From assembly GCF_009832745.1 (NCBI RefSeq), contig NZ_VRMJ01000041.1, positions 129,001-193,000 of the forward strand: a DNA stretch of 64,000 nt, given 5' to 3'. The first letter of the stretch is position 1. Each line of letters opens with the position of its first letter. The stretch comes from Polaribacter septentrionalilitoris. GTDB taxonomy: Bacteria; Bacteroidota; Bacteroidia; Flavobacteriales; Flavobacteriaceae. The notes beneath the pieces are model-generated. The model made no database searches, was not told the DNA's origin, and saw nothing but the letters and a program-made list of their open reading frames with translations. A program made the position numbers and the translations under genes. Below are positions 1-64,000 of the stretch, piece by piece.

Positions 1-2869
1 CGTAGTAATTTTTACCCATAATAATGTAGCTCCTCACTGCCCAATATTTATAGGCAGAATAATCAGCAATTAACTTCTGGACAACTTTGTTAGATGCTTC
101 ATAATCCTTTTGTTGATTTTTGAAAAAAGCACTATAATACAGAGCTTCAGCTTTTAATACCCCAGTAGCATTTCTTTCTATTTCTGTATAGAATTCCTCT
201 GCAGTAAATAAATCACCATCTTTAAAAGCTGCTCTTGCAATGATAAGTTTTGCATCGTATTCTAAACTTTTTTCAAGTTTCCCTCTCAAAAGTAATTTTT
301 TAGCATATTCAATTGCTAAGTCAAAAGCTTCAGTTTCATAATATCCTTTCATTAAATTACTTTGAGCAAAAAGAACATTTTCAGTAATATAAGCTTCTTG
401 TTCTAATCTGTCTAATAAAGGTAGGGCATTGTTAAATTGGTCTTTGTTTAAATAAATTTGAGAGAGTTTACTTAAAGCAACTTCACTATACTCATTTTGT
501 TCTTCTTCAAGAACTACTTCATAGTAGGCAATTGCTCTGTCAAATTCTTTTACTTTATAAAGGACATCTGCTAAATAATAATTTGATTTTAATCTATGGA
601 TACCGTCTGGAAATTGTTGCGTATATTTAGTTAAAGTTGCTATAATATCGTTACCGTCTTTAGATTCAAAATATTTCTTTTCTGCTGCTGCAAAGGCGGT
701 GTTGTCTAGATCAGAATTGTTAATATTGATAAACTTGAGTGTTTTTATCCATTCTACATAATCTTCAACATTGCCCTCATCAATGTAAATATTTCTTGCA
801 TTAGCAACAGCTTCTAAAGCATCAGGAGAATTCGGAAATCGACTTGTAGTTTCTTTATATTTTTGTAGCGCTGCCAAGTTTTTGTCTTCACTGTAATATA
901 ATAAACCTTGACGCACAAAAGCCTTAGGAAGAAAAATACTATTGGGGTGTTTTGAAGCTAACCTATCATAAGCTTGATGTGCTTTTTCATTTTCTTTTAT
1001 AGCTGTATAAGTTGCAGCTAATTGAAAAAGCGCATCATCTTTTAACGAAGAAACCTGATAATTATTTACAACATTAGTAAGAGCTTGTGTTTTTTTGCGA
1101 TATTGCTTTGAAAACCCATAGCTCATTCCTATTTGATATTCTGCATAATCTGCATCAGCACCTAAATTATTTATAACTTTTTGATATGATGCAATGGCCT
1201 TGTCAAATTTTGTAATGGCAAAATAACTGTCTGCCAAACGAATTAAAGCATCGTTCTTAAAAGTGGTATCAATCGAATCATTTTTTATAAATGTTTGAAA
1301 TGATTTAATTGAACTCTCATAGTTTTTGAGTTTAAAATTAGAATAGCCAATGTTGTAATCTAATAATAATAGATCTTCAATTTCTGTTGTTTTTGAGATA
1401 TTATTAAATTTTTCTAGTGCCGTTTTATAATTTTTTAAACGATAATAACTCTCTGCTTCCCAATATTTAGCTCTGCTCTTTACCTCTTCGTTTTTAGATA
1501 GAACACTTTGTGCAAAAAAAAGAATTGCTTCTTTTACTTTTTTATCGTTTAATAACTGAATACCTCGATATAAGGCAACTTCTTGGATTATAGGTAAGTT
1601 TTTTTTTGCATTTTTTTCATTCAAAAAGACTAAAGCACCTTGATAATCTTGCTGATGTAAAAAAGAGGTAACAACCAAGTTTTTAATTTCATCGTAGGCT
1701 TTTGATTTTGGATAAGCTTTTAAATAATCTTGTAAAACTTCTGGTACACTTTTAAATGGGTTTCCTGTTTCATAGCTTAATTTTGCATAGTTTAAAGCAG
1801 CATCTTCTTTAATTTGCTGATTAAAATACATTTCTGATGCGGACTTAAATGCGTTTAAAGCTTCTGATTTTTGATTTAATTTCATATAACATTCACCCAA
1901 GTGATAATATGCGTTTTGAGCAACAGCGTTCTTCTCGTCTATAATTTTATTGAAATTACTAATCGCATTTTTAAAATCGTTTTGTTTATAATAAGCATAT
2001 CCTAATTGATAAAAATCAGTGTTATTCCATTTCCCTTTTTTTCCTGTATAATCTTTTAAGTATGGAATTGCTTCCGCATATTTTTTTAAATTAAAATAGC
2101 TCTCTCCAATTATTTTAGAAATTTCTGATTTTTGCTTTCGTTTCACAGTTTTAATCAATTCCTCACCAATTCTAATAGAACGTTCAAATTTTCCTGCTTT
2201 AAAATTAATATCTAATAAATAGTAAGAAATTTCTAAACGATAGGTTTCGTTATCTTCAATTTCTTTTAGAGTAGATTCTGCGAGACCATAATCTTCTAGT
2301 TTGTAAGCAATATAGCCATAGTAATATCTAGAGTCATTCCCGTATAAAGGGCTGTTAATTAGTTGAATAAATTTTTTCTTTGATAGGTTTAAATTATTAG
2401 TTACCAAGTAGGCATATCCCATTTTAAAATTTAGTTCTTCTCTGTTTTCTTTAGAAAGTAAATCAAAACTAACTTTAGAGTACCACTTTAAAGCGTAAGC
2501 AGCTTTTTTATTGGCAAAATAGTAATTAGCAACATTAAAAATTGCACTATTTTTTTTACTACTATTAGGGTTGTTTTCTATAAATGTAAGAACTTTTTTA
2601 TCGGCTTCTGGTTGGTTTAAACGCACAGCGCACATAGCATCATAATAAGAAGCATCAGCTTTTAAATTAGAGCCAATTTGAGGGTTATGAGTTACTTTAG
2701 TAAATGTTTTTTGAGCAGCAGCGTAAGCTTTGTTGTTAAAAAGACTAATACCATTATTAAATTCTGTAATAATATTTGTATCAATAATAGTTTGTTGGCT
2801 AAAACCAGAAAAGGATAGTAAAATTATTAAGAAAATAATATTATGTTTCTTAAAAACAGTAAACTTCAT
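1..2869 (-). CDS. Large secreted tetratricopeptide-repeat protein (3' end outside window)
   Basis: A single open frame runs leftwards from an ATG at 2869-2867 to the window edge, so about 956 codons are seen and the C-terminus is missing. The N-terminus is a signal peptide (a lysine-containing start, a hydrophobic stretch, then SFSGFSQ). After it come many degenerate 34-residue TPR units, recognisable by repeated patterns such as YY.G, ALKWY, A..Y..LG..Y and AI..YQKVI. Such long TPR proteins are common in Flavobacteriia and are usually periplasmic or envelope scaffolds; the exact role here is not known. It is divergent from ftsE. Family assignment is firm, function is not. Confidence 0.85.
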   Translation of the reverse strand, partial: MKFTVFKKHNIIFLIILLSFSGFSQQTIIDTNIITEFNNGISLFNNKAYAAAQKTFTKVTHNPQIGSNLKADASYYDAMCAVRLNQPEADKKVLTFIENNPNSSKKNSAIFNVANYYFANKKAAYALKWYSKVSFDLLSKENREELNFKMGYAYLVTNNLNLSKKKFIQLINSPLYGNDSRYYYGYIAYKLEDYGLAESTLKEIEDNETYRLEISYYLLDINFKAGKFERSIRIGEELIKTVKRKQKSEISKIIGESYFNLKKYAEAIPYLKDYTGKKGKWNNTDFYQLGYAYYKQNDFKNAISNFNKIIDEKNAVAQNAYYHLGECYMKLNQKSEALNAFKSASEMYFNQQIKEDAALNYAKLSYETGNPFKSVPEVLQDYLKAYPKSKAYDEIKNLVVTSFLHQQDYQGALVFLNEKNAKKNLPIIQEVALYRGIQLLNDKKVKEAILFFAQSVLSKNEEVKSRAKYWEAESYYRLKNYKTALEKFNNISKTTEIEDLLLLDYNIGYSNFKLKNYESSIKSFQTFIKNDSIDTTFKNDALIRLADSYFAITKFDKAIASYQKVINNLGADADYAEYQIGMSYGFSKQYRKKTQALTNVVNNYQVSSLKDDALFQLAATYTAIKENEKAHQAYDRLASKHPNSIFLPKAFVRQGLLYYSEDKNLAALQKYKETTSRFPNSPDALEAVANARNIYIDEGNVEDYVEWIKTLKFININNSDLDNTAFAAAEKKYFESKDGNDIIATLTKYTQQFPDGIHRLKSNYYLADVLYKVKEFDRAIAYYEVVLEEEQNEYSEVALSKLSQIYLNKDQFNNALPLLDRLEQEAYITENVLFAQSNLMKGYYETEAFDLAIEYAKKLLLRGKLEKSLEYDAKLIIARAAFKDGDLFTAEEFYTEIERNATGVLKAEALYYSAFFKNQQKDYEASNKVVQKLIADYSAYKYWAVRSYIIMGKNYY

Positions 2870-3007
2870 ACAATTATTTTTGATACTCAAAATGGATAAC
2901 GTAAAATTTTTCACTTTGTTTGATAACAATGTAAAAAAATAGTATAACATTTTAAATCAAAAGTAATAATTGTTTGTAATTCTTAGTATAAAATCAGCAG
3001 AAACTTT

Positions 3008-3015
3008 TAAGTTTG
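3008..3015 (+). promoter_or_regulatory. Candidate -7 box for ftsE
   Basis: TAAGTTTG matches the Bacteroidota sigma-A -7 consensus TAnnTTTG and lies 18 nt before the ftsE start. No TTTG sits at the ideal 19-nt upstream spacing, so only half of the promoter is supported. Confidence 0.4.
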
Positions 3016-3033
3016 TAAAAACTATTTTTTCTT

Positions 3034-3723
3034 ATGGATAAACCCGTTTTACATCTTGAGAATGCAGATATCTACCAAAGAGATAATTTGGTGTTGTCTA
3101 AAGTGAATTTAACTATTAATTCAGGTGATTTTTTTTATTTAATAGGTAAAACAGGCAGTGGGAAAAGTAGTTTAATGAAAACCTTGTATGGAGATTTAAA
3201 ACTAAAAAAGGGTATTGGAAATATTGTTGGGTTTGATTTAAAGACACTTAAAGAAAAAGAAATTCCTTTTTTAAGAAGAAAAATAGGTATTGTTTTTCAA
3301 GATTTTAAATTATTGTCAGATAGAAACGTTTTTGAGAATTTAGAGTTTGTCTTAAAAGCAACTGGTTGGAAAGATAAAGGTGAGAGGAAAGAGAAAATTT
3401 ATGAAGTTTTAGATAAAGTAGGTATGAAATCTCAATACTACAAAAAAACATTTGAACTGTCTGGTGGAGAACAACAACGAGTTGCAATTGCTAGGGCTTT
3501 GTTAAATGATCCTGAATTCATATTAGCTGATGAGCCTACAGGTAATTTAGATCCTAAAACTTCTCTAGAAGTGATGCATTTATTAAATGAGATTCATAAA
3601 AATGGAAAAACTATTTTAATGGCTACTCATGATTATCAATTAATTGTAAAATTCAAACAAAAAACCATTAAATGTGAAGGTGGAGAGTTGTTTGAAGTTG
3701 CTCAAAAAACAAATTCTATCTAA
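3034..3723 (+). CDS. ftsE: Cell-division ABC ATPase FtsE
   Basis: ATP-binding subunit of the FtsEX complex, which in other bacteria couples the divisome to peptidoglycan hydrolase activation at the inner membrane. At 229 residues it has the usual FtsE length. Walker A is at about residues 38-46 (GKTGSGKSS), the Q-loop is VFQDF near 88-92, the signature LSGGEQQR is at 142-149 and Walker B with [12 protein letters not shown] follows from about 163. The tight LolD/FtsE-type signature makes LolD the main alternative. No ftsX is adjacent. The 3' end overlaps the convergent glycosyltransferase by 8 nt. Confidence 0.85.
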
Positions 3724-4828
3724 AAATAATTTCCATCATTTTTTTTGCAGCCTTTTCAGGTGAAAATGGCTCAAGTTTTTTCAACCTTTTTTCAACTTCT
3801 TTTTCTGTAAATTCTTTTTGAAAAAGGACTTCTGTTTTTTTTAGAATTTCTTCTCTAGAGTTAGCTGTTTCACAAATTGTTTCTAAACCTGTATCTTCTA
3901 TTAAAGGAGAGTTTGCAATTATAAATTTTCCTTTATAAAGTGTATTTAGAAGTTTTAATTTGATTCCTGTTTTTTGAAAAGTAAATAATGTATTTATATG
4001 GGCTTTTGTAAATAACTTATTTAAATCTTGCTGTGTTGGAATTTGTTCAATAGAAATATTTTCGTATTTATTTACTTCTTCAATAATATCATTTTCTTTT
4101 ATAGAAGTTGCAATAACAAATTTATATTTAGTGTTTTTATAGATATCAATTAAAAACAAACAAGCTTTTATATTATCTGCAACTCTTAAATCTCCATGAT
4201 ATAATATAAAGTCTCCTTTTTTATTATCATTAGTATAAATTATAGCTTCATGGAAAGCTGGTAAATAAATGGTTTTATTTTTAAAATTTTCAGAAAAATA
4301 GTTCTGCTCAAAAGGAGAAATTGTAAAAATTGCTTTAGCTTTCTTAAGGTTTTTTTCAAATTTTTTAAGTTTAAACCCTTCTAGATAAAAAAATAGTTTT
4401 CTTAAGATGTTTTTTTCGCTTTTAGCTAAGCCATAAAAATAGGAATGCTCAATATTATGTGTTCTTACGTAGCATTCTTTTAAATTAAATTTATAAAGCG
4501 GATATATTGTATGTAATCCTTCAAATAAAATAGGGCAATCTAAATCTTTAAGGTTTGAATTTAACGCTTGGTTAACTCTACTCTTTAACCTAAATGGTAA
4601 TATAGAAAAGATAGAAGTAAAAGTGTTGTTTCTTTTGTAATACGTAACTTTTTCACAATAGTTTTCTAGCTCTTTTTGTTTTTTTTTATGATCAAAAATG
4701 TAGGTATGTAAATAAATTTTTACACCCAATTTATGAAGCTCTTTTATTTTATAAAATACATCTATAATTCCACCATAATTGGGAGGATAAGGTATGTCAA
4801 AAGAAACGATATGCAATCTTTTACTCAT
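3716..4828 (-). CDS. Glycosyltransferase, GT4-like
   Basis: A cytoplasmic protein of 370 residues with an N-terminal Rossmann-like half that opens with HIVSFDIPYPPNYGG, the glycine-rich donor/acceptor loop typical of GT-B glycosyltransferases. A C-terminal half follows (YHGDLRVADNIKA and later TGIKLKLLNTLYKGKFIIAN) that resembles the nucleotide-sugar binding lobe. No signal peptide or membrane segment is visible. It probably transfers a sugar to a surface polysaccharide or glycoprotein glycan; donor and acceptor cannot be read from sequence. It is divergent from the oxygenase gene and about 0.9 kb from a second glycosyltransferase. Confidence 0.75.
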   Translation of the reverse strand: MSKRLHIVSFDIPYPPNYGGIIDVFYKIKELHKLGVKIYLHTYIFDHKKKQKELENYCEKVTYYKRNNTFTSIFSILPFRLKSRVNQALNSNLKDLDCPILFEGLHTIYPLYKFNLKECYVRTHNIEHSYFYGLAKSEKNILRKLFFYLEGFKLKKFEKNLKKAKAIFTISPFEQNYFSENFKNKTIYLPAFHEAIIYTNDNKKGDFILYHGDLRVADNIKACLFLIDIYKNTKYKFVIATSIKENDIIEEVNKYENISIEQIPTQQDLNKLFTKAHINTLFTFQKTGIKLKLLNTLYKGKFIIANSPLIEDTGLETICETANSREEILKKTEVLFQKEFTEKEVEKRLKKLEPFSPEKAAKKMMEIIFR

Positions 4829-4883
4829 ATATTACAAAGTTAAAACTAAAAGCAATAACTTTATACTTTATTCGAAAGGAATT

Positions 4884-5696
4884 ATGAAAAGAGACGAATT
4901 AGCCAATATTATATTTCAGAATATATCTAATCAAAAAGAAAATCTTAAAAATAAATTTTTAAATCATAGTGATGAAATTGGTTTTTTTTATTTAGATGAT
5001 TTACTACCCGAAGAAATTGCACTTAAAGTGTATAAATGTTTTCCTAGTTTGGTTGATACAGTTAAGAGAAATAGTATTAGAGAATTAAAATATACTGCTT
5101 TTCAAATGGATAAGTACGACTCGATTTTAGAAGAAATTACATACGCTTTTCAAGATATGAAGCTTGTAAAGCTTATTGCTGATATTTGTGATATTAGTGA
5201 AGTTTATGCAGATGAAAATTTATATGCTGGTGGACTATCTTTAATGGAAAAAGGAAATTTTTTGAATCCTCATTTAGATAATTCTCACGATAAAGATAGA
5301 AATAGATGGCGAGTTTTAAATCTTTTGTATTATGTAACTCCTGGTTGGGAATTAGATTTTGGAGGCAATTTAGAGGTTTGGCCTAAAGGATTGAAAAAGA
5401 ATCAAATTACCATAGAGAGTAAATTTAATAGACTAGTTGTTATGGCAACACATCAAAATTCATGGCATTCTGTAAGTAAAGTTCAAGTAGATAAAGTAAG
5501 GTGTTGTGTTTCTAATTATTATTTTTCTGATAAACCTCTCTTAAAATCAGATACTTTTCATGTAACAACTTTTAGAGGAAGACCAAAAGAAAAAATAAAA
5601 GATTTAATTTTACGAGTAGACAATACACTACGACAAGGTTTGCGTGTTTTGTTTAAAAAAGGAGTAAGAGAAAATCCACATCAATATAAAAAATAA
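4884..5696 (+). CDS. 2-oxoglutarate/Fe(II)-dependent oxygenase, prolyl-4-hydroxylase-like
   Basis: A 270-residue protein with the complete double-stranded beta-helix iron site: H130-x-D132 in the NPHLDNS segment, distal H195 in SWHSVSKV, and R206 as the likely 2-oxoglutarate contact in VRCCVSNYYF. The family hydroxylates proteins or small molecules using 2-oxoglutarate and O2. An upstream in-frame start at 4794 exists, but it would lie inside the divergent glycosyltransferase. The ATG at 4884, preceded by GAAAGGAATT, begins the homologous-looking sequence. Its stop abuts the stop of the next, convergent gene with no spacer. The position between two glycosyltransferases suggests a modification of a surface glycan or glycolipid precursor, but this is inference. 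Confidence 0.75.
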   Translation: MKRDELANIIFQNISNQKENLKNKFLNHSDEIGFFYLDDLLPEEIALKVYKCFPSLVDTVKRNSIRELKYTAFQMDKYDSILEEITYAFQDMKLVKLIADICDISEVYADENLYAGGLSLMEKGNFLNPHLDNSHDKDRNRWRVLNLLYYVTPGWELDFGGNLEVWPKGLKKNQITIESKFNRLVVMATHQNSWHSVSKVQVDKVRCCVSNYYFSDKPLLKSDTFHVTTFRGRPKEKIKDLILRVDNTLRQGLRVLFKKGVRENPHQYKK

Positions 5697-6782
5697 CTAC
5701 TTTAAGTTATTAAAAACAGAAAGTAATTCCTTTTCTTCTTTTTCCCATATCAATTTATTTTTTGCTTTTTTAAGATTGCTAGAATAATCTTTTAATAGCA
5801 TTTCTTTTATTTGTTTGGCCATAGATTTAGAATCTCTACTTGTTAAGACTTCACCTATTTTATGCTCTCTAACAATTTGCTTCATTTCTGGTAAATTTGA
5901 AACCAAAACAGGAACTTCTGCTTGAACATAATCGAAAATTTTATTAGGTAAAGCATAGGTGTAGTTTAATCCTAAATTTTCCTCGATACTAATTCCTAAA
6001 TCTGCTAAAGGTGTTAGTTTTTGAAGTTCTTCGGGTATTAATCTTCCTAAAAAATAAACTTGGTTTTCCAATTTTTCTTGAGTTACTAATTTTTTTAATT
6101 CCTCAAAAATATCACCAGAACCAATTATCACTAATAAGAAACCTGGAAGTAAATTCATAGTTTTTATCATTAATTCTAAGCCTCTTCCAACATTAATAGC
6201 ACCTTGATATATAATTATTCTTTTATTTTGTATACTAAAATTAAATTCTCCTTTTGTTATTTTTTTTTGTGTCGGAAAGTTTCTAACAATCTTGAAATTT
6301 GTTTTGTATTTCTTGTTGTAGTATTCTGCGATACTTTTACAAACAGTGTAAGAGTTTCTTACTTTTGGTAAAAAAAAGTTTTCTAAACTTACCCATACAC
6401 TTTTTACAAATGGTCTCTCAACTAACTCAGGTATTTCAGAGAATAATTCGTGACTATCGTACACTAATTTTTTTCTTTGAAGAAAACTTACCATGTAGTT
6501 TGCGCTGAGTGTGTCAAGATCATTAGAGAGTAAAATATCTTTTTTTGAGAAGAAAAGAATAAAAAAAAGTCTAATATTAAATTCAATGTAAAAAAAAACA
6601 CTGTTGTTAAAAAACAATGATATTCTTTTTGTTTTGTAGTTTCTGTTAACAGGAGTACTGTTTTTAAGGACTCTGCCTATTAAAAGAATGTCAAAATTAT
6701 TTTTCTGTAAAGTATTACAGATTTTTGATACTCTTTGATCGGTAGATAAATCATTGGTAACAGAAATAATTATTCTTTTCAA
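5697..6782 (-). CDS. Glycosyltransferase, GT4-like
   Basis: A 361-residue GT-B fold protein. The N-terminal half contains the acceptor-side loop (SVTNDLSTDQRVSK, then LLSNDLDTL and VYDSHELFSE). The C-terminal half carries IIIYQGAINVGRGLELM and the E-x7-E-like nucleotide-sugar motif around LGISIEENLGLNYTYALPNKIFDY. This is a typical GT4 layout. The role is presumably in envelope polysaccharide or glycoprotein assembly; the sugar is unknown. Not closely similar by eye to the glycosyltransferase at 3716-4828. The stop codon abuts the convergent oxygenase gene. Confidence 0.8.
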   Translation of the reverse strand: MKRIIISVTNDLSTDQRVSKICNTLQKNNFDILLIGRVLKNSTPVNRNYKTKRISLFFNNSVFFYIEFNIRLFFILFFSKKDILLSNDLDTLSANYMVSFLQRKKLVYDSHELFSEIPELVERPFVKSVWVSLENFFLPKVRNSYTVCKSIAEYYNKKYKTNFKIVRNFPTQKKITKGEFNFSIQNKRIIIYQGAINVGRGLELMIKTMNLLPGFLLVIIGSGDIFEELKKLVTQEKLENQVYFLGRLIPEELQKLTPLADLGISIEENLGLNYTYALPNKIFDYVQAEVPVLVSNLPEMKQIVREHKIGEVLTSRDSKSMAKQIKEMLLKDYSSNLKKAKNKLIWEKEEKELLSVFNNLK

Positions 6783-6929
6783 AATCTTTATTTATTGCAA
6801 TATATAACAAAATATTTTTTGTCTAATTATATTTATTCAACATAAATAGCATTTAGTATTTTTTTAAATATAGGTTTAAATCTTGAAAAATGTCAAATAA
6901 AAAAAATGGTTATATTGCAAATCAAATTG

Positions 6930-6959
6930 TTTGAAAAAGTTTAATTAATATTAACTTTT
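6930..6959 (+). promoter_or_regulatory. Weak promoter candidate for the zinc-ribbon gene
   Basis: TTTG at 6930-6933, an 18-nt spacer, then TAACTTTT at 6952-6959. This is one position short of the consensus spacing and lacks the final G of TAnnTTTG. It lies 14 nt before the ATG, as is usual for Bacteroidota genes with very short leaders. Confidence 0.3.
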
Positions 6960-6973
6960 TAATCCCCTAAAAA

Positions 6974-7192
6974 ATGTGCAAGTGTCCTTCCTGCGACTCT
7001 AGTTTTCGCAAAAGAGTACCCAGAAATTTATTGTTAAAATTGATTCCAAAAGCCAAAGCTTACAAATGCTATCGCTGTAGAACAAAGTATTTATTTGTTC
7101 CTTATTTGATGCCACCTGTAATTTTGTTAAAAGGAAAAAGAAAAATAAAAGAACAACATGTTTTTACAACAAAAAAACTAATTATTGATTAA
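6974..7192 (+). CDS. Small zinc-ribbon protein
   Basis: A 72-residue basic protein with two CxxC knuckles: CKCPSC near residues 2-6 and CYRC near 35-38, separated by a lysine/arginine-rich linker. This is a classic zinc-ribbon arrangement. The rest is short, with a hydrophobic patch (YLFVPYLMPPVILL) that could be a membrane-proximal helix or strand. It has its own candidate promoter and a strong terminator immediately after the stop, so it is a single-gene unit. The function is unknown; nucleic-acid or protein binding is the usual role of such ribbons. Confidence 0.6.
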   Translation: MCKCPSCDSSFRKRVPRNLLLKLIPKAKAYKCYRCRTKYLFVPYLMPPVILLKGKRKIKEQHVFTTKKLIID

Positions 7193-7222
7193 AAAAAAGC
7201 CTCCATATTTTGGAGGCTTTTT
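7191..7222. terminator. Bidirectional rho-independent terminator
   Basis: Perfect stem (AAAAGCCTCCA / TGGAGGCTTTT) with a 5-nt loop TATTT. The A-tract and T-tract sit on opposite sides, so it can serve both the zinc-ribbon gene and the convergent ridA-side transcript. Confidence 0.85.
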
Positions 7223-7273
7223 ACATGTTTCTATTTCTATTAATTTTAATTAAGAATTAATGATAAAGAATAA

Positions 7274-7654
7274 TTATTTAACAGCGATGGCACTAATTTC
7301 TACATTTACAAATTTTGGTAGATTGGCCACTTCTACTGTTTCTCTAGCAGGAGCAGTTGCTTCATTGAAATACTCACCATATACGGCATTTATTTCAGAA
7401 AAATTATTCATGTCAGAAATGAAAATGGAGGTTTTAATAACATTTTCAAAAGTCATATCTGCAGCTTCCAAAACTTCTTTTAGGTTATTCATCACTTGTT
7501 TTGTTTCATCTTTTATTGAACTTAAAATAAGTTCTCCAGTTTCTGGATTAATAGCAATTTGCCCAGAGGTATACAAAGTATTTCCAGTCAAAACAGCTTG
7601 ATTATATGGTCCAATAGGAGCAGGAGCTTTTGTTGTTGTGATTATTTTTTTCAT
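7274..7654 (-). CDS. ridA: RidA family 2-iminobutanoate/2-iminopropanoate deaminase
   Basis: A 126-residue cytosolic protein of the RidA/YjgF/UK114 family, which hydrolyses reactive enamine/imine intermediates released by PLP enzymes. Family hallmarks are present: APAPIGPYNQAV near the N-terminus, YTSGQI(A)INPETGEL, NVIKTSIFISDMNNF, and the C-terminal signature APARETVEVANLPKFVNVEISAIA, whose arginine binds the substrate carboxylate. Length is typical. It lies 42 nt downstream of lptD on the same strand and may share its transcript; the terminator at 7191-7222 follows. Confidence 0.93.
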   Translation of the reverse strand: MKKIITTTKAPAPIGPYNQAVLTGNTLYTSGQIAINPETGELILSSIKDETKQVMNNLKEVLEAADMTFENVIKTSIFISDMNNFSEINAVYGEYFNEATAPARETVEVANLPKFVNVEISAIAVK

Positions 7655-7696
7655 ATTTATTTTAAAGTAAAAAATGATTTATAGATTAGTTAACAA

Positions 7697-10384
7697 TTAA
7701 AAAAGTCTTCTATCTGGTGGTTTATTTTTATCCCATTTTAAATCAGCTAAAACAGAAGATTTTACACCAATAAAAAAAGTGTAAGAAGTTTGTGTTCCAA
7801 AAGGTACCCAGTTAAAGTTAAATTGCCAACTGTCTAAATCTCTTGTAAAGTTAAATCTAGAAAATGTAAATGCTCCATCTTTAATGTCGTAACCAGAAGA
7901 ATAACCCATACTCCATTTGGGTGATAGTTGGATGTTTCCACTAAACATTAAACTATGTATACCAATTTTTCCAGGTGTAATTCCGTTGTTAGAATAGTTT
8001 GCAGAGTAGGCTAAATTGATAGTCCAAGGTACTTTTGCATTATAGAGTTTTGCCTCTTTATTTTTGTTATCGGATTTTGTGTTCATTCCGTTTCCTCCTC
8101 CAAATTGATTTGAAGTGTTAATATTGCCACCAATAATATCCCCTACGTTCTGGGCGCCATTACCATTTTTGTTATTAGTTTCATCTTTTTTATCTTTATT
8201 AAAATCACTACTAGAAAGTGAATAATTTGCAGTTAAGTTTGCGTTGGTTAGCCTAAAAACTTTTGGGTTAAATTTGTTAATTCTTCTTCCATTTTCATTT
8301 ACTTGATAGGGGTCTAAAGATCCGTTAAAGTTAATGGCTAATTTATCTTTTAGTAATCTTGTTCCGGCCGAAAAACTAACAGGAGACCAACGTAAACTAT
8401 CAGCAGCTATATTGTAAGAACTACTAAAGTTTAGATTGTTTAAAATCATTATTTTTTCATCTTTCTCATCGCTGTCAGGATCTTTTGGGGCCACTTTAGC
8501 TTCGATAACATTATTTAATGAAATACTAATTGAGTTACTTAAACCAGAAGAAGGTGCCCCATAAATACCTTGGTCAAAAACTGTGTATTCTAATATATCA
8601 CTTGCATCAGCGCTCTGCTGAACTTTTTTAATGTGTTGATCTTTAAAATCGGGTCTATAAGAATAAGAAATAGAAGGTCTAAAAGTGTGACGAATTGCTT
8701 TTAAACGCCCTTTTTTAAAATTAAAAGTACCATAAATATTAGTAGATAAACTAACGCCTGCGTTATATTCTCTGTAACTTTTAAATCCTCTTAATGTATC
8801 CGTAACGACTACATTTTGAGTGGCATCATAGTTTTTTTGAATATAATCGAAATGCCAAACTTCTTCATAATTTACACTTGGTGATAAAGTAAAATATTTG
8901 AAAGCTTTTATGTTTGTATTTGTTCCTGTTCTGTGTTGTATTCCTGATCTTGCTGTTTCAAACATTTTGCTTGTAAAAAACTCATCATCAGTGGTGTTAA
9001 TTAAGTATTGACCTTGTAAAGTGTAATTAAAACCCATTTTTTGAATAGGTGTTTTTTGAATTCCTCCTTTTCCTGCAAAAGGGAAAATACGATCCATATT
9101 AACATTCAAAGAAGGCAAAGTCATAGAGATGTTACCTGTGTTTGTGTTTTGTGTATGGGTTGCAGTTACATTCATGTTGAAAGGAGTACCTACAAAATTT
9201 TTACTGTAATTAATAGATGAATTGAATGTGTTTGTTTGAGATTGAGAAACGTTAAATTGATTAAGTGTTTCTCTAAAGAAACGACTACTTCCTAAGTTTA
9301 CTGATGCTGTAAACCTTGAGTTTGGACTAGCTTTAGCGTCTTGACTGTGAGACCACCTTATGTTGAAATTATTAGCTTTACTAAAGTCGTCAAACCCCCT
9401 TATACCATTAATAATGTTTTCGAAATTTAAAGAAAAAGTTCCATTAAAACGATATCTTTTTCTATAGTTAGAATTAATTCTTGCCCCCCAACTTCCATTA
9501 GACCAAGCGTCACCTAAGACAGTTAAATCTACATAATCATTTATAGCAAAGTAATAACCTCCATTTTGAAATCCTATCCCTCTATCTGTACTTCCTGTAT
9601 CAAAAGCAGGGATTAAAAATCCTGAAACGCTAGTTTCACTCAGAGGAAAGTAGGCAAAAGGAATAAAAATTGGTGTTGGGATATCTGCTAAGACTAAATT
9701 ACTAGAACCCACAATAATTTTTTTACCAGGGACTAATTTTGCTTTGTTAGTTGCTATATAGTAGTCAGGAATTTCTTTTTCTGATGTTGTAAATCTAATT
9801 TTCCGAACATAAATTGTAGAATCATTTACTCGCTTGGTTTTTGTACCATAAGTAAACATTTCTCCTTGTTTGGTTTTTAAGCCATAGATTAAAGCGCGTT
9901 TACTTTTTAAATTATAAATTATTGAATCTTGCTCTGATTCTTGACCACCTTGTTTAAAAACTGGTCGTTGCGTGTACCCTGTACTATCAATAATTCCTTT
10001 TGCAAATAGAGTGTTTTTTTTATAATCAACAACTATAATTCCAGCTTTTAAATCAATATCTGTATAGGTAATATTGGCTTCATTGTATAAAGTGACAGTT
10101 TGATTCTTAGCATTTTGAATAGTGTAATCTTTGGCTACGTGAGTAATTATATCCTCCACTGTTTCCTTAGGTTTTATAGAATCTTGCGCAATTGTATCTG
10201 TTTTTTTTAAGGCAAGTGAATCTTTTTTTAGATTAAGAATTGCCTCTTTTTTAGAAACAAGAGTATCATTTTTCACCTTAGAAATAGCTTTCTTTTTTTT
10301 GTTAGGAATATTTTCTTGTGAAAGCCCAATTTCAATAAAAAATATACAGCAAAATAAAAGTATGTATGATAGGTTTGTTTGCAA
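7697..10384 (-). CDS. lptD: LptD-like outer-membrane LPS assembly protein
   Basis: An 895-residue protein with a hydrophobic signal sequence, a lysine/threonine-rich linker, an OstA/LptA-like jellyroll region from about residue 80 (NEANITYTDIDLKAGIIVVDYKKN, then GIIDSTG and YNLKSKRALI), and a long C-terminal beta-barrel rich in alternating aromatic residues ending in DRRLF. LptD inserts LPS into the outer leaflet with LptE. The Bacteroidota form is divergent, so I call it LptD-like. The apparent start at 10384 is TTG and the predicted signal lacks an N-terminal positive charge, so the true start could lie slightly upstream. Divergent from the amidase gene, an arrangement frequent in Flavobacteriaceae. 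Confidence 0.8.
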   Translation of the reverse strand: MQTNLSYILLFCCIFFIEIGLSQENIPNKKKKAISKVKNDTLVSKKEAILNLKKDSLALKKTDTIAQDSIKPKETVEDIITHVAKDYTIQNAKNQTVTLYNEANITYTDIDLKAGIIVVDYKKNTLFAKGIIDSTGYTQRPVFKQGGQESEQDSIIYNLKSKRALIYGLKTKQGEMFTYGTKTKRVNDSTIYVRKIRFTTSEKEIPDYYIATNKAKLVPGKKIIVGSSNLVLADIPTPIFIPFAYFPLSETSVSGFLIPAFDTGSTDRGIGFQNGGYYFAINDYVDLTVLGDAWSNGSWGARINSNYRKRYRFNGTFSLNFENIINGIRGFDDFSKANNFNIRWSHSQDAKASPNSRFTASVNLGSSRFFRETLNQFNVSQSQTNTFNSSINYSKNFVGTPFNMNVTATHTQNTNTGNISMTLPSLNVNMDRIFPFAGKGGIQKTPIQKMGFNYTLQGQYLINTTDDEFFTSKMFETARSGIQHRTGTNTNIKAFKYFTLSPSVNYEEVWHFDYIQKNYDATQNVVVTDTLRGFKSYREYNAGVSLSTNIYGTFNFKKGRLKAIRHTFRPSISYSYRPDFKDQHIKKVQQSADASDILEYTVFDQGIYGAPSSGLSNSISISLNNVIEAKVAPKDPDSDEKDEKIMILNNLNFSSSYNIAADSLRWSPVSFSAGTRLLKDKLAINFNGSLDPYQVNENGRRINKFNPKVFRLTNANLTANYSLSSSDFNKDKKDETNNKNGNGAQNVGDIIGGNINTSNQFGGGNGMNTKSDNKNKEAKLYNAKVPWTINLAYSANYSNNGITPGKIGIHSLMFSGNIQLSPKWSMGYSSGYDIKDGAFTFSRFNFTRDLDSWQFNFNWVPFGTQTSYTFFIGVKSSVLADLKWDKNKPPDRRLF

Positions 10385-10476
10385 TGCTATAAATACTATT
10401 TTTGTATGCGGGTAAAAGTATGGCTCAATATTTGAAGCACCAAATTTACGTTGCCAAAATTAGTTAAATTTTATTG

Positions 10477-11571
10477 ATGCAATCTAAACAAAACAACAAA
10501 ATTAATCCTAAAGTAAGAATTCTCTTTTTTTTCTTATTTATTACTTTTTTTGTAGCCAATACCACCTTAATTTATAGTCAAAAAAATTACGTAGTAGTTT
10601 TAGATGCGGGGCATGGAGGTAAAGATCCAGGGAATTTAGGAAATGGGTATAAGGAAAAAAATATAGCATTAAAAGTAACATTAGCTGTTGGTAAAAGACT
10701 TTCCAAACAAAAAGATATTAAAGTAGTATATACGAGAAAAAAAGATACTTATCCACCTTTATGGAAAAGAGGTGAGATAGCCAACAATGCAAAAGCAGAC
10801 TTGTTTGTTTCTATCCATTGTGATTCTTATCAACCGAGACCAAGTGCACATGGAGCAGGTACTTTTGTACTAGGATTAAGAGGTAATAAAAAAAACTTAG
10901 AGATTGCAAAGAGAGAGAATGCATCAATTCTTTTAGAAGATAATTATCAAGAAAAGTATAAAGGTTTTGACCCCAATTCTGCAGAATCTGTTATAGGTTT
11001 ATCATTGTTGCAAGAAGAAAATTTAGCTAAAAGTTTGGCTATTGCAAGTTTGATTCAAAATAATTTTGCCAATAAATTAAAAAGGAATGACAGAAAGGTG
11101 AAGCAAGATAATTTTCAGGTTTTGAGAGAAACCATTATGCCTAGTGTGCTTATTGAATTAGGTTTTTTAACCAATAAAAAAGAAGGCAGGTATTTAAATT
11201 CGTCTAAAGGACAATCACAAATGGCAGTTGCTATTGCTGATGCCATAACTAAATATATCAATAACCTAAAAATTAATACAGTTTCTAATAATACCGTTAC
11301 CAAAGTATTTAATGCAATTGAATATAAAATTCAAATAGCTTCTGGTAAAAATAGAATAGCTACAAAATCATATAATTTTAAAGGTTTAAAAGGAGTACAA
11401 AGAGTAAAGGTAGGTTCTTATTATAAATACTATTATGGAGTTTCATCCAATTTTAAAGAGGTTAAGAAATCTTTGAAAAAAGCAAAAACAAAAGGATATT
11501 CCTCAGCTTTTATAGTAGCATTTAAAAATGGTGAAAAGTTATCTATCAAAGACGCTTTGAAAATGCAGTAA
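10477..11571 (+). CDS. N-acetylmuramoyl-L-alanine amidase (Amidase_3) with C-terminal SPOR-like region
   Basis: A zinc amidase that cleaves the bond between MurNAc and L-alanine in peptidoglycan, probably during cell separation. A signal-anchor or signal peptide occupies about residues 14-35. The catalytic domain shows the zinc ligands and acid: VLDAGHGGKDPG, SIHCDSYQP and VLIELGFLTN. The last 80 residues (YKIQIASGKNR ... YYKYYYGVSSNFKEVKKSLKKAKTKGYSSAFIVAF) have the repeat structure of a SPOR domain, which binds denuded glycan strands at septa. The ATG at 10477 is preferred over the TTG one codon upstream. First gene of a run continuing with the MCE protein. Confidence 0.9.
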   Translation: MQSKQNNKINPKVRILFFFLFITFFVANTTLIYSQKNYVVVLDAGHGGKDPGNLGNGYKEKNIALKVTLAVGKRLSKQKDIKVVYTRKKDTYPPLWKRGEIANNAKADLFVSIHCDSYQPRPSAHGAGTFVLGLRGNKKNLEIAKRENASILLEDNYQEKYKGFDPNSAESVIGLSLLQEENLAKSLAIASLIQNNFANKLKRNDRKVKQDNFQVLRETIMPSVLIELGFLTNKKEGRYLNSSKGQSQMAVAIADAITKYINNLKINTVSNNTVTKVFNAIEYKIQIASGKNRIATKSYNFKGLKGVQRVKVGSYYKYYYGVSSNFKEVKKSLKKAKTKGYSSAFIVAFKNGEKLSIKDALKMQ

Positions 11572-11625
11572 TTTAGATGGTTTCTCCCAAAAATTATTAG
11601 TAATATTGTTATTAAATTATATTCT

Positions 11626-12597
11626 ATGTCTAAAGAGTTAAAAACAGGAATTGTAGCCTTAATTGTAATTGTAATTTTTATATGGGGTTACAACTTTTTA
11701 AAAGGACAAAATTTACTAGATACAAATACTAGGTATTATAATGTTGAGTATAAAAATATTGGAGGTCTAAGTAATTCTAGTTTAGTAACTATTAATGGCT
11801 TAAAAGTAGGTTCTGTAGTTGAGATTGATTTCAATAAAAAAGAAGGTAAAAGAGGAGAATTGTTAGTGAAATTTAGTGTTGAAAAAGATTTTGAGTTTTC
11901 AAAAAAGAGTGTTGTTAAAATTTATTCACCAAGTCCATTAGGAGGTTCTAACCTAGCAATTATTCCTAATTATGAAGGAGAAAATGCAGTTTCTGGAGAT
12001 TTTTTAATAGGTGAAATTGAATCTAGTTTATTTACTTCTATTGGTGAGCGTTTAGATCCTTTGCAGCATAAACTAGAACATGTAATTGTTAGTGCAGATT
12101 CTTTATTTAGAAACCTAAATCATGTTTTAGATAAAAAAACCCAAGAGAGTTTAAAGTCATCTGTTAGAAATTTAGAATTTACATTAGTAGAGGTAAAAAA
12201 AACAATGTTGTCTATAAACGGTATCATAGATTCCACTTCTACAACATTGCAAGAAACAGTTGATAATACAAAGCTTATTACAGATAATTTTGCCAAAGTT
12301 TCAGATACTATTGTAAATGCTAATATTGGAAATATTATCAAAAAAACTGAGGTTACCTTGAACTCAATGAATAAAATGCTTTCCGGAATTAATAATGGGC
12401 AAGGAACCTTAGGGAAGTTTGTTACAGATGAACAGTTGTATACGAATCTAACTTCGATGTCTAAAGAATTAGAAGAATTGTTGAGAGAAATGAAGTTAAA
12501 CCCAAAAAGATTTGTCCATTTTTCATTATTCGGTAAAAAAGCGAAGCCTTATAATCCTAAAAAGGATAAAGAGCTAGAAAAAGAAGGCAATAAATAA
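11626..12597 (+). CDS. mlaD: MlaD/MCE family lipid-transport protein
   Basis: A 323-residue inner-membrane-anchored periplasmic protein. One transmembrane helix is at about residues 8-25. It is followed by an MCE domain (YYNVEYKNIGGLSNSSLVTI and NGLKVGSVVEI, with PSPLGGSNLAII later) and a long helical C-terminal part with heptad-like spacing. MlaD binds phospholipid and works with the permease/ATPase pair MlaEF. In this window mlaE-mlaF lie 50 kb away at 61.4-62.9 kb, so the system is split. Follows the amidase by 54 nt. Confidence 0.88.
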   Translation: MSKELKTGIVALIVIVIFIWGYNFLKGQNLLDTNTRYYNVEYKNIGGLSNSSLVTINGLKVGSVVEIDFNKKEGKRGELLVKFSVEKDFEFSKKSVVKIYSPSPLGGSNLAIIPNYEGENAVSGDFLIGEIESSLFTSIGERLDPLQHKLEHVIVSADSLFRNLNHVLDKKTQESLKSSVRNLEFTLVEVKKTMLSINGIIDSTSTTLQETVDNTKLITDNFAKVSDTIVNANIGNIIKKTEVTLNSMNKMLSGINNGQGTLGKFVTDEQLYTNLTSMSKELEELLREMKLNPKRFVHFSLFGKKAKPYNPKKDKELEKEGNK

Positions 12598-12620
12598 CCT
12601 ATTTTAAACTTTAAAATAAG

Positions 12621-13937
12621 ATGCAATATATACCAAACATATTATTTGCTATAGCTTTGGCTGTAGGTCTAGGATTTTTTGTGATGAACATTCGCAAGTT
12701 ATCTAGAAACATCAAATTAGGAAAAGATGTAGATAGAAAAGATAGAAAATCCGAACGACTAAAAAATATGATTATGATTGCACTTGGGCAATCTAAAATG
12801 GTAAAAAGACCTTTTTCAGGGTTCTTACACATAATTGTTTATGTTGGTTTTATCATTATTAATATAGAAGTCTTAGAAATTATCATAGATGGATTGTTTG
12901 GAACTCACAGAGTTTTTCAAGGAATTATAGGTGATGCATTTTATGGTTTTTTAATAGGGACTTTCGAAATTTTAGCAGCATTAGTATTTGTTACAGTCAT
13001 TATTTTTTGGACAAGAAGAAATGTAGCTAATATCAAACGCTTCTTAAGTAAAGAAATGAAAGGATGGCCCAAAAAAGATGGAAACCTAATTTTATACTTC
13101 GAAATGGTTTTAATGACTTTATTTTTAGTAATGAATGCTTCAGATGCACCATTTCAAGAAGCTGGAGTTGGAAACCCAATAAGTCAGTTCTTTGTTCCAT
13201 TATTTGAGGGTTTTACACCAGAAAATTTGCACATCATTGAAAGAACTGCTTGGTGGATTCATATTTTAGGAATTTTAGTGTTCTTAAATTACCTCTATTA
13301 CTCAAAGCATTTACACATTTTATTGGCTTTTCCAAATACATATTTTGCGAATTTGAATCCCAAAGGACAATTCAATAACTTAGAATCTGTTACTAATGAG
13401 GTTAAATTGATGATGGATCCAAGTGCAGATCCTTATGCAACACCCGCTGAAGGAGCAGAAGATGAAGTGCCAGAAAAATTTGGAGCATCTGATGTTACCG
13501 ACCTAAACTGGGTGCAATTGCTAAATGCATACACATGTACAGAATGTGGAAGATGTACTTCATCTTGCCCAGCAAATTTAACAGGTAAGAAATTATCACC
13601 TCGTAAAATCATGATGGATACTCGTGATCGTCTAGAAGAAGTTGGTAGAAATATCGATGCAAATAAAGGTGAGTTTAAAGATGATGGTAAGCAACTTTTA
13701 AACGATTATATTTCTCCAGAAGAATTATGGGCATGTACAAGCTGTAATGCTTGTGTAGAAGAATGTCCTGTAAATATAGATCCATTATCTATCATTATGG
13801 ATATGAGAAGATATTTAGTGATGGAACAAAGCGCTGCGCCTCAAGAATTAAATATGATGATGACTAATATTGAAAATAATGGAGCGCCTTGGCAATATAA
13901 TCAACAAGACAGATTAAACTGGGTTAACGAAGAGTAA
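12621..13937 (+). CDS. Membrane-bound (4Fe-4S) oxidoreductase subunit, HdrC/GlcF-like
   Basis: 438 residues. About five transmembrane helices occupy the first 235 residues (for example near 5-22, 68-92, 108-130, 157-172 and 205-226). A cytoplasmic ferredoxin-like part follows with two 4Fe-4S motifs, CTECGRCTSSCP and CTSCNACVEECP. With the next gene, which carries a CCG domain, it forms a two-subunit module like the electron-transfer pair of heterodisulfide reductases and glycolate or lactate oxidases. The likely electron acceptor is menaquinone, the quinone implied by the adjacent men genes; substrate and direction are unknown. Found in this position in many Flavobacteriia. Confidence 0.82.
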   Translation: MQYIPNILFAIALAVGLGFFVMNIRKLSRNIKLGKDVDRKDRKSERLKNMIMIALGQSKMVKRPFSGFLHIIVYVGFIIINIEVLEIIIDGLFGTHRVFQGIIGDAFYGFLIGTFEILAALVFVTVIIFWTRRNVANIKRFLSKEMKGWPKKDGNLILYFEMVLMTLFLVMNASDAPFQEAGVGNPISQFFVPLFEGFTPENLHIIERTAWWIHILGILVFLNYLYYSKHLHILLAFPNTYFANLNPKGQFNNLESVTNEVKLMMDPSADPYATPAEGAEDEVPEKFGASDVTDLNWVQLLNAYTCTECGRCTSSCPANLTGKKLSPRKIMMDTRDRLEEVGRNIDANKGEFKDDGKQLLNDYISPEELWACTSCNACVEECPVNIDPLSIIMDMRRYLVMEQSAAPQELNMMMTNIENNGAPWQYNQQDRLNWVNEE

Positions 13938-13954
13938 ATAATTTTTCAATTAAT

Positions 13955-13988
13955 AATTATCAATTTCAATTTTTTTTAATTGATAATT
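13955..13988. repeat. AT-rich inverted repeat between the Fe-S genes
   Basis: AATTATCAATT (13955-13965) and its exact complement AATTGATAATT (13978-13988), loop 12 nt. The right arm continues as AATTGATAATTCAAAATTT, 18 of 19 identical to the sequence ahead of recR at 24249-24267. It lies 15 nt before the next start and has no G/C-rich stem, so I do not call it a terminator. Confidence 0.55.
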
Positions 13989-14003
13989 CAAAATTTGTAA
14001 TTT

Positions 14004-14783
14004 ATGATAGTACCAACAATGGCAGATATGATGGCTCAAGGCAAACAACCAGAAGTGTTGTTTTGGGTTGGAGCAGCAGGAAGTTATGACGATAAAGCTA
14101 AAAAAATATCAAGAGCATTTGTAAAAATTTTACATCAAGCTAATGTAGATTTTGCTGTTTTAGGTACAGAAGAATCGTCTACAGGAGATGCTGCAAAAAG
14201 AGCAGGAAATGAGTTTTTGTTTCAGATGCAAGCCATGATGAATATCGAAGTTTTAAATGCATACGAGGTTAAAAAAATTGTGACTTGCGATCCACATTCT
14301 TTCAACACATTAAAAAATGAATATCCCTCTTTAGGTGGAAAATATGAAGTATATCACCATACACAATTCATTCAGGATTTAATCAAAGAAGGAAAACTAA
14401 AAATTAACGATACTACTTTAAAAGGAAAGCGACTTACATTTCATGATCCTTGTTATTTGGGTAGAGCTAATGAGGTGTATGAATCTCCAAGAGATCTAAT
14501 TAGAAAATTAGGAGTAAATCTAACCGAAATGAAACGCCATAAATCTACAGCATTATGTTGTGGAGCTGGGGGAGCACAAATGTTTAAAGACGCTGAAGCA
14601 GGTGATAAAGAGGTTAATATATTGCGTACTGAAGATGCTTTAGAAACCAAACCTCAAATTATAGCAACTGGTTGCCCTTATTGTAAAACAATGATGACAG
14701 ATGGAATTACGTTTAAAGAAAAAAGTGCTGAGGTAGAAGTAAAAGATATTGCAGAACTAATTGCAGAGGCTAATAATTTATAA
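14004..14783 (+). CDS. CCG-domain (Fe-S) protein, HdrB-like partner subunit
   Basis: 259 residues, cytoplasmic. Cysteine-rich CCG-type elements are visible: VTCDPHSFNTL, HDPCYLGRANEVYE, ALCCGAGGAQMF (residues about 187-198) and ATGCPYCKTMM. Such domains bind an unusual Fe-S cluster and act as the catalytic or terminal electron-transfer subunit with a ferredoxin-like membrane partner, here the upstream gene. The spacing of 66 nt is filled by a palindrome, but co-transcription is likely. The SPOR lipoprotein gene follows after 1 nt. Confidence 0.85.
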   Translation: MIVPTMADMMAQGKQPEVLFWVGAAGSYDDKAKKISRAFVKILHQANVDFAVLGTEESSTGDAAKRAGNEFLFQMQAMMNIEVLNAYEVKKIVTCDPHSFNTLKNEYPSLGGKYEVYHHTQFIQDLIKEGKLKINDTTLKGKRLTFHDPCYLGRANEVYESPRDLIRKLGVNLTEMKRHKSTALCCGAGGAQMFKDAEAGDKEVNILRTEDALETKPQIIATGCPYCKTMMTDGITFKEKSAEVEVKDIAELIAEANNL

Positions 14784-14784
14784 T

Positions 14785-15168
14785 ATGAAAAAAATACTAT
14801 TACTATTTACAGTCTCTTTATTCATTTTATCATGTGGTAAAGAAGAAAGTAAGAAAAAAGAAGTTCAAACAATAAAAAAAGATACAATTGTTCAGCCAGA
14901 AAAGGTTATCGTTGAGGAGGTTGAACCTCAACAATTTTTTACAGTTCAAATAGCGGCATTAAGACAGAGAAATGATAAACTTGAAAAGTTAGAAAATATT
15001 CAAGTATTTCTAGAAGATGGTTATATTAAATACAGATTAGGAGATATACCAACTTATGAAGAAGCACACAAGTATAGAGATTCTATAATACATAAATATC
15101 CTGGAGCTTTTGTGCAAGCAATTAAAGGTACAATTGCAATATCAATTAGAGATGCATTACAGCAATAA
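14785..15168 (+). CDS. SPOR-like lipoprotein
   Basis: A 127-residue predicted lipoprotein: a short lysine-rich start, a hydrophobic core and the lipobox FILSC with the acylated cysteine at residue 17. A charged linker and a C-terminal half follow (FFTVQIAALRQRND ... YRLGDIPTYEEAHKYRDSI ... AFVQAI) with the beta-alpha-beta repeats of SPOR peptidoglycan-binding domains. The start at 14785 is chosen because it gives a proper lipoprotein signal; an upstream TTG frame inside the previous gene does not. One nucleotide after the Fe-S gene, 11 nt before menA. Confidence 0.7.
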   Translation: MKKILLLFTVSLFILSCGKEESKKKEVQTIKKDTIVQPEKVIVEEVEPQQFFTVQIAALRQRNDKLEKLENIQVFLEDGYIKYRLGDIPTYEEAHKYRDSIIHKYPGAFVQAIKGTIAISIRDALQQ

Positions 15169-15179
15169 ATAAGTTGTAA

Positions 15180-16121
15180 ATGTTTAAAAACTATATAAAA
15201 GCAGCTCGTTTACGCACATTGCCATTATCTGTTTCTGGGATAATTGTTGGTTGTTTCTTGGCAAACTTTATAAATGATATGCATCCAGCAAATTATAATT
15301 TATTGGAATTATTTTGCATTCATAGAGAAGAAAATTACTGGATTTTTGTTTTAGCTATTCTAACCACAATAGGATTTCAAGTACTATCAAATTTTGCGAA
15401 TGATTATGGTGATGGAATAAAAGGTTCAGATAAAAATAGAGAAGGAGAAGAAAGAATGGTTGCTTCTGGAGCAATCTCACCAAAACAAATGAAATCAGCA
15501 ATGATTATCACCACAATATTCACTTTAATTATTGCAATTTTATTGATATATGTTGCTTTTGGTAAAGAAAATTTTGGGTATTCCATCTTGTTTTTTGGAC
15601 TAGGAATTGCATCAATTGCAGCAGCCATAAAATATACTGTGGGTAATTCAGCCTATGGATACTCTGGTTTTGGTGATGTGTTTGTATTTTTGTTTTTTGG
15701 GTTATTAAGTGTAGTTGGTAGCTATTTTTTGTATACAAAATCCATCAACTTTAAAATCTTTTTACCCGCAATTTCTATTGGTTTGTTAAGTACTGCTGTA
15801 TTGAACTTGAATAACCTTAGAGATCGAGAACAAGATAAAAAGAATCATAAAAATACCTTAGTGGTAAAATTGGGGGCAGGAAAAGCAAAAAAATACCATT
15901 ATTTCTTGATTTTTGGTGCTTTACTTGCGTCATTAATTTTTGTATTTTTAGATTTCAAAAGTCCTTTGCAGCTTTTGTTTTTAGTGGCTTTTATTCCATT
16001 GATAAAAAATGTAATTACTGTGGCTCAAAATAAAATTCCATCAGAATTAGATAAAGAATTGAAAAAAGTAGCATTGAGCACTTTTTTATTCGCAATTTTA
16101 TTCGGAATCGGACAATTATAA
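15180..16121 (+). CDS. menA: 1,4-dihydroxy-2-naphthoate polyprenyltransferase
   Basis: An integral membrane UbiA-family prenyltransferase of 313 residues with about eight or nine hydrophobic helices. It attaches the polyprenyl chain to 1,4-dihydroxy-2-naphthoate in menaquinone synthesis. The first aspartate motif is in NFANDYGDGIKGSDKNR (near residues 73-89) and the second is LNNLRDREQDKKNHK (near 209-223). The N-terminus AARLRTLPLSVSGIIVG is typical of MenA. It opens a forward cluster with menC and menE. Confidence 0.93.
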   Translation: MFKNYIKAARLRTLPLSVSGIIVGCFLANFINDMHPANYNLLELFCIHREENYWIFVLAILTTIGFQVLSNFANDYGDGIKGSDKNREGEERMVASGAISPKQMKSAMIITTIFTLIIAILLIYVAFGKENFGYSILFFGLGIASIAAAIKYTVGNSAYGYSGFGDVFVFLFFGLLSVVGSYFLYTKSINFKIFLPAISIGLLSTAVLNLNNLRDREQDKKNHKNTLVVKLGAGKAKKYHYFLIFGALLASLIFVFLDFKSPLQLLFLVAFIPLIKNVITVAQNKIPSELDKELKKVALSTFLFAILFGIGQL

Positions 16122-16132
16122 AAACTCATATT

Positions 16133-16810
16133 ATGAAGATTACTTTTTACGGACATGCTTGTTTTGGAATCGAAATTGAAAAAACTAATATTTTAATAGA
16201 CCCTTTTATTACAGGAAATGAATTGGCATCTGATATTGATGTTACTAAGATAAAAGCAGATTATATTCTGTTAACGCATGCGCATCAAGATCACGTTTTA
16301 GATGTTGAGGTAATTGCGGAAAGAACAGGTGCTACAATTGTTTCTAATTATGAAATAGCCATGTATTATCAGGCTAAAGGATTTAATATTCACCCTGTAA
16401 ATCATGGAGGAACCTACACAACAGAAACCTTTTCTGCTAAGTATGTCAATGCAATTCATACTTCCTCTTTTGCAGATGGTACTTATGGTGGGCAACCTGG
16501 AGGTTTTGTTATTTCTGCAAATGACAAAAACCTATATGTAGCAGGAGATACAGCCTTAACTATGGATATGAAATTGATTCCGTTATCATATAAAATTGAT
16601 TGTGCGATTTTACCTATAGGGGATAACTTTACTATGGGAATTGATGATGCAATTATTGCAAGCGATTTTGTAGCATGTAACACTGTAATTGGCTGTCACT
16701 TCAATACATTTCCTCCAATAACAATTAATATAGATGATGCAAAATCTGCATTTGAATCCAAAGAAAAAGAATTAAAAATTTTAGAAATAGGAAGTTCAAT
16801 CTCCATTTAG
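16133..16810 (+). CDS. Metal-dependent hydrolase, UPF0173 (metallo-beta-lactamase fold)
   Basis: 225 residues. The HxHxDH metal motif is seen as LTHAHQDHVLD near residues 48-58, with further ligands in NHGGTY, VAGDTAL and IGCHFNTFPP. This matches the UPF0173/YtkL family of metallo-beta-lactamase-fold hydrolases. The substrate is unknown. It sits between menA and menC in a tightly packed run, an order often seen in Flavobacteriia, but nothing in the sequence shows a step in menaquinone synthesis. Confidence 0.88.
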   Translation: MKITFYGHACFGIEIEKTNILIDPFITGNELASDIDVTKIKADYILLTHAHQDHVLDVEVIAERTGATIVSNYEIAMYYQAKGFNIHPVNHGGTYTTETFSAKYVNAIHTSSFADGTYGGQPGGFVISANDKNLYVAGDTALTMDMKLIPLSYKIDCAILPIGDNFTMGIDDAIIASDFVACNTVIGCHFNTFPPITINIDDAKSAFESKEKELKILEIGSSISI

Positions 16811-16814
16811 TAAA

Positions 16815-17330
16815 ATGAAAACAATCAAAGTAATTTTAAGTATTATCTCTGTTTTAGTATTGGCATTTTTTTTAACAGGTTTAATTGTAAAAGAAACCAA
16901 CTATTCAGCAGAAATCTCGGTAAATAAACCTTTAAAAGAAGTATTTAAGCTCTTTAATGAACCAGGAAATGTGCAACAATGGATTCCTGAAATAAAATCT
17001 ATTGATACTTTAAAGCTAAATCCAAGTTTTACTGGTAGCGAGTTTAAAATGGTGGTTGATAATCAAGGTCAAGAAATTACCATGATAGAAAAAATCATGG
17101 CTTATGTGCCAAATGAAAAAATTACGTTGTTTTTTGACGCAGAAAACATGTTAAAAACAGATAATTATGTGTTTACCGAAAAAGAAGGCAATACAGTTAT
17201 TACTTTAAACTCAAGTTGCCAAAGCGATTCTTATATTATGGCGTGTATGTTTCCTTATTTTGAGGGAGTTTTTCAAGAACAAGATCAAACGTATTTGAAT
17301 AATTTTAAAGCGTACGCAGAAAAACAATAA
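16815..17330 (+). CDS. SRPBCC (START-like) family protein
   Basis: 171 residues with an N-terminal hydrophobic helix (about residues 5-25) that is a signal peptide or anchor. A START/Bet v1-like lipid-binding fold follows: AEISVNKPLKEVFKLFNEPGNVQQWIPEI, then YVPNEKITLFFDAE and a C-terminal amphipathic helix. The family binds hydrophobic ligands. Five nt after the hydrolase and 6 nt before menC, so it is in the same operon. A menaquinone-related ligand is conceivable but unproven. Confidence 0.72.
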   Translation: MKTIKVILSIISVLVLAFFLTGLIVKETNYSAEISVNKPLKEVFKLFNEPGNVQQWIPEIKSIDTLKLNPSFTGSEFKMVVDNQGQEITMIEKIMAYVPNEKITLFFDAENMLKTDNYVFTEKEGNTVITLNSSCQSDSYIMACMFPYFEGVFQEQDQTYLNNFKAYAEKQ

Positions 17331-17336
17331 CTTCTT

Positions 17337-18374
17337 TTGATAAAAGCTGAATACAAAAAATACATTCTTATTTTTAAAAATCCAAGTGGAACATCACGTG
17401 GAATTTTAAGAACCAAAGAAACGTGGTTTATCATTTTAAAAGAAGGTGATAAAATAGGTTTTGGAGAAACAGGTTTGTTTAGAGGTTTAAGTGTTGATAA
17501 TGTTGCTGATTATGAAAAAAAACTAAACTGGGTTTGTGAAAATATCCACTTAGACTTAAATAAGTTATTGGTTGAATTGATTCATTTTCCTTCAATTCAA
17601 TTTGGTTTAGAACAAGCTTTTTTATCTCTACAAAGCAATACTCCTTATGAGTTATTTCCTTCAGAATTTACAAGCGGAAAAGAATCCATTAACATAAATG
17701 GATTGGTTTGGATGGGAGACAAATCTTTTATGAAAAAACAAATACAAGAGAAACTAAAAACTGGTTTTTCTTGTATAAAGATGAAAATTGGTGCGATTGA
17801 TTTTGATACAGAAGTAGATTTATTAAAATCCATCAGAAAAGAATTTTCATCCAAAGAAATAGAATTACGAGTAGATGCAAATGGTGCTTTTTCTTCGAAT
17901 GAAGCTTTAGAGAAATTACAAATATTATCAGAATTAGAATTGCACTCTATAGAACAGCCCATTAAACAAGGACAGCTTCAAGAAATGGCACGTTTGTGTG
18001 AACAAACACCTTTGCCAATAGCCTTGGATGAGGAATTGATAGGGGTGTTTACAGAGGATAAAAAAAAGGCAATTATTAAAAGTATAAATCCTCAATATGT
18101 CATTTTAAAACCAAGTTTAATTGGTGGTTTTAAAGGGAGTAAAGAATGGATTAAATTTGCTGAAGAAAATAATACTAGTTGGTGGATTACATCAGCTTTA
18201 GAAAGCAATATAGGGCTAAATGCAATAGCACAATTTACCTACACTTTACAAAATAAAATGCCACAAGGTTTAGGAACAGGAGGTTTGTTTACAAACAATT
18301 TTGAAAGTCCGTTAGAAGTTAAAAACGGAAACTTAACGTATTGTAAAGGTAAAAAATGGAATTTTAATATATAA
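17337..18374 (+). CDS. menC: o-Succinylbenzoate synthase
   Basis: A 345-residue enolase-superfamily enzyme that dehydrates SHCHC to o-succinylbenzoate in menaquinone synthesis. The barrel motifs are present: CIKMKIG with the acid/base lysine, LRVDANGAF with the first metal aspartate, SIEQPIKQG, ALDEEL, and YVILKPSLIGG with the second lysine. The start is TTG at 17337; no ATG is available before the conserved N-terminus, and the previous gene ends only 6 nt upstream. Confidence 0.88.
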   Translation: MIKAEYKKYILIFKNPSGTSRGILRTKETWFIILKEGDKIGFGETGLFRGLSVDNVADYEKKLNWVCENIHLDLNKLLVELIHFPSIQFGLEQAFLSLQSNTPYELFPSEFTSGKESININGLVWMGDKSFMKKQIQEKLKTGFSCIKMKIGAIDFDTEVDLLKSIRKEFSSKEIELRVDANGAFSSNEALEKLQILSELELHSIEQPIKQGQLQEMARLCEQTPLPIALDEELIGVFTEDKKKAIIKSINPQYVILKPSLIGGFKGSKEWIKFAEENNTSWWITSALESNIGLNAIAQFTYTLQNKMPQGLGTGGLFTNNFESPLEVKNGNLTYCKGKKWNFNI

Positions 18375-18376
18375 CA

Positions 18377-19354
18377 ATGAATTTTATACAACAAGCATAT
18401 AAAGGAAATAGAGAATGGTACTTTTGGTTACTAACCCTTTTTTTAGCATTTATTGGCTGGCAAATAGTTGGGGTTATTCCTTTGTTTTTGGTAGCATTTA
18501 ATGCATCTAGTGGTTTAGCAGAGTTTACCAAAGCTGCAGAAGATAGTTTTATGTCTTTAGGTATAAACAGTAATCTGTTTTTATTTTTAATAATTTTCTC
18601 TTTTGCTTGCGGATTATTATTGCTATTTGTTGGTGTTAAATACATCCATAAAAGAAGTATTACATCTCTAATTACAAGTAGAGACAAAATTGACTGGAAT
18701 CGTATTAAATTCGGTTTTTTATCTTGGGGAATTCTTGCTGTAATAAGTATTGTCATAGGAATTTATCTTGCACCAGAGAATTATGTTTGGAATTTTAGAA
18801 CTATTCCTTTCTTTACTTTGCTTGTGATCTCTTTTTTGTTTCTACCATTGCAAACAAGTTTTGAGGAATTATTATTTAGAGGATATCTAATGCAAGGAAT
18901 TGGGGCACTTATTAAAAATCGATGGTTTCCATTAATTTTTACTTCGGTTTTATTTGGGCTGTTACATGGTGCAAATCCAGAAGTAGAAAAGTTAGGGTAT
19001 ATTTCTATGGTATTCTACATTGGTACTGGTTTTTTCTACGGATTAACTACACTTATGGATGAAGGTACAGAACTGGCTTTGGGTTTACATGCTGCAAATA
19101 ATATTATTGCTGCATTTTTTGTGACTACAGATTGGACGGTTTTTCAAACAGATGCACTCTATATTGATACTTCAGAGCCATCTGTAGGTTGGGAAATGTT
19201 TTTTCCGGTTTTGGTTTTATATCCTTTAATGTTATTCTTTTTCTCCAAAAAATATGGATGGAAAAACTGGATGGAAAAGCTTACAGGTAAAATTGAACAG
19301 CCAATTTCTTTGAACAGTAATTCTATAATTTTAGATAATGTTGAAGCAGAATAG
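18377..19354 (+). CDS. CPBP family intramembrane glutamic endopeptidase
   Basis: A 325-residue membrane protein with about eight hydrophobic segments. The CPBP (Abi/RCE1-like) motifs are present: TSFEELLFRGYLMQG (glutamates near residue 161), a second motif FGLLHGANPE, and AANNIIAAF near the end. These proteins cleave CAAX-like or membrane substrates; the target here is unknown. Two nt after menC, and its 3' end overlaps the menE start by 17 nt, so translation is probably coupled. Confidence 0.85.
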   Translation: MNFIQQAYKGNREWYFWLLTLFLAFIGWQIVGVIPLFLVAFNASSGLAEFTKAAEDSFMSLGINSNLFLFLIIFSFACGLLLLFVGVKYIHKRSITSLITSRDKIDWNRIKFGFLSWGILAVISIVIGIYLAPENYVWNFRTIPFFTLLVISFLFLPLQTSFEELLFRGYLMQGIGALIKNRWFPLIFTSVLFGLLHGANPEVEKLGYISMVFYIGTGFFYGLTTLMDEGTELALGLHAANNIIAAFFVTTDWTVFQTDALYIDTSEPSVGWEMFFPVLVLYPLMLFFFSKKYGWKNWMEKLTGKIEQPISLNSNSIILDNVEAE

Positions 19355-20399
19355 CTTCCATAAAGATTTTAAACTTAATAATAATTCATTTTCTTCTGTT
19401 GATGAACTATTGGCTTTTTCTTGTACTATTTCTGATGAGATTTATTCCTTTTTAAATAGTTGGTTTTCTAGTTCAAATACTATTTCTGTACAAACTTCAG
19501 GGTCAACAGGTATACCAAAACCCATTTTATTGAAAAAACAGCAGATGATAAATTCTGCTTTAGCTACAGGCGATTTTTTTGATACTAAAGAAAATACATT
19601 GGCACTTTTATGTCTATCACCAGCATATATTGCAGGTAAAATGATGTTGGTAAGAGCTATAACTTTAGGTTGGCATTTAGACGTAATTACACCAGATGCG
19701 AATCCTTTGCAGAACTTAGATAAATATTATGATTTCACTGCAATGGTCCCTTTACAGTTAAAAAACTCAATTACTTATTTATCTAATGTCAAGAAAATAA
19801 TTGTTGGTGGAGGTGTAGTTTCAAATGAGTTACAAGATCAAATTCAAAACACAAAGTGTAAGGTTTTTGCAACTTATGGAATGACAGAAACTATAACGCA
19901 TATTGCTATTAAACCATTAAATAATCAACCTGATGAAATGCTGAGTTGTGGTAAAAAATCTTTTTATGAAATATTGCCCAATATTCAAATTTATAAAGAT
20001 AAAAGAGATTGTTTAGTTATTGAGGCACCAAAAGTTTCTGATGAAATCATATTTACAAATGATGTAGTTGATTTAATATCAGACACAAAATTTGAATGGT
20101 TGGGTAGACATGATCATGTGATTAATTCTGGAGGAGTTAAACTGTATCCAGAAAAAATTGAAGAAAAATTATCCAAAATCATCTCAAACCGTTTTTTTGT
20201 AGCTGGTATTCCTGATGCAGTTTTTGGAGAAAAACTAATTGTAATTATTGAGGGGCAAGAAATAGATTTGGACTTTAATTCAGTTAATTTATCAAAATTT
20301 GAAAAACCTAAAAAGGTTTATTTTATTCAAAATTTTAAAGAGACAATAACAAAAAAAATCCAACGTAAAAAAACATTGGATTTAGTTTTTTTTGGTTAA
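19338..20399 (+). CDS. menE: AMP-binding o-succinylbenzoate-CoA ligase
   Basis: A 353-residue acyl-adenylate-forming enzyme. The P-loop is TSGSTGIPKP near residue 54, the A5 motif is ATYGMTETITH, and the WLGRHDHVINSGGVKLYPEKIEE segment carries the A7/A8 aspartate and glycine-rich hinge. The C-terminal lysine lies in KKIQRKKT. It is shorter than the usual 450-480 residues, which is normal for MenE in Bacteroidota. The context with menA and menC supports OSB-CoA ligase rather than a general acyl-CoA ligase. Confidence 0.85.
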   Translation: MLKQNSFHKDFKLNNNSFSSVDELLAFSCTISDEIYSFLNSWFSSSNTISVQTSGSTGIPKPILLKKQQMINSALATGDFFDTKENTLALLCLSPAYIAGKMMLVRAITLGWHLDVITPDANPLQNLDKYYDFTAMVPLQLKNSITYLSNVKKIIVGGGVVSNELQDQIQNTKCKVFATYGMTETITHIAIKPLNNQPDEMLSCGKKSFYEILPNIQIYKDKRDCLVIEAPKVSDEIIFTNDVVDLISDTKFEWLGRHDHVINSGGVKLYPEKIEEKLSKIISNRFFVAGIPDAVFGEKLIVIIEGQEIDLDFNSVNLSKFEKPKKVYFIQNFKETITKKIQRKKTLDLVFFG

Positions 20400-20612
20400 A
20401 GTATTAGTAAGTAGTCTCTTAAGTGTTATTTTTAAAATGGTTAATTTCTTTTATATCAATAAAGATTAATGAGATTTTTAATTAAGAATATGTGAATTTG
20501 TTTAGCAAAGTCTTGTTTTAAATAGGAAAACTATATTATATTTGAATTTTAATTAAGGATTTTATATGTAATAACGATATTAGGGGGTTTAACTTATTGC
20601 ATTAAATTCAAT

Positions 20613-20643
20613 AAAAAAGTCGTGATCTAAATCACGACTTTTT
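20613..20643. terminator. Bidirectional terminator between menE and ppx/gppA
   Basis: Perfect 13-bp stem (AAAAAGTCGTGAT / ATCACGACTTTTT) with a CTAA loop. It ends the men operon and also the convergent minus-strand transcript. The rest of 20400-20664 is AT-rich and I see no gene in it. Confidence 0.88.
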
Positions 20644-20664
20644 GCTTCTTATAAAGTAAAAAAA

Positions 20665-21561
20665 CTAAATTTTATTATAAAATAAGCTTTTAATAATACC
20701 ATCTGAAAGTCCTATTTTTGGGACGTATATTTTTCTTGCTCCACTCCATTTCATAGCAGATAAATAGATTTTTGTTGCTGGTATAATAACATCTGCTCTA
20801 TCTGGATTTAAACTTAACTCAGAAATTCTTTGTTCGTAAGTCATTTGTTTTAAAAATTGATATTGCGCTCCTAGATATATGTAAGAAATAGGTTTTCCTT
20901 CAGATCTACCAGACATTTTAAATAATTTGTTAATGTTGCCTCCAGAACCAATTAGAGATATTTTCTTAAGTCCTTTAGTATTCTTTTTTATCCATTTTTC
21001 AACATCAGCAAAAATTTCTTTGTTCACAGATTTTTTATTGTTTATTAAACGAACTGTACCCATTTTAAAAGATTTTGAAGCAATGATTTTACCATCAGAA
21101 AAAATAGTAAATTCTGTACTACCACCTCCAACATCAACATACAAATAAGATTTATGACCACTAATTAAATTATCTAAATCTGTAGATGAAATAATTGCAG
21201 CTTCTTCTTTACCGCCAATAATATCAATATTAATTCCTGTTTCTTTGTTAATTCTTGCAACAACATCTTTTCCGTTAGCAGCTTCTCTCATAGCAGAAGT
21301 TGCACAGGCTTTATAACGTTCAACACCATGAACATCCATGAGTAATTTGAAAGCGCTCATAGCATTAACCATTCTTATTTGGTTTTTCTCACTGATTTGA
21401 CCACCAACAAAAGCATCTGCACCTAAACGAATAGGTACACGAATTAATGCAGATTTTTTAAACTGAGGTTCTTTGTCATCAGAAACGATAACATTAGATA
21501 CCAATAATCTTATGGCGTTAGAACCAATATCTATGGCCCCGTATTTTTTAATTTCTAACAA
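20665..21561 (-). CDS. Ppx/GppA family phosphatase
   Basis: A 298-residue ASKHA-fold enzyme related to exopolyphosphatase and guanosine-pentaphosphate phosphohydrolase. Motifs are AIDIGSNAIRLLVSN at the N-terminus (phosphate 1 loop), ACATSAMREAANG, the phosphate 2 loop YLYVDVGGGSTEF, and SLIGSGGNINKL. It is of the short form lacking the C-terminal HD-like domain of E. coli Ppx. The start appears to be TTG at 21561, 4 nt after the sixA stop, so the two are translationally linked. Whether polyphosphate or pppGpp is the main substrate cannot be told. Confidence 0.87.
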   Translation of the reverse strand: MLEIKKYGAIDIGSNAIRLLVSNVIVSDDKEPQFKKSALIRVPIRLGADAFVGGQISEKNQIRMVNAMSAFKLLMDVHGVERYKACATSAMREAANGKDVVARINKETGINIDIIGGKEEAAIISSTDLDNLISGHKSYLYVDVGGGSTEFTIFSDGKIIASKSFKMGTVRLINNKKSVNKEIFADVEKWIKKNTKGLKKISLIGSGGNINKLFKMSGRSEGKPISYIYLGAQYQFLKQMTYEQRISELSLNPDRADVIIPATKIYLSAMKWSGARKIYVPKIGLSDGIIKSLFYNKI

Positions 21562-21565
21562 ACTT

Positions 21566-22054
21566 CTATTTATGATTTTTAGGAAATTCTATCATAAAAG
21601 TTTTACCTTTTTTGATGTTTTTCCAGTGTTTTTCATCAAATTTAATTCCAATAATTCCACAAGTAGTTACGTGTGGAATCGGTTTGTTTCCAAACTTATT
21701 TACAAAAGTATTAATTCCGTGGTCATGACTAAAAATAATTGCCGAATTGAATCCATCATCTAAAGCACAAACCGTTTTTACCAAATAGCCATCACTAAAA
21801 CTATACAATTGCCTGTTAATTTGTAAGTTGGCTAATGGATAACCTAAATTTTCACAAAAAATAACGGCAGTATGTAGTGCTCTATTTGCACTGCTAGACA
21901 CAAAAACGTCAGGTCTTTTAACTTTTTTGCTTAAAAATTTAGACATTAAATGCGCATCTTTTATTCCTCTTTTTTTTAGAGGCCTATCAATATCTTCTAT
22001 ACCAGCGTATTCCCAGGAAGATTTTGCATGTCTAACAATGTATAAAGTTTTCAT
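21566..22054 (-). CDS. sixA: SixA-like histidine phosphatase
   Basis: A 162-residue histidine-phosphatase (phosphoglycerate-mutase-like) protein. The catalytic RHG-type motif is YIVRHAKSSW at residues 6-15, with DRPLKKRG, SSSANRALHTA (second arginine) and IIFSHDHGINTF (second histidine). Length and motifs fit SixA, which dephosphorylates phosphohistidine on signalling or PTS proteins. Paired with the Ppx/GppA gene, which is frequent in Flavobacteriia. Confidence 0.82.
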   Translation of the reverse strand: MKTLYIVRHAKSSWEYAGIEDIDRPLKKRGIKDAHLMSKFLSKKVKRPDVFVSSSANRALHTAVIFCENLGYPLANLQINRQLYSFSDGYLVKTVCALDDGFNSAIIFSHDHGINTFVNKFGNKPIPHVTTCGIIGIKFDEKHWKNIKKGKTFMIEFPKNHK

Positions 22055-22088
22055 TCAATTTTGATTGTTGATGTGTAAATATAAAAAT

Positions 22089-22736
22089 TTATGGAGCTAA
22101 TCGTTCTAATTTCCAAGAAAAATCTTTTTCTAAAGTATATCGAATTCTATCGTGCATTCTGTTAGGTCTCCCTTGCCAAAACTCTATAGAAATCGGTTTT
22201 ACGAGATAACCACCCCAATGAGGAGGTCTTTCAATTTCTTTACCTTCAAAATTTCTTTCAAACATTTTTAAGTTTTTATCCAATTCCTCTCGTGAAGAAA
22301 CTACTGTACTTTGATTAGATGCCCAAGCACCTAATTTACTTCCATCAGGTCTTGACTCAAAATAACCATCAGAAAGGTTTTCTGCTAATTTTTCTGCTTT
22401 ACCTTTAATAATGATTTGCTGCTCTAAAGCAGGCCAAAAGAAGGCCAAACAAATGTTATTATTTGCTGCAATTGCTTTTCCTTTTTCTGATGTATAGTTG
22501 GTGTAAAAAATAAAACCCTCCCAAGTAACTCTTTTTAATAGAACCACTCTGTTTTTTGGGAAACCGTCTAAACCTAAAGTAGAAACATGCATAGCATTGG
22601 TTTCTTCTACGGAATTAGATTCATCAGCATTTCTAAACCAGGTTTGAAATAATTCCATAGGATTTTCAGGACAATTGCTCTCTAAAAGTTCTTGTTTTTC
22701 GTATGATTTACGGTAGTTTGATAAGTCTTTAGCCAT
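22089..22736 (-). CDS. pdxH: Pyridoxamine 5'-phosphate oxidase
   Basis: A 215-residue FMN-dependent oxidase forming pyridoxal 5'-phosphate. It shows the conserved N-terminal NPMELFQTWF, the FMN-binding RVVLLKRVTWEGFIFYTNY and the C-terminal substrate segment EFWQGRPNRMHDRIRY ending in RLAP. Full length. Its start overlaps the stop of the upstream symporter gene by 8 nt. PLP is also the cofactor of HemL in the haem cluster, but no regulatory link is visible. Confidence 0.95.
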   Translation of the reverse strand: MAKDLSNYRKSYEKQELLESNCPENPMELFQTWFRNADESNSVEETNAMHVSTLGLDGFPKNRVVLLKRVTWEGFIFYTNYTSEKGKAIAANNNICLAFFWPALEQQIIIKGKAEKLAENLSDGYFESRPDGSKLGAWASNQSTVVSSREELDKNLKMFERNFEGKEIERPPHWGGYLVKPISIEFWQGRPNRMHDRIRYTLEKDFSWKLERLAP

Positions 22737-24171
22737 TTACTTTTCTTTTAAACAAAGATAATCCAATAAAGGTTAAAAAACCATTTAATATTAAAACGAA
22801 AAAACCAAAATCGAAATTAAAAAATTGTAAACTATGATAACTAATAATGAAAGTTAAAACAGGGGCTAACAAACAAATAAAAGGTACCATTTTGTCTTTT
22901 ACATTCACTTTGGTAAAGAGTCCAAAAGCATATAAACCTAATAATGGGCCATAAGTATAACCTGCTGCTTTAAAAATATTGGCAATCACACTTTCATCTG
23001 CAATAAAATATTTAAAGATTAAGATGATCAACACTAAAACTATAGAAAATACGATGTGAATTTTCTTTCTAATTTTTTCTTGGCGTTTTTTATCCTCTTT
23101 TTTATCAATCTCTAGGATGTCTATACTAAAAGAAGTGGTTAAAGATGTTAAGGCAGAATCTGCACTTGAGTATGCAGCAGCAATTAATCCCAATAAAAAG
23201 AATAGGGCAGTAGCTAACCCTAAATTTCCTTGCGTAGCAATTAATGGAAAGAGTTGGTCTTTGTGCGCATCAATCCCATTTTTTTGAGCATAATCTGTTA
23301 GTAAAACTCCCAAAGCTAAAAAGAAAAAATTAACAATGACTAACACAATAGTAAACCAAAACATGTTTTTTTGAGCATCTTTTAAGTTTCTGCATGTTAG
23401 GTTTTTTTGCATCATATCTTGATCTAAACCTGTCATCACAACTGCAATAAAAGCACCTGATAAAAACTGTTTCCAAAAATAATTTCCTGCACTAACATCA
23501 TCAAAAAAGAATATCTTAGAAAGTTTGCTTTCTGATACATAGCTAAATAAACTATCAATTTGCATTTCATCAGAAATAGTATAAATACAAACGCCTACTG
23601 CTATTAACATGAATAAAGTTTGTAAGGTATCTGTCCAAACAATCGTTTTAATTCCTCCTTTAAAAGTGTACAGCCAAATCAATAAAATAGTGATAGAAAC
23701 TGTTACCCAAAACGGAATTCCATAGGCATCAAACAAAATAACTTGTAACACATTTGCAACTAAAAACAACCTGAAAGCTGCTCCAATTGTTCTAGAAAGT
23801 AGAAAGAAACTTGCTCCGGTTTTGTAAGAATATCGTCCAAAACGATCTTCTAAATAGGTGTAAATTGATGTTAGGTTTAGTTTGTAATAGAGCGGTAGTA
23901 GAATCAATCCAATAATAGCATAACCAACTACATAACCCAAAACCATCTGAAAATAACTCATGCTTTGTGCTTCTACCCAACCAGGAACAGAGATAAAAGT
24001 AACACCAGAAAGTGATGCTCCAATCATTCCAAATGCCACCAAATACCATGGTGATGAGTTGTTGGCCTTAAAAAAAGTTTTATTATCCGCAGATTTCCCT
24101 GTGATGAATGATATGAAAATCAACACTGAAAAGTAAGCTACAATTAATAGAATTATATATTGTGGTTGCAT
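22729..24171 (-). CDS. Sodium:solute symporter (SSS family)
   Basis: A 480-residue membrane protein with about 13 hydrophobic helices and the SSS-fold signature. The N-terminal SSPWYLVAFGMIGASLSGVTFISVPG contains the sodium-site helix, and later come LDQDMMQKNLTCRN and AAYSSADSALTSLTTSFSIDI. The transported solute cannot be deduced. Upstream of pdxH with an 8-nt overlap, so they form one transcript. A palindromic spacer separates it from the divergent recR. Confidence 0.9.
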   Translation of the reverse strand: MQPQYIILLIVAYFSVLIFISFITGKSADNKTFFKANNSSPWYLVAFGMIGASLSGVTFISVPGWVEAQSMSYFQMVLGYVVGYAIIGLILLPLYYKLNLTSIYTYLEDRFGRYSYKTGASFFLLSRTIGAAFRLFLVANVLQVILFDAYGIPFWVTVSITILLIWLYTFKGGIKTIVWTDTLQTLFMLIAVGVCIYTISDEMQIDSLFSYVSESKLSKIFFFDDVSAGNYFWKQFLSGAFIAVVMTGLDQDMMQKNLTCRNLKDAQKNMFWFTIVLVIVNFFFLALGVLLTDYAQKNGIDAHKDQLFPLIATQGNLGLATALFFLLGLIAAAYSSADSALTSLTTSFSIDILEIDKKEDKKRQEKIRKKIHIVFSIVLVLIILIFKYFIADESVIANIFKAAGYTYGPLLGLYAFGLFTKVNVKDKMVPFICLLAPVLTFIISYHSLQFFNFDFGFFVLILNGFLTFIGLSLFKRKVNG

Positions 24172-24176
24172 CTTTT

Positions 24177-24262
24177 AATTACGAATTATAAATTGTGAAT
24201 TACGAATATAATCTATTTAAAAAATAATGCAATATTTTATAATTCGTAATTGATAATTCATA
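24177..24262. repeat. Long inverted repeat in the symporter/recR divergent spacer
   Basis: AATTACGAATTATAAA (24177-24192) is the exact complement of TTTATAATTCGTAATT (24236-24251), a 16-bp stem with a 43-nt loop that itself holds further AATTACGAAT copies. The right side continues into AATTGATAATTCATAATTT, shared with the spacer at 13978-13996. It extends to within 12 nt of the recR start. Confidence 0.65.
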
Positions 24263-24273
24263 ATTTAGCCACT

Positions 24274-24891
24274 ATGGATTTTTCATCGAAATTGTTAGAA
24301 AATGCTGTGAACGAAGTGTCTCGTTTACCAGGAATTGGTAAAAGAACAGCCTTACGTTTGGTGTTGCATTTGCTAAAGCAACCTTCAGAACATACAAAGT
24401 ATTTATCAGAGGCACTTTTGCATTTACGAAATGATGTAAAAACCTGCGAAAAATGCCATAATATTTCTGATACTATTTTATGTGATATTTGCCAAAACCC
24501 AAAAAGAAATGCAGAAATAGTTTGTGTTGTAGAAGATATTAGAGATGTAATGGCGATAGAAAGTACTTCTCAGTTTAATGGTTTGTATCATGTTTTAGGT
24601 GGAAAAATTTCTCCCATAGAAGGTATTGGTCCTCAAAATTTAGAAATAGATTCCTTGGTAAATAAGATAGAAAATGGAGAAATTAAAGAACTAATTTTCG
24701 CATTAAGTTCTACAATGGAAGGTGATACAACTAACTTTTACATCTTTAAACAAATAGAAAAATTTGAGATTACAACGTCTACGATTGCAAGAGGAATTTC
24801 TGTTGGTGATGAATTAGAATATGCAGATGAAGTTACTTTAGGTAGATCTATTGTGAATAGAATTCCTTTTGAGCAGAGCATAAAGGGTTGA
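24274..24891 (+). CDS. recR: Recombination mediator RecR
   Basis: A 205-residue protein acting with RecF/RecO to load RecA at gaps. The helix-hairpin-helix is [15 protein letters not shown] near residue 20, the four-cysteine zinc finger is [16 protein letters not shown] near 57-72, and the TOPRIM domain opens with [14 protein letters not shown]. The ATG at 24274 gives the canonical N-terminus [12 protein letters not shown]; the TTG at 24250 lies in the palindrome and is rejected. Confidence 0.96.
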
Positions 24892-24893
24892 TT

Positions 24894-26144
24894 TTAATCT
24901 TTGTCTAAAACAACAGTTTTACTCATTTTAACTTTATGTTTTTTAAATGAATAAAATGCCATAAAAGCACTAATTATCATTAAAATTGCAGCCAGTAAAA
25001 ATGGAGCTCCAGCAAACTCAAAAGGAGCATCATCATTTGTGAAATAATAAAAAATACCTGTCATTAAAGGTGGACCAACAATAGCAGAAGCACTCATTAA
25101 ACTAGTTAATGTTCCTTGAATTTCTCCTTGTTCTGTTTCAGGAACTTGTATAGAAATTACAGCTTGTAAAGCGGGTCCTGCAATTCCTCCCAAACAATAA
25201 GGAATTAAAAAGACAAACATCATCCAGCTATCAGTAGCAAAAGCAAAAAGAAGCATTCCTAAACTGTATAAAAAGAAACCTACGTAAATACTTTTTTCAT
25301 TACCTAATCTTGGGTTTATCCATCGTATTAAAACACCTTGAACCAAAGCAACACATAAGCCAATCATCCCTAAAGAAAGCCCAACCATTTTTTCATCCCA
25401 ATTAAATTTATACATTGAAAAATAACTCCAATTGCTTTGAATAGCGTGAGAAGCTACATATAAAATGAACATTGCCAACACCAAACCAATTAGTTTTGGG
25501 TATTTTTTTAAACTTATAAAGCTACCAACAGGATTTGCTCTTTTGATGTTAAAATCTCTTCTTTTTTCTTTGGATAAAGATTCAGGAAGGATAAAATAAC
25601 CGTACAGGAAATTGATAAAACATAAAACAGCTGTTGCGTAAAAAGGAACTCTTGCACCATATTGCCCTAGTAAACCACCAATAACTGGGCCAATAATAAA
25701 TCCTAAGCCAAAAGCTGCTCCAATCATTCCAAAGTTTTTAGCTCTATTTTCAGGCGTGCTAATATCTGCAATATAAGCTGATGCAGTTGTGATGCTTGCA
25801 CCAGTAACACCAGCTATAATTCGTCCAATAAATAACCAAGTAATTGTAGGTGCTAATGCTAGTAAGATATAGTCTAATGTAAATCCGAATAAAGAAATTA
25901 AAATGATAGGTCTTCGTCCATATTTATCACTTAGATTACCAACAACAGGCGCAAAAATAAATTGTGTAATGGCGTAGGCAAAAGTTAACCAACCACCAAT
26001 TTTTGCAGCTTCACTAATATCACCTTGAATGAGTTCTTCAATCAAACCAGGAATTACAGGAATGATAATTCCCCATCCAATAACATCAATTAACATTGTG
26101 ACAAAGATGAAACCTAAAGCAGCTTGCTTTTTATTTTTTTTCAT
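24894..26144 (-). CDS. MFS transporter, TCR/Tet subfamily
   Basis: A 416-residue major-facilitator exporter with twelve predicted helices. Motif A is [16 protein letters not shown] near residues 69-84, and the antiporter motif C region is [15 protein letters not shown]. The layout resembles TetA-like drug antiporters, but most chromosomal members in Flavobacteriia have no proven drug substrate. It converges on recR with a 2-nt gap, and lies 40 nt downstream of hemJ on the same strand. Confidence 0.88.
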
Positions 26145-26184
26145 TGGTGAGTTTGAGGTATCAAATAAAAGAATTATTATTCAA

Positions 26185-26784
26185 TTAGTTGTCCTCAGTA
26201 GAAGTTTTATCAGTTTTTTTTAAGACCTCTTTTTCTGCTTTTTCCCAAGATTTCTTTTCTCTAATTTTCTTGTATAATCTTATAGCTAACATTAATACCA
26301 CTCCAAAAAGTACAATACCTACAACACCCCAAACCCAGTTGATAGCACTTTTTAAAGTGACTAAAAAAACAACTGCAAAGAGAATTAATGTAGCTACTTC
26401 GTTCCAGATTCGTAATTGTAAAGCAGAGTATCTTATAACGTCATTTTGTAATTGTTTGTAGATTCTCTGACAAGAATAATGATAAAAGTATAATGCAAAA
26501 ACAAATGCTAGTTTTACATGCATCCAAGGTTCAGATAAATAATACGGATTTTTATACAACATCCAAAAAGCAAAAAAACTTGCCAAAATAGCTGATGGCC
26601 AAGTAATAATATACCACAAACGTTTGCTCATTAATTTAAACTGAGTTTGTAATATTTTTTTGTCAGGTTGAGGTTTTTTCTCCGCTTCAACATGATAAAT
26701 AAATAATCTAATTATGTAGAATAAACCTGCAAACCAAGTCACTACAAAAATAACGTGCAAAGCTTTTACGTATAAAAAATCCAT
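26185..26784 (-). CDS. hemJ: HemJ-like protoporphyrinogen IX oxidase
   Basis: A 199-residue membrane protein of the UPF0093/CopD-like family with four or more helices. HemJ oxidises protoporphyrinogen IX to protoporphyrin IX. The N-terminal FLYVKALHVIFVVTWFAGLFYIIRLFIYH holds the conserved histidine at residue 10, and the essential lysine lies in WMHVKLAFVF. Neither hemG nor hemY is present in the window, so HemJ supplies the step between HemF and HemH. It has an extra charged C-terminal tail. Located 137 nt downstream of hemH, across a repeat-filled spacer. Confidence 0.85.
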   Translation of the reverse strand: MDFLYVKALHVIFVVTWFAGLFYIIRLFIYHVEAEKKPQPDKKILQTQFKLMSKRLWYIITWPSAILASFFAFWMLYKNPYYLSEPWMHVKLAFVFALYFYHYSCQRIYKQLQNDVIRYSALQLRIWNEVATLILFAVVFLVTLKSAINWVWGVVGIVLFGVVLMLAIRLYKKIREKKSWEKAEKEVLKKTDKTSTEDN

Positions 26785-26797
26785 AATATTATATTTA

Positions 26798-26829
26798 GTT
26801 TCAAAGTTTCAAAGTTTCAAAGTTTCAAG
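26798..26829. repeat. 8-bp tandem repeat, four copies (GTTTCAAA)
   Basis: GTTTCAAA occurs three times exactly, then once as GTTTCAAG, in the hemH-hemJ spacer just upstream of the hemJ start. A short slippage-prone repeat, not a CRISPR. Confidence 0.85.
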
Positions 26830-26835
26830 GTTGAT

Positions 26836-26859
26836 ATTTCTCCTATCGTCGAAATGACA
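26836..26859. repeat. Half copy of the GTCGAAATGACA-type intergenic repeat
   Basis: ATTTCTCCTATCGTCGAAATGACA resembles one arm of the flavobacterial palindromic repeat family also seen at 27985, 32512 and 51305. No matching second arm is present. Confidence 0.5.
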
Positions 26860-26882
26860 TTTGTTAGAAATTTTGATTTTTG

Positions 26883-26924
26883 CTAACTACTAACTACTAA
26901 CTACTAACTACTAACTACTAACTA
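26883..26924. repeat. 7-bp tandem repeat, six copies (CTAACTA), reaching into the hemH stop
   Basis: Six perfect consecutive copies of CTAACTA. The last copy contains CTA at 26922-26924, which on the minus strand is the TAG stop of hemH. Two degenerate units continue to 26938 inside the hemH coding end. Confidence 0.9.
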
Positions 26925-27944
26925 TGAACTGCTAACCTCCCAGTCTTTTATCCAGTTTGCCATTACATCAACCCAATCGTCATTATCATTCATACAAGGT
27001 ATGTGTTTGTAATCTGTACCACCAGCCTCTAAGAAATCTTCTTTTCCTTCCATGGCAATTTCTTCTAACGTTTCTAAACAATCAGAAACAAATGCAGGTG
27101 TAATTACGGCTAACTTTTTCTTACCTTCTTTCGGGAATTTTTCCAATTCAAAATCAGTGTAAGGTTTTAACCAAGGATCCTTTAGTAAGCGAGATTGAAA
27201 AGAGTTGCTCCAAGTACCTGCCTTTAAGTTTAGTTCTTTAGCAATGGCTTTTGTAGTTTCAAAACATTGGTGTCTATAACAAGTGTAATGAGCAACTGAA
27301 TTACGTTCACAACAAGATCCATCAATTTTACAATGACTTTTTGTTGGGTCAGATTTCATAATATGACGTTCTGGAATTCCGTGATAAGAGAATAAAATGT
27401 GATCGTAATCAAAACCTTTTAAATGATTGGCAATGTTACTACTCATTGCTTTGATATAATCTGGTTCTTTGTAAAAAGGAGGCAAAGTATCTAAAATTAC
27501 ATTCGGATATTTTTCTGCTAAAATTTCTTCAGCTTTCGTTACTACAGTTTCATAAGAAGACATCGCATAATGCGGATATAAAGGAGCTAAAAAAATCTCA
27601 GTAACTCCTTTATCTACCAATTCTTTAATGCCTTTTTCCATACTCATAGAACCATAACGCATTGCCAAAGCTACAGGAATATCTGTTTTTTGTTTTACTT
27701 TTTCAGTAAATCGCTCAGAAATCACCACTAAAGGAGAGCCTTCATCCCACCAAATTTTTTTGTAAGCTGCTGCTGATTTTTTTGGTCTAAAGTTTAAAAT
27801 GATTCCTTTAATTAAAATGTAGCGCTTCCAATACGGAATGTCAATAACGCGTTCATCCATTAAAAATTCATCTAAATATGTTTTTACATCTTTAATGTCT
27901 GTGCTATCTGGTGATCCTAAATTGTTTAATAAAACTCCTTTCAT
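26922..27944 (-). CDS. hemH: Ferrochelatase
   Basis: A 340-residue enzyme that inserts ferrous iron into protoporphyrin IX, the last step of protohaem synthesis. Seen: the N-terminal GVLLNNLGSPDS, the active-site segment FSYHGIPERH with the catalytic histidine, and the conserved acidic segment ETLEEIAMEGK. Cysteines in DGSCCERN and YTCYRHQC resemble those that bind a 2Fe-2S cluster in some bacterial ferrochelatases. The stop codon lies in a CTAACTA tandem repeat, and the last residues (SSS) come from degenerate repeat units. Confidence 0.96.
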   Translation of the reverse strand: MKGVLLNNLGSPDSTDIKDVKTYLDEFLMDERVIDIPYWKRYILIKGIILNFRPKKSAAAYKKIWWDEGSPLVVISERFTEKVKQKTDIPVALAMRYGSMSMEKGIKELVDKGVTEIFLAPLYPHYAMSSYETVVTKAEEILAEKYPNVILDTLPPFYKEPDYIKAMSSNIANHLKGFDYDHILFSYHGIPERHIMKSDPTKSHCKIDGSCCERNSVAHYTCYRHQCFETTKAIAKELNLKAGTWSNSFQSRLLKDPWLKPYTDFELEKFPKEGKKKLAVITPAFVSDCLETLEEIAMEGKEDFLEAGGTDYKHIPCMNDNDDWVDVMANWIKDWEVSSS

Positions 27945-27984
27945 TTTTTTTCTGAATTTATTTCAGTATTTAATTTTGTTTTAT

Positions 27985-28033
27985 GATTCTGAAGATGTCA
28001 CCTTGAGCGCAGTCGAAAGGTTGTTTCAGAATC
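27985..28033. repeat. Palindrome carrying a TGAGCGCAGTCGAAAGG core
   Basis: Outer 9-bp arms GATTCTGAA (27985-27993) and TTCAGAATC (28025-28033) enclose TGTCACCTTGAGCGCAGTCGA and AAGGTTG. Lies between hemH and the trmH-like gene, touching the latter's 3' end. Same family as 32512-32569. Confidence 0.75.
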
Positions 28034-28037
28034 TTAT

Positions 28038-28544
28038 TTATTTTTTTGCAAATTGATTGGTAATCTCATACAAACTAATTGCCAAACTATGGATTACATT
28101 CATTGACGAATTTCTTCCATACATTGGTATGGCAATCGTTTCGTCTACCAAATCGATGTTTTTAATTCCGTTACGTTCACTTCCCAAAAGTAAAACGATT
28201 TTCTCATGATTTTTAAAATTAAAATCTTGAATATTGATGCTTTTATCAGTAATTTCTATACCTAAAATTGTGTTTTCTTCTTCTTTTAATTGCTGAATTA
28301 ATTGCTCAAAATCGTTATAAAAATCATGTTTTATTTGGTTGATGGTATTTCTAGCCGTTTTAACAACTTTTCTATTTTCTAAAGAAGGCGAATTCTCGTG
28401 AAAATAAATTTTTTCTACACCAAAACTTTCAGAAATTCGAAAACACATGCCAATGTTTTCAGGGGTTCTAATGGCATCACAAACAATGGTAATAGGAAAT
28501 TGTTGCTGTTGATTTTCGATATCGTAATGCGTTAATTGTTTCAC
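28038..28544 (-). CDS. TrmH/SpoU family RNA methyltransferase
   Basis: 168 residues with the SPOUT trefoil-knot motifs: the N-terminal TIVCDAIRTPENIGMCFRISESFG (motif 1), VLLLGSERNGI (motif 2) and IPMYGRNSSMNVIHSLAISLYEI (motif 3, SAM binding). These enzymes 2'-O-methylate tRNA or rRNA; the exact nucleotide cannot be inferred. Complete catalytic domain with no RNA-binding extension. Upstream of hemH on the same strand, separated by a palindrome. Confidence 0.9.
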   Translation of the reverse strand: MKQLTHYDIENQQQQFPITIVCDAIRTPENIGMCFRISESFGVEKIYFHENSPSLENRKVVKTARNTINQIKHDFYNDFEQLIQQLKEEENTILGIEITDKSINIQDFNFKNHEKIVLLLGSERNGIKNIDLVDETIAIPMYGRNSSMNVIHSLAISLYEITNQFAKK

Positions 28545-28572
28545 TCTTTAATGTTTAATTGTAAAAAACGTC

Positions 28573-29457
28573 TTATTGATTTAAGCTCATTACATATTTC
28601 TTTGGTGTAGTGCCAAACTTCTTTTTAAACGCAGCAATAAAGTGACTTGAAGTGCTATATCCTACTTTAATCCCAACTTCGTTTACATTATATTGATTGC
28701 TTTCTAGCAGCCTTCTAGCATGTTCCATTTTGTAATCAAGTAAAAAACTAAACACAGTATCTCCGTAAATTTGCTTAAAGCCTTCTTTTAGTTTTTTAAT
28801 GTTTAATCCAATTTCATTTGCTAATTCTAGTAAACTTGGTGGTTCAGCCATTCTATCAATAATAATTTCTTTAGCTTTTCTAATTTTTAAAACATTTTGT
28901 TCATCCACCAAAAAAGGACAATACTCACCCTCAACGTTTTCATCTTTTTGAAAATGCAAACTTAACAATTCATAAACTTTTCCTTTTACATATAGTTCTC
29001 TTATGGAGCTGTTGATGTTAGAATTGATAATTTGTTGTAATACTATAGAAACTGTAGGTTTTATTTCTGTATCATCGTAATATTTTCTGTTACTATTTTC
29101 ATCACTTAAAAAAGGAATATGACCAGACTCTTTAGAAAATAAAGAGTGAAATTTTTCAATAGAAATTAATAAAGAAACTAAAGTGGTTTTGGGTTGATTT
29201 TCTAAATGAATAGGTAATGTTCTTTGCGGATTGTATAATAGAATAGACCTATTGTCGAAAACATCAAAAGAATATGCACCATTATTGAATAAAAATTTAG
29301 AATTTCCTCTCAAACAAAAATGAATTTGAATAAAAGTGCTGTTGATAGCTCTTTCAAAAACTTGTGTTTCTTTGCTTTCGTTCTGAAAATGAAGTACATA
29401 AAAACCATCTTCTAGGATGATTTCATCAAAAGTACTTTCTCCGACATTTTTAAACAT
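28573..29457 (-). CDS. AraC family transcriptional regulator
   Basis: 294 residues. The C-terminal 100 residues form a double helix-turn-helix of the AraC type (PSLLELANEIGLNIKKLKEGFKQ, then YNVNEVGIKVGYSTSSHFIAAFKKKFGTTPKKYV). The N-terminal two-thirds is a cupin-like sensing domain of unknown ligand (QIHFCLRGNSKFLFNNGAYSFD). It is divergent from hemA with 205 nt between the two starts, so regulation of hemA or the haem genes is a reasonable guess, but no operator was identified. Confidence 0.88.
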   Translation of the reverse strand: MFKNVGESTFDEIILEDGFYVLHFQNESKETQVFERAINSTFIQIHFCLRGNSKFLFNNGAYSFDVFDNRSILLYNPQRTLPIHLENQPKTTLVSLLISIEKFHSLFSKESGHIPFLSDENSNRKYYDDTEIKPTVSIVLQQIINSNINSSIRELYVKGKVYELLSLHFQKDENVEGEYCPFLVDEQNVLKIRKAKEIIIDRMAEPPSLLELANEIGLNIKKLKEGFKQIYGDTVFSFLLDYKMEHARRLLESNQYNVNEVGIKVGYSTSSHFIAAFKKKFGTTPKKYVMSLNQ

Positions 29458-29635
29458 ATATTTTTACAGAATTAGGATTCTTTTTATTTAGAATGATTCT
29501 ATATAATAACACTATAAAACCTTGTGCCTACTGCAAAAATAAGGGTTTTTAGGTGTTTTTAAGTTAAAAAGTATCTAAAAAACATTTAGCGATATAAAAA
29601 GTACTTTAAGCGATGTTTTTTTTTAAATGAAGTTT

Positions 29636-29643
29636 ATACTTTT
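29636..29643 (+). promoter_or_regulatory. Candidate -7 box for hemA
   Basis: TACTTTTG fits TAnnTTTG. If used, transcription would begin near 29650, downstream of the ATG at 29627, which supports the internal ATG at 29663 as the real hemA start. Confidence 0.45.
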
Positions 29644-29662
29644 GACCAACTTTTACAATAAG

Positions 29663-30898
29663 ATGCAAGAGGTCAGGCAAGAGCACTTTTACAATATTGG
29701 GGTTAGTTACAAAAAAGCGGATGCTAACACACGTGGAAAATTTTCTTTATCTAAAGAAAACCAAAAAGCGTTGTTGAATTTAGCCAAAGAAAAAGGATTT
29801 GAAGGAATCTTTGTTTTGTCTACTTGTAACCGAACAGAAATTTCAGGTTTTGCAGAAAGACCTTGTCAGTTAATAGAATTGTTATGCGAATTTTCTGAAG
29901 GCACAATTCAAGAGTTTTCAAAAGTTTCAAATGTTTACAAAGACCAAGAGGCAATTCAGCAATTATTTAGAATTGGTACAGGTTTAGAAAGTCAGATTTT
30001 AGGAGATTATGAGATTGTAGGTCAGTTAAGGCAATCTTTTAAAATGGCAAAATCTTTAAAAACAACTAATGCCTATTCAGAAAGACTTATAAATTCTGTT
30101 CTTCAAGCAAGTAAAAGAGTAAAAAACGAAACAAGATTAAGTTCAGGAACAACTTCTGTTTCTTATGCAGCTGTGCAGTATATCATTAAAAACTTACCAG
30201 ATTACAATTCTAAAAATATTTTAGTTTTCGGATTGGGTAAAATGGGCAAACATACTTGTAAAAATCTATCAGAATATACGCAAAACAAACAAGTGTGCTT
30301 GATTAATAGAACAGAAGAAAAAGCAACTGAGTTTGTAAAAGAACATGCTTCAATAAGAAAAGCATTAATTGAGAATTTATCTGAAGAGGTAGCTAAAGCC
30401 GATGTTTTAATTGTTTCTACAGGAGCTGATAAACCCACCATAACAACAACAAACATTTCTGAAAATAAAGAATTATTGATATTAGATTTGTCTATGCCAG
30501 AGAATGTTGCTAAAAACGTTTCTGATTTTGATAAGGTTACTTTGGTTAATGTTGATGAGTTATCAAAAATTACTGATGAAACTTTAGCTATTCGTCAAAA
30601 AGAAGTTCCTCTTGCAGAAGCTATTATTGAAACACATAAGGCAGAATTTAATAGCTGGTTAAATCACAGAAGATTTACACCAGCAATTGCTGCATTAAAA
30701 CAATCATTAGAAAATATTAAAAAGGACGAGATTAATTTTCAAAAGAAAAAAATTGCTAATTTTGATGAAGATCAAGCAGAATTATTAACATCTCGTTTTA
30801 TTCAAAAAATAACTACACAATTTGTGAAGCATCTTAAAGATGAAGAAACATCTGTTTCACAAAGCCTTCAAGTCATAAACAAGGTGTTTCAATCTTAA
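29663..30898 (+). CDS. hemA: Glutamyl-tRNA reductase
   Basis: First committed enzyme of the C5 haem pathway; it reduces glutamyl-tRNA to glutamate-1-semialdehyde with NADPH. From the 29663 ATG the protein has 411 residues. The catalytic cysteine is in VLSTCNRTEISGF (residue 55), ESQILGDYEIVGQ is the conserved substrate-domain segment, the NADPH loop is LVFGLGKMGKH, and the C-terminal dimerisation helix follows. An in-frame ATG at 29627 would add 12 residues but overlaps a -7 box. Six nt before hemCD. Confidence 0.95.
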   Translation: MQEVRQEHFYNIGVSYKKADANTRGKFSLSKENQKALLNLAKEKGFEGIFVLSTCNRTEISGFAERPCQLIELLCEFSEGTIQEFSKVSNVYKDQEAIQQLFRIGTGLESQILGDYEIVGQLRQSFKMAKSLKTTNAYSERLINSVLQASKRVKNETRLSSGTTSVSYAAVQYIIKNLPDYNSKNILVFGLGKMGKHTCKNLSEYTQNKQVCLINRTEEKATEFVKEHASIRKALIENLSEEVAKADVLIVSTGADKPTITTTNISENKELLILDLSMPENVAKNVSDFDKVTLVNVDELSKITDETLAIRQKEVPLAEAIIETHKAEFNSWLNHRRFTPAIAALKQSLENIKKDEINFQKKKIANFDEDQAELLTSRFIQKITTQFVKHLKDEETSVSQSLQVINKVFQS

Positions 30899-30904
30899 AA
30901 AAAG

Positions 30905-32500
30905 ATGCAGAAAACAATTAGAATAGGTACTCGCGATAGCCAATTGGCGCTTTGGCAAGCTAATAAAGTACGCAAAGAATTAGCGGAATTAGGATATGAA
31001 TCTGAGATTGTCCCTATTAAATCTACAGGAGATATCGTTTTAGATAAACCGCTCTACGAATTAGGAATTACTGGGATTTTTACCAAAAATTTAGATATTG
31101 CTATGTTAAATGGTGATATTGATATTGCTGTGCACTCTCTAAAAGATGTACCAACGGTTTTGCCAGAAGGTATTATTCAAGGAGCAGTTTTAAAAAGAGC
31201 AAACTACAATGATATTTTAGTTTTAAAAGACACTGAAGAATTCTTTGGACAACCAAATGGAATAATTGCAACAGGAAGTTTACGAAGAAAAGCAATGTGG
31301 TTAAATCGTTATCCAACGCATAAAGTAGAAGATTTACGCGGAAATGTAAATACGCGTTTGCAAAAATTAGAAGATAGTGAAACTTGGAACGGAGCTATTT
31401 TTGCTGCTGCTGGATTAGAAAGAATTGGTAAAAGACCCAAAGGAGCAATCAGTCTTTCCTGGATGATTCCTGCACCTGCCCAAGGTACAATTATGGTTGC
31501 ATGTTTAGAAAAAGATGATTTTACAAAAGATGCTTGTGAGCAACTGAATCATTATGAAACACAAGTTTGTGTTGGTATAGAACGTGAGTTTTTGAATCAA
31601 TTAGAAGGTGGTTGTACTGCACCAATAGGAGCTTTAGCTTATGTTGATGAGAAAACTGAAGAAATCAATTTTAAAGGAGTTTTACTAAAAAAAGACGGTT
31701 CCAAGAAAATTACAGTGACCAAAACCGCTAAAATGGGACGTCACCGTTTTTTAGCAAAAGATTGTGCAGATTATATAATTAATAGAGGTGGAAAAGAGTT
31801 GATGTTGGATGATATGGAGGGTGAAACTTTAGTAAGCCATAATGTATATTCCACTAAAAAATTATCAGAAGCTCAAAAGAAAACTTTGCCAAGTACAATT
31901 GGCATTGAAGATAGTGATTTTATTAAAATCCGTTTCAATAGAATTCCACCAAAAGTGATGAAAAACGAACTAGAAAATGTTATCATTACCAGTCAAAATG
32001 GGGTGGAAGCTATTTTGAATTCATTCACTAAAGATGAATTGAAGTTTAAAGACATTTATTGTGTTGGAAGAAGAACTAAAAAGTTGATTGAAAATAGAAT
32101 AGGTAAAGTTACTCATGTGGCAAAAAATGCTAAAAAATTAGCAGAATATTTATCTACAGCATTAGAAAATAAAGAAGTTACGTATTTCTGTAGTGATTTA
32201 CGTTTAGATATTTTACCAGCGTATCTACAAACTCACGATATTGTTGTAAATGAGGTTGAAGCTTACAAAACAATGCTAAGTCCTGTAAAAATTGATGATA
32301 CTGTTTCTGGAGTTTTATTTTACAGTCCCTCAGGAATTGAGAGTTATTTAAAAGAAAATTCAAAAGATAAAATAGCATTTTGTATTGGAGAAACTACAGC
32401 AAAAGAAGCAAGAAAACATTTTGATAAAGTTGAAGTTGCCAATTTACCAAGTGTAGATTCGGTTTTAGAATTGGTGAAATCTCATTTTTCAGGAAATTAG
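30905..32500 (+). CDS. hemC: Fused hydroxymethylbilane synthase / uroporphyrinogen-III synthase
   Basis: A 531-residue two-domain protein. Residues 1 to about 310 are a complete porphobilinogen deaminase: RIGTRDSQLALWQA at the start, catalytic aspartate D81 in HSLKDVP, RLRGNVNT-type DLRGNVNTRL, and the dipyrromethane-binding cysteine C237 in LEGGCTAPIG. From about residue 330 to the end the sequence matches the HemD fold (NVIITSQNGVEAI, IYCVGRRTKKLIE, VTYFCSDLR, VLFYSPSGIESY, AFCIGETTAKEA). The fusion would make linear hydroxymethylbilane and cyclise it to uroporphyrinogen III in one polypeptide. No separate hemD is in the cluster. Confidence 0.93.
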   Translation: MQKTIRIGTRDSQLALWQANKVRKELAELGYESEIVPIKSTGDIVLDKPLYELGITGIFTKNLDIAMLNGDIDIAVHSLKDVPTVLPEGIIQGAVLKRANYNDILVLKDTEEFFGQPNGIIATGSLRRKAMWLNRYPTHKVEDLRGNVNTRLQKLEDSETWNGAIFAAAGLERIGKRPKGAISLSWMIPAPAQGTIMVACLEKDDFTKDACEQLNHYETQVCVGIEREFLNQLEGGCTAPIGALAYVDEKTEEINFKGVLLKKDGSKKITVTKTAKMGRHRFLAKDCADYIINRGGKELMLDDMEGETLVSHNVYSTKKLSEAQKKTLPSTIGIEDSDFIKIRFNRIPPKVMKNELENVIITSQNGVEAILNSFTKDELKFKDIYCVGRRTKKLIENRIGKVTHVAKNAKKLAEYLSTALENKEVTYFCSDLRLDILPAYLQTHDIVVNEVEAYKTMLSPVKIDDTVSGVLFYSPSGIESYLKENSKDKIAFCIGETTAKEARKHFDKVEVANLPSVDSVLELVKSHFSGN

Positions 32501-32511
32501 GTATTTAAAAA

Positions 32512-32569
32512 TGTCTCCTCGAGCGCAGTCGAGAGGTTAAATTAGTTCTCAACTGCGCTCGAACTGACA
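32512..32569. repeat. Complete GAGCGCAGTCGA palindrome between hemCD and hemB
   Basis: CGAGCGCAGT (32520-32529) pairs exactly with ACTGCGCTCG (32552-32561). Outer TGTC and TGACA extend the symmetry, and GAGAGG/GTTCTC continue it inward around an AT-rich loop. Full version of the intergenic repeat family in this window. It might act as an attenuator or transcript stabiliser, but there is no T-tract. Confidence 0.85.
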
Positions 32570-32583
32570 ATAAGTTATAGTAA

Positions 32584-33552
32584 ATGTTCAGAACAAGAAG
32601 ACTTAGAAAACAAGAAGGAATTAGAAGATTGGTTAGAGAAACCAAGTTATCTGTAGACGATTTTATCTATCCACTCTTTATAGAAGAAGGTGAAAATATA
32701 GAAACAGAAATTGTTTCAATGCCAGGAATTAAAAGGTTTTCTTTGGATACGGTTTCTAAAGAATTAGATGAAGTAGTAGCCTTAAATATTCCTGCAGTTT
32801 TATTATTCGGAATTCCATCCAAGAAAGATGAGGAAGGTACAGAAACTTGGAACGATAATGGAATTATGCAACAAGCAATCCGTTTTATCAAAAAAAACTA
32901 TCCAGATTTATATGTAATCACTGATGTTTGTTTTTGTGAATACACTTCTCATGGTCACTGTGGAATTATTCACGACAATGATGTAGATAATGATGCTACT
33001 TTAGTCAATATTGCAAAACAAGTCATTTCTCACGCTAAAGCAGGAGTAGATATGGTTGCACCTTCAGGAATGATGGATGGGACAATTGATATGATTCGTC
33101 AATCTTTAGACAATACAGGTTATCCAAATTTACCAATTATGGCATATTCTGTAAAATATGCATCAGCATTTTATGGTCCTTTTAGAGATGCTGCAGATTC
33201 TGCACCAACTTTTGGTGACAGGAGAACCTATCAAATGGATCCATCAAATAGAGATGAAGGAATGCGTGAGGCTACTTTTGATGATCAAGAAGGAGCAGAT
33301 GTTTTAATGGTAAAACCAGCTTTGTCTTATTTGGATATCATTAGAGATTTAAAAAATAATTTTGATAGACCTATTGCTTGTTATAATGTAAGTGGAGAAT
33401 ATGCCATGGTAAAGGCAGCTGCAGAAAAAGGTTGGATTGATGGAGAAAGAGTTATGATGGAAAGTTTACTCTCAATGAAAAGAGCAGGAGCAGATATTAT
33501 TATCACCTATTTTGCAAAGGAAGCAGCAAAAATACTAACAACTAAGAACTAA
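32584..33552 (+). CDS. hemB: Porphobilinogen synthase (delta-aminolevulinate dehydratase)
   Basis: A 322-residue TIM-barrel enzyme condensing two 5-aminolevulinate molecules to porphobilinogen. The zinc cysteines C116, C118 and C126 are in [14 protein letters not shown], so this is the zinc-type enzyme. The two active-site lysines are K191 ([13 protein letters not shown]) and K244 ([10 protein letters not shown]). Full length. The last codons run into an ACTAAC-rich stretch resembling the spacer repeats near hemH. hemL starts 20 nt later. Confidence 0.97.
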
Positions 33553-33572
33553 AGACTAATAACTAGCGAAGT

Positions 33573-34862
33573 ATGAGTTTTAAAAAATCACAAAAATTAT
33601 ATACAAAAGGACTGCAACACTTAGTTGGAGCAGTAAATTCTCCAGTAAGAGCATTTGCTTCAGTTGGCGGAAATCCTTTATTTATCAAAAAAGCAAAAGG
33701 CAGTAAAATCGTTGACGTTGATGATAACAAATATGTGGATTTAGTATTGTCTTATGGTCCAATGATTTTAGGTCATCGTCATAAAAAAGTAGAAAAAGCT
33801 GTAAAAAATACTTTGAAAAAAGGGTATTCTTTTGGGGCTTCTACTGAAAATGAAATCAAATTAGCAAAAATAGTATGTGATGCTTTTCCAGGAATGGATA
33901 AAGTTCGTTTTGTAAATTCAGGAACTGAAGCTGTTTTAAGCGGAATTCGTTTAGCAAGAGCATTTACAGGAAAAGATAAAATCATAAAATTTTCAGGTTG
34001 TTATCATGGGCATCAAGATGCATTATTGGTAGCTGCAGGTTCTGGTTTAGCAACTTTAAGTTTACCAGGTTCTAAAGGAGTTCCAGAAGGAGCTGTAAAA
34101 AATACGTTGATTGCAGAATACAACAATTTAGAAAGTGTAAAAGCACATTTTGAGAAATACGATGACATTGCAGGTGTAATTATTGAACCTGTTGGAGGAA
34201 ATATGGGGGTTGTAATTCCACAAAACGATTTTCTAAAAGAGTTAAAAGAATTAGCACATAAAAACGGAGCAGTTTTAATTGCAGATGAAGTAATGACAGG
34301 TTTCCGTTCAACTTTTGGAGGAGCTCAAGAAAAATTAGGAGTTGTTGCAGATATTACATGTTTAGGAAAAGTAATTGGAGGAGGTTTTCCAGTTGGAGCC
34401 TATGGAGCACGAAATGAAATTATGGAAAATGTAGCTCCTTTAGGAGGTATGTATCAAGCAGGAACATTGTCTGGAAATCCAATTGCAATGGCTGGCGGAA
34501 TATCAACCTTAACAGAATTGAAAAAACAAAACCCTTATGACAAATTTGAGGAAATTGGTGGTATTATAGAGGTAATTCTATTAGAAACTGCCAAGAAATA
34601 TAATGTTGATTTGTCTGTAAACAGATTTGGATCTATGTTAAATCCATTTTTCACAAAAACAAAGGTTACTAATTTTAAAGAAGCACAAACTTCAGATACC
34701 CAAAAATTTGCAGTTTTCTTTTGGGAAATGATTAAAAACGGTGTGTTTTTACCACCAAGTCAGTTTGAAGCTTGGTTTTTAAATTCGGCTATTTCAGAGA
34801 AAGATATAAAAGTGATTGCAGACGCAACTGATAAAGCCATGCAAAAAGTAGCAAATAGTTAA
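33573..34862 (+). CDS. hemL: Glutamate-1-semialdehyde 2,1-aminomutase
   Basis: A 429-residue class III PLP aminotransferase-fold enzyme converting glutamate-1-semialdehyde to 5-aminolevulinate. The PLP lysine is K266 in CLGKVIGGGFPVGAYG. Also seen are HLVGAVNSPVRAF at the start, FVNSGTEAVLSGIRLAR, CYHGHQDALLVAAGSG and VLIADEVMTGFR. Complete. Sits between hemB and hemE. Confidence 0.97.
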   Translation: MSFKKSQKLYTKGLQHLVGAVNSPVRAFASVGGNPLFIKKAKGSKIVDVDDNKYVDLVLSYGPMILGHRHKKVEKAVKNTLKKGYSFGASTENEIKLAKIVCDAFPGMDKVRFVNSGTEAVLSGIRLARAFTGKDKIIKFSGCYHGHQDALLVAAGSGLATLSLPGSKGVPEGAVKNTLIAEYNNLESVKAHFEKYDDIAGVIIEPVGGNMGVVIPQNDFLKELKELAHKNGAVLIADEVMTGFRSTFGGAQEKLGVVADITCLGKVIGGGFPVGAYGARNEIMENVAPLGGMYQAGTLSGNPIAMAGGISTLTELKKQNPYDKFEEIGGIIEVILLETAKKYNVDLSVNRFGSMLNPFFTKTKVTNFKEAQTSDTQKFAVFFWEMIKNGVFLPPSQFEAWFLNSAISEKDIKVIADATDKAMQKVANS

Positions 34863-34898
34863 AAAGTTAATAGTAATAAAGTTAGAAAGTAACTTTTT
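34861..34898. other. Intercistronic hairpin between hemL and hemE
   Basis: AAAAAGTTA (34861-34869, overlapping the hemL stop) pairs with TAACTTTTT (34890-34898) across a 20-nt loop. It has no G/C core, so it could be weak structure or a weak terminator; the remaining spacer to 34934 is similarly A/T-rich. Confidence 0.35.
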
Positions 34899-34934
34899 AA
34901 ACTTGCTACTTTCAAACTATTCAACTAGAGTATA

Positions 34935-35960
34935 ATGATAAAAAACGATTTATTTTTAAGAGCATTAAAAGGAGAAACTGTAGAAAGACCTCCAGTTTGG
35001 ATGATGCGTCAAGCAGGACGTTATTTGCCAGAGTTTATGGAAATCAAAAAAAAGTACGATTTCTTTACGCGTTGTCAAACTCCAGAATTAGCTTCAGAAA
35101 TTACAGTACAACCTATCAGAAGATATGGTATGGATGCTGCCATTTTGTTTTCAGATATTTTGGTTATTCCGCAAGCCATGAATATTGAAGTGGAAATGAA
35201 ACCAAATTTTGGACCTTATTTACCAAATCCAATTCGTTCTCAAAAAGATCTAGATGCTGTGATTATTCCAGACATTCAAGATTCTTTAGGCTATGTAATG
35301 GATGCTATTAAAGCAACCAAAGAAAAGTTGAATGATGAAATTCCGTTAATTGGTTTTGCAGGTTCACCTTGGACAATTTTATGTTACTGCGTGCAAGGTC
35401 AAGGTTCTAAAAATTTCGATAAAGCCAAAGAATTGTGTTTTACCAATCCTGTTGTTGCGCATAGTTTGTTACAAAAAATTACAGATACTACCATTGCGTA
35501 TTTAAAAGCTAAAGTAGAAGCTGGTGTAAATGCAGTTCAGGTTTTTGATTCTTGGGGAGGCATGTTATCTCCAACAGATTATCAAGAGTTTTCTTGGCAA
35601 TACATTCAGCAAATAATTGATGCTTTAAAAGATGATGCTCCAGTAATTGCATTCGGAAAAGGTTGTTGGTTTGCATTGGGCGATATGGCGAAATCTGGTG
35701 CTTCTGCATTAGGTGTAGATTGGACGTGTTCTCCAAGAAATGCACGTTATTTATCAGGAGGAAGAATAACATTACAAGGTAATTTTGATCCTTCAAGATT
35801 ATTATCTCCACCAGCAGAAATTAAGAAAATGGTTGCTCAAATGATTCATGATTTTGGAAAAGACAGATATATCGTTAATTTAGGACACGGAATTTTACCA
35901 AACATTCCATTAGCCAATGCTAAGGCATTTGTAGATGCAGTAAAAGAGTATAAAAGTTAA
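34935..35960 (+). CDS. hemE: Uroporphyrinogen decarboxylase
   Basis: A 341-residue cofactor-free TIM-barrel enzyme removing four carboxylates from uroporphyrinogen III to give coproporphyrinogen III. The substrate-binding signature is [15 protein letters not shown] near residues 19-33, with [25 protein letters not shown] and [12 protein letters not shown]. Complete and of typical length. A compound repeat separates it from the EI24 gene. Confidence 0.97.
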
Positions 35961-35965
35961 AATAT

Positions 35966-36092
35966 GGGCGTTCCCTAAAGGTCGCGCTTTCCATTATATC
36001 TTTTTAATTTGTCACCATGAGCGCAGTCTAAAGTTCTTGCTTTTGAAACAAATTAAAAAGGATGCCATTTCAATCGCTAACGCAAGCCAACG
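35966..36092. repeat. Compound palindromic repeat, GGGCGTT...CTAACGC element containing a GAGCGCAGTC half-repeat
   Basis: Outer arms GCGTT (35968-35972) and AACGC (36079-36083). Inner arms ATCTTTTTAATTTG (35998-36011) and CAAATTAAAAAGGAT (36049-36063) pair except for one extra G. Inside the inner loop is GTCACCATGAGCGCAGTC (36011-36028), the core of the other repeat family. The whole spacer between hemE and the EI24 gene is this element. Confidence 0.7.
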
Positions 36093-36095
36093 CTA

Positions 36096-36842
36096 ATGAT
36101 TAAAAATATACTTTCTGGAATACAAGGTTATGTTGGTGCTTTTACTTTATTGTCTAAATTAAAACTTTGGAAATATTTTGCAATTCCTATTTTAATTAGT
36201 GTCTTAACGGCAATTGTAATAGGAATTTTAGCTTACGGTTTGTCAGATAATATTGGTGATTTTTTAGCAAAAATTTGGATTTGGGACTGGGGTAAAGAAA
36301 CCGTTACAAAGATTACCTCACTTGTTGGAGCAATCTTTGTTTTAGTCATTGGTTTAATTTTATATAAACATATTATTTTAGCATTGTCTGCTCCATTTAT
36401 GAGTCCAGTTTCAGAAAAAATTGAAATTCATATTAATGGGGGTTTGCATCAAAATCATAGAAAATCAAGTTTTCAGGAACAATTAATAAGAGGAATTCGA
36501 ATAAACTTTAGAAATTTAAGTAAAGAATTGTTGATTACAATTCCAATTTTATTATTGAAATTTATTCCGATAGTCAATATATTTTCTACTATTTTATTGT
36601 TTTTAGTGCAAGCGTATTATGCAGGTTTTGGAAATATGGACTACACCTTAGAACGTCATTTAAAATATAAAGAAAGTGTTGATTTTGTTGAGCGTAATAA
36701 AGGTTTTTCTATTGGAAATGGAATTGTATTTATATTATGCTTGTTAATTCCGGTAATGGGGATTATAATAGTTTTACCATTATCTGTTACAGCAGCATCA
36801 GTAAAAACGGTTGAGTTATTAAATAATCAAAAAGAGTTATGA
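36096..36842 (+). CDS. EI24 domain-containing (CysZ-like) membrane protein
   Basis: 248 residues with four or five long hydrophobic segments (near 23-50, 75-100, 148-175 and 205-235). It matches the EI24/CysZ layout, including SGIQGYVGAFTLLSKLKLWKYFAIPI at the start. CysZ in enterobacteria mediates sulfate uptake; in Bacteroidota the substrate is not established. Embedded in the haem run and overlapping the next gene by 4 nt (ATGA), hence co-translated. Confidence 0.78.
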   Translation: MIKNILSGIQGYVGAFTLLSKLKLWKYFAIPILISVLTAIVIGILAYGLSDNIGDFLAKIWIWDWGKETVTKITSLVGAIFVLVIGLILYKHIILALSAPFMSPVSEKIEIHINGGLHQNHRKSSFQEQLIRGIRINFRNLSKELLITIPILLLKFIPIVNIFSTILLFLVQAYYAGFGNMDYTLERHLKYKESVDFVERNKGFSIGNGIVFILCLLIPVMGIIIVLPLSVTAASVKTVELLNNQKEL

Positions 36843-37378
36843 TAGTAAATTTTGGAGACCATGTTTTAGAATTACTCCAAGAAAAACATGCTTGGAGAAT
36901 TTGTAACTTTATGGTATCCAATGAAGATAGATTTAAAACTTATTTCCCTGTTACTTTAGCTCAGAATTTAACTCCAGAATTGTCACAATTATTTGTAAAG
37001 CAAAAATTAAAAAGCTTTCAGAAAAAAGAAGAATTTGTTTTTGTTTTAAAGAATATTAAAGAAAGAACTATAGATGGAATCTTCTATATTAAAGATATTA
37101 ATTGGGAAATAAAGCAAGGAGAATTAGCTTACGCGATTGGTTATGAAATAGAAAGAAAAGGTTTTACAACGAAAGTTGTACAAGTACTTTCTGATTATGC
37201 TTTTAAAGAATTGCATCTTACAAAACTTCAAATTATTACACATAAAACGAATATTGGTAGTGTAAAAGTTGCTGAAAAGTGTAATTTTACTTGGATTAGA
37301 ACATTAGAAAAATCATTTACTCCAATAGGTTTAGAGCCTTTAGATATGGAATTATACGAATTACAAAATGAAAGATAA
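36839..37378 (+). CDS. GNAT family N-acetyltransferase (RimJ/RimL-like)
   Basis: 179 residues with the ribosomal-protein-type GNAT layout: HAWRICNFMVSNEDRFKTYFP at the start, the beta4-alpha3 acetyl-CoA region GYEIERKGFTTKVVQVLSDYAF, LTKLQIITHKTNIGSVKVAEKCNFT and a short C-terminus. The classical Q/RxxGxG/A loop is degenerate (ERKGFTTK). Acceptor unknown. The start overlaps the EI24 stop by 4 nt and the end overlaps the hemF start by 11 nt. Confidence 0.83.
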   Translation: MIVNFGDHVLELLQEKHAWRICNFMVSNEDRFKTYFPVTLAQNLTPELSQLFVKQKLKSFQKKEEFVFVLKNIKERTIDGIFYIKDINWEIKQGELAYAIGYEIERKGFTTKVVQVLSDYAFKELHLTKLQIITHKTNIGSVKVAEKCNFTWIRTLEKSFTPIGLEPLDMELYELQNER

Positions 37379-38273
37379 GTTTTACAAATACATAGAAAAT
37401 CTTCAAGATACCATTACATCAACTTTAAAAAAAGTAGATGGAGTTGCAACCTTTCAAGAAGATCTTTGGAAAAGAGCTGAAGGAGGTGGAGGTAGAACTC
37501 GCGTTATCGAAAATGGGGGAGTTTTTGAAAAAGGAGGTGTAAACATTTCTAAAGTTTTTGGAGAATTACCTGAACCTTTAAGAAAACAATTTGGAGTGAA
37601 AGAGGGTGATTTTTTTGCATGTGGATTGAGTTTAGTGTTACATCCAAAGAATCCTTTTGTGCCAACAGTTCATGCAAATTGGCGCTATTTTGAAATGTAT
37701 GATGCAAACGGAAATATTGTTACCCAATGGTTTGGTGGAGGGCAAGATTTAACACCTTATTATTTGTTTAATCAAGATGCCATTCATTTTCATCAAGTTT
37801 GTAAATCCGCTTGCGACAGACATCATCCTGAATTTTATTCCAAATTTAAAGAAACTTGTGATAATTATTTTTGGAACACCCATAGAAATGAAGCTCGTGG
37901 AATTGGAGGGTTATTCTTTGATTATTTAAAGGAAACTGATGAATTTTCAATAGAAGACAGATATAATTTTGTCACAGAAGTTGGGGATAGCTTTATAGAA
38001 AGTTATGTTCCAATCGTTAAAAAAAGAAAAGAACTTGATTATCATCAACAACATAGAGATTGGCAAGAAGTTAGAAGAGGTCGTTATGTAGAATTCAATT
38101 TAGTACACGATAGAGGTACGCTTTTCGGACTTAAAACAAATGGCAGAATAGAAAGTATTCTAATGAGTTTACCACCAATTGTGCAGTGGAAATACAATCA
38201 TCAACCCAAAGAAAATTCTGAGGAAGCCAAACTGTTAGAGGTTTTGAAATCTCCAAAACAATGGGTCAAATAA
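37368..38273 (+). CDS. hemF: Oxygen-dependent coproporphyrinogen-III oxidase
   Basis: A 301-residue enzyme oxidatively decarboxylating coproporphyrinogen III to protoporphyrinogen IX with O2. Family signatures are abundant: FQEDLWKRAEGGGGRTRVIENGGV-type N-terminus, the substrate segment VPTVHANWRYFEM, WFGGGQDLTPYY, IGGLFFDYL and the C-terminal RGTLFGLKTNGRIESILMSLPP. Its presence implies aerobic haem synthesis. Ends the haem run at a strong terminator. Confidence 0.97.
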   Translation: MKDKFYKYIENLQDTITSTLKKVDGVATFQEDLWKRAEGGGGRTRVIENGGVFEKGGVNISKVFGELPEPLRKQFGVKEGDFFACGLSLVLHPKNPFVPTVHANWRYFEMYDANGNIVTQWFGGGQDLTPYYLFNQDAIHFHQVCKSACDRHHPEFYSKFKETCDNYFWNTHRNEARGIGGLFFDYLKETDEFSIEDRYNFVTEVGDSFIESYVPIVKKRKELDYHQQHRDWQEVRRGRYVEFNLVHDRGTLFGLKTNGRIESILMSLPPIVQWKYNHQPKENSEEAKLLEVLKSPKQWVK

Positions 38274-38301
38274 AAAAAGGTTGCTTTTAGCAACCTTTTT
38301 T
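38273..38301. terminator. Bidirectional terminator after hemF
   Basis: AAAAAAGGTTGC / GCAACCTTTTTT stem with a TTTTA loop, starting at the hemF stop. It also lies just beyond the stop of the convergent porin-like gene. Confidence 0.9.
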
Positions 38302-38323
38302 CAATTAATTCAAATATTCAAAT

Positions 38324-39661
38324 TTAGAAACTGATCACAGCCTCAATAACAAAACCATCCATTGCTGCTCCAGATAATACTGCTGGAGTCCATGCGTTAG
38401 GAGACCAAGCAGATGTATCAGAATTATAGGTTTGTTTCACTAATTCAGCTTTCATTAAGATGTTTTTAGTCATAAACCAACCAGCACCAATGTTAGTTCT
38501 ATTAATTTTTTGTTCGTTTGGTTTAGTTCCTCCTGCAGCATAATCAGCATTACCACTAACAGAATTGTATCTACCTGCTACATAAAATTGTCCTCGTTCT
38601 CCAAATCTGTATAATAATTCAGTGCCTAATTGCGTAAAAGAACCTTTTTCATTTCCTTCTACTCTGTTTCCTTTACTGGTTTCGTAAATTCCAAAAAATT
38701 CCCAGCCTTTGTATTGTATAAAAGGATTTATTTGGTAGGATGTATTATTTTTAAAACCAGGGTTAAATCTTCCAGAAAAGTCTCCACCAGAAACTAAGTT
38801 ACCACCGTTGTTATAATTAAATAGGTTGTAGTATCTAGAACCAGCTCTATCGCCATTATATAAATGATCTCCATTGTTGTAGCCATTTTCAGCAATAAAT
38901 GAACCTGTTAAACGAACTCTTAATGCTTCGTTAACTTGACGATCTAAACCTAATTTACCGTAAAAAGTAACTTTTAAATCCTTTTCTCCAACAATTGTAG
39001 TTGATTGCCAAGGTGTAATTACTTTGTCTACTGTTGGATTTAATAATCCGTTAGAAATACCAGCAACAATTAAGTAGTCTTTAGGTTGAAAAGTTAGTTC
39101 TACAAAAGGTTCTACTGTGTACGCATCCATAATGTAATTCCCAACAAAAGGGTTATAAATTGCCATGGCATTGTCTGATCTTCTAAAGTGTGCATCACCA
39201 TAATTTAATTGGTCTACACCAACTCTAATGGTAGTAATGTCCATGAAACTTTTTAAGAAATCTTTTTTAATAAAATCTAATTTATCAATTTGAATGTGTC
39301 CTCCTTTTACCCAAGTTTCATTGTGGTGTCTAGAAGATAAAAAGGTTCTTAAATGCATTCTAACTCCATCTGCTAGTTGAACATCAAAGTTTAAGTTCGC
39401 GGTAGGTAAATTTACATTACTACCAATAGCGGTTAAACTGTTTGCGTCGTTAGAATGGTATAGTCCTTGAAATTGAATGGCAAAATCACCTCCAACTTTT
39501 ACTTTTAGTTTTTCAAATTCTACATCATTATCTTTCTTAGTTTCAAAAACATTTAATCCATCGTAACCTGTCCCACGTAAGAATTGTATTTCTTGTGCAT
39601 TTGAGCTCAATCCAAAGAGAGCAATAAATACTACTAATAATAAATTGTTTACTTTATTCAT
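38324..39661 (-). CDS. Outer-membrane beta-barrel (porin-like) protein
   Basis: 445 residues with a signal peptide ending SSNAQ. It then has amphipathic beta-strands rich in aromatic and glycine residues (GGDFAIQFQGLY, NLNFDVQLADGVRMHLRTFLSS, VTFYGKLGLDRQV, GWEFFGIYETSKGNR) and a terminal strand ending in VISF, as expected for outer-membrane insertion. It resembles alginate- or phosphate-selective porins of Bacteroidota, but the cargo is unknown. It follows the YceI gene by 11 nt, so the two form one operon. Confidence 0.78.
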   Translation of the reverse strand: MNKVNNLLLVVFIALFGLSSNAQEIQFLRGTGYDGLNVFETKKDNDVEFEKLKVKVGGDFAIQFQGLYHSNDANSLTAIGSNVNLPTANLNFDVQLADGVRMHLRTFLSSRHHNETWVKGGHIQIDKLDFIKKDFLKSFMDITTIRVGVDQLNYGDAHFRRSDNAMAIYNPFVGNYIMDAYTVEPFVELTFQPKDYLIVAGISNGLLNPTVDKVITPWQSTTIVGEKDLKVTFYGKLGLDRQVNEALRVRLTGSFIAENGYNNGDHLYNGDRAGSRYYNLFNYNNGGNLVSGGDFSGRFNPGFKNNTSYQINPFIQYKGWEFFGIYETSKGNRVEGNEKGSFTQLGTELLYRFGERGQFYVAGRYNSVSGNADYAAGGTKPNEQKINRTNIGAGWFMTKNILMKAELVKQTYNSDTSAWSPNAWTPAVLSGAAMDGFVIEAVISF

Positions 39662-39672
39662 GATATTTGTGT

Positions 39673-40251
39673 TTAGTTAAATTTTAAATTGAATTCTATT
39701 GTTATTTCATCACCTGTTTTAATAGTTCCTAGTAATGCTCTTGGCGGTTTTATTCCAAAATCTGTCATTTTAAGTTGATGACTTCCTTTAAGAACTATTG
39801 TGTTGCCTAATTTGTTAATTTTTGTAACTACAGAAACATTTTTTGTTACACCAGCAATAGTTAAGTCTCCCATTAATTTAATGTCAATAAAATTTGTACT
39901 TTCATTAACTATTTCTCCTTTTTTAAATATGAAAGTAATTACTGGATGTTCTTTTGCCTTCAAAGCTTTGTAGGTAAGTTTATCCATTAATTTCTTACCA
40001 CTTTTAATGCTTAATACTTCAACATTTACGTTTAAAGTTTCTATATCAACATCATTTAAATTGTTTACAACAAGTTTGGCTTCTGTTTTTTCTACACTGC
40101 TTTCCCAGTCATGAAGTGTAGAGGTTCCTTTGATTAATACAGTGCTAGGAAGTTTAATATTTAAACTCTCTGAAGTTTTTTTATTTTCTTGACCTACGAT
40201 ACTATTTATAGCAAATAAAAAATATAAAGCAACTATTATTTTTGTTTTCAT
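39673..40251 (-). CDS. YceI family periplasmic lipid-binding protein
   Basis: A 192-residue secreted protein with a signal peptide (about residues 1-20) and a lipocalin-like YceI domain: TSTLHDWESSVEKTEAKLVV, LKAKEHPVITFIFKKGE, MGDLTIAGVTKNVSVVTKI, LKMTDFGIKPPRALLGTIKTGDEITIEFNLKF. Family members bind polyisoprenoid lipids. First gene of the pair with the outer-membrane barrel; upstream are two palindromes that may be operators. Confidence 0.88.
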   Translation of the reverse strand: MKTKIIVALYFLFAINSIVGQENKKTSESLNIKLPSTVLIKGTSTLHDWESSVEKTEAKLVVNNLNDVDIETLNVNVEVLSIKSGKKLMDKLTYKALKAKEHPVITFIFKKGEIVNESTNFIDIKLMGDLTIAGVTKNVSVVTKINKLGNTIVLKGSHQLKMTDFGIKPPRALLGTIKTGDEITIEFNLKFN

Positions 40252-40654
40252 AATATTCTAATTATTACTCAAAACTACATCGAATTTAGAGTTTAAAACA
40301 TGATTAATATCATATGTTTTGAGATATTCTTAAAATTTATGGGAAAAATTAAGAATATTGTTATTTTAACTCCGTATTTAATGGGTTTATTGTAGTATAT
40401 TAAATATATTTATAAAGGTCATAAATGTTCTTTATGTTTATTTGCTATTTGTTTTTTTGATAAAATACAGTTTGTTGTGTTTTTCGTAAAATATATAGTT
40501 TTAAAAGTTATTTTTGTGAAATAAATTAAATGTATTTCTTATTAATTTTAGAATAATGTAATTTTTTTAAAAAACAGGTTTTGTAAAAAAACAGGAATAA
40601 CAGAAAAAATATCTTTCTTTTTTGTATTTTTGCAATCTGAAAAAATGACTAGAA
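40252..40654. other. 403-nt AT-rich divergent spacer with two palindromes
   Basis: No gene seen. Two clear palindromes: ATGAT-TAAT-ATCAT at 40300-40313, 48 nt upstream of the yceI start, and a perfect 10-bp inverted repeat ATATTCTTAA (40324-40333) / TTAAGAATAT (40349-40358) with a 15-nt loop. The first resembles a CRP/FNR-type half-site pair. The right side contains the E2 promoter. Confidence 0.6.
40625..40632 (+). promoter_or_regulatory. Candidate -7 box for the E2 gene
   Basis: TATTTTTG, an exact TAnnTTTG match, 22 nt before the start codon. No TTTG at the ideal upstream spacing. Confidence 0.5.
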
Positions 40655-41968
40655 ATGGCAAGATTTGAATTAAAATTACCTAAAATGGGAGAAAGTGTTG
40701 CAGAAGCAACAATTACTTCTTGGTTAAAAGAGGTTGGTGATACTATTGAATTGGATGAGGCTGTTGTGGAAATTGCTACAGATAAAGTAGATTCTGAAGT
40801 TCCGTCTGAAGTAGAAGGTACTTTGGTAGAAGTTATGTTTCAGAAAGATGATGTTGTTGCAGTTGGAGAAACAATTGCTGTTATAGAAACAGAAGGAGAG
40901 ATATCTAGTGATCAGTCAATTATTGATGAAGTTGAAGCCCCTGATGAAGTTGCAGAAGTTGAAAAAACTATTGAAAAAGCCACTGAAGTTGTTGCAGCGC
41001 CTATAACTAAAACTTCAGATTCTGGTAAGTTTTATTCTCCATTGGTTAGAAACATAGCCCAAACAGAAGGTGTTTCTATGCAAGAGTTAGAAACTATTTC
41101 TGGTTCTGGAAAAGATGGTAGAGTTACAAAAGAAGATATTCTTTCTTACATAGAAAACAAAGAAAAAGCTCCTCAAAAAGAAGTTGTACCTGCTAAGGTT
41201 GAGGCTCCAAAACCTAAAGAAAAAGTTACAGCAAAAGCTGCTCCTGTTTCTGTAAATGGTGAAGATGAAATCATTGAGATGAGCAGAATGGGTAAATTGG
41301 TTGCAAAACACATGGTAGATTCTGTTCAGACTTCTGCTCATGTGCAATCTTTTATAGAAATTGATGTAACTAATATAGTGAAATGGCGTAATAAAGTTAA
41401 AGATGCATTCTTGAAAAGAGAAGGTGAGAAGTTAACTTTTACTCCAATTTTTATGCAAGCAATTGCATCAACTATAAAAAAGTATCCACTAATTAATATT
41501 GCTGTTAGTGGAGATTCCATTATTAAAAAGAAGAATATTAATTTAGGGATGGCTGCAGCTTTACCTGATGGAAACTTAATTGTTCCTGTTATCAAAAATG
41601 CAGATCAACTGAATTTAGTAGGCATGACAAAATCTGTAAATGATTTGGCAAACAGAGCAAGAAAAAATGCTTTAAAACCAGATGAAATTCAAGACGGAAC
41701 ATATACCGTAACAAATGTTGGTGGTTTTGGTTCTATAATGGGTACACCAATTATCAATCAACCACAAGTGGCTATTTTAGCATTAGGAGCAATTCGTAAA
41801 GTGCCTGCTGTAATAGAAACTTCCGAAGGAGATTTTATTGGTATTAGACAAAAGATGTTTGTTTCTCATTCTTACGATCATAGGGTTGTGAATGGAGCTT
41901 TAGGAGGTATGTTTATTAAAACATTAAAAGAAATTTTAGAATCCTGGGATATAAATCAAGATTTCTAA
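40655..41968 (+). CDS. Dihydrolipoamide acyltransferase (E2 of a 2-oxo-acid dehydrogenase complex)
   Basis: 437 residues: one lipoyl domain (lipoyl lysine K44 in IATDKVDSE), a peripheral subunit-binding domain (YSPLVRNIAQTEGVSMQELETISGSG near residues 130-155) and a catalytic CAT-type domain. The DKVDSEVPSE lipoyl loop and single lipoyl domain suggest the branched-chain or 2-oxoglutarate type rather than pyruvate. The catalytic H-x3-D-G motif reads DHRVVNG (H409, N413), with Asn in place of Asp. No E1 or E3 gene is adjacent; the pyruvate complex E2 is separate at 53.7 kb. Confidence 0.87.
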   Translation: MARFELKLPKMGESVAEATITSWLKEVGDTIELDEAVVEIATDKVDSEVPSEVEGTLVEVMFQKDDVVAVGETIAVIETEGEISSDQSIIDEVEAPDEVAEVEKTIEKATEVVAAPITKTSDSGKFYSPLVRNIAQTEGVSMQELETISGSGKDGRVTKEDILSYIENKEKAPQKEVVPAKVEAPKPKEKVTAKAAPVSVNGEDEIIEMSRMGKLVAKHMVDSVQTSAHVQSFIEIDVTNIVKWRNKVKDAFLKREGEKLTFTPIFMQAIASTIKKYPLINIAVSGDSIIKKKNINLGMAAALPDGNLIVPVIKNADQLNLVGMTKSVNDLANRARKNALKPDEIQDGTYTVTNVGGFGSIMGTPIINQPQVAILALGAIRKVPAVIETSEGDFIGIRQKMFVSHSYDHRVVNGALGGMFIKTLKEILESWDINQDF

Positions 41969-41994
41969 CATTCTACAAATATTAAAATCATATA

Positions 41995-42024
41995 AAAAAA
42001 CGCTTGAAATTTCAAGCGTTTTTT
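41995..42024. terminator. Bidirectional terminator after the E2 gene
   Basis: Perfect palindrome AAAACGCTTGAAA / TTTCAAGCGTTTT extended by A- and T-tracts on the two sides. Strong and symmetric. Confidence 0.9.
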
Positions 42025-42069
42025 GTTTTTAAAAATTATATTCGTTGAAAATTTAAATAAAATAAATAA

Positions 42070-42810
42070 ATGAAAAAACTTCTAGTTTTATTTCTAGTTA
42101 CTGTAAGTTTTGCAGTTCAGAGTCAAGATCAAGAATCAGTATTATTAAGATTTAATTACAATAAAGGTGATAGTTATATAATTAACATGACTTTAAATCA
42201 AGAGATGGGGGCTTTAATGGCTAGTGACATGAATTTTGTAATGTCTCAAAAAATTATTGCTACAGATACAGATACATTTGATAGTGAGATGAAAATTGAA
42301 AAAATAGTGATGCAAATTGTGCAATCTGGAACAGAAGTAAATTATGACTCATCTAAAAGTGATGACGAATTGGACGCTACTGGGAAAATGATGAAATCTC
42401 AAATGGGGCCTATGATGCAAGCTTTAATTACAATGAAAAGTAATAATTTAGGAGAAGTTATAGAAACAAAGGTAGAGCCAAACGTAGCTGGTTTAGAAGA
42501 TATGTCTAATCAGTCTAATAATATAGTTTATCCTAAAAAACCTATTTCTGTAGGAAGTAGTTGGGATATGACTAAAACTGAAAAAGGTATGGAAATGAAG
42601 TTTACTTATACGGTAAAATCAATTACATCTGATTTAGTTGTGTTGGAGATTACAGGTACTGTTAGTGGTTTGGGGAAAGGAACTATATCTGGAAAAATGA
42701 ATATTGATAAAGATTCAGGAGTTTTAAATTCTTCTAACATTGATATGGATATGACTGTTTCAGGTCAAAAGTTATTAACAAAGGTCACAGCAACCATGAC
42801 CAAACAATAA
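42070..42810 (+). CDS. Secreted protein of unknown function, DUF6263-like
   Basis: 246 residues. A signal peptide (MKKLLVLFLVTVSFAVQSQ) precedes a soluble domain of repeated beta-strands (YIINMTLNQEMG, DSEMKIEKIVMQIVQSG, TYTVKSITSDLVVLEITGTVSG, GTISGKMNIDKDSG). Methionine-rich stretches (KMMKSQMGPMMQAL) are notable. The pattern fits secreted DUF6263-type proteins of Bacteroidota; no activity is known. It has its own terminator on each side. Confidence 0.7.
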   Translation: MKKLLVLFLVTVSFAVQSQDQESVLLRFNYNKGDSYIINMTLNQEMGALMASDMNFVMSQKIIATDTDTFDSEMKIEKIVMQIVQSGTEVNYDSSKSDDELDATGKMMKSQMGPMMQALITMKSNNLGEVIETKVEPNVAGLEDMSNQSNNIVYPKKPISVGSSWDMTKTEKGMEMKFTYTVKSITSDLVVLEITGTVSGLGKGTISGKMNIDKDSGVLNSSNIDMDMTVSGQKLLTKVTATMTKQ

Positions 42811-42816
42811 TCGAAT

Positions 42817-42844
42817 AAAAACCTCAGAATTTTCTGAGGTTTTT
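42817..42844. terminator. Bidirectional terminator
   Basis: AAAAACCTCAGAA / TTCTGAGGTTTTT stem around a 2-nt loop. It overlaps the last two bases of the convergent transglutaminase-like gene. Confidence 0.88.
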
Positions 42845-43853
42845 ATTTTACTACTTTAAAAGTATATGTTGCTATAATATCATCACCGATATAGAAATGT
42901 AGATCATAAAACCCTCTCTTTTTAAAAGTATGTTTTAATGTTAGTGAATTTTTATCAAGAGAAACCAAAGGTTTTACTGTCCTCTCAGAAACGCTATTTG
43001 TAAAAATAAATTTTACCTTTCTTAAATTAATAGATTTTTTTAGGAGGTATTCAAAGGTAAATTCTTGATTTTTATGAACCTCATGATACATTTTTTTAGG
43101 ATTAATATGATCAGATAAAATAGTATATGCTTTAGCATACAATACTGGCATTTCTACAAATTCATTAAAATTTGGTGTATTAGGAGCTAAAAGAGAATGC
43201 TCTTTAGATAATGGAAAATGATTGAAAAAGAATATTTTAGGTTCTGTTAAGAAATATCCATTATCATAATTGAAAATAAATTTACCTTCTTCTGGGTAAG
43301 AAATTCCTGTAGACCAAGTAGGGTCACACAAATACCATTTGTTATTTAACTTTACTAAATTCCAAGTGTGATTTGCATAAGCCAAATCTTCTTCATCCAT
43401 TGTGCTTGTTCTACCAGAACCATTTACCATAATAGATTTTATACCTGTAATGGCACACATTTCTTTTAGTAAATAAGCATAACCAGTACAGATGGTTCTT
43501 TTTCTCTTTAGTAACTTTTTAAATAGGATGTTTTTAAAACGAGAATTCCATTTTTCTAACTTAATAGAATCGTTTTTAAAACGTTTTCTTTTTCGATTAT
43601 TTTTAGAATATAAGCGGAAATCGTTTGCGATATTATGTGTAATCCAAATGTAGATTGCACGAAACTTTTCTACATCTGTATCTAGTCTATTAGTAAGTGC
43701 AGATGTAATTTTATTAAGGTCGTTTAAATTCTTGCTTTTGTAAGTTTTAGCAATGTTGTCAGCTCTTGAAAAATTGATGTGCTTAAAATCTGATTCTTGA
43801 GAAAAACCTTTATATATTACAATAAGAAATAGTAAAACCCCAAACTTATGCAT
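42843..43853 (-). CDS. Transglutaminase-like domain protein
   Basis: 336 residues with a signal peptide (about residues 1-18). The transglutaminase core runs from about 60 to 180: FRAIYIWITHNIANDFR, the nucleophile C122 in RTICTGYAYLLKEM, H162 in ANHTWNLVKL and D177 in YLCDPTW. The C-terminal part is beta-rich. Such proteins are secreted peptidases or cross-linking enzymes, often paired with partners of unknown role. It lies 4 nt after the carboxypeptidase-like regulatory protein on the same strand, so they share an operon. Confidence 0.85.
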   Translation of the reverse strand: MHKFGVLLFLIVIYKGFSQESDFKHINFSRADNIAKTYKSKNLNDLNKITSALTNRLDTDVEKFRAIYIWITHNIANDFRLYSKNNRKRKRFKNDSIKLEKWNSRFKNILFKKLLKRKRTICTGYAYLLKEMCAITGIKSIMVNGSGRTSTMDEEDLAYANHTWNLVKLNNKWYLCDPTWSTGISYPEEGKFIFNYDNGYFLTEPKIFFFNHFPLSKEHSLLAPNTPNFNEFVEMPVLYAKAYTILSDHINPKKMYHEVHKNQEFTFEYLLKKSINLRKVKFIFTNSVSERTVKPLVSLDKNSLTLKHTFKKRGFYDLHFYIGDDIIATYTFKVVK

Positions 43854-43857
43854 CTAA

Positions 43858-44265
43858 TTATTGCTTTGGGCGTTTAGATTTATAGCGTTTATTAGAGTTT
43901 AAAGCACCCAGCATTTCAATACTTTCTTCTTTTAAAACCACAGTAATAAATGTAGATTTCTCACTGATTTTAATTTGTTTTTTTATGTATCCTAAGTAAG
44001 AAAATACTAGAATATCTCCTTTTTTTAATTTTTTAGGAAATGTAAATTCACCTTTTTTGTTTGTTGTTGTAGCAAAATTGGTTCCTTTTAAATAAACAGA
44101 AGCTTCCATTAATGGTTCTATTTCTGTTTCTACGTTTCCTTTTACAATACCTTTTACGGTAATTTCTTGAGCTTGTGCAATACTAGAGAAAAAGAATAAA
44201 GCAAAGAATAAACTTAAGAGAGTAAATGTGCTTTTTTGTAAAGTTAATGTTTTAGTAGTTTTCAT
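43858..44265 (-). CDS. Secreted carboxypeptidase-like regulatory domain protein
   Basis: 135 residues: a long signal peptide (to about residue 32, ending IAQAQ) and one CarboxypepD_reg-like Ig fold (TVKGIVKGNVETEIEPLMEASVYLKGTNFATTTNKKGEFTFP ... FSYLGYIKKQIKI). This is the plug-side domain commonly fused to TonB receptors, but here it stands alone with a short basic tail. Followed after 4 nt by the transglutaminase-like gene. Confidence 0.8.
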   Translation of the reverse strand: MKTTKTLTLQKSTFTLLSLFFALFFFSSIAQAQEITVKGIVKGNVETEIEPLMEASVYLKGTNFATTTNKKGEFTFPKKLKKGDILVFSYLGYIKKQIKISEKSTFITVVLKEESIEMLGALNSNKRYKSKRPKQ

Positions 44266-44425
44266 AATGAGATGTTTTTAATTTACTTCAAAAATAGTTG
44301 CTAAAATACTTGAAAAAAAACCTAAATGAGTGATTAGTATGTAATTGTGGTGTTAAAGTTACTCTTTATTTAGTGAAATTAAAAATGTGAATTGTTAAAA
44401 ACAAACGTCATGAATTTTTTTAACG

Positions 44426-45661
44426 TTAATACCATCTTTTTTTCTTCTTTTTAGAAGCTTCAGATTTTCTTCCTTTTTTATGTTTGCTGATAGTGTTGGG
44501 TTGTTTCTTTTTATGCTTAGGTTTCTGTACTGGATAAGGATGATCATCAATAACTTTAATCGATTTTTCAAGTAAAACTTCTATGCTTTTGATGTAAGTA
44601 TTTTCATCAGGAGAACAAAAAGAAAACGCAATTCCAGATTTTCCTGCTCTACCTGTTCTACCAATTCTATGGATATACGTTTCTGGTATATTCGGAATAT
44701 CAAAATTGATAATGGCATCTACATTGGTAATGTCAATTCCTCTTGCAGCTACATCAGTTGCAATTAAAATCGTTGCTTTTTTACTCTTAAAATCTTCAAT
44801 GGCTTTATTTCTGATTCCTTGACTTTTATCTCCGTGAATACTGGTTGCTTTATAACCGTTTTTAAGTAAAGTTTGTTCTAGTTTATCAACTCCAAATTTG
44901 GTGCGTCTAAAAATGATAATTTTCCCATTAATGGTGTTTCGCAACAAATGCAAACACAAATCTGTTTTGTTCTTTTTTGGAAGATAATATAATAATTGAC
45001 CAATATTTTTTGCAGTAGTTTCTTCAGGGTTTATCTCAACTCGAACCGCATTTTTAATAACCGATTTTGCGAGTGCATCAATGGTTTCTGGAATGGTGGC
45101 AGAAAATAATAAGGTCTGTTTTTGCTTTGGTATTAATTTTTCAATCTTTTTTACATCATTGATAAAACCCATGTCCAACATTAAATCGGCTTCATCTAAC
45201 ACAAAGATTTCTACATCAGACAAATCGATATTTCCTTGCAGTTGCAAATCTATTAAACGACCTGGAGTAGCTACCAAAATATCTACACCTTTTGCCAAAA
45301 ATTCTTTTTGAGGTTCTAAAGAAACACCACCAAAAACGGCTGTTGTTCTTAAGTTAGAATATTTAGAATAACTTTTAAAGTTTTCTAAAATCTGAATAGC
45401 CAACTCACGAGTAGGCGTAACTACCAATGCTTTTATGGTTTTGGCTCCTTTTTCTGCATCTTGTTTGTTTAATAACAAATCTATAATAGGTAATGCAAAA
45501 GCAGCAGTTTTACCTGTACCAGTTTGTGCAGAAACAATAACGTTTTTTCTGTTTAAAACTAAAGGGATTGTTTTTTCTTGTACTAAAGTTGGTCTATGAA
45601 AGCGTTCTTCAGCAACTGCTTTTAAAATTGATTTGTGTAATGGTAATTCTGTGAATTGCAT
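44426..45661 (-). CDS. DEAD-box ATP-dependent RNA helicase (RhlE-like)
   Basis: 411 residues with all DEAD-box motifs: motif I AQTGTGKTAAFALP near residue 45, Ia PTRELAIQ, Ib ATPGRLIDLQ, II DEADLMLDMGF, III SAT, IV-V IIFRRTKFGVD and VAARGIDITNVD, VI HRIGRTGRAGKS. The basic C-terminal tail (about 40 residues) is typical of RNA-binding extensions. RhlE-type helicases remodel rRNA and mRNA, often for cold growth. Its promoter and first eight codons are duplicated at 48531-48581 with a stop in codon 2. Confidence 0.94.
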   Translation of the reverse strand: MQFTELPLHKSILKAVAEERFHRPTLVQEKTIPLVLNRKNVIVSAQTGTGKTAAFALPIIDLLLNKQDAEKGAKTIKALVVTPTRELAIQILENFKSYSKYSNLRTTAVFGGVSLEPQKEFLAKGVDILVATPGRLIDLQLQGNIDLSDVEIFVLDEADLMLDMGFINDVKKIEKLIPKQKQTLLFSATIPETIDALAKSVIKNAVRVEINPEETTAKNIGQLLYYLPKKNKTDLCLHLLRNTINGKIIIFRRTKFGVDKLEQTLLKNGYKATSIHGDKSQGIRNKAIEDFKSKKATILIATDVAARGIDITNVDAIINFDIPNIPETYIHRIGRTGRAGKSGIAFSFCSPDENTYIKSIEVLLEKSIKVIDDHPYPVQKPKHKKKQPNTISKHKKGRKSEASKKKKKRWY

Positions 45662-45684
45662 TCTTTAATTTTTTGTAAAGGTAG
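45634..45684. repeat. 51-bp direct repeat, copy 1 (functional helicase 5' end)
   Basis: Covers the helicase leader and start. On the minus strand it reads CTACCTTTACAAAAAA then TTAAAG, ATG and the first codons. 49 of 51 bases match copy 2 at 48531-48581; the two mismatches are 45637 (G vs A) and the helicase second codon (CAA here, TAA in copy 2). Marks the left edge of the accessory segment. Confidence 0.9.
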
Positions 45685-45808
45685 TTGAAAAGAGATTGTA
45701 ATTTCTGAAAAAACAATTAGTCTTCTTTAAAACAATTACTATCAAAAAACAAGGTTTAAGTTGTATTGAATTTACAAGATATAGTTAGTAGTTAAAGTTT
45801 GGGTTCGT

Positions 45809-46498
45809 TTAAAATATAGGAATCCCAATTCCAATTCCACCATTTAAACCAGTCCAACCTGTTTTTACAGGATTTCCATCTTTAAAAGTCAAATGCGCAT
45901 CAGAAATTTCCTCAAATTCTAATTTACCCCCAAAATAAATATCTAAACCTATAAATGGTTTTATAATTAATGAACCCAAATGAACTTTGTAGGTTAATAG
46001 TAAACCAGTACCAAAATCAACAGATTTAAAATCAAAATTTTCATCAGTTAAGTTATTCGCAATGGAATTATAGTTTTTAAGTGTTAATTTTGAGAAAGTT
46101 ATAAGGCCTTTAACCCCAAAAAGCAGTTCTCCTTTACTTGTTTTTTTTATTGTTTTTTCATAATAACCTCCAAATGTAGCACCTTTAATTTCATTAGTTA
46201 GGGTAATAAAACCAGAAAAATCTGCCAGAGAAGTTTTACTGCCAGAAACTTTATGGCTGTAAAAAAAAGATGTGTTTATTTTGTTTATTTTGAATCCAAA
46301 TGTAAATCCATAATTAAAATTGAAATTGTCAGTCGTTTTTAGTCCATTAAAATTTATATCCTCAGCTAATTCATTGTGAAAATTTCTCAAGGGTATGTTA
46401 GTAAATGTTCCAAAATTTAAATCTGTAAAAATTTCTGCTTTTTGAGCGTAAATATTTATAGAAATAAAAGATACAATCAAATAAAAGTATTTTTTCAT
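45809..46498 (-). CDS. Small outer-membrane beta-barrel protein
   Basis: About 229 residues from the ATG at 46498. A signal peptide ends NIYAQ, followed by about ten alternating amphipathic strands (FNYGFTFGFKINKINTSFFY, GATFGGYYEKTI, GELLFGVKGLITFSKL, GTGLLLTYKVHL) and a final strand ending in GIPIF, consistent with an outer-membrane barrel. No known family was recognised. The upstream frame to 46540 is rejected because the signal peptide starts at 46498. 16 nt downstream of the lipoprotein gene, so co-transcribed. The two sit between 51-bp direct repeats. Confidence 0.65.
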   Translation of the reverse strand: MKKYFYLIVSFISINIYAQKAEIFTDLNFGTFTNIPLRNFHNELAEDINFNGLKTTDNFNFNYGFTFGFKINKINTSFFYSHKVSGSKTSLADFSGFITLTNEIKGATFGGYYEKTIKKTSKGELLFGVKGLITFSKLTLKNYNSIANNLTDENFDFKSVDFGTGLLLTYKVHLGSLIIKPFIGLDIYFGGKLEFEEISDAHLTFKDGNPVKTGWTGLNGGIGIGIPIF

Positions 46499-46514
46499 AG
46501 CTTTAATTCTTTTC

Positions 46515-48404
46515 TCAATAATTATCAAAATACATTCCATTAGAATAGATTAATCTATTGTTTTGAAAGAAAACGAAGTAAATTTCTTTATGATATCTCT
46601 CACCTTTAGTTTCTTCATAATTTAATCTTTTAGATGTTTTTAATGTTAAATCATATATTTCTGCAGCTCCTTCTTTTACTAAAAAAACTTTATTAGAAAG
46701 TGGATCAAATGTTATTAATCTTCCCTGATGAAAAGGTTCAAAAGATTCTATAACTTTAGTATCTAAATCTACTAAATAGATTTTTTGATCTAATTCATAA
46801 AGAACTTTATTGTTGTAAAACTTTATTCTTGGACGTCCTTTAATATCGATTACTTTTTCAAGATTATCATTTACAATTTCATAAACAGTACCTATATTTT
46901 TATTATAATCTGGTATATATAGGTATTTTGCATCATTTGAGAGTATGCCTCCATCAGCTAAAAAAACATTTGAAGGAGCATTTAATTTACCCGAAAAAAT
47001 TATGTTATTGGACTTTAAGTTTTTTACTTCTAAAAATAATTTAAAGGAAGAAGTGTCATATTTATAGAGAATGTCATTTCTTAATACAGATAGAAAGGAA
47101 CCAGATGTATTATTATTCTCATATTTTTCAACAATATTTAGGTTATCCTTATCAATTTCATAAGATCCATTACTAGTTTCAATGTGAAAATTATTATTCG
47201 AGGGGTTTAAATTGAAAATTTGAGGAGCATTATAGTTAGAATAAGGAGAGTCACTAGTAATATATTTTTCTCTTAATACAATCATTTCTTGTGAATATTC
47301 ATAAATGTAAAGTGCATTATTTTTAAGTACTAGTGCATAATACTTTTTTGTGTAAGAATTATAGAGCACATCTATTATTTGATAATTATCTACACTAAAC
47401 AAATTGAAAGAATTATTTTCAAGTGGAATTTCATCAGCTAAATAATATACACTAAAATTTTCAAAACTAACAGAGGCTGTATATTTTCTACCAATGACAT
47501 AAGGTTTATTAATAATTTTTTCACCCCCTAATGTTGAACCATTAAATCTAAAAGTATCGAAACCAAAAGTAAATTCTTTTGCATTGTTATAAAGTGGATA
47601 TTTATCCCATTTTATTTTATAACTGTCGGAATTTAGATACTCAATTTCTAAATTAATCCAATTTGGGTCGAATGTAATTCTTTTACCAGAACCTTTTAAT
47701 TCTTCATATGTACTTGAATATACTATTGAATATTCTACAAATGTTAAAATATCTTGTCTCCATGAATTTTCTGGCCCTACTAAAAGTTTTGTGGATGTAT
47801 CAATATATTTATTATGTTTTATTTCATTTGGTGTTAAGGCAATTCTTCTCTCTGAATGTTTAAATTTTAGATTTAAATATGCATTTTCAAAATCAGAGTT
47901 TTCTGATGAATTCCAATCAATTCTAATACTTCCATTTTCAATACTAACACTTGTGATAGGTGGAGGAGTAGAGGGGTTTCTTTTTATGACAAATTTATAT
48001 GACTGTGATAATGTTAGAAATTCTAAACCTGTTTGATCTTTTATACTTCCTGAGCCTGATGTAAATGTATGCTCAATTCTAATAGTATGTTGACCATCAT
48101 TGTATCTAGAAGGTTTTATGGTGAACGATCCTTTACCAAATTCCCATACCGAAGAAATTATTTCGTTATCTAAAAAAACTTTTGAATTTACGGTATTTTG
48201 ATTCAATTTGTTATTAAACGTATAACTTAAATTTGTGTCAATATTAATTGTATCATTTTCTTGAAAATTTAGAATTGTAACAACTTGATCTTTTAAAGTT
48301 GGTGTTTCTATATTAATAAAGTTATCATCTGAAAAATTGTAACTACAACTTGATATTAAAGTTAGTATAAGGAAAATAAAAAATTTAAAAAAATTAGCTT
48401 TCAT
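46515..48404 (-). CDS. Large lipoprotein with Ig/FnIII-like and beta-propeller-like regions
   Basis: A 629-residue predicted lipoprotein: lipobox LISSC with cysteine 20. It then has an Ig-like region (about 35-145: VVTILNFQENDTINIDTNLSYTFNN ... HTIRIEHTFTSGSG), a fibronectin-III-like region (150-310) and a C-terminal half of short repeated strands (KYYALVLKNNALYIYEY, DNLNIVEKYENN, KVLYELDQKIYLVDLDTK, NKVFLVKEGAAEIYDLT) that looks like a seven-bladed propeller. No catalytic motif seen. Strongly AT-rich with many AAT/AAA codons. Followed by the small barrel gene; probably a surface or periplasmic partner of it. Function unknown. Confidence 0.65.
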   Translation of the reverse strand: MKANFFKFFIFLILTLISSCSYNFSDDNFINIETPTLKDQVVTILNFQENDTINIDTNLSYTFNNKLNQNTVNSKVFLDNEIISSVWEFGKGSFTIKPSRYNDGQHTIRIEHTFTSGSGSIKDQTGLEFLTLSQSYKFVIKRNPSTPPPITSVSIENGSIRIDWNSSENSDFENAYLNLKFKHSERRIALTPNEIKHNKYIDTSTKLLVGPENSWRQDILTFVEYSIVYSSTYEELKGSGKRITFDPNWINLEIEYLNSDSYKIKWDKYPLYNNAKEFTFGFDTFRFNGSTLGGEKIINKPYVIGRKYTASVSFENFSVYYLADEIPLENNSFNLFSVDNYQIIDVLYNSYTKKYYALVLKNNALYIYEYSQEMIVLREKYITSDSPYSNYNAPQIFNLNPSNNNFHIETSNGSYEIDKDNLNIVEKYENNNTSGSFLSVLRNDILYKYDTSSFKLFLEVKNLKSNNIIFSGKLNAPSNVFLADGGILSNDAKYLYIPDYNKNIGTVYEIVNDNLEKVIDIKGRPRIKFYNNKVLYELDQKIYLVDLDTKVIESFEPFHQGRLITFDPLSNKVFLVKEGAAEIYDLTLKTSKRLNYEETKGERYHKEIYFVFFQNNRLIYSNGMYFDNY

Positions 48405-48499
48405 AGCAGGTGTAAACTCAGAAGTTAAAAGTAAATGTATATAATTATAACAAAATAATCATTCAATTAATTAAAATTTTATATATACTAATTGATAGT

Positions 48500-48529
48500 A
48501 AAAAACCTCTCTGTTTTCACAAAGAGGTT
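48500..48529 (-). terminator. Terminator on the minus strand after copy 2
   Basis: Minus strand reads AACCTCT ... AGAGGTT followed by a run of T (48500-48505). It ends transcripts coming from the 48597-49298 gene before the lipoprotein gene. Confidence 0.65.
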
Positions 48530-48530
48530 A

Positions 48531-48581
48531 TGTATAATGGTAATTCTGTGAATTACATTCTTTAATTTTTTGTAAAGGTAG
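48531..48581. pseudogene. 51-bp direct repeat, copy 2: decapitated helicase 5' end
   Basis: Minus strand gives the helicase leader, ATG, then TAA (helicase codon 2 CAA changed to a stop), and the next six helicase codons in sequence. After that the similarity ends abruptly at a terminator hairpin. It lies 15 nt after the stop of the 233-residue gene. Either a relic of the helicase gene or of the sequence it was copied from. Confidence 0.85.
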
Positions 48582-48596
48582 ATTAAATCTTCTATT

Positions 48597-49298
48597 TTAG
48601 TTTTTTAATTCTATTAGTTCATTTTTAAAAATTCTATACATAAAAACTTTTGTAAAATTTGTTTCAAAATAATCTATTTTAATTTTTGAAAAAGAGGCAG
48701 CTGTCATATCTCCCTCTCTAATCAAAAGCCAATATTCATCACAATTTTGATATTTTTTTAATTTTTTATCCTTTTTATTTAATATAAAATTTAGCTGTTG
48801 ATTTGTGAATTTGGGTATGATACCATAATCTGATTCACCAAAAAAGTTGTTAGGCAAATCATTAGTAAAGAATAAGTTAATATTGATTATACCTTTTATA
48901 TTTATTTCCTGTTCACCAAAATCAAAGACTTTATTATTTTGAACTTCATTAATATTATTATCTAAAAATCTCTTTGTTTTCTGTAATAATAATTCATGCT
49001 CATTTGATTTTATGTTAAGATTTTTATCTATATCTATAAATAAATGATAGGGTATTTTATATGTTATATTATTTGTTAATAATCTTCCAATTTTCCTTTT
49101 AAAACTCCTAAATTTTTTCAAATCTGAACCTTTTAAAGAATCATCTTGAAAGCATTCTGTTATTTCAATACCAATTTTTTTAGAATTTAAATTAGCAATT
49201 AAGTCAGGCTGTTCTGTGAATCTCACATTTTCTAGCTTTGAAAAAGGTGTAAATAATTTAACTTTTTCAATTAGTAGTTTTTCTTCTTTTTTATTCAT
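48597..49298 (-). CDS. Hypothetical protein with a possible PD-(D/E)xK-like core
   Basis: A 233-residue, lysine-rich, very AT-rich protein. Residues 31-32 (PD in TEQPDLIANLNSKK) are followed by a beta-strand IGIEITE with E45-x-T47. The spacing resembles the PD-(D/E)xK nuclease core in its variant form, where threonine replaces the lysine, as in several uncharacterised endonuclease-like families. Later parts (GIININLFFTN, DEYWLLIREG) suggest a second strand layer. No DNA-binding or toxin domain was recognised. It has a terminator on each side (htpG's at 49316 and its own at 48500), so it is an independent unit. Function unproven. Confidence 0.55.
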   Translation of the reverse strand: MNKKEEKLLIEKVKLFTPFSKLENVRFTEQPDLIANLNSKKIGIEITECFQDDSLKGSDLKKFRSFKRKIGRLLTNNITYKIPYHLFIDIDKNLNIKSNEHELLLQKTKRFLDNNINEVQNNKVFDFGEQEINIKGIININLFFTNDLPNNFFGESDYGIIPKFTNQQLNFILNKKDKKLKKYQNCDEYWLLIREGDMTAASFSKIKIDYFETNFTKVFMYRIFKNELIELKN

Positions 49299-49315
49299 GT
49301 TTTAAAGTAGCAAAA

Positions 49316-49344
49316 AAAACCTCATTGAAAAGCAATGAGGTTTT
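49316..49344 (-). terminator. htpG terminator
   Basis: AAAACCTCATTG / CAATGAGGTTTT stem with a 5-nt loop. On the minus strand it is followed by a run of T, so it ends htpG transcription 20 nt after the stop. Confidence 0.85.
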
Positions 49345-49364
49345 ATTACTAACAAATATATCAA

Positions 49365-51275
49365 CTATTTTATCAACTCGTAACTTCTTTTAATAAAGTT
49401 TGTTAACTCCTCACCATGCAAAAGGTTTTGAGATAATTTTGCCAAATCAAAAGCTTGAGAAATTAAGCCTTTTTGCTTGTCTTCATCAGCAGCTAAAATT
49501 TCAGAAACTAATGGACTATTGGTGTTTACCACCAAGTTGTACATGTCTGGCATATTGCCCATTCCCATCATTCCTCCACCTCCAGAAGCTTGCATTTCTT
49601 TCATTCGACGCATAAATTCTGGTACAGTAATAATAAATGGAGAAGAAGCAGAATCCATAGCTTCTAATTGCACTGTATATGCAGAATTGTTCACTGCACC
49701 TTCAATTACTGGCTTTAATTTCTCTTTTTCTTCATCAGAAAGTTTAGAAATTACTTCTTCGTCTTTTTTAATTAAATTGTCAATATGATCTGCATCAACT
49801 CTTGTAAATTTAATTTTTCCTTCACCAGAAGTTTCTAATTTCTGCATTAAGTGTGATATAATTGGCGAATCTAAAATTAATACTTCATACCCTTTTGCGG
49901 TAGCATCTTGTATGTAACTATGTTGTGCATCTTTGTTCGCTGCATATAAAATTACATGATTACCATCTTTATCAGTTTGTGCATCTTTTGTTTTCTCAAT
50001 CAATTCATCAAAAGTGAAAAACGTATCTGCTACTGTTGGGTATAAAGCAAATTTCTTCGCTTTGTCAAAGAATTTATCTTCAGACAACATTCCGTATTCG
50101 ATAATTACTTTAATATCATTCCATTTTTTCTCAAAGTCTTCACGATCTTTTTTGAATAATGATGATAATTTATCAGCAACCTTTTTGGTAATGTAACCAG
50201 AGATTTTCTTTACAGCTCCATCTGCTTGTAAATAAGAACGAGAAACGTTTAATGGAATGTCTGGAGAATCAATAACACCTTTTAACATTTGTAAAAAGTC
50301 TGGTACAATTCCCTCTACATTATCAGTTACAAAAACTTGATTTTGATACAATTGAATTTTATCCTTTTGCATGTCTAAGTTTTGAGACAACTTAGGGAAG
50401 AATAAAATACCAGTTAAATTAAAAGGATAATCTACATTTAAGTGAATGTGAAATAAAGACTCCTCAAACTGCATTGGATACAATTCTCTGTAGAAATTAT
50501 CGTAATCTTCTTTTTCTAAATCTGCTGGTTTTTTTGTCCAAGCAGGATTTGTGTTGTTGATGATATCATCTACTTCAATCTGTCTGTGAGGTTCTGTAGT
50601 TTCTTTACCTTCAGCATCTTTTGTAGTTTTTGGTTCGTGAGTAGGATCGTTTACTTTTTTAGTACCGAACTTAATTGGCACTTGATTAAAACGATTGTAT
50701 TTGGTTAATAAACCTCTAATTTTACCTTCTTCTAAAAACTCCGTAGAATCTTCAGCAATGTTCAAAATAATTTCTGTTCCTCTGTCAGATTTGTCAGCTT
50801 CAACTAAAGTGTATTCAGGAGAACCATCACAGGTCCAATGTGCAGCAGGCTCATCTTTAAAAGATTTTGTAATGATTTCAACTTTATCAGCAACCATAAA
50901 AGCAGAATAAAAACCTAAACCAAAGTGTCCAATTACACCAGTTTCGTTTTTATCGTCTTTGTATTTATCTAAAAATTCTTCAGCACCAGAAAATGCAATT
51001 TGATTGATGTATTTTTCAACTTCATCAGCAGTCATTCCTAAACCTTGGTCTTTAATGGTCAGTTTTTTTGCTTTTTCATCAATACTGATTTCAATTTTTG
51101 CATCACCTAACTCAGTGTTTGCTTCACCAATAGAAATTAAGTGTTTTAATTTGGTAGTTGCATCAGTTGCGTTTGAAATTAATTCACGTAAAAAGATTTC
51201 GTGATCAGAGTACAAGAATTTTTTAATCAGTGGAAAAATATTTTCTACTGATACATTAATGTTTCCTTTGCTCAT
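49365..51275 (-). CDS. htpG: Hsp90-family molecular chaperone HtpG
   Basis: A 636-residue cytosolic ATP-dependent chaperone. The GHKL ATPase motifs are in the N-terminal domain: LRELISNATDAT (N-box), IKDQGLGM, GVIGHFGLGFYSAFM (lid glycine-rich loop) and GTEIIL. Middle and C-terminal domains follow, with the dimerisation end near LLHGEELTNF. A methionine-rich segment (GGGMMGMGNMPDMY) occurs near residue 570. Full length. A repeat palindrome lies upstream. Confidence 0.97.
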   Translation of the reverse strand: MSKGNINVSVENIFPLIKKFLYSDHEIFLRELISNATDATTKLKHLISIGEANTELGDAKIEISIDEKAKKLTIKDQGLGMTADEVEKYINQIAFSGAEEFLDKYKDDKNETGVIGHFGLGFYSAFMVADKVEIITKSFKDEPAAHWTCDGSPEYTLVEADKSDRGTEIILNIAEDSTEFLEEGKIRGLLTKYNRFNQVPIKFGTKKVNDPTHEPKTTKDAEGKETTEPHRQIEVDDIINNTNPAWTKKPADLEKEDYDNFYRELYPMQFEESLFHIHLNVDYPFNLTGILFFPKLSQNLDMQKDKIQLYQNQVFVTDNVEGIVPDFLQMLKGVIDSPDIPLNVSRSYLQADGAVKKISGYITKKVADKLSSLFKKDREDFEKKWNDIKVIIEYGMLSEDKFFDKAKKFALYPTVADTFFTFDELIEKTKDAQTDKDGNHVILYAANKDAQHSYIQDATAKGYEVLILDSPIISHLMQKLETSGEGKIKFTRVDADHIDNLIKKDEEVISKLSDEEKEKLKPVIEGAVNNSAYTVQLEAMDSASSPFIITVPEFMRRMKEMQASGGGGMMGMGNMPDMYNLVVNTNSPLVSEILAADEDKQKGLISQAFDLAKLSQNLLHGEELTNFIKRSYELIK

Positions 51276-51304
51276 AATTTTATGTTTATTTTAGTTTTTG
51301 TTGA

Positions 51305-51404
51305 TGTCACTTCGAGTGATTTTCTTTTTTGAAAATCGTATCGAGAAGTTATAATTGTTCTCGATAAAAATTTTTCATTCTTCAAAATTCACTCGAACTG
51401 ACAG
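51305..51404. repeat. Large double palindrome upstream of htpG
   Basis: Outer arms TGTCACTTCGAGTGAATTTT-like: TGTCACTTCGAGTGATTTT (51305-51323) against AAAATTCACTCGAACTGACA (51384-51403). Inner arms TATCGAGAA (51339-51347) / TTCTCGATA (51358-51366). Same TCGAG/TGACA family as the repeats in the haem region. The remaining 51405-51565 is AT-rich with no gene. Confidence 0.75.
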
Positions 51405-51565
51405 ACAGTTATTATTTTATAATTTGATAAGTGTATAGTCAAAAAAAATACCAAATATTGTATTGTGACAAGATGACATAAATTGATGAGTTTCGTCAGT
51501 TTTCTATCCGTATAAAATTGCTTATTTTAGCTTATTACAACAAATAATTAACTAAAGATAAATAT

Positions 51566-52573
51566 ATGTACAGCTCAAAGATAACTGGTTTAGGGTATTA
51601 CGTGCCAGATAACGTTGTTACCAACAACGATTTAAAGGAGTTTATGGAAACTTCTGATGAATGGATTCAAGAACGAACAGGAATTCAAGAAAGACGTTGG
51701 ATAGATCCAAAGACAGGAGATACTACAGCAGTTATGGGTGCTAAAGCCGCAAAAATAGCGATTGAAAGAGCTGGTTTAACCAAAGATGATATCGATTTTA
51801 TTGTGTTTGCAACCTTGAGTCCAGATATGTATTTTCCAGGTGGAGGTGTTCAGATTCAAGATATGTTAGAAATGCCAACTATTGGTGCTTTAGATGTACG
51901 TAATCAATGTTCTGGTTTTATTTATTCGATGTCAGTTGCAGATCAATTTATTAAAACCGGAATGTATAAAAACATTTTGGTGATTGGTGCCGAAAACCAT
52001 TCTGGGGGGTTAGAAAAATCAACTAGAGGTAGAGGTGTAACTGTTATTTTTGGGGATGGAGCAGGAGCTGCAGTTTTATCAAGATGTGAAGAAAAAGGCA
52101 AAGGTATTTTGTCATCACATTTGCACTCAGAAGGAAAACATGCTAGAGAATTAATGCTAGATGGACCTTCAACTCAAAGATGGGTACCAGAAATTTTAGA
52201 AGCAAATGATCCTGATGACGTTTCTTACTATCCGTATATGAATGGTCAGTTTGTATTTAAACATGCAGTAACTCGTTTTTCTGAAGCGATTGTAGAAGGT
52301 TTGCAGACTAATAATTTACAAAAAGAAGATATTGATATGTTAATTCCGCATCAAGCTAATTTACGTATTGCACAATTTATCCAAAAGAAATTTAGATTGA
52401 CAGATGATAAGGTGTATAACAATATTATGAAATATGGAAATACCACTGCAGCATCTGTAATTATAGCCCTAACAGAAGCTTGGGAAAAAGAAAAAATAAA
52501 AGATAATGACCTTGTTGTTTTGGCAGCTTTTGGTAGTGGGTTTACTTGGGGAAGTGTTATTATAAGATGGTAG
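51566..52573 (+). CDS. fabH: 3-oxoacyl-ACP synthase III
   Basis: A 335-residue condensing enzyme that starts fatty acid synthesis from acyl-CoA and malonyl-ACP. The catalytic triad is visible: C115 in NQCSGFIYS, H262 in LIPHQANLR and N292 in YGNTTAAS. N-terminal ITGLGYYVPDNVVTNNDL and ERTGIQERRW are typical. A little longer than the E. coli enzyme (317) because of an insertion near residues 205-225 (EILEANDPDDVSYYPY). Monocistronic by its terminator. Confidence 0.93.
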   Translation: MYSSKITGLGYYVPDNVVTNNDLKEFMETSDEWIQERTGIQERRWIDPKTGDTTAVMGAKAAKIAIERAGLTKDDIDFIVFATLSPDMYFPGGGVQIQDMLEMPTIGALDVRNQCSGFIYSMSVADQFIKTGMYKNILVIGAENHSGGLEKSTRGRGVTVIFGDGAGAAVLSRCEEKGKGILSSHLHSEGKHARELMLDGPSTQRWVPEILEANDPDDVSYYPYMNGQFVFKHAVTRFSEAIVEGLQTNNLQKEDIDMLIPHQANLRIAQFIQKKFRLTDDKVYNNIMKYGNTTAASVIIALTEAWEKEKIKDNDLVVLAAFGSGFTWGSVIIRW

Positions 52574-52598
52574 TACTTTTACATTAATTATAAAATAT

Positions 52599-52630
52599 AA
52601 GAGGCTTTATAAAATGGAGCCTCTTTTTTT
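52599..52630 (+). terminator. fabH terminator
   Basis: AAGAGGCT / AGCCTCTT stem with an 11-nt loop followed by a T-tract. Confidence 0.8.
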
Positions 52631-52736
52631 ATAGATTAATGTCTCTAGTTTAAAATATTATTCTATAATCTTTTGAATATCAGCTAAAAAAATGTTAAAT
52701 GTTTTTTTTAGCAACAATTTCTGTTTAATTTTTATG

Positions 52737-52744
52737 TATGTTTG
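52737..52744 (+). promoter_or_regulatory. Candidate -7 box for the GLPGLI gene
   Basis: TATGTTTG matches TAnnTTTG and lies 19 nt before the start codon; no TTTG at 19-nt upstream spacing. Confidence 0.45.
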
Positions 52745-52763
52745 TTAAACATAAAATGTTATT

Positions 52764-53582
52764 ATGAAATCAACTACTATTAAATCATTATTATTGTCCT
52801 TTACTGTTTTACTTTCTTTAAGTGCTTTTGCTCAAGGTTTTCAAGGAAAGGCAGTCTATATCTCTAAATCTAAAATGGAACTTGGGAATTGGGGAGCAAG
52901 ATTATCAGAAGGTCAGAAAAAACAGATTCAAGCTCGTTTAAAAAACAGGTTAGAAAAAACATATGTGTTAACTTTCAATAGTTCAGAGTCTATGTTTTTA
53001 GAAGATGAACAAATAGATGCTATTTCTGGAGCAACAGATAGTTGGGGTGCATATTTTTCTAGAGGAGATCAATACAAAAATGTCAAACAAAAAACATTAA
53101 CACAAGAACAAGAGTTTTATGGAAAACGTTTTTTAATTAAAGATAATCTATACAAAATAGAATGGAATTTAGGTTCTGAAACTAAAAAAATTGGGAATTA
53201 TACTTGTTATAAAGCAAAAGCTTTTGTGCCAAAAAACGAATTAGATTGGTATAACTTTTCTTGGAGTGATTTACGTAACAAAGAAAAAAAAGAAGGTGAA
53301 AAACTAGAAGAAGACTTAATAGTTGTAGAGGCATGGTATACAACTCAAATACCTGTAACACATGGTCCTGGAGAGTATTGGGGTTTACCTGGTTTAATTT
53401 TAGAGGTGAGTAGAGGAAATACAACATTACTATGTACAGAAGTTGTAATTAATGGAGAGGAGAAAATTGAAATAGTAGCCCCAGAGAAAGGTACAGAAAT
53501 AACCAAGGTTGATTATACACAAACTATACAAAAGAAAATGTTAGAAATGAGAAACAATAGAATGCGAAGAAGAAGTCGCTAG
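52764..53582 (+). CDS. GLPGLI family secreted protein
   Basis: 272 residues with a signal peptide (SAFAQ end). A beta-rich domain follows with the family-naming motif YWGLPGLILEV near residue 210, preceded by the typical KKIGNYTCYKAKAFV and VEAWYTTQIPVTHGPG segments. The family is largely restricted to Bacteroidota; members are periplasmic or outer-membrane-associated and of unknown function. Ends with an arginine-rich tail (NNRMRRRSR). Single-gene unit bracketed by terminators. Confidence 0.92.
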   Translation: MKSTTIKSLLLSFTVLLSLSAFAQGFQGKAVYISKSKMELGNWGARLSEGQKKQIQARLKNRLEKTYVLTFNSSESMFLEDEQIDAISGATDSWGAYFSRGDQYKNVKQKTLTQEQEFYGKRFLIKDNLYKIEWNLGSETKKIGNYTCYKAKAFVPKNELDWYNFSWSDLRNKEKKEGEKLEEDLIVVEAWYTTQIPVTHGPGEYWGLPGLILEVSRGNTTLLCTEVVINGEEKIEIVAPEKGTEITKVDYTQTIQKKMLEMRNNRMRRRSR

Positions 53583-53597
53583 AGTGATATATAGATT

Positions 53598-53640
53598 AAA
53601 AAAACCGAAATTTCATTTTCTGAAATTTCGGTTTTTTTTT
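53598..53640. terminator. Bidirectional terminator between the GLPGLI gene and pdhC
   Basis: AAAACCGAAATTTCA / TGAAATTTCGGTTTT stem with a TTTTC loop and A/T tracts on either side. Confidence 0.9.
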
Positions 53641-53659
53641 ATTCAAAACGAATTGAAAA

Positions 53660-55285
53660 CTAAGCTAACATTGTTACTGGGTTTTCAATAAATGTTTTTA
53701 ATGTTTGTAAAAATTGAGCACCAACAGCACCATCAACAGTTCTGTGGTCACATGTTAAGGTTAGGTTCATTGTATTACCTACAACTATTTGTCCGTTTTT
53801 AACTACTGGTTTTTCAACAATAGCACCTACAGATAAAATAGCTGAATTTGGTTGATTGATAATAGAATTAAAATTCTGAATACCAAACATACCAAGATTA
53901 GAAACTGTAAATGTACTTCCTTGCATTTCTGTAGGAGCTAATTTCTTATTTCTTGCTTTACCAGCTAAATCTCTAACACCAGCACCAATTTGAGTTAAAC
54001 TTAATTGATCTGTATGTTTAATAACCGGTACTAATAAACCATCATCTACAGCTACAGCAACACCAACATGAATATGACTGTGGTAAACTGTATTTGCATC
54101 TGTCCATGAAGTATTTACTTGTGGGTGTTTTTTCAATGCCATAGCACATGCTTTAACAACCATATCGTTAAACGATACTTTAGTATCCGGAATTGCATTA
54201 ATGGTTTTTCTAGAGGCCATAGCATTGTCCATATCAACTTCAATATTCAAACTAAAATCAGGAGCAGTAAACTTAGAGTTTCCTAAAGATTTTGCAATTG
54301 CTTTACGCATTTGAGAATTCTTAACCTCTTCAGATTTTTCTTCACCAGCAGCTACTACGCTTGTAGTTGAACTAGCAGCCGAAGTTTCAACAGCTTTAGT
54401 AGCAGGAGTGTAGTTTTCTATATCTTTTTTGATAATTCTTCCATTTTCTCCAGAACCACTAACATCGGCTAAATTGATACCTTTATCGGCAGCGATTTTC
54501 TTTGCTAAAGGTGAAGCAAAAACACGTCCACCATTTGTGTTAGTACTTGCAGCAGCAGGTTTTGTTTCTTCTGTTTTTTTAGCAGCAGGTTTTTCTTCTT
54601 TTTTCTCCTCACTAGATGCTGGTTTTTCAGCAGTAGGAGCAGCTCCACCATTGGCAACAATTGCAGAAACATCAGTTCCAGCAGGACCAATAATGGCTAA
54701 TAAACTATCTACAGGAGCAGTATCACCTTCTTGAACGCCAATGTATAATAAAGTTCCTTCATAGAAAGATTCGAACTCCATTGTAGCTTTGTCAGTTTCA
54801 ATTTCGGCAAGCATATCACCTTCTTCTACAGTATCACCTTCTTTTTTCAACCAAGTAGCAATTGTACCATCAGTCATAGTATCACTTAAACGAGGCATAT
54901 TAATTACTTGAACTCCATCAGGAATTGCAACTGTTTCAGAAGTAGAATCATTAGAAGTAGTTTCTTCTTTTGTTTCTTCTTCTTTTTTAGGTTCTTCTTT
55001 TGGAGACTCTGAATCATCACCACTCAAAAGTGCAGAGATATCTTCACCTTCTTCACCAATAATTGCTAATAATTTATCAACAGGAGAAGTTTCTCCTTCT
55101 TGAATTCCGATATGTAATAGAGTACCTTCATGAAAAGATTCAAACTCCATTGTAGCTTTATCAGTTTCAATTTCAGCTAAAATATCACCTTCTTCAATTT
55201 TATCTCCAACTTTTACTAACCATTTTGCCACAACACCTTCTTCCATGGTGTCACTTAGTCTGGGCATATTTATTACTGTTGCCAT
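53660..55285 (-). CDS. pdhC: Pyruvate dehydrogenase complex E2 (dihydrolipoamide acetyltransferase)
   Basis: 541 residues: two lipoyl domains with lipoyl lysines K43 and K166, each in IETDKATMEFES, joined by acidic linkers. An alanine/lysine-rich linker and a subunit-binding domain (ASPLAKKIAADKGINLADVSGSG) follow, then the catalytic domain ending with DHRTVDGAVGAQFL (intact H-x3-D-G). It transfers the acetyl group to CoA. Follows pdhA by 3 nt on the same strand; pdhB is not in the window. Confidence 0.94.
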   Translation of the reverse strand: MATVINMPRLSDTMEEGVVAKWLVKVGDKIEEGDILAEIETDKATMEFESFHEGTLLHIGIQEGETSPVDKLLAIIGEEGEDISALLSGDDSESPKEEPKKEEETKEETTSNDSTSETVAIPDGVQVINMPRLSDTMTDGTIATWLKKEGDTVEEGDMLAEIETDKATMEFESFYEGTLLYIGVQEGDTAPVDSLLAIIGPAGTDVSAIVANGGAAPTAEKPASSEEKKEEKPAAKKTEETKPAAASTNTNGGRVFASPLAKKIAADKGINLADVSGSGENGRIIKKDIENYTPATKAVETSAASSTTSVVAAGEEKSEEVKNSQMRKAIAKSLGNSKFTAPDFSLNIEVDMDNAMASRKTINAIPDTKVSFNDMVVKACAMALKKHPQVNTSWTDANTVYHSHIHVGVAVAVDDGLLVPVIKHTDQLSLTQIGAGVRDLAGKARNKKLAPTEMQGSTFTVSNLGMFGIQNFNSIINQPNSAILSVGAIVEKPVVKNGQIVVGNTMNLTLTCDHRTVDGAVGAQFLQTLKTFIENPVTMLA

Positions 55286-55288
55286 ATT

Positions 55289-56278
55289 TTAACTTATAAA
55301 AGGGTAATCTTCTTGTTCATAAACCATATCATACAATTGTTGTACTGGTGGGAATGGAGATTCTTCTGCAAATTGCTCACATTCTTTTACCATTGCTTTT
55401 ACTTCTTTATCTATAGCTGCAATGTCGTCTGTAGTACCATACTTTTTCTCTAAAATAACTTCCTTTACCTGAGTAATAGGGTCTATTTTTTTGTATTCTT
55501 CTACTTCATCTTTTGTTCTGTAGTGTTGAGCATCAGACATAGAGTGTCCTCTATATCTGTATGTTTTCATCTCTAAGAAAGTTGGTCCGTCACCACGTCT
55601 AGCTCTTTGTAGTGCTTCGTCAATAGCTTCTGCAACTTTAATAGGATTCATAGCGTCTACAGGTCCACATGGCATCTCGTAACCTAAACCAAGTTTCCAA
55701 ATATCAGGATGATTTGCAGTTCTGTCTACAGAAGTTCCCATAGCGTAACCATTATTTTCACAAATGAAGATTACAGGTAATTTCCACAACATAGCTAAAT
55801 TAAAAGCTTCGTGCAAAGATCCTTGTCTTGCAGCACCATCACCAAAACAAGTTAACGTAACACCACCTGTATTATTATATTTATCACCAAAAGCAATACC
55901 AGCACCTAATGGAATTTGTCCACCAACAATACCGTGTCCACCATAAAAACCAAACTCTTTAGAGAAAATGTGCATAGAACCTCCCATTCCTTTGGATGTT
56001 CCAGTTACTTTTCCAAATAATTCAGCCATTACGCGTTTAGGATCTTCTCCCATACCAATTGGTTGTACGTGGTTTCTATATGCAGTGATCATTTTATCTT
56101 TTGATAAATCCATTGCATGTAATGCACCAGCTAGAATAGCTTCTTGACCATTATACAGGTGTAAGAAACCTCTAACTTTTTGTTGAATGTAAACAGAAGC
56201 AAGTTTGTCTTCGAATTTACGCCAAAAAAGCATGTTTTTGTACCAATCTAAATAGGTTTGTTTGGTGATTTTTTTCAT
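55289..56278 (-). CDS. pdhA: Pyruvate dehydrogenase E1 component, alpha subunit
   Basis: 329 residues. The thiamine diphosphate motif runs GDGAARQGSLHEAFNLAMLWKLPVIFICENNGYAMGTS. Also seen are FLHLYNGQEAILAG, YRNHVQPIGMG, GSMHIFSKEFGFYGGHGIVGGQIPLG and the phosphorylation-loop region YRYRGHSMSDAQHYR. It forms the alpha half of the alpha2beta2 E1 decarboxylase; the beta subunit gene is absent here and presumably elsewhere. First gene of the pdhA-pdhC operon. Confidence 0.95.
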   Translation of the reverse strand: MKKITKQTYLDWYKNMLFWRKFEDKLASVYIQQKVRGFLHLYNGQEAILAGALHAMDLSKDKMITAYRNHVQPIGMGEDPKRVMAELFGKVTGTSKGMGGSMHIFSKEFGFYGGHGIVGGQIPLGAGIAFGDKYNNTGGVTLTCFGDGAARQGSLHEAFNLAMLWKLPVIFICENNGYAMGTSVDRTANHPDIWKLGLGYEMPCGPVDAMNPIKVAEAIDEALQRARRGDGPTFLEMKTYRYRGHSMSDAQHYRTKDEVEEYKKIDPITQVKEVILEKKYGTTDDIAAIDKEVKAMVKECEQFAEESPFPPVQQLYDMVYEQEDYPFIS

Positions 56279-56327
56279 TCTAGTTGTTATTGTTTGTTTT
56301 TTGATGATTACTTTAATAATCGAAAAG

Positions 56328-56335
56328 CAAAAATA
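56328..56335 (-). promoter_or_regulatory. Candidate -7 box for pdhA-pdhC
   Basis: TATTTTTG on the minus strand, an exact TAnnTTTG match, with about 49 nt of leader before the pdhA start. Confidence 0.45.
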
Positions 56336-56395
56336 ACTGTTTTAGGTAGAATAAAAAAACGTGTTTAATGTATTTTACGCAATTTTAATGAAAAC

Positions 56396-57067
56396 TTATT
56401 TGTCTTTAGCAACCAACAATGTTGCCTTTGCACCAGTGGCAAGATTCCATTCATTAGAGGAGATAAGCATTCCTGAGTCATTAAAGACTTTAAAAGCAGC
56501 AGTGTTTGGGCCTGAAGTGCCTTGATTTAATGCTTCAATGGCTATTTTATTAATGCCAACTTCAAGCGGAATGTTAAATTTTTGATAGTGCTGTTGTAGA
56601 GTGATATTTACAATAACAGGGATGTCATTTACATAAATAGTAACTCTGTCTCCATCAGGGTATTGAAAGTCTCTGCAGATGATGTTTACACTTTTGGAGT
56701 TAGTTCTAATACTTCCTAAATCTTGATCTATTTTTGGATAAATATATTGTCCGTTTATTTTTTTAAAAGCTTTTAAAAAACGTTCTTCTGTTATTTTAGC
56801 TTTTGTTAAAATACCTTTGTTGTTTAGTGAGTTTTGAGCTTGTTGTTTCTTTAACTTTTCTTGTTCTTTTTTATAAGCATCTTTGAAACCATTATTATTT
56901 TTTGTGTTTAAAGAATTTGGTTTTTTAACTTCTTTTGAGTTATTTAGAACTAAAGCCTTAATCTTTCCTTTTTTGGAGTTATCAGAATTTTTATCTAATT
57001 GAGCGTACACGCTAAACATACAGAATACGCTAGCAAACAAAAAGATTAATTTAATTTTTGATTTCAT
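56396..57067 (-). CDS. Secreted hypothetical protein
   Basis: About 223 residues from the ATG at 57067, chosen because it begins a good signal peptide (MKSKIKLIFLFASVF ... VYAQ). The next 80 residues are lysine/asparagine-rich and disordered-looking with a coiled-coil stretch (YKKEQEKLKKQQAQN). The C-terminal 110 residues form a compact beta-domain (VNIICRDFQYPDGDRVTIYVND ... KFNIPLEVGINKIAIEALNQG) resembling secreted Ig-like folds. No family was identified. Confidence 0.7.
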   Translation of the reverse strand: MKSKIKLIFLFASVFCMFSVYAQLDKNSDNSKKGKIKALVLNNSKEVKKPNSLNTKNNNGFKDAYKKEQEKLKKQQAQNSLNNKGILTKAKITEERFLKAFKKINGQYIYPKIDQDLGSIRTNSKSVNIICRDFQYPDGDRVTIYVNDIPVIVNITLQQHYQKFNIPLEVGINKIAIEALNQGTSGPNTAAFKVFNDSGMLISSNEWNLATGAKATLLVAKDK

Positions 57068-57146
57068 TTTGTAAAACATTCTGATAATTATTGTACAAAT
57101 ATAATGCCGATTTATAATGGAGTCGTTGAAGTTTTGTTAAAACTTA

Positions 57147-57815
57147 CTATTCTACTGGAAAATTAAAGTATGTTTTAGGAAAAGGTTCTTTTTTTAGTGT
57201 AAAATGCCACCATTCATTGTCATAAGGCTTAAAACCATTTTCTAACATTATTTTTCTTAAATAAAGTCTATTTTGTTTTTGTTTAGCTGTTATGTTTTTA
57301 TAAAATGGATGAGATTGAACTCCGAAAAAATCATAAAGACTTCCCATATCCAATTCTTTTTTTGTTTTAAGATTCACTATGGTTAAATCAACAGTGCTAC
57401 CTCTTGTATGTCCAGATTTTGATGCAATATATCCTAATTGAAATAGTTCTGATTTTTGAACATCAGGATAATATTCTTGCTTCATTAAAGTATCATTCAA
57501 AACTTTTGCCCATCTTACAAAATGATCAACTGCTTGTTGAGGTCTGTATGCGTCAAAAATTTTAAGACTTAGCTCTTTTTTTAATAAAAGTTGTTGGATT
57601 TTTTTTAATTGATTGGCTGTTTCTTTTGTAACAATAATGCAATCGTTTTTATATCCATCAATAGGTTTTCCAATAAAGTTATCATTACTCAAATACCTGA
57701 GTTCAGATTGAATGGTACTATCAATATCAGATAAATGAACAAATCCATCAGCTAAATTTTGACAGATAAATACATTTGATAATAAAAGAAAAACGATACT
57801 AAATATAACTTTCAT
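57147..57815 (-). CDS. VanX-type D-alanyl-D-alanine dipeptidase
   Basis: A 222-residue secreted zinc dipeptidase of family M15D. A signal peptide ends near residue 19. The zinc ligands and catalytic residues are visible: R91 in DAYRPQQAVDHF, H136 and D143 in SGHTRGSTVDLT, E201 and H204 in EWWHF. It cleaves D-Ala-D-Ala, here probably for recycling peptidoglycan stem peptides. With a signal peptide and no vanHA genes nearby it is not a glycopeptide-resistance locus. Confidence 0.9.
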   Translation of the reverse strand: MKVIFSIVFLLLSNVFICQNLADGFVHLSDIDSTIQSELRYLSNDNFIGKPIDGYKNDCIIVTKETANQLKKIQQLLLKKELSLKIFDAYRPQQAVDHFVRWAKVLNDTLMKQEYYPDVQKSELFQLGYIASKSGHTRGSTVDLTIVNLKTKKELDMGSLYDFFGVQSHPFYKNITAKQKQNRLYLRKIMLENGFKPYDNEWWHFTLKKEPFPKTYFNFPVE

Positions 57816-58016
57816 GTTTGTAAAAATACAAAAAGCTTTAAAACTAAACTGACAAGATTAAAAGGATTATAATGTCTAATCAACAACCTGAAAATAAAAA
57901 ATCAAGATAAAAAGGATTTTGAATAAAAATTCAATACTAATCATTTTAATAAAAAGTTTAACAATTTAAAAACAAATGAACTAAAAAGAAATACCGTTTC
58001 GAACTTAAAAAAAGAG

Positions 58017-58024
58017 TAATTTTG
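58017..58024 (+). promoter_or_regulatory. Candidate -7 box for ctlX
   Basis: TAATTTTG fits TAnnTTTG, 18 nt before the ctlX start. The remaining spacer from 57816 holds no supported gene. Confidence 0.5.
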
Positions 58025-58042
58025 CTTTCCAAATTTTTATAA

Positions 58043-58978
58043 ATGAGTCAGACTACAAATACAATTTTGATGATTCGTCCTGTTAATTTCAGAATGAATG
58101 AACAAACTGCTGTAAATAATTTTTATCAAGAAGAGCTTCATTTAGAGCATTCTAAAATTAATGCAAGAGCAATAGAAGAGTTTGATCATTATGTAACTAC
58201 TTTAAAAAATCATGGCATACATGTAATTGTGGTTTCTGATAATAAAGAGTTTGATACACCAGATTCAGTTTTTCCAAATAATTGGATTTCTTTTCATCAT
58301 GATGGAACAGTGGCTATTTACCCGATGTTTGCAGAAAATAGAAGGTTAGAAAGAAGAGAAGATGTATTGGTGACTTTAGAGGAAGAAGGTTTTATCATTA
58401 ATAACGTTGTAGATTATACGTCTGCTGAAGAAGAAGAAATTTTCTTAGAAGGTACAGGAAGTATGATTTTAGATCGAGAACATCGCAAAGCTTATTGCGC
58501 ACTTTCTCCTAGGGCAGATGAAGATCTGTTTATTGAGTTTTGTGAAGATTTTGAATATACTCCAGTTATTTTTACTGCATATCAATCTGTAGAAGATAGA
58601 AGAGAACCTATTTATCATACCAATGTTATGATGTGTGTAGCAGATACTTTTGTTGTAATTTGTTTGTCTTCTATCGACGATAAAAAAGAAAGAAAAAACC
58701 TCTTAAAACACTTTAAAGAGGATGGAAAAAAAGTAATAGATATTACTGAAGAGCAAGTTGCTTATTTTGCAGGAAATATGTTACAGGTAAAAGGTGAAAA
58801 TGATGAAAAGTTTCTGATTATGAGTCAATCTGCTCATGACTGCTTAACTCAATCTCAAAAAGCACAAATAGCCAATCACTGTAAAATAATTTCTAGTTCT
58901 TTAGAAACTATCGAAACTTGTGGTGGTGGCAGTGCACGTTGTATGATGGCAGAGGTTTTTTTACCAAAAAAGAATTAA
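58043..58978 (+). CDS. ctlX: Citrulline utilization hydrolase CtlX (amidinotransferase-fold)
   Basis: A 311-residue hydrolase of the arginine deiminase/DDAH superfamily. The N-terminal ILMIRPVNFRMNEQTAVNNFYQ, PDSVFPNNWISFHHDGTVAIYPM and LEGTGSMILDR are the conserved core segments, and the catalytic cysteine is C300 in ETCGGGSARCMMAEVF. The family acts on guanidino or ureido substrates; CtlX is linked to citrulline breakdown in Bacteroidota. The PrsW-like gene follows after 15 nt. Confidence 0.88.
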   Translation: MSQTTNTILMIRPVNFRMNEQTAVNNFYQEELHLEHSKINARAIEEFDHYVTTLKNHGIHVIVVSDNKEFDTPDSVFPNNWISFHHDGTVAIYPMFAENRRLERREDVLVTLEEEGFIINNVVDYTSAEEEEIFLEGTGSMILDREHRKAYCALSPRADEDLFIEFCEDFEYTPVIFTAYQSVEDRREPIYHTNVMMCVADTFVVICLSSIDDKKERKNLLKHFKEDGKKVIDITEEQVAYFAGNMLQVKGENDEKFLIMSQSAHDCLTQSQKAQIANHCKIISSSLETIETCGGGSARCMMAEVFLPKKN

Positions 58979-58993
58979 ACGTATATTTCTGCT

Positions 58994-59668
58994 ATGGAAT
59001 TACTTCTGCTAGCTATTGCTCCTGTAACAATTGTAATACTCTATATTTATTTTAAAGATAAATTTGAAAAAGAGCCTATTGGTTTCTTGTTTAAGAACTT
59101 TCTTTTAGGAGCCACTGTAAGTATTATATTAACTGCAATTCTTGGTAGTTTAGGAGGAAGATTAATTCCTCTGACAAATGAAACAAGTATTATTCAGCAA
59201 TTTTTACAAGCATTTATTGTGGTTGCTTTGGTAGAGGAGTTTTCTAAGTATATTATTGTTCGGTTTTATGCGCAAAGAAATATAGAATTCAATGAGCCTT
59301 TTGATGGAATTGTATATGCGGTAATGGTTTCTATGGGATTTGCAGCTTTAGAAAATGTGCTTTATGTTTTTCAATACGGATTTGCAACAGGAGTTACAAG
59401 AGCATTTACAGCGGTTCCAGCTCATGCTACTTTCGGAATATTAATGGGGTATTTTATGGGAAAAGCAAAATTTTCTAAAAACAAAGTAATTTTAAACCTA
59501 ACAGGATTGATACTTGCAACACTCTTTCACGGAGCCTATGATTTTTTCTTATTCATAAACTTTATTCCTGGCATTTCAATAGGTGCTTTTATATCACTAA
59601 TAATAGGGATTTTTTTATCTAAAAAAGCAATAAAAAGACATCAGCAAAACTCTATTTTTAAATTTTAA
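58994..59668 (+). CDS. PrsW family intramembrane metalloprotease
   Basis: 224 residues with about seven hydrophobic helices. The PrsW motifs are EKEPIGFLFKNFLLGA near the start, the EE pair in VVALVEEFSKYIIVRF, and histidines in FTAVPAHATFGILMGYFMG and ATLFHGAYDFFLF. PrsW proteins cleave membrane anti-sigma factors in Bacillus; the target here is unknown. Co-directional with ctlX. Its stop abuts the convergent phosphatase gene with no spacer. Confidence 0.86.
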   Translation: MELLLLAIAPVTIVILYIYFKDKFEKEPIGFLFKNFLLGATVSIILTAILGSLGGRLIPLTNETSIIQQFLQAFIVVALVEEFSKYIIVRFYAQRNIEFNEPFDGIVYAVMVSMGFAALENVLYVFQYGFATGVTRAFTAVPAHATFGILMGYFMGKAKFSKNKVILNLTGLILATLFHGAYDFFLFINFIPGISIGAFISLIIGIFLSKKAIKRHQQNSIFKF

Positions 59669-61309
59669 TTACTTTTTTAATACTTCATCAATAACAATTC
59701 CGTTTGTACTGTTAGGTGCTTCAATACTTAATAAATTAGCTATAGTTGGTGCAATATCAGTAATGTTATATCTTTTTGTTGAAGTACCTTTTTTGATGCC
59801 ATTTCCGTAAAACAGAATAGGAACATGTGTGTCATAAGAATAACCAGAACCATGGCTTGTACCTGTTCTTCCACGAATTAATGATGCAGGGTAAGGTATC
59901 ATTAAAACATCACCAGATAATTTCTGATTGTACCCATTTTGGAGAGAATTAAGAATCCCACTTGAAAAATGAGTAGTCTGCATAGTTCTTGCAGTAACAG
60001 CTTTGTAGATTCCATCAAAATGTACAACTTCGTCAGCTAATTTCTGAGCAACATCATTTAAATTAAGATTTAAAGCTTCAATTTTTTCTTTATTCAAAAA
60101 AATCTGATAATTAGACACATTTTCAATTAGTTCTGATGATTTGTAATACTTTTTAGTAATTCCTAAAAGAAAATTTCTAAAATTTTTAGTGCTAAAATAA
60201 TGAGCAGGAATTTTTAAAGATTGCAAATATGCAGGAACATGAACAGCGGCATGATCAGCTGTTAAAAAAACGGTATAATTCCCATTACCAACTTGTTGAT
60301 CTAAGAAATTAAAAAAGTTTTCTAAGTCTTTATCCAACCGCAAGTAAGTATCTTCAATCTCAATTGATGCAGGGCCATATTTATGACCAACATAATCAGT
60401 AGAAGAATAACTTACAGCTAAAAAATCAGTAAAATCACTTTTACCTAAATTTTCTCCAATTATGGCTGCTTTTGCAAAATCTGTGGTTAAGGTATTACCA
60501 GCAGGAACTGTTTTTATAATGCTAAAATTTCCATTTTTTATTCGTAATTCTTTTAAGTTCTTAGGGAAAACAGGTGATTGCTCTCCTCTAAATTTCCCTT
60601 CAAAGACGTTGTCATCAACTCTACTTTTAGTATAAGTATCAATATCATGTAAAGTTTCCCAACCTGCATTTATATATTGATCTGCTTTGTTGTTGTTATT
60701 GAAATCAGTTACCCATTGTGGTAGCTCTTCCATATAATAAGAACTTGTAATCCAATTGTTGAAATTCCCAGCAGAATACCAGTATGCAGCATTAGCTGTA
60801 TGGCCAGCAGGTAAAACAGAAGAACGATCTTTTATAGCAATTCCAATAGTTTTTCCGTTCATGTTTTGCGCCAAATGTAATTGATCAGTTATGGTTGTTG
60901 TAAATAATCGTTTAGGTGATTTTTTACCTTCATCACTTTTGTTTCCAACTGTAGTATATTCAGAGTCATCAACACAATAAATGGATTTCTTTAAAAATTT
61001 ATCGTACCAATTATTTCCAATAATACCATGTTCACTAGGTGTTGTTCCAGTATAAATAGCTGAATGTCCAACAGCGGTATAAGTGGGTATGTAATTGTAG
61101 TGTGCATTCTCTAAAGAAAACCCATTTTTAAGTAAGCGTTTAAACCCATTTTCTCCATATCTATCTTGGAAACGTGTTAAATAATCATACCTCATTTGAT
61201 CAACAACAATACCAACAACTAATTTTGTTTTTTCAGTTTTTTTTGGCTCTTGGTTACAAGATAAAAAGACAAATGTTATACAGAAAAAGAAAATAATTTT
61301 AAGTTTCAT
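59669..61309 (-). CDS. PafA-like alkaline phosphatase family lipoprotein
   Basis: 546 residues. Lipobox FLSC with cysteine 18 suggests periplasmic membrane anchoring. The alkaline-phosphatase fold shows the metal and nucleophile sites: GIVVDQMRYDYL, the nucleophile threonine in IPTYTAVGHSAIYTGTTPSEHG, SYSSTDYVGHKYGP, FLTADHAAVHVP and a late HGSGYSYDTHVPILFYG. This matches PafA, a broad phosphomonoesterase common in flavobacteria and active at low phosphate without strong Pi inhibition. No Pho box is recognisable. Confidence 0.9.
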   Translation of the reverse strand: MKLKIIFFFCITFVFLSCNQEPKKTEKTKLVVGIVVDQMRYDYLTRFQDRYGENGFKRLLKNGFSLENAHYNYIPTYTAVGHSAIYTGTTPSEHGIIGNNWYDKFLKKSIYCVDDSEYTTVGNKSDEGKKSPKRLFTTTITDQLHLAQNMNGKTIGIAIKDRSSVLPAGHTANAAYWYSAGNFNNWITSSYYMEELPQWVTDFNNNNKADQYINAGWETLHDIDTYTKSRVDDNVFEGKFRGEQSPVFPKNLKELRIKNGNFSIIKTVPAGNTLTTDFAKAAIIGENLGKSDFTDFLAVSYSSTDYVGHKYGPASIEIEDTYLRLDKDLENFFNFLDQQVGNGNYTVFLTADHAAVHVPAYLQSLKIPAHYFSTKNFRNFLLGITKKYYKSSELIENVSNYQIFLNKEKIEALNLNLNDVAQKLADEVVHFDGIYKAVTARTMQTTHFSSGILNSLQNGYNQKLSGDVLMIPYPASLIRGRTGTSHGSGYSYDTHVPILFYGNGIKKGTSTKRYNITDIAPTIANLLSIEAPNSTNGIVIDEVLKK

Positions 61310-61419
61310 AAAAGTAAATACCTAAGTTAAGTACCAAAAGTAATTATTTTTTGCGTTGATGTCTTCTATTTAACTTACTATTAATGATATTTTAATACTT
61401 TAGCATAAAATTTAATTCT

Positions 61420-62160
61420 ATGAATTATATAGAGCATATTGGTAAATATTTTTTGATGTTGAGCAGGGTTTTTAGAAAGCCACAACGTTCAAAAGTGTTT
61501 TATCAAGCTTTTATGAAAGAGGTTGAAGATTTAGGGTTAAAATCTTTAGGGATAATTATGTTTATATCCTTTTTTATTGGAGGTGTTATTGCGCTTCAAA
61601 CAGCTTTAAACTTAGACAATCCTTTTATTCCAAAATCTTTGGTAGGTTTTGCAGCAAAACGTTCTATAATTTTAGAATTTGCACCAACATTCTGTTCTAT
61701 TATTCTAGCAGGAAAAGTTGGTTCTTACATAACATCTAGTATTGGTACAATGCGTGTTACAGAGCAGATTGATGCTTTAGAAGTTATGGGGATTAATTCA
61801 TTAAATCATTTGGTGTTGCCTAAAATTTTAGCAGCTGTTTTCTTTTATCCGTTTTTAATATCCTTAGGGATGTTTTTGGGTATTTTTGGAGGTTGGACTG
61901 CTGGTGTTTTGTCAGGCTTGTTTAATGGGTTAGATTATATAGAAGGTATTCAACTAGATTTTAAACCATTTTTACTTTTTTATGCCATTGTAAAAACCTT
62001 AGTTTTTGCTTTTTTAATTGCAACTGTACCTTCTTACCATGGGTACTATGTAAAAGGAGGTTCTATAGCTGTTGGAAGGGCAAGTACACAATCTGTAGTT
62101 TGGACTACCATTTTAATAGTTATAGCCAATTATTTTTTAACTCAAATGCTATTGACATAA
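61420..62160 (+). CDS. mlaE: MlaE family lipid ABC transporter permease
   Basis: A 246-residue integral membrane permease (DUF140) with five or six helices and the conserved central segment LEFAPTFCSIILAGKVGSYITSSIGTMRVTEQIDALEVMGI. It forms the membrane channel of the MlaFED-type phospholipid transporter. 3 nt before mlaF. The substrate-binding mlaD is at 11.6 kb, not adjacent. Confidence 0.92.
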   Translation: MNYIEHIGKYFLMLSRVFRKPQRSKVFYQAFMKEVEDLGLKSLGIIMFISFFIGGVIALQTALNLDNPFIPKSLVGFAAKRSIILEFAPTFCSIILAGKVGSYITSSIGTMRVTEQIDALEVMGINSLNHLVLPKILAAVFFYPFLISLGMFLGIFGGWTAGVLSGLFNGLDYIEGIQLDFKPFLLFYAIVKTLVFAFLIATVPSYHGYYVKGGSIAVGRASTQSVVWTTILIVIANYFLTQMLLT

Positions 62161-62163
62161 CCT

Positions 62164-62931
62164 ATGATAGAAGTAAAAGACTTACATAAAGGATTTGGAG
62201 ACGTAAAAGTTTTAAAAGGCATTTCAGCTACTTTTCATCCAGGGAAAACAAATTTAATCATCGGTCAAAGTGGTTCTGGAAAAACAGTTTTTTTAAAATC
62301 CTTAATAGGATTACATACTCCAGAAAAAGGGACAATTTCATTTGACGGGAGAATAAACACGCAGTTTACACAAGATCAAAAACAGCAGTGGAGGCAAGAA
62401 ATTGGTATGGTTTTTCAAGGGAGTGCTCTATTTGATTCGCAAACCGTAGAAGATAATGTAATGTTTCCTCTAAAAATGTTTACAACAAAGTCTGAGGATG
62501 AAATGTTAGAAAGAGTAAACTTTGTGCTAAATCGTGTGAATTTAGAAAATTCGAATAAAAAATTACCAGCAGAACTCTCTGGAGGTATGCAAAAAAGAGT
62601 TGCCATAGCTAGAGCAATTGTCATGAATCCTAAATATTTATTTTGTGATGAGCCTAACTCGGGTTTAGACCCAAGAACTGCTATTGTAATCGATAATTTA
62701 ATCCAAGAAATTACAGATGAATATAAAATAACAACAGTAATTAATACACATGATATGAATTCTGTTATGGAAATTGGAGAAAAAATAGTTTTTTTAGAGA
62801 ACGGTAAAAAAGCATGGGAAGGTACTAGTGATGATATGTTTAAAACTGATAATGAAGCTGTTGTGAGTTTTGTGTATTCTTCTAATTTATTTAAAAAAGT
62901 TAGAGAAGCGTATTTAAGAGAAACAAAATAA
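62164..62931 (+). CDS. mlaF: MlaF family ABC transporter ATPase
   Basis: A 255-residue ATPase. Walker A is GQSGSGKT near residue 37, the Q-loop is GMVFQGSALFDS, the signature LSGGMQKRVAIARAI carries the Mla-typical SGGM, and Walker B is YLFCDEPNSGLDP, with DEPNSGLD instead of DEPTSGLD. It energises MlaE. Terminal gene of the unit; the tRNA-Lys promoter begins within 8 nt of its stop. Confidence 0.93.
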   Translation: MIEVKDLHKGFGDVKVLKGISATFHPGKTNLIIGQSGSGKTVFLKSLIGLHTPEKGTISFDGRINTQFTQDQKQQWRQEIGMVFQGSALFDSQTVEDNVMFPLKMFTTKSEDEMLERVNFVLNRVNLENSNKKLPAELSGGMQKRVAIARAIVMNPKYLFCDEPNSGLDPRTAIVIDNLIQEITDEYKITTVINTHDMNSVMEIGEKIVFLENGKKAWEGTSDDMFKTDNEAVVSFVYSSNLFKKVREAYLRETK

Positions 62932-62938
62932 AAAAAGG

Positions 62939-62969
62939 TTTGTTTTTTATAAAATAACTTATATATTTG
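62939..62969 (+). promoter_or_regulatory. tRNA-Lys promoter
   Basis: TTTG at 62939-62942, exactly 19 nt, then TATATTTG at 62962-62969. A textbook Bacteroidota sigma-A promoter (TTTG-N19-TAnnTTTG) about 23 nt before the mature tRNA. Confidence 0.88.
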
Positions 62970-62992
62970 CAGCCGCTAAAACGAAAAAGAAT

Positions 62993-63065
62993 GACCTGGT
63001 AGCTCAGTTGGTAGAGCATCTCCCTTTTAAGGAGAGGGTCCTGGGTTCGAGCCCCAGCCCGGTCA
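62993..63065 (+). tRNA. tRNA-Lys (anticodon UUU)
   Basis: A 73-nt cloverleaf. The anticodon is TTT at 63026-63028 in loop CTTTTAA, the D-arm is GCTCAGTTGGTAGAGC and the T-arm is CTGGGTTCGAGCCCCAG. No encoded CCA. The acceptor stem 5' strand is GACCTGG and the 3' strand is CCCGGTC; pair 5:68 is U-C and the other six are Watson-Crick. Confidence 0.95.
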
Positions 63066-63071
63066 CATTTT

Positions 63072-63105
63072 AAGACTCCATACAACTTGTATGGAGTCTT
63101 TTTTT
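63072..63105 (+). terminator. Terminator after tRNA-Lys
   Basis: AAGACTCCATACA / TGTATGGAGTCTT stem (13 bp, 3-nt loop) followed by a T-tract. Confidence 0.9.
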
Positions 63106-63162
63106 ATTCAACATTTTTTACAACATTGAGAATCTTAATTTTTAATTTGTATTTTTAATGAT

Positions 63163-63702
63163 ATGCAAAAAATCTATTTCTTAATCATTTTACCAATTCT
63201 TATGGCTACTCAAGATAATATCATCTTCGATTTTACTACTAATGCTAATACATCAAATTGGAGGGTTGTTGATGATGTTGTTATGGGAGGAAAGTCTAAT
63301 GGAGATTTTAAACTGAATAAAGATGGTTTTGGTGAATATTCAGGTAAAATTTCTTTAGAAAATAATGGTGGATTTTCATCGTTAAGATATCGTTTTAAAG
63401 AAAAAAGTATCAAAGGTTTTTCAAAAGTAATCTTAAAGATCAAAGGTGATGGTAAGAAATATCAGTTTAGAATAAAAAAAGATAGCAATGACTCCCATTC
63501 ATACATTTCGTCATTTTCCACAAATGGAAATTGGCAAACCATTGAAATTAATTTATCAGAAATGTATCCTGCTTTTAGAGGTCGTGTTTTAGATATGGAA
63601 AACCTGTCATCAGACTCAATAGAAGAAGTTGCTTTTTTAATTGGTAATAAAAAAGAAGAAGATTTTAGACTTTATATCGATAAAATATCTCTTGAGAAAT
63701 AA
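63163..63702 (+). CDS. CIA30 family protein
   Basis: 179 residues with a hydrophobic N-terminus that is probably a signal peptide. A complete CIA30/CBM11-like beta-sandwich follows: WRVVDDVVMGGKSNGDF near residues 33-49, YSGKISLENNGGFSSLRYRF, IKGDGKKYQFRIKKD, and IEEVAFLIGNKKEEDFRLYIDKI at the end. Known members assist respiratory complex I assembly in mitochondria or act as carbohydrate-binding modules; the bacterial role is unknown. Confidence 0.85.
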   Translation: MQKIYFLIILPILMATQDNIIFDFTTNANTSNWRVVDDVVMGGKSNGDFKLNKDGFGEYSGKISLENNGGFSSLRYRFKEKSIKGFSKVILKIKGDGKKYQFRIKKDSNDSHSYISSFSTNGNWQTIEINLSEMYPAFRGRVLDMENLSSDSIEEVAFLIGNKKEEDFRLYIDKISLEK

Positions 63703-63754
63703 TAAAATTTTCTGAAATCTTTTTTTGTATCTTTCCCTTGTAAAATAACCTTTG

Positions 63755-64000
63755 ATGGAAGAAGATATTCAAAAAAACAATCCTCAAAAATTAGGAAAGG
63801 ACGCTAAAAACAATTTGCAAGAAGAAGCAAAAGGTTTTTTTGAGAGCGTTAAGATTTATTTAAAAGAACTCTTAGATTTTAGAGATGATACAGATCACGA
63901 AGCCACAATAGATGCAATTAAAGCAGACATTCCTTTTAAAGGAGCTACAGCTTGGATTCTCATTTTTGCAGTCTTTGTTGCATCTATTGGTTTAAATGCC
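63755..64000 (+). CDS. DUF389 membrane protein (5' part only)
   Basis: 82 codons are in the window and the frame remains open at its edge. The N-terminal cytoplasmic part (VKIYLKELLDFRDDTDHEATIDAIKADIPFKGATAWILIF) followed by a first hydrophobic helix (AVFVASIGLNA) is characteristic of the DUF389/TIGR00341 membrane proteins of Bacteroidota. Function unknown. Confidence 0.8.
   Translation, partial: MEEDIQKNNPQKLGKDAKNNLQEEAKGFFESVKIYLKELLDFRDDTDHEATIDAIKADIPFKGATAWILIFAVFVASIGLNA

Follow-up and report, generated by a model that had tools for sequence, protein, structure and literature searches.

One-sided illegitimate recombination is a route that is known experimentally and has been proposed from genome comparisons. 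Its homology-facilitated form was reportedly studied by de Vries (2002), Prudhomme (2002) and Meier (2003). Homology-facilitated illegitimate recombination has been described in naturally competent bacteria and in E. coli conjugation (PMC3240628). In the type VI effector-immunity arrays of Vibrio cholerae, as that source presents them, modules are displaced sequentially and are proposed to enter through one homologous end, the other end being non-homologous; the 3' end of a displaced gene, with its old cargo, can stay behind the newcomer, and in this account no integrase is known to be involved (PMC5361080). Hotspots without mobile elements occur between core genes, many of them lacking identifiable integrases, with recombination in the flanks proposed instead (PMC5635113), and accessory genes also turn over between conserved genes in what are termed small variable segments (PMC2884548).

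The locus described here lies between htpG and a DEAD-box helicase gene of Polaribacter septentrionalilitoris and looks like a natural example of such a known accident, one that piles up genes without a mobile element. It shares with the V. cholerae arrays a fixed position, a proposed one-sided anchoring and the retention of a gene-end scrap together with old cargo; there, toxin and immunity genes make up the cargo and effector genes leave their 3' ends as scraps, whereas here unrelated accessory genes are flanked by two housekeeping genes and what is left over is the 5' end of the helicase gene in this genome and the 3' end of htpG in another, G024 (PMC5361080, for the arrays as described there). 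The likeness to homology-facilitated illegitimate recombination would lie in the combination of one homologous and one illegitimate end, which yields added DNA with a non-homologous seam; those were experiments with known parents, whereas here we infer the parents (PMC3240628, in its description of the process). As in the hotspots and variable segments, accessory genes are exchanged between conserved flanks and an integrase often cannot be identified; in those accounts, however, one filling is proposed to be replaced by another through exchange in the flanks, whereas here two fillings appear to stand in series, with the seam between them still readable (PMC5635113, PMC2884548). A search of the open-access literature, at the level of titles and abstracts, found nothing on the htpG-helicase locus in Flavobacteriaceae, Polaribacter or Tenacibaculum.

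The window, that is, the whole stretch of DNA that was analysed, comprises 64,000 nt (assembly GCF_009832745.1, contig NZ_VRMJ01000041.1, positions 129,001-193,000 of the forward strand). Comparisons were made with 166 congeneric genomes, the 3.45-Mb genome under study being designated G000. The features of the locus, all on the minus strand, are as follows.

49365..51275, minus strand: htpG (NCBIfam NF003555 HtpG), left (upstream) conserved border of the cargo slot
49316..49344, minus strand: first terminator, directly 3' of htpG (hairpin prediction and post-stop comparison)
48597..49298, minus strand: o233, accessory gene of an unnamed family, putative cargo of allele 1
48531..48587, minus strand: copy 2, dead helicase start of about 9 codons; ATG followed by TAA as codon 2, TACCTTTA box in the conserved leader
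48529..48531, minus strand: seam, helicase codon 9-10 joined to an htpG-type terminator
48504..48529, minus strand: second, htpG-type terminator with CCTCTTTGTGAAAACAGAGAGG core, putative left edge of allele 2 (fold and genome matches)
46515..48404, minus strand: lipo, 629-aa predicted lipoprotein of an unnamed family, putative cargo of allele 2
45809..46498, minus strand: barrel, partner gene of lipo; the ORF opens at 46540, likely start 46498
45634..45690, minus strand: copy 1, functional helicase leader and first codons (direct reading and repeat search)
44426..45661, minus strand: DEAD-box helicase, right border of the cargo slot (Pfam and NCBIfam)

Both flanks are intact core genes. The htpG protein scored 637 bits against a cut-off of 371 for its NCBIfam family, and the gene is present in 164 of the 166 congeneric genomes; the helicase carries the Pfam domains DEAD (163.6 bits) and Helicase_C (113.3 bits), matches RhlE and CshA best in NCBIfam, in every case below the family's own cut-off, and has a counterpart at E <= 1e-150 in 133 of the 166. 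Among the htpG matches listed, the two genes adjoin in at least 21 genomes (coordinates of htpG, helicase and terminator paired by hand), with intervals of 139 to 6924 bp. Four of these intervals are nearly empty (139, 157, 174 and 179 bp) and are spread over three separate parts of a tree of htpG and helicase that covers 19 of the 21 genomes, while the relatives grouped with this genome hold unrelated cargo (a MutS-V-domain gene, or an AraC/beta-lactamase-family set) or none. Judged from these sequences, the interval is an accessory-gene slot filled differently from species to species, with the properties of a core-flanked hotspot: the same flanking genes, several unrelated cargo families and near-empty alleles. 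Pfam was run on 22 proteins, three from the interval here and 19 from the cargo of relatives (small ORFs, homologous copies and the cargo of G151 aside), and none of them contained a recombinase or transposase domain. The initial annotation had likewise seen no integrase, and we rejected both a transposon target duplication and an integrase island on this ground.

The repeat that drew attention to the locus is as first described: positions 45634-45684 and 48531-48581 agree in 49 of 51 bases by direct reading and by repeat search, and the match extends to 53 of 57 (93%) over 45634-45690 and 48531-48587. Copy 1, taken on the minus strand, reads ATG CAA TTC ACA GAA TTA CCA TTA CAC, the start of the helicase, and copy 2 reads ATG TAA TTC ACA GAA TTA CCA TTA TAC and diverges from there on, so that the initial reading of a stop at codon 2 and of coding similarity ending after eight codons also stands, the end falling at about 8-9 codons. 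Copy 2 is a dead helicase start. The pair is the window's only direct repeat of at least 36 nt with more than 80% identity. When the whole genome was searched with the repeat, the second copy was found at E = 3.0e-18 and the next-best match at E = 0.0089, so that copy 2 is neither a chance match nor a dispersed repeat; with just two strong copies in the genome, a widespread intergenic element, the outcome that would have undone the original interpretation, was rejected. The space between the copies had been said to hold only lipo and barrel. Both genes are there, but a terminator hairpin at 48504-48529 had been overlooked, as had o233, a third accessory gene of the interval that ends 9 bp upstream of copy 2.

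This second hairpin, with an 11-bp stem, lies immediately against copy 2 (folding z = -5.35 for 48490-48560). A 22-mer from it occurs nowhere else in the genome, even with 3 mismatches allowed. With 1 mismatch allowed, it matches 40 times in the 166 congeneric genomes, always downstream of htpG: 32 within 100 bp past the htpG coding match and the other 8 at 0.6-6.4 kb; the reversed control pattern has none in the same genomes. A generic terminator was rejected on these grounds. Since every match lies downstream of htpG, the seam at 48530 would join a helicase start to the htpG side of one and the same locus, and helicase codon 9-10 abuts the htpG-type terminator with no homology shared at the junction, one of the features expected of homology-facilitated illegitimate recombination. 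The same hairpin also follows another cargo gene, an amidohydrolase, in G075 and, by eye, in G151, so that the hairpin at the seam could stem from a lost cargo gene instead of from htpG itself.

These observations are best explained, with a probability that we put at roughly 0.7, if two alternative fillings of the slot were fused in series through one non-homologous junction, as in homology-facilitated illegitimate recombination. The order would be htpG, terminator, o233 and helicase start, followed by htpG-type terminator, lipo, barrel and helicase, and copy 2 would be the first filling's own helicase, cut down to its start. By the most likely route, a DNA fragment from another cell, a close relative, would have recombined by homology in one of the common border genes (htpG or helicase), its other end being joined without homology; a single-crossover merger followed by one deletion would have an equivalent outcome. 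The outer edge of copy 2 falls approximately at the edge of the helicase leader common to other alleles, which argues that this is an ordinary allele edge and that the inner edge alone is a break. The initial annotation is supported in seeing a past insertion or recombination event, but its view of lipo and barrel as the insert, with the helicase 5' end restored, finds no support, because a seam between copy 2 and an htpG-side terminator equally allows o233 and copy 2 to be the newcomers. Signals as to which allele came second conflict. The first terminator is unlike the post-stop sequences of G015 and G157 and closer to that of G064, the nearest relative in htpG; yet among the post-htpG sequences of 14 relatives, 10 fit the second terminator better, 3 the first, and 1 is a tie. 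Mosaic tests by sliding identity on htpG and helicase gave p <= 0.07 in 6 of 11 cases (best 0.007), none surviving correction for 11 tests. Neither parental allele, htpG-o233-helicase alone or htpG-lipo-barrel-helicase alone, was found in the 166 genomes. Genes of the ComEC type (PF03772) and for DprA (PF02481) are present in this genome, and they say little, because these competence families also exceed their cut-offs in 10 of 14 control genomes each, E. coli included.

A search of the at least 21 intervals for scraps of the border genes returned a clear helicase-start remnant in this genome only (E = 1.5e-19). The other 20 contain nothing comparable to a second helicase start, so that relatives lack the pair of copies, as had been anticipated; the further suggestion that other genomes might carry different cargo between duplicated helicase starts was not borne out in any of them. 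The next matches, an internal stretch of 43 nt in G075 (E = 6e-6) and 24 nt over the ATG in G072 (E = 2e-4), were taken as chance. The former, like a helicase piece in G151 (E = 0.01) that was judged in the same way, lies in the last codons of an AHSA1-domain gene (assigned by Pfam for G075 and by eye for G151); the latter lacks both the promoter box and the codons after the ATG. Weaker matches were likewise attributed to chance, and controls on the minus strand gave values as low as E = 0.0009. A clear remnant of the htpG 3' end was found in G024 only, at a best E of 2e-10 over the last 70 bp of the gene, directly before a terminator and o233. To the right of this scrap G024 resembles G139 (91% over 44 bp in the terminator region, 94% over 435 bp from a cupin gene to the helicase start) and to the left G188 (71% over 690 bp); o233 is absent from both parent-like genomes. 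G024 would thus be a mirror case of the present locus, an htpG 3' scrap beside o233, such that in each of two species a short scrap of a core-gene end would record the stacking of alternative fillings, at opposite borders. Scraps of this kind within accessory intervals could be a searchable footprint of the one-sided route.

The strongest competitor, to which we give a minor but appreciable share of belief, is a local event in a single genome, in which the htpG-helicase region was duplicated in tandem, or replication switched template, so that a copy of the helicase 5' end came to lie upstream; most of the duplicated DNA then disappeared, and both cargo sets arrived separately by other routes. 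In keeping with this, the closest match of copy 2 is copy 1 (93% over 57 nt, E 1e-19), while the best start in the 20 other intervals, that of G015, reaches 87% over 54 nt; yet a donor of the same species would yield an identical similarity between the copies, and copy 1 is itself equally similar to the start in G015 (93% over about 54 nt). A local event also leaves unexplained why the seam carries a terminator of htpG type that differs from this genome's own terminator next to htpG, and why two unrelated cargo sets flank the seam.

Quite improbable, in our estimate, is a role for o233 as a selfish nuclease gene lacking an integrase, which would cut at or near the htpG 3' end or the helicase 5' end in alleles without o233 and be copied in during repair by one-sided homology, leaving a scrap of the border gene. 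The idea derives from three observations. The two intervals with a clear scrap (G000 and G024) are the only two of the at least 21 with o233, a coincidence of 1 in 210 if the two are independent, although it was spotted only in hindsight; both place o233 immediately behind a terminator at an htpG 3' end; and the family looks PD-(D/E)XK-like. Members of the PD-(D/E)XK superfamily have an alpha-beta-beta-beta-alpha-beta core with a D...ExK-type active site. In the o233 family, found in 4 of the 166 genomes, P-D and I-G-x-E-x-T residues are invariant, and the third catalytic residue differs from the usual lysine. The AlphaFold model (pLDDT 77.6) has weak VIA-align matches to XisH, SfsA, Bax1 and Hjc (Z 4-6.3), behind acetyl-CoA carboxylase chains, which rank first (Z 6.8), and the best Foldseek match is an unrelated enzyme (E 0.2); o233 is placed here as a candidate PD-(D/E)XK-like nuclease. 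It has no match in Pfam, NCBIfam, PADLOC, PHROG or a plasmid collection, and one relative in viral contigs. As an unnamed family beside both scraps, it is a testable candidate helper of the one-sided route.

Site-specific elements regenerate gene ends on insertion. A mobile element that entered at the helicase start, regenerating its 5' end and leaving the 51-bp repeat as a pair of attachment sites, would account for a repeat that brackets a discrete two-gene unit with one copy restoring the gene; it is already disfavoured and very improbable, given that Pfam detects neither an integrase nor any further recombinase domain in the unit, that the other 20 intervals show no comparable second start, that copy 2 ends outwardly near the edge of the conserved leader, and that in 6 of the 8 other genomes with lipo and barrel the pair sits no more than 1 kb downstream of dnaE, away from helicase starts. 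That copy 2 is kept as a regulatory device, giving a short RNA of about 60 nt from its promoter and terminator or insulating lipo-barrel from o233, is also very improbable, even with the TACCTTTA box of the leader retained and a strong hairpin next to it, for copy 2 is clearly present in just 1 of at least 21 intervals, its second codon is a stop, and no Rfam family matches at gathering scores in 44000-51500.

The signal and cysteine of lipo were judged by eye; it has no match in Pfam, NCBIfam or PADLOC and one in a PHROG of unknown function (E 0.54), barrel has no informative match in Pfam, NCBIfam, PADLOC or PHROGs, and comparison of lipo, barrel and o233 with PDB sequences gave no informative match, those for o233 being two salivary proteins (E 0.24 and 0.9). 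A single-sequence structure model of barrel (pLDDT 32) was too poor to use, and the fold for which the gene is named goes back to a guess in the initial annotation; by eye, the ATG at 46498 is the probable translation start, in preference to 46540. Both genes occur in the same 9 of the 166 genomes and are adjacent in all 9. The 51-bp repeat that encloses them here could now allow the loss of the 2.9-kb unit, through recombination or slippage between the copies.

On the minus strand of the window, the leader and start of the DEAD-box helicase gene occur twice, with 49 of 51 bases identical, just as the initial annotation had located and counted them, or 53 of 57 when the copies are extended. 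This is the sole direct repeat of at least 36 nt with more than 80% identity in the 64-kb window. When the entire 3.45-Mb assembly was searched with positions 45634-45700, the matches besides the query itself were copy 2 at E = 3.0e-18 and then one at E = 0.0089. The features of the locus are:

44426-45661: DEAD-box helicase gene
45634-45690, minus strand: copy 1, helicase leader and gene start
45809-46498, minus strand: barrel, accessory gene
46515-48404, minus strand: lipo, accessory gene
48529-48504, minus strand: hairpin with T tail, directly downstream of copy 2
48531-48587, minus strand: copy 2, repeated helicase leader and start
48597-49298, minus strand: o233, accessory gene of an unnamed protein family
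49365-51275: htpG

Copy 2 retains the leader, but its ATG is followed by TAA and helicase similarity ends after about nine codons. When compared across the alleles of relatives, the conserved leader consists approximately of TTnAACTACCTTTG and an A-rich stretch reaching the ATG, and it holds a match to TAnnTTTG, described as the Bacteroidetes -7 box consensus (PMC2483708). Since copy 2 starts approximately where this shared leader starts, its outer edge is an ordinary allele edge, and the inner edge alone is a break.

The hairpin adjoining this break has a 22-base core that occurs once in the own genome, even at three mismatches. At no more than one mismatch, the 166 congeneric genomes yield 40 occurrences in 37 genomes, the reversed control giving none; when placed against htpG coordinates, 32 of the 40 follow the htpG coding match by no more than 100 bp, and the remaining eight stand farther downstream of the gene, at 0.6 to 6.4 kb (the own genome, G000, and G024, G033, G061, G075, G091, G094 and G151). 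No occurrence in this set lies more than 7 kb past htpG, and the sequence is sometimes present twice within that distance, also behind a different gene. In the relatives G015 (exactly) and G157 (with one mismatch), htpG ends in a terminator of this type, while the terminator now directly following htpG in the own genome differs from it. As the hairpin also terminates a different cargo gene close to htpG in G075 and, judged by eye, in G151, its former owner here was either htpG or a gene once beside it; whichever gene owned it, what meets at the seam is a helicase start and the htpG side of one and the same locus.

The helicase is found in 133 of the 166 genomes (E <= 1e-150) and htpG in 164 (E <= 1e-100). 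At least 21 genomes, 20 from the htpG and helicase match tables plus G151, have the two side by side in the same order. The interval between them ranges from 139 to 6924 bp and is nearly empty in four genomes (G086, G006, G165 and G108). In the 20 table-derived intervals, cargo includes a cupin gene (5 genomes), a whole or partial amidohydrolase gene (5), a short-chain dehydrogenase gene (4), a gene for an unknown protein of 120 aa (4), a MutS-V-domain gene, a GNAT gene and a six-gene set with beta-lactamase-family and AraC proteins, among others. None of 19 cargo proteins scanned from relatives, nor any of the three interval proteins here, showed a recombinase or transposase domain. A 19-row tree of htpG-helicase protein concatenates places the near-empty alleles in three separate parts; among the relatives grouped with the own genome, G086 lacks cargo, and G015 and G114 carry cargo quite unlike that found here. 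The helicase may itself come and go in this region, because four genomes (G064, G005, G061 and G094; loci L112, L114, L122 and L124) show no helicase match between htpG and the carboxypeptidase-regulatory-like/transglutaminase pair that comes after the helicase in the window. G154, G072 and G075 (L097, L101 and L102) have similar stretches, TTGCGAG...GAAGCAATCTG, after the stop of htpG and before the terminator of that gene.

The best reading of the repeat is that it marks the end-to-end fusion of two alleles of a single integrase-free cargo slot. The arrangement htpG, terminator, o233, helicase leader with nine codons, htpG-type terminator, lipo, barrel, helicase fits two complete slot fillings in series, the first without most of its helicase and the second without its htpG. 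G024 provides a second case, the mirror image of the helicase-start scrap in the window, in the order htpG, 120-aa gene, DUF6624 gene, last 70 bp of htpG with terminator, o233, cupin gene, helicase:

L040 (G024), about 4386-4541; interval 1477-1601, coding direction: 70-bp htpG 3'-end scrap and htpG-type terminator before o233

The left part of this interval matches G188 (71% over 690 bp) and the right part G139 (terminator region, 91% over 44 bp; cupin gene to helicase start, 94% over 435 bp), the scrap being 71-78% identical to htpG 3' ends. No further clear scrap of either border gene was found in the 21 intervals. A helicase match in G075 (E 6e-6, inside an AHSA1-domain gene), one in G072 (E 2e-4 over 24 nt) and other weak border-gene matches (E 0.003-0.05, or 0.0003-0.01 with whole-gene queries) were taken as chance; the control strand reaches E 0.0009.

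Homology-facilitated illegitimate recombination, which one account offers as an origin of variable genome segments in bacteria (PMC2884548), would be the economical route to the seam: an incoming fragment would pair by homology within one border gene, and its other end would be joined without homology. The same mechanism has been proposed for effector-immunity arrays of Vibrio cholerae, in which the ends of displaced genes and earlier cargo remain behind the newcomer (PMC5361080), and hotspots that lack mobile elements but show exchange at the core genes beside them have been described (PMC5635113). A Campbell-type merger with one subsequent deletion could produce this seam too, as could a merodiploid of the kind produced by transformation in Streptococcus pneumoniae (PMC3784515). 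ComEC-type and DprA-family genes are present in the own genome, as in most control genomes searched; natural competence is reported for some Flavobacteriaceae, and none was seen in Flavobacterium johnsoniae according to the same source (PMC7965970).

The signals as to which of the two fused fillings came second conflict. The post-htpG sequences of 14 relatives are nearer the second terminator in 10 cases and the first in 3, with one tie; G064, the nearest genome in htpG, is among the three. Mosaic tests on htpG and helicase (n = 11; p 0.007 to 0.88) are suggestive at best. The initial interpretation is partly supported: the view of the repeat as the trace of an insertion or recombination event is upheld, and arrival of lipo and barrel as the newcomers becomes one of two options.

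Lipo and barrel share their distribution, 9 of 166 genomes, and are neighbours in all nine. In six of the eight other genomes the pair is found no more than 1 kb downstream of dnaE; no dnaE was seen near them in the stretches taken from G173 and G135. The closest homologs, in G173, are 41% and 54% identical, respectively. From the lipoprotein-type signal, judged by eye, they look like a putative portable surface pair:

45809-48404, minus strand: lipo-barrel pair; further loci L107, L108, L109, L110, L117, L118

Found in 4 of the 166 genomes, o233 has 16 relatives in a pattern-based scan of 84,980 species genomes: 12 from Bacteroidota, 2 from Gammaproteobacteria, 1 from an alphaproteobacterium and 1 from a Nanosynbacter genome. 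The family (48597-49298; loci L132-L148) is spread thinly across Bacteroidota and beyond, and the protein of the window had no match in Pfam, NCBIfam, PADLOC or PHROGs. Its invariant residues (P-D, I-G-x-E-x-T and C-D-x-x-W-L), together with the predicted fold, weakly suggest a candidate PD-(D/E)XK-like nuclease.

Elsewhere in the window, a 42-nt repeat with a GAGCGCAGTC core, probably dispersed, is present in three copies (27981-28022, 32497-32538 and 35995-36036), the later two being 79% and 69% identical to the first.
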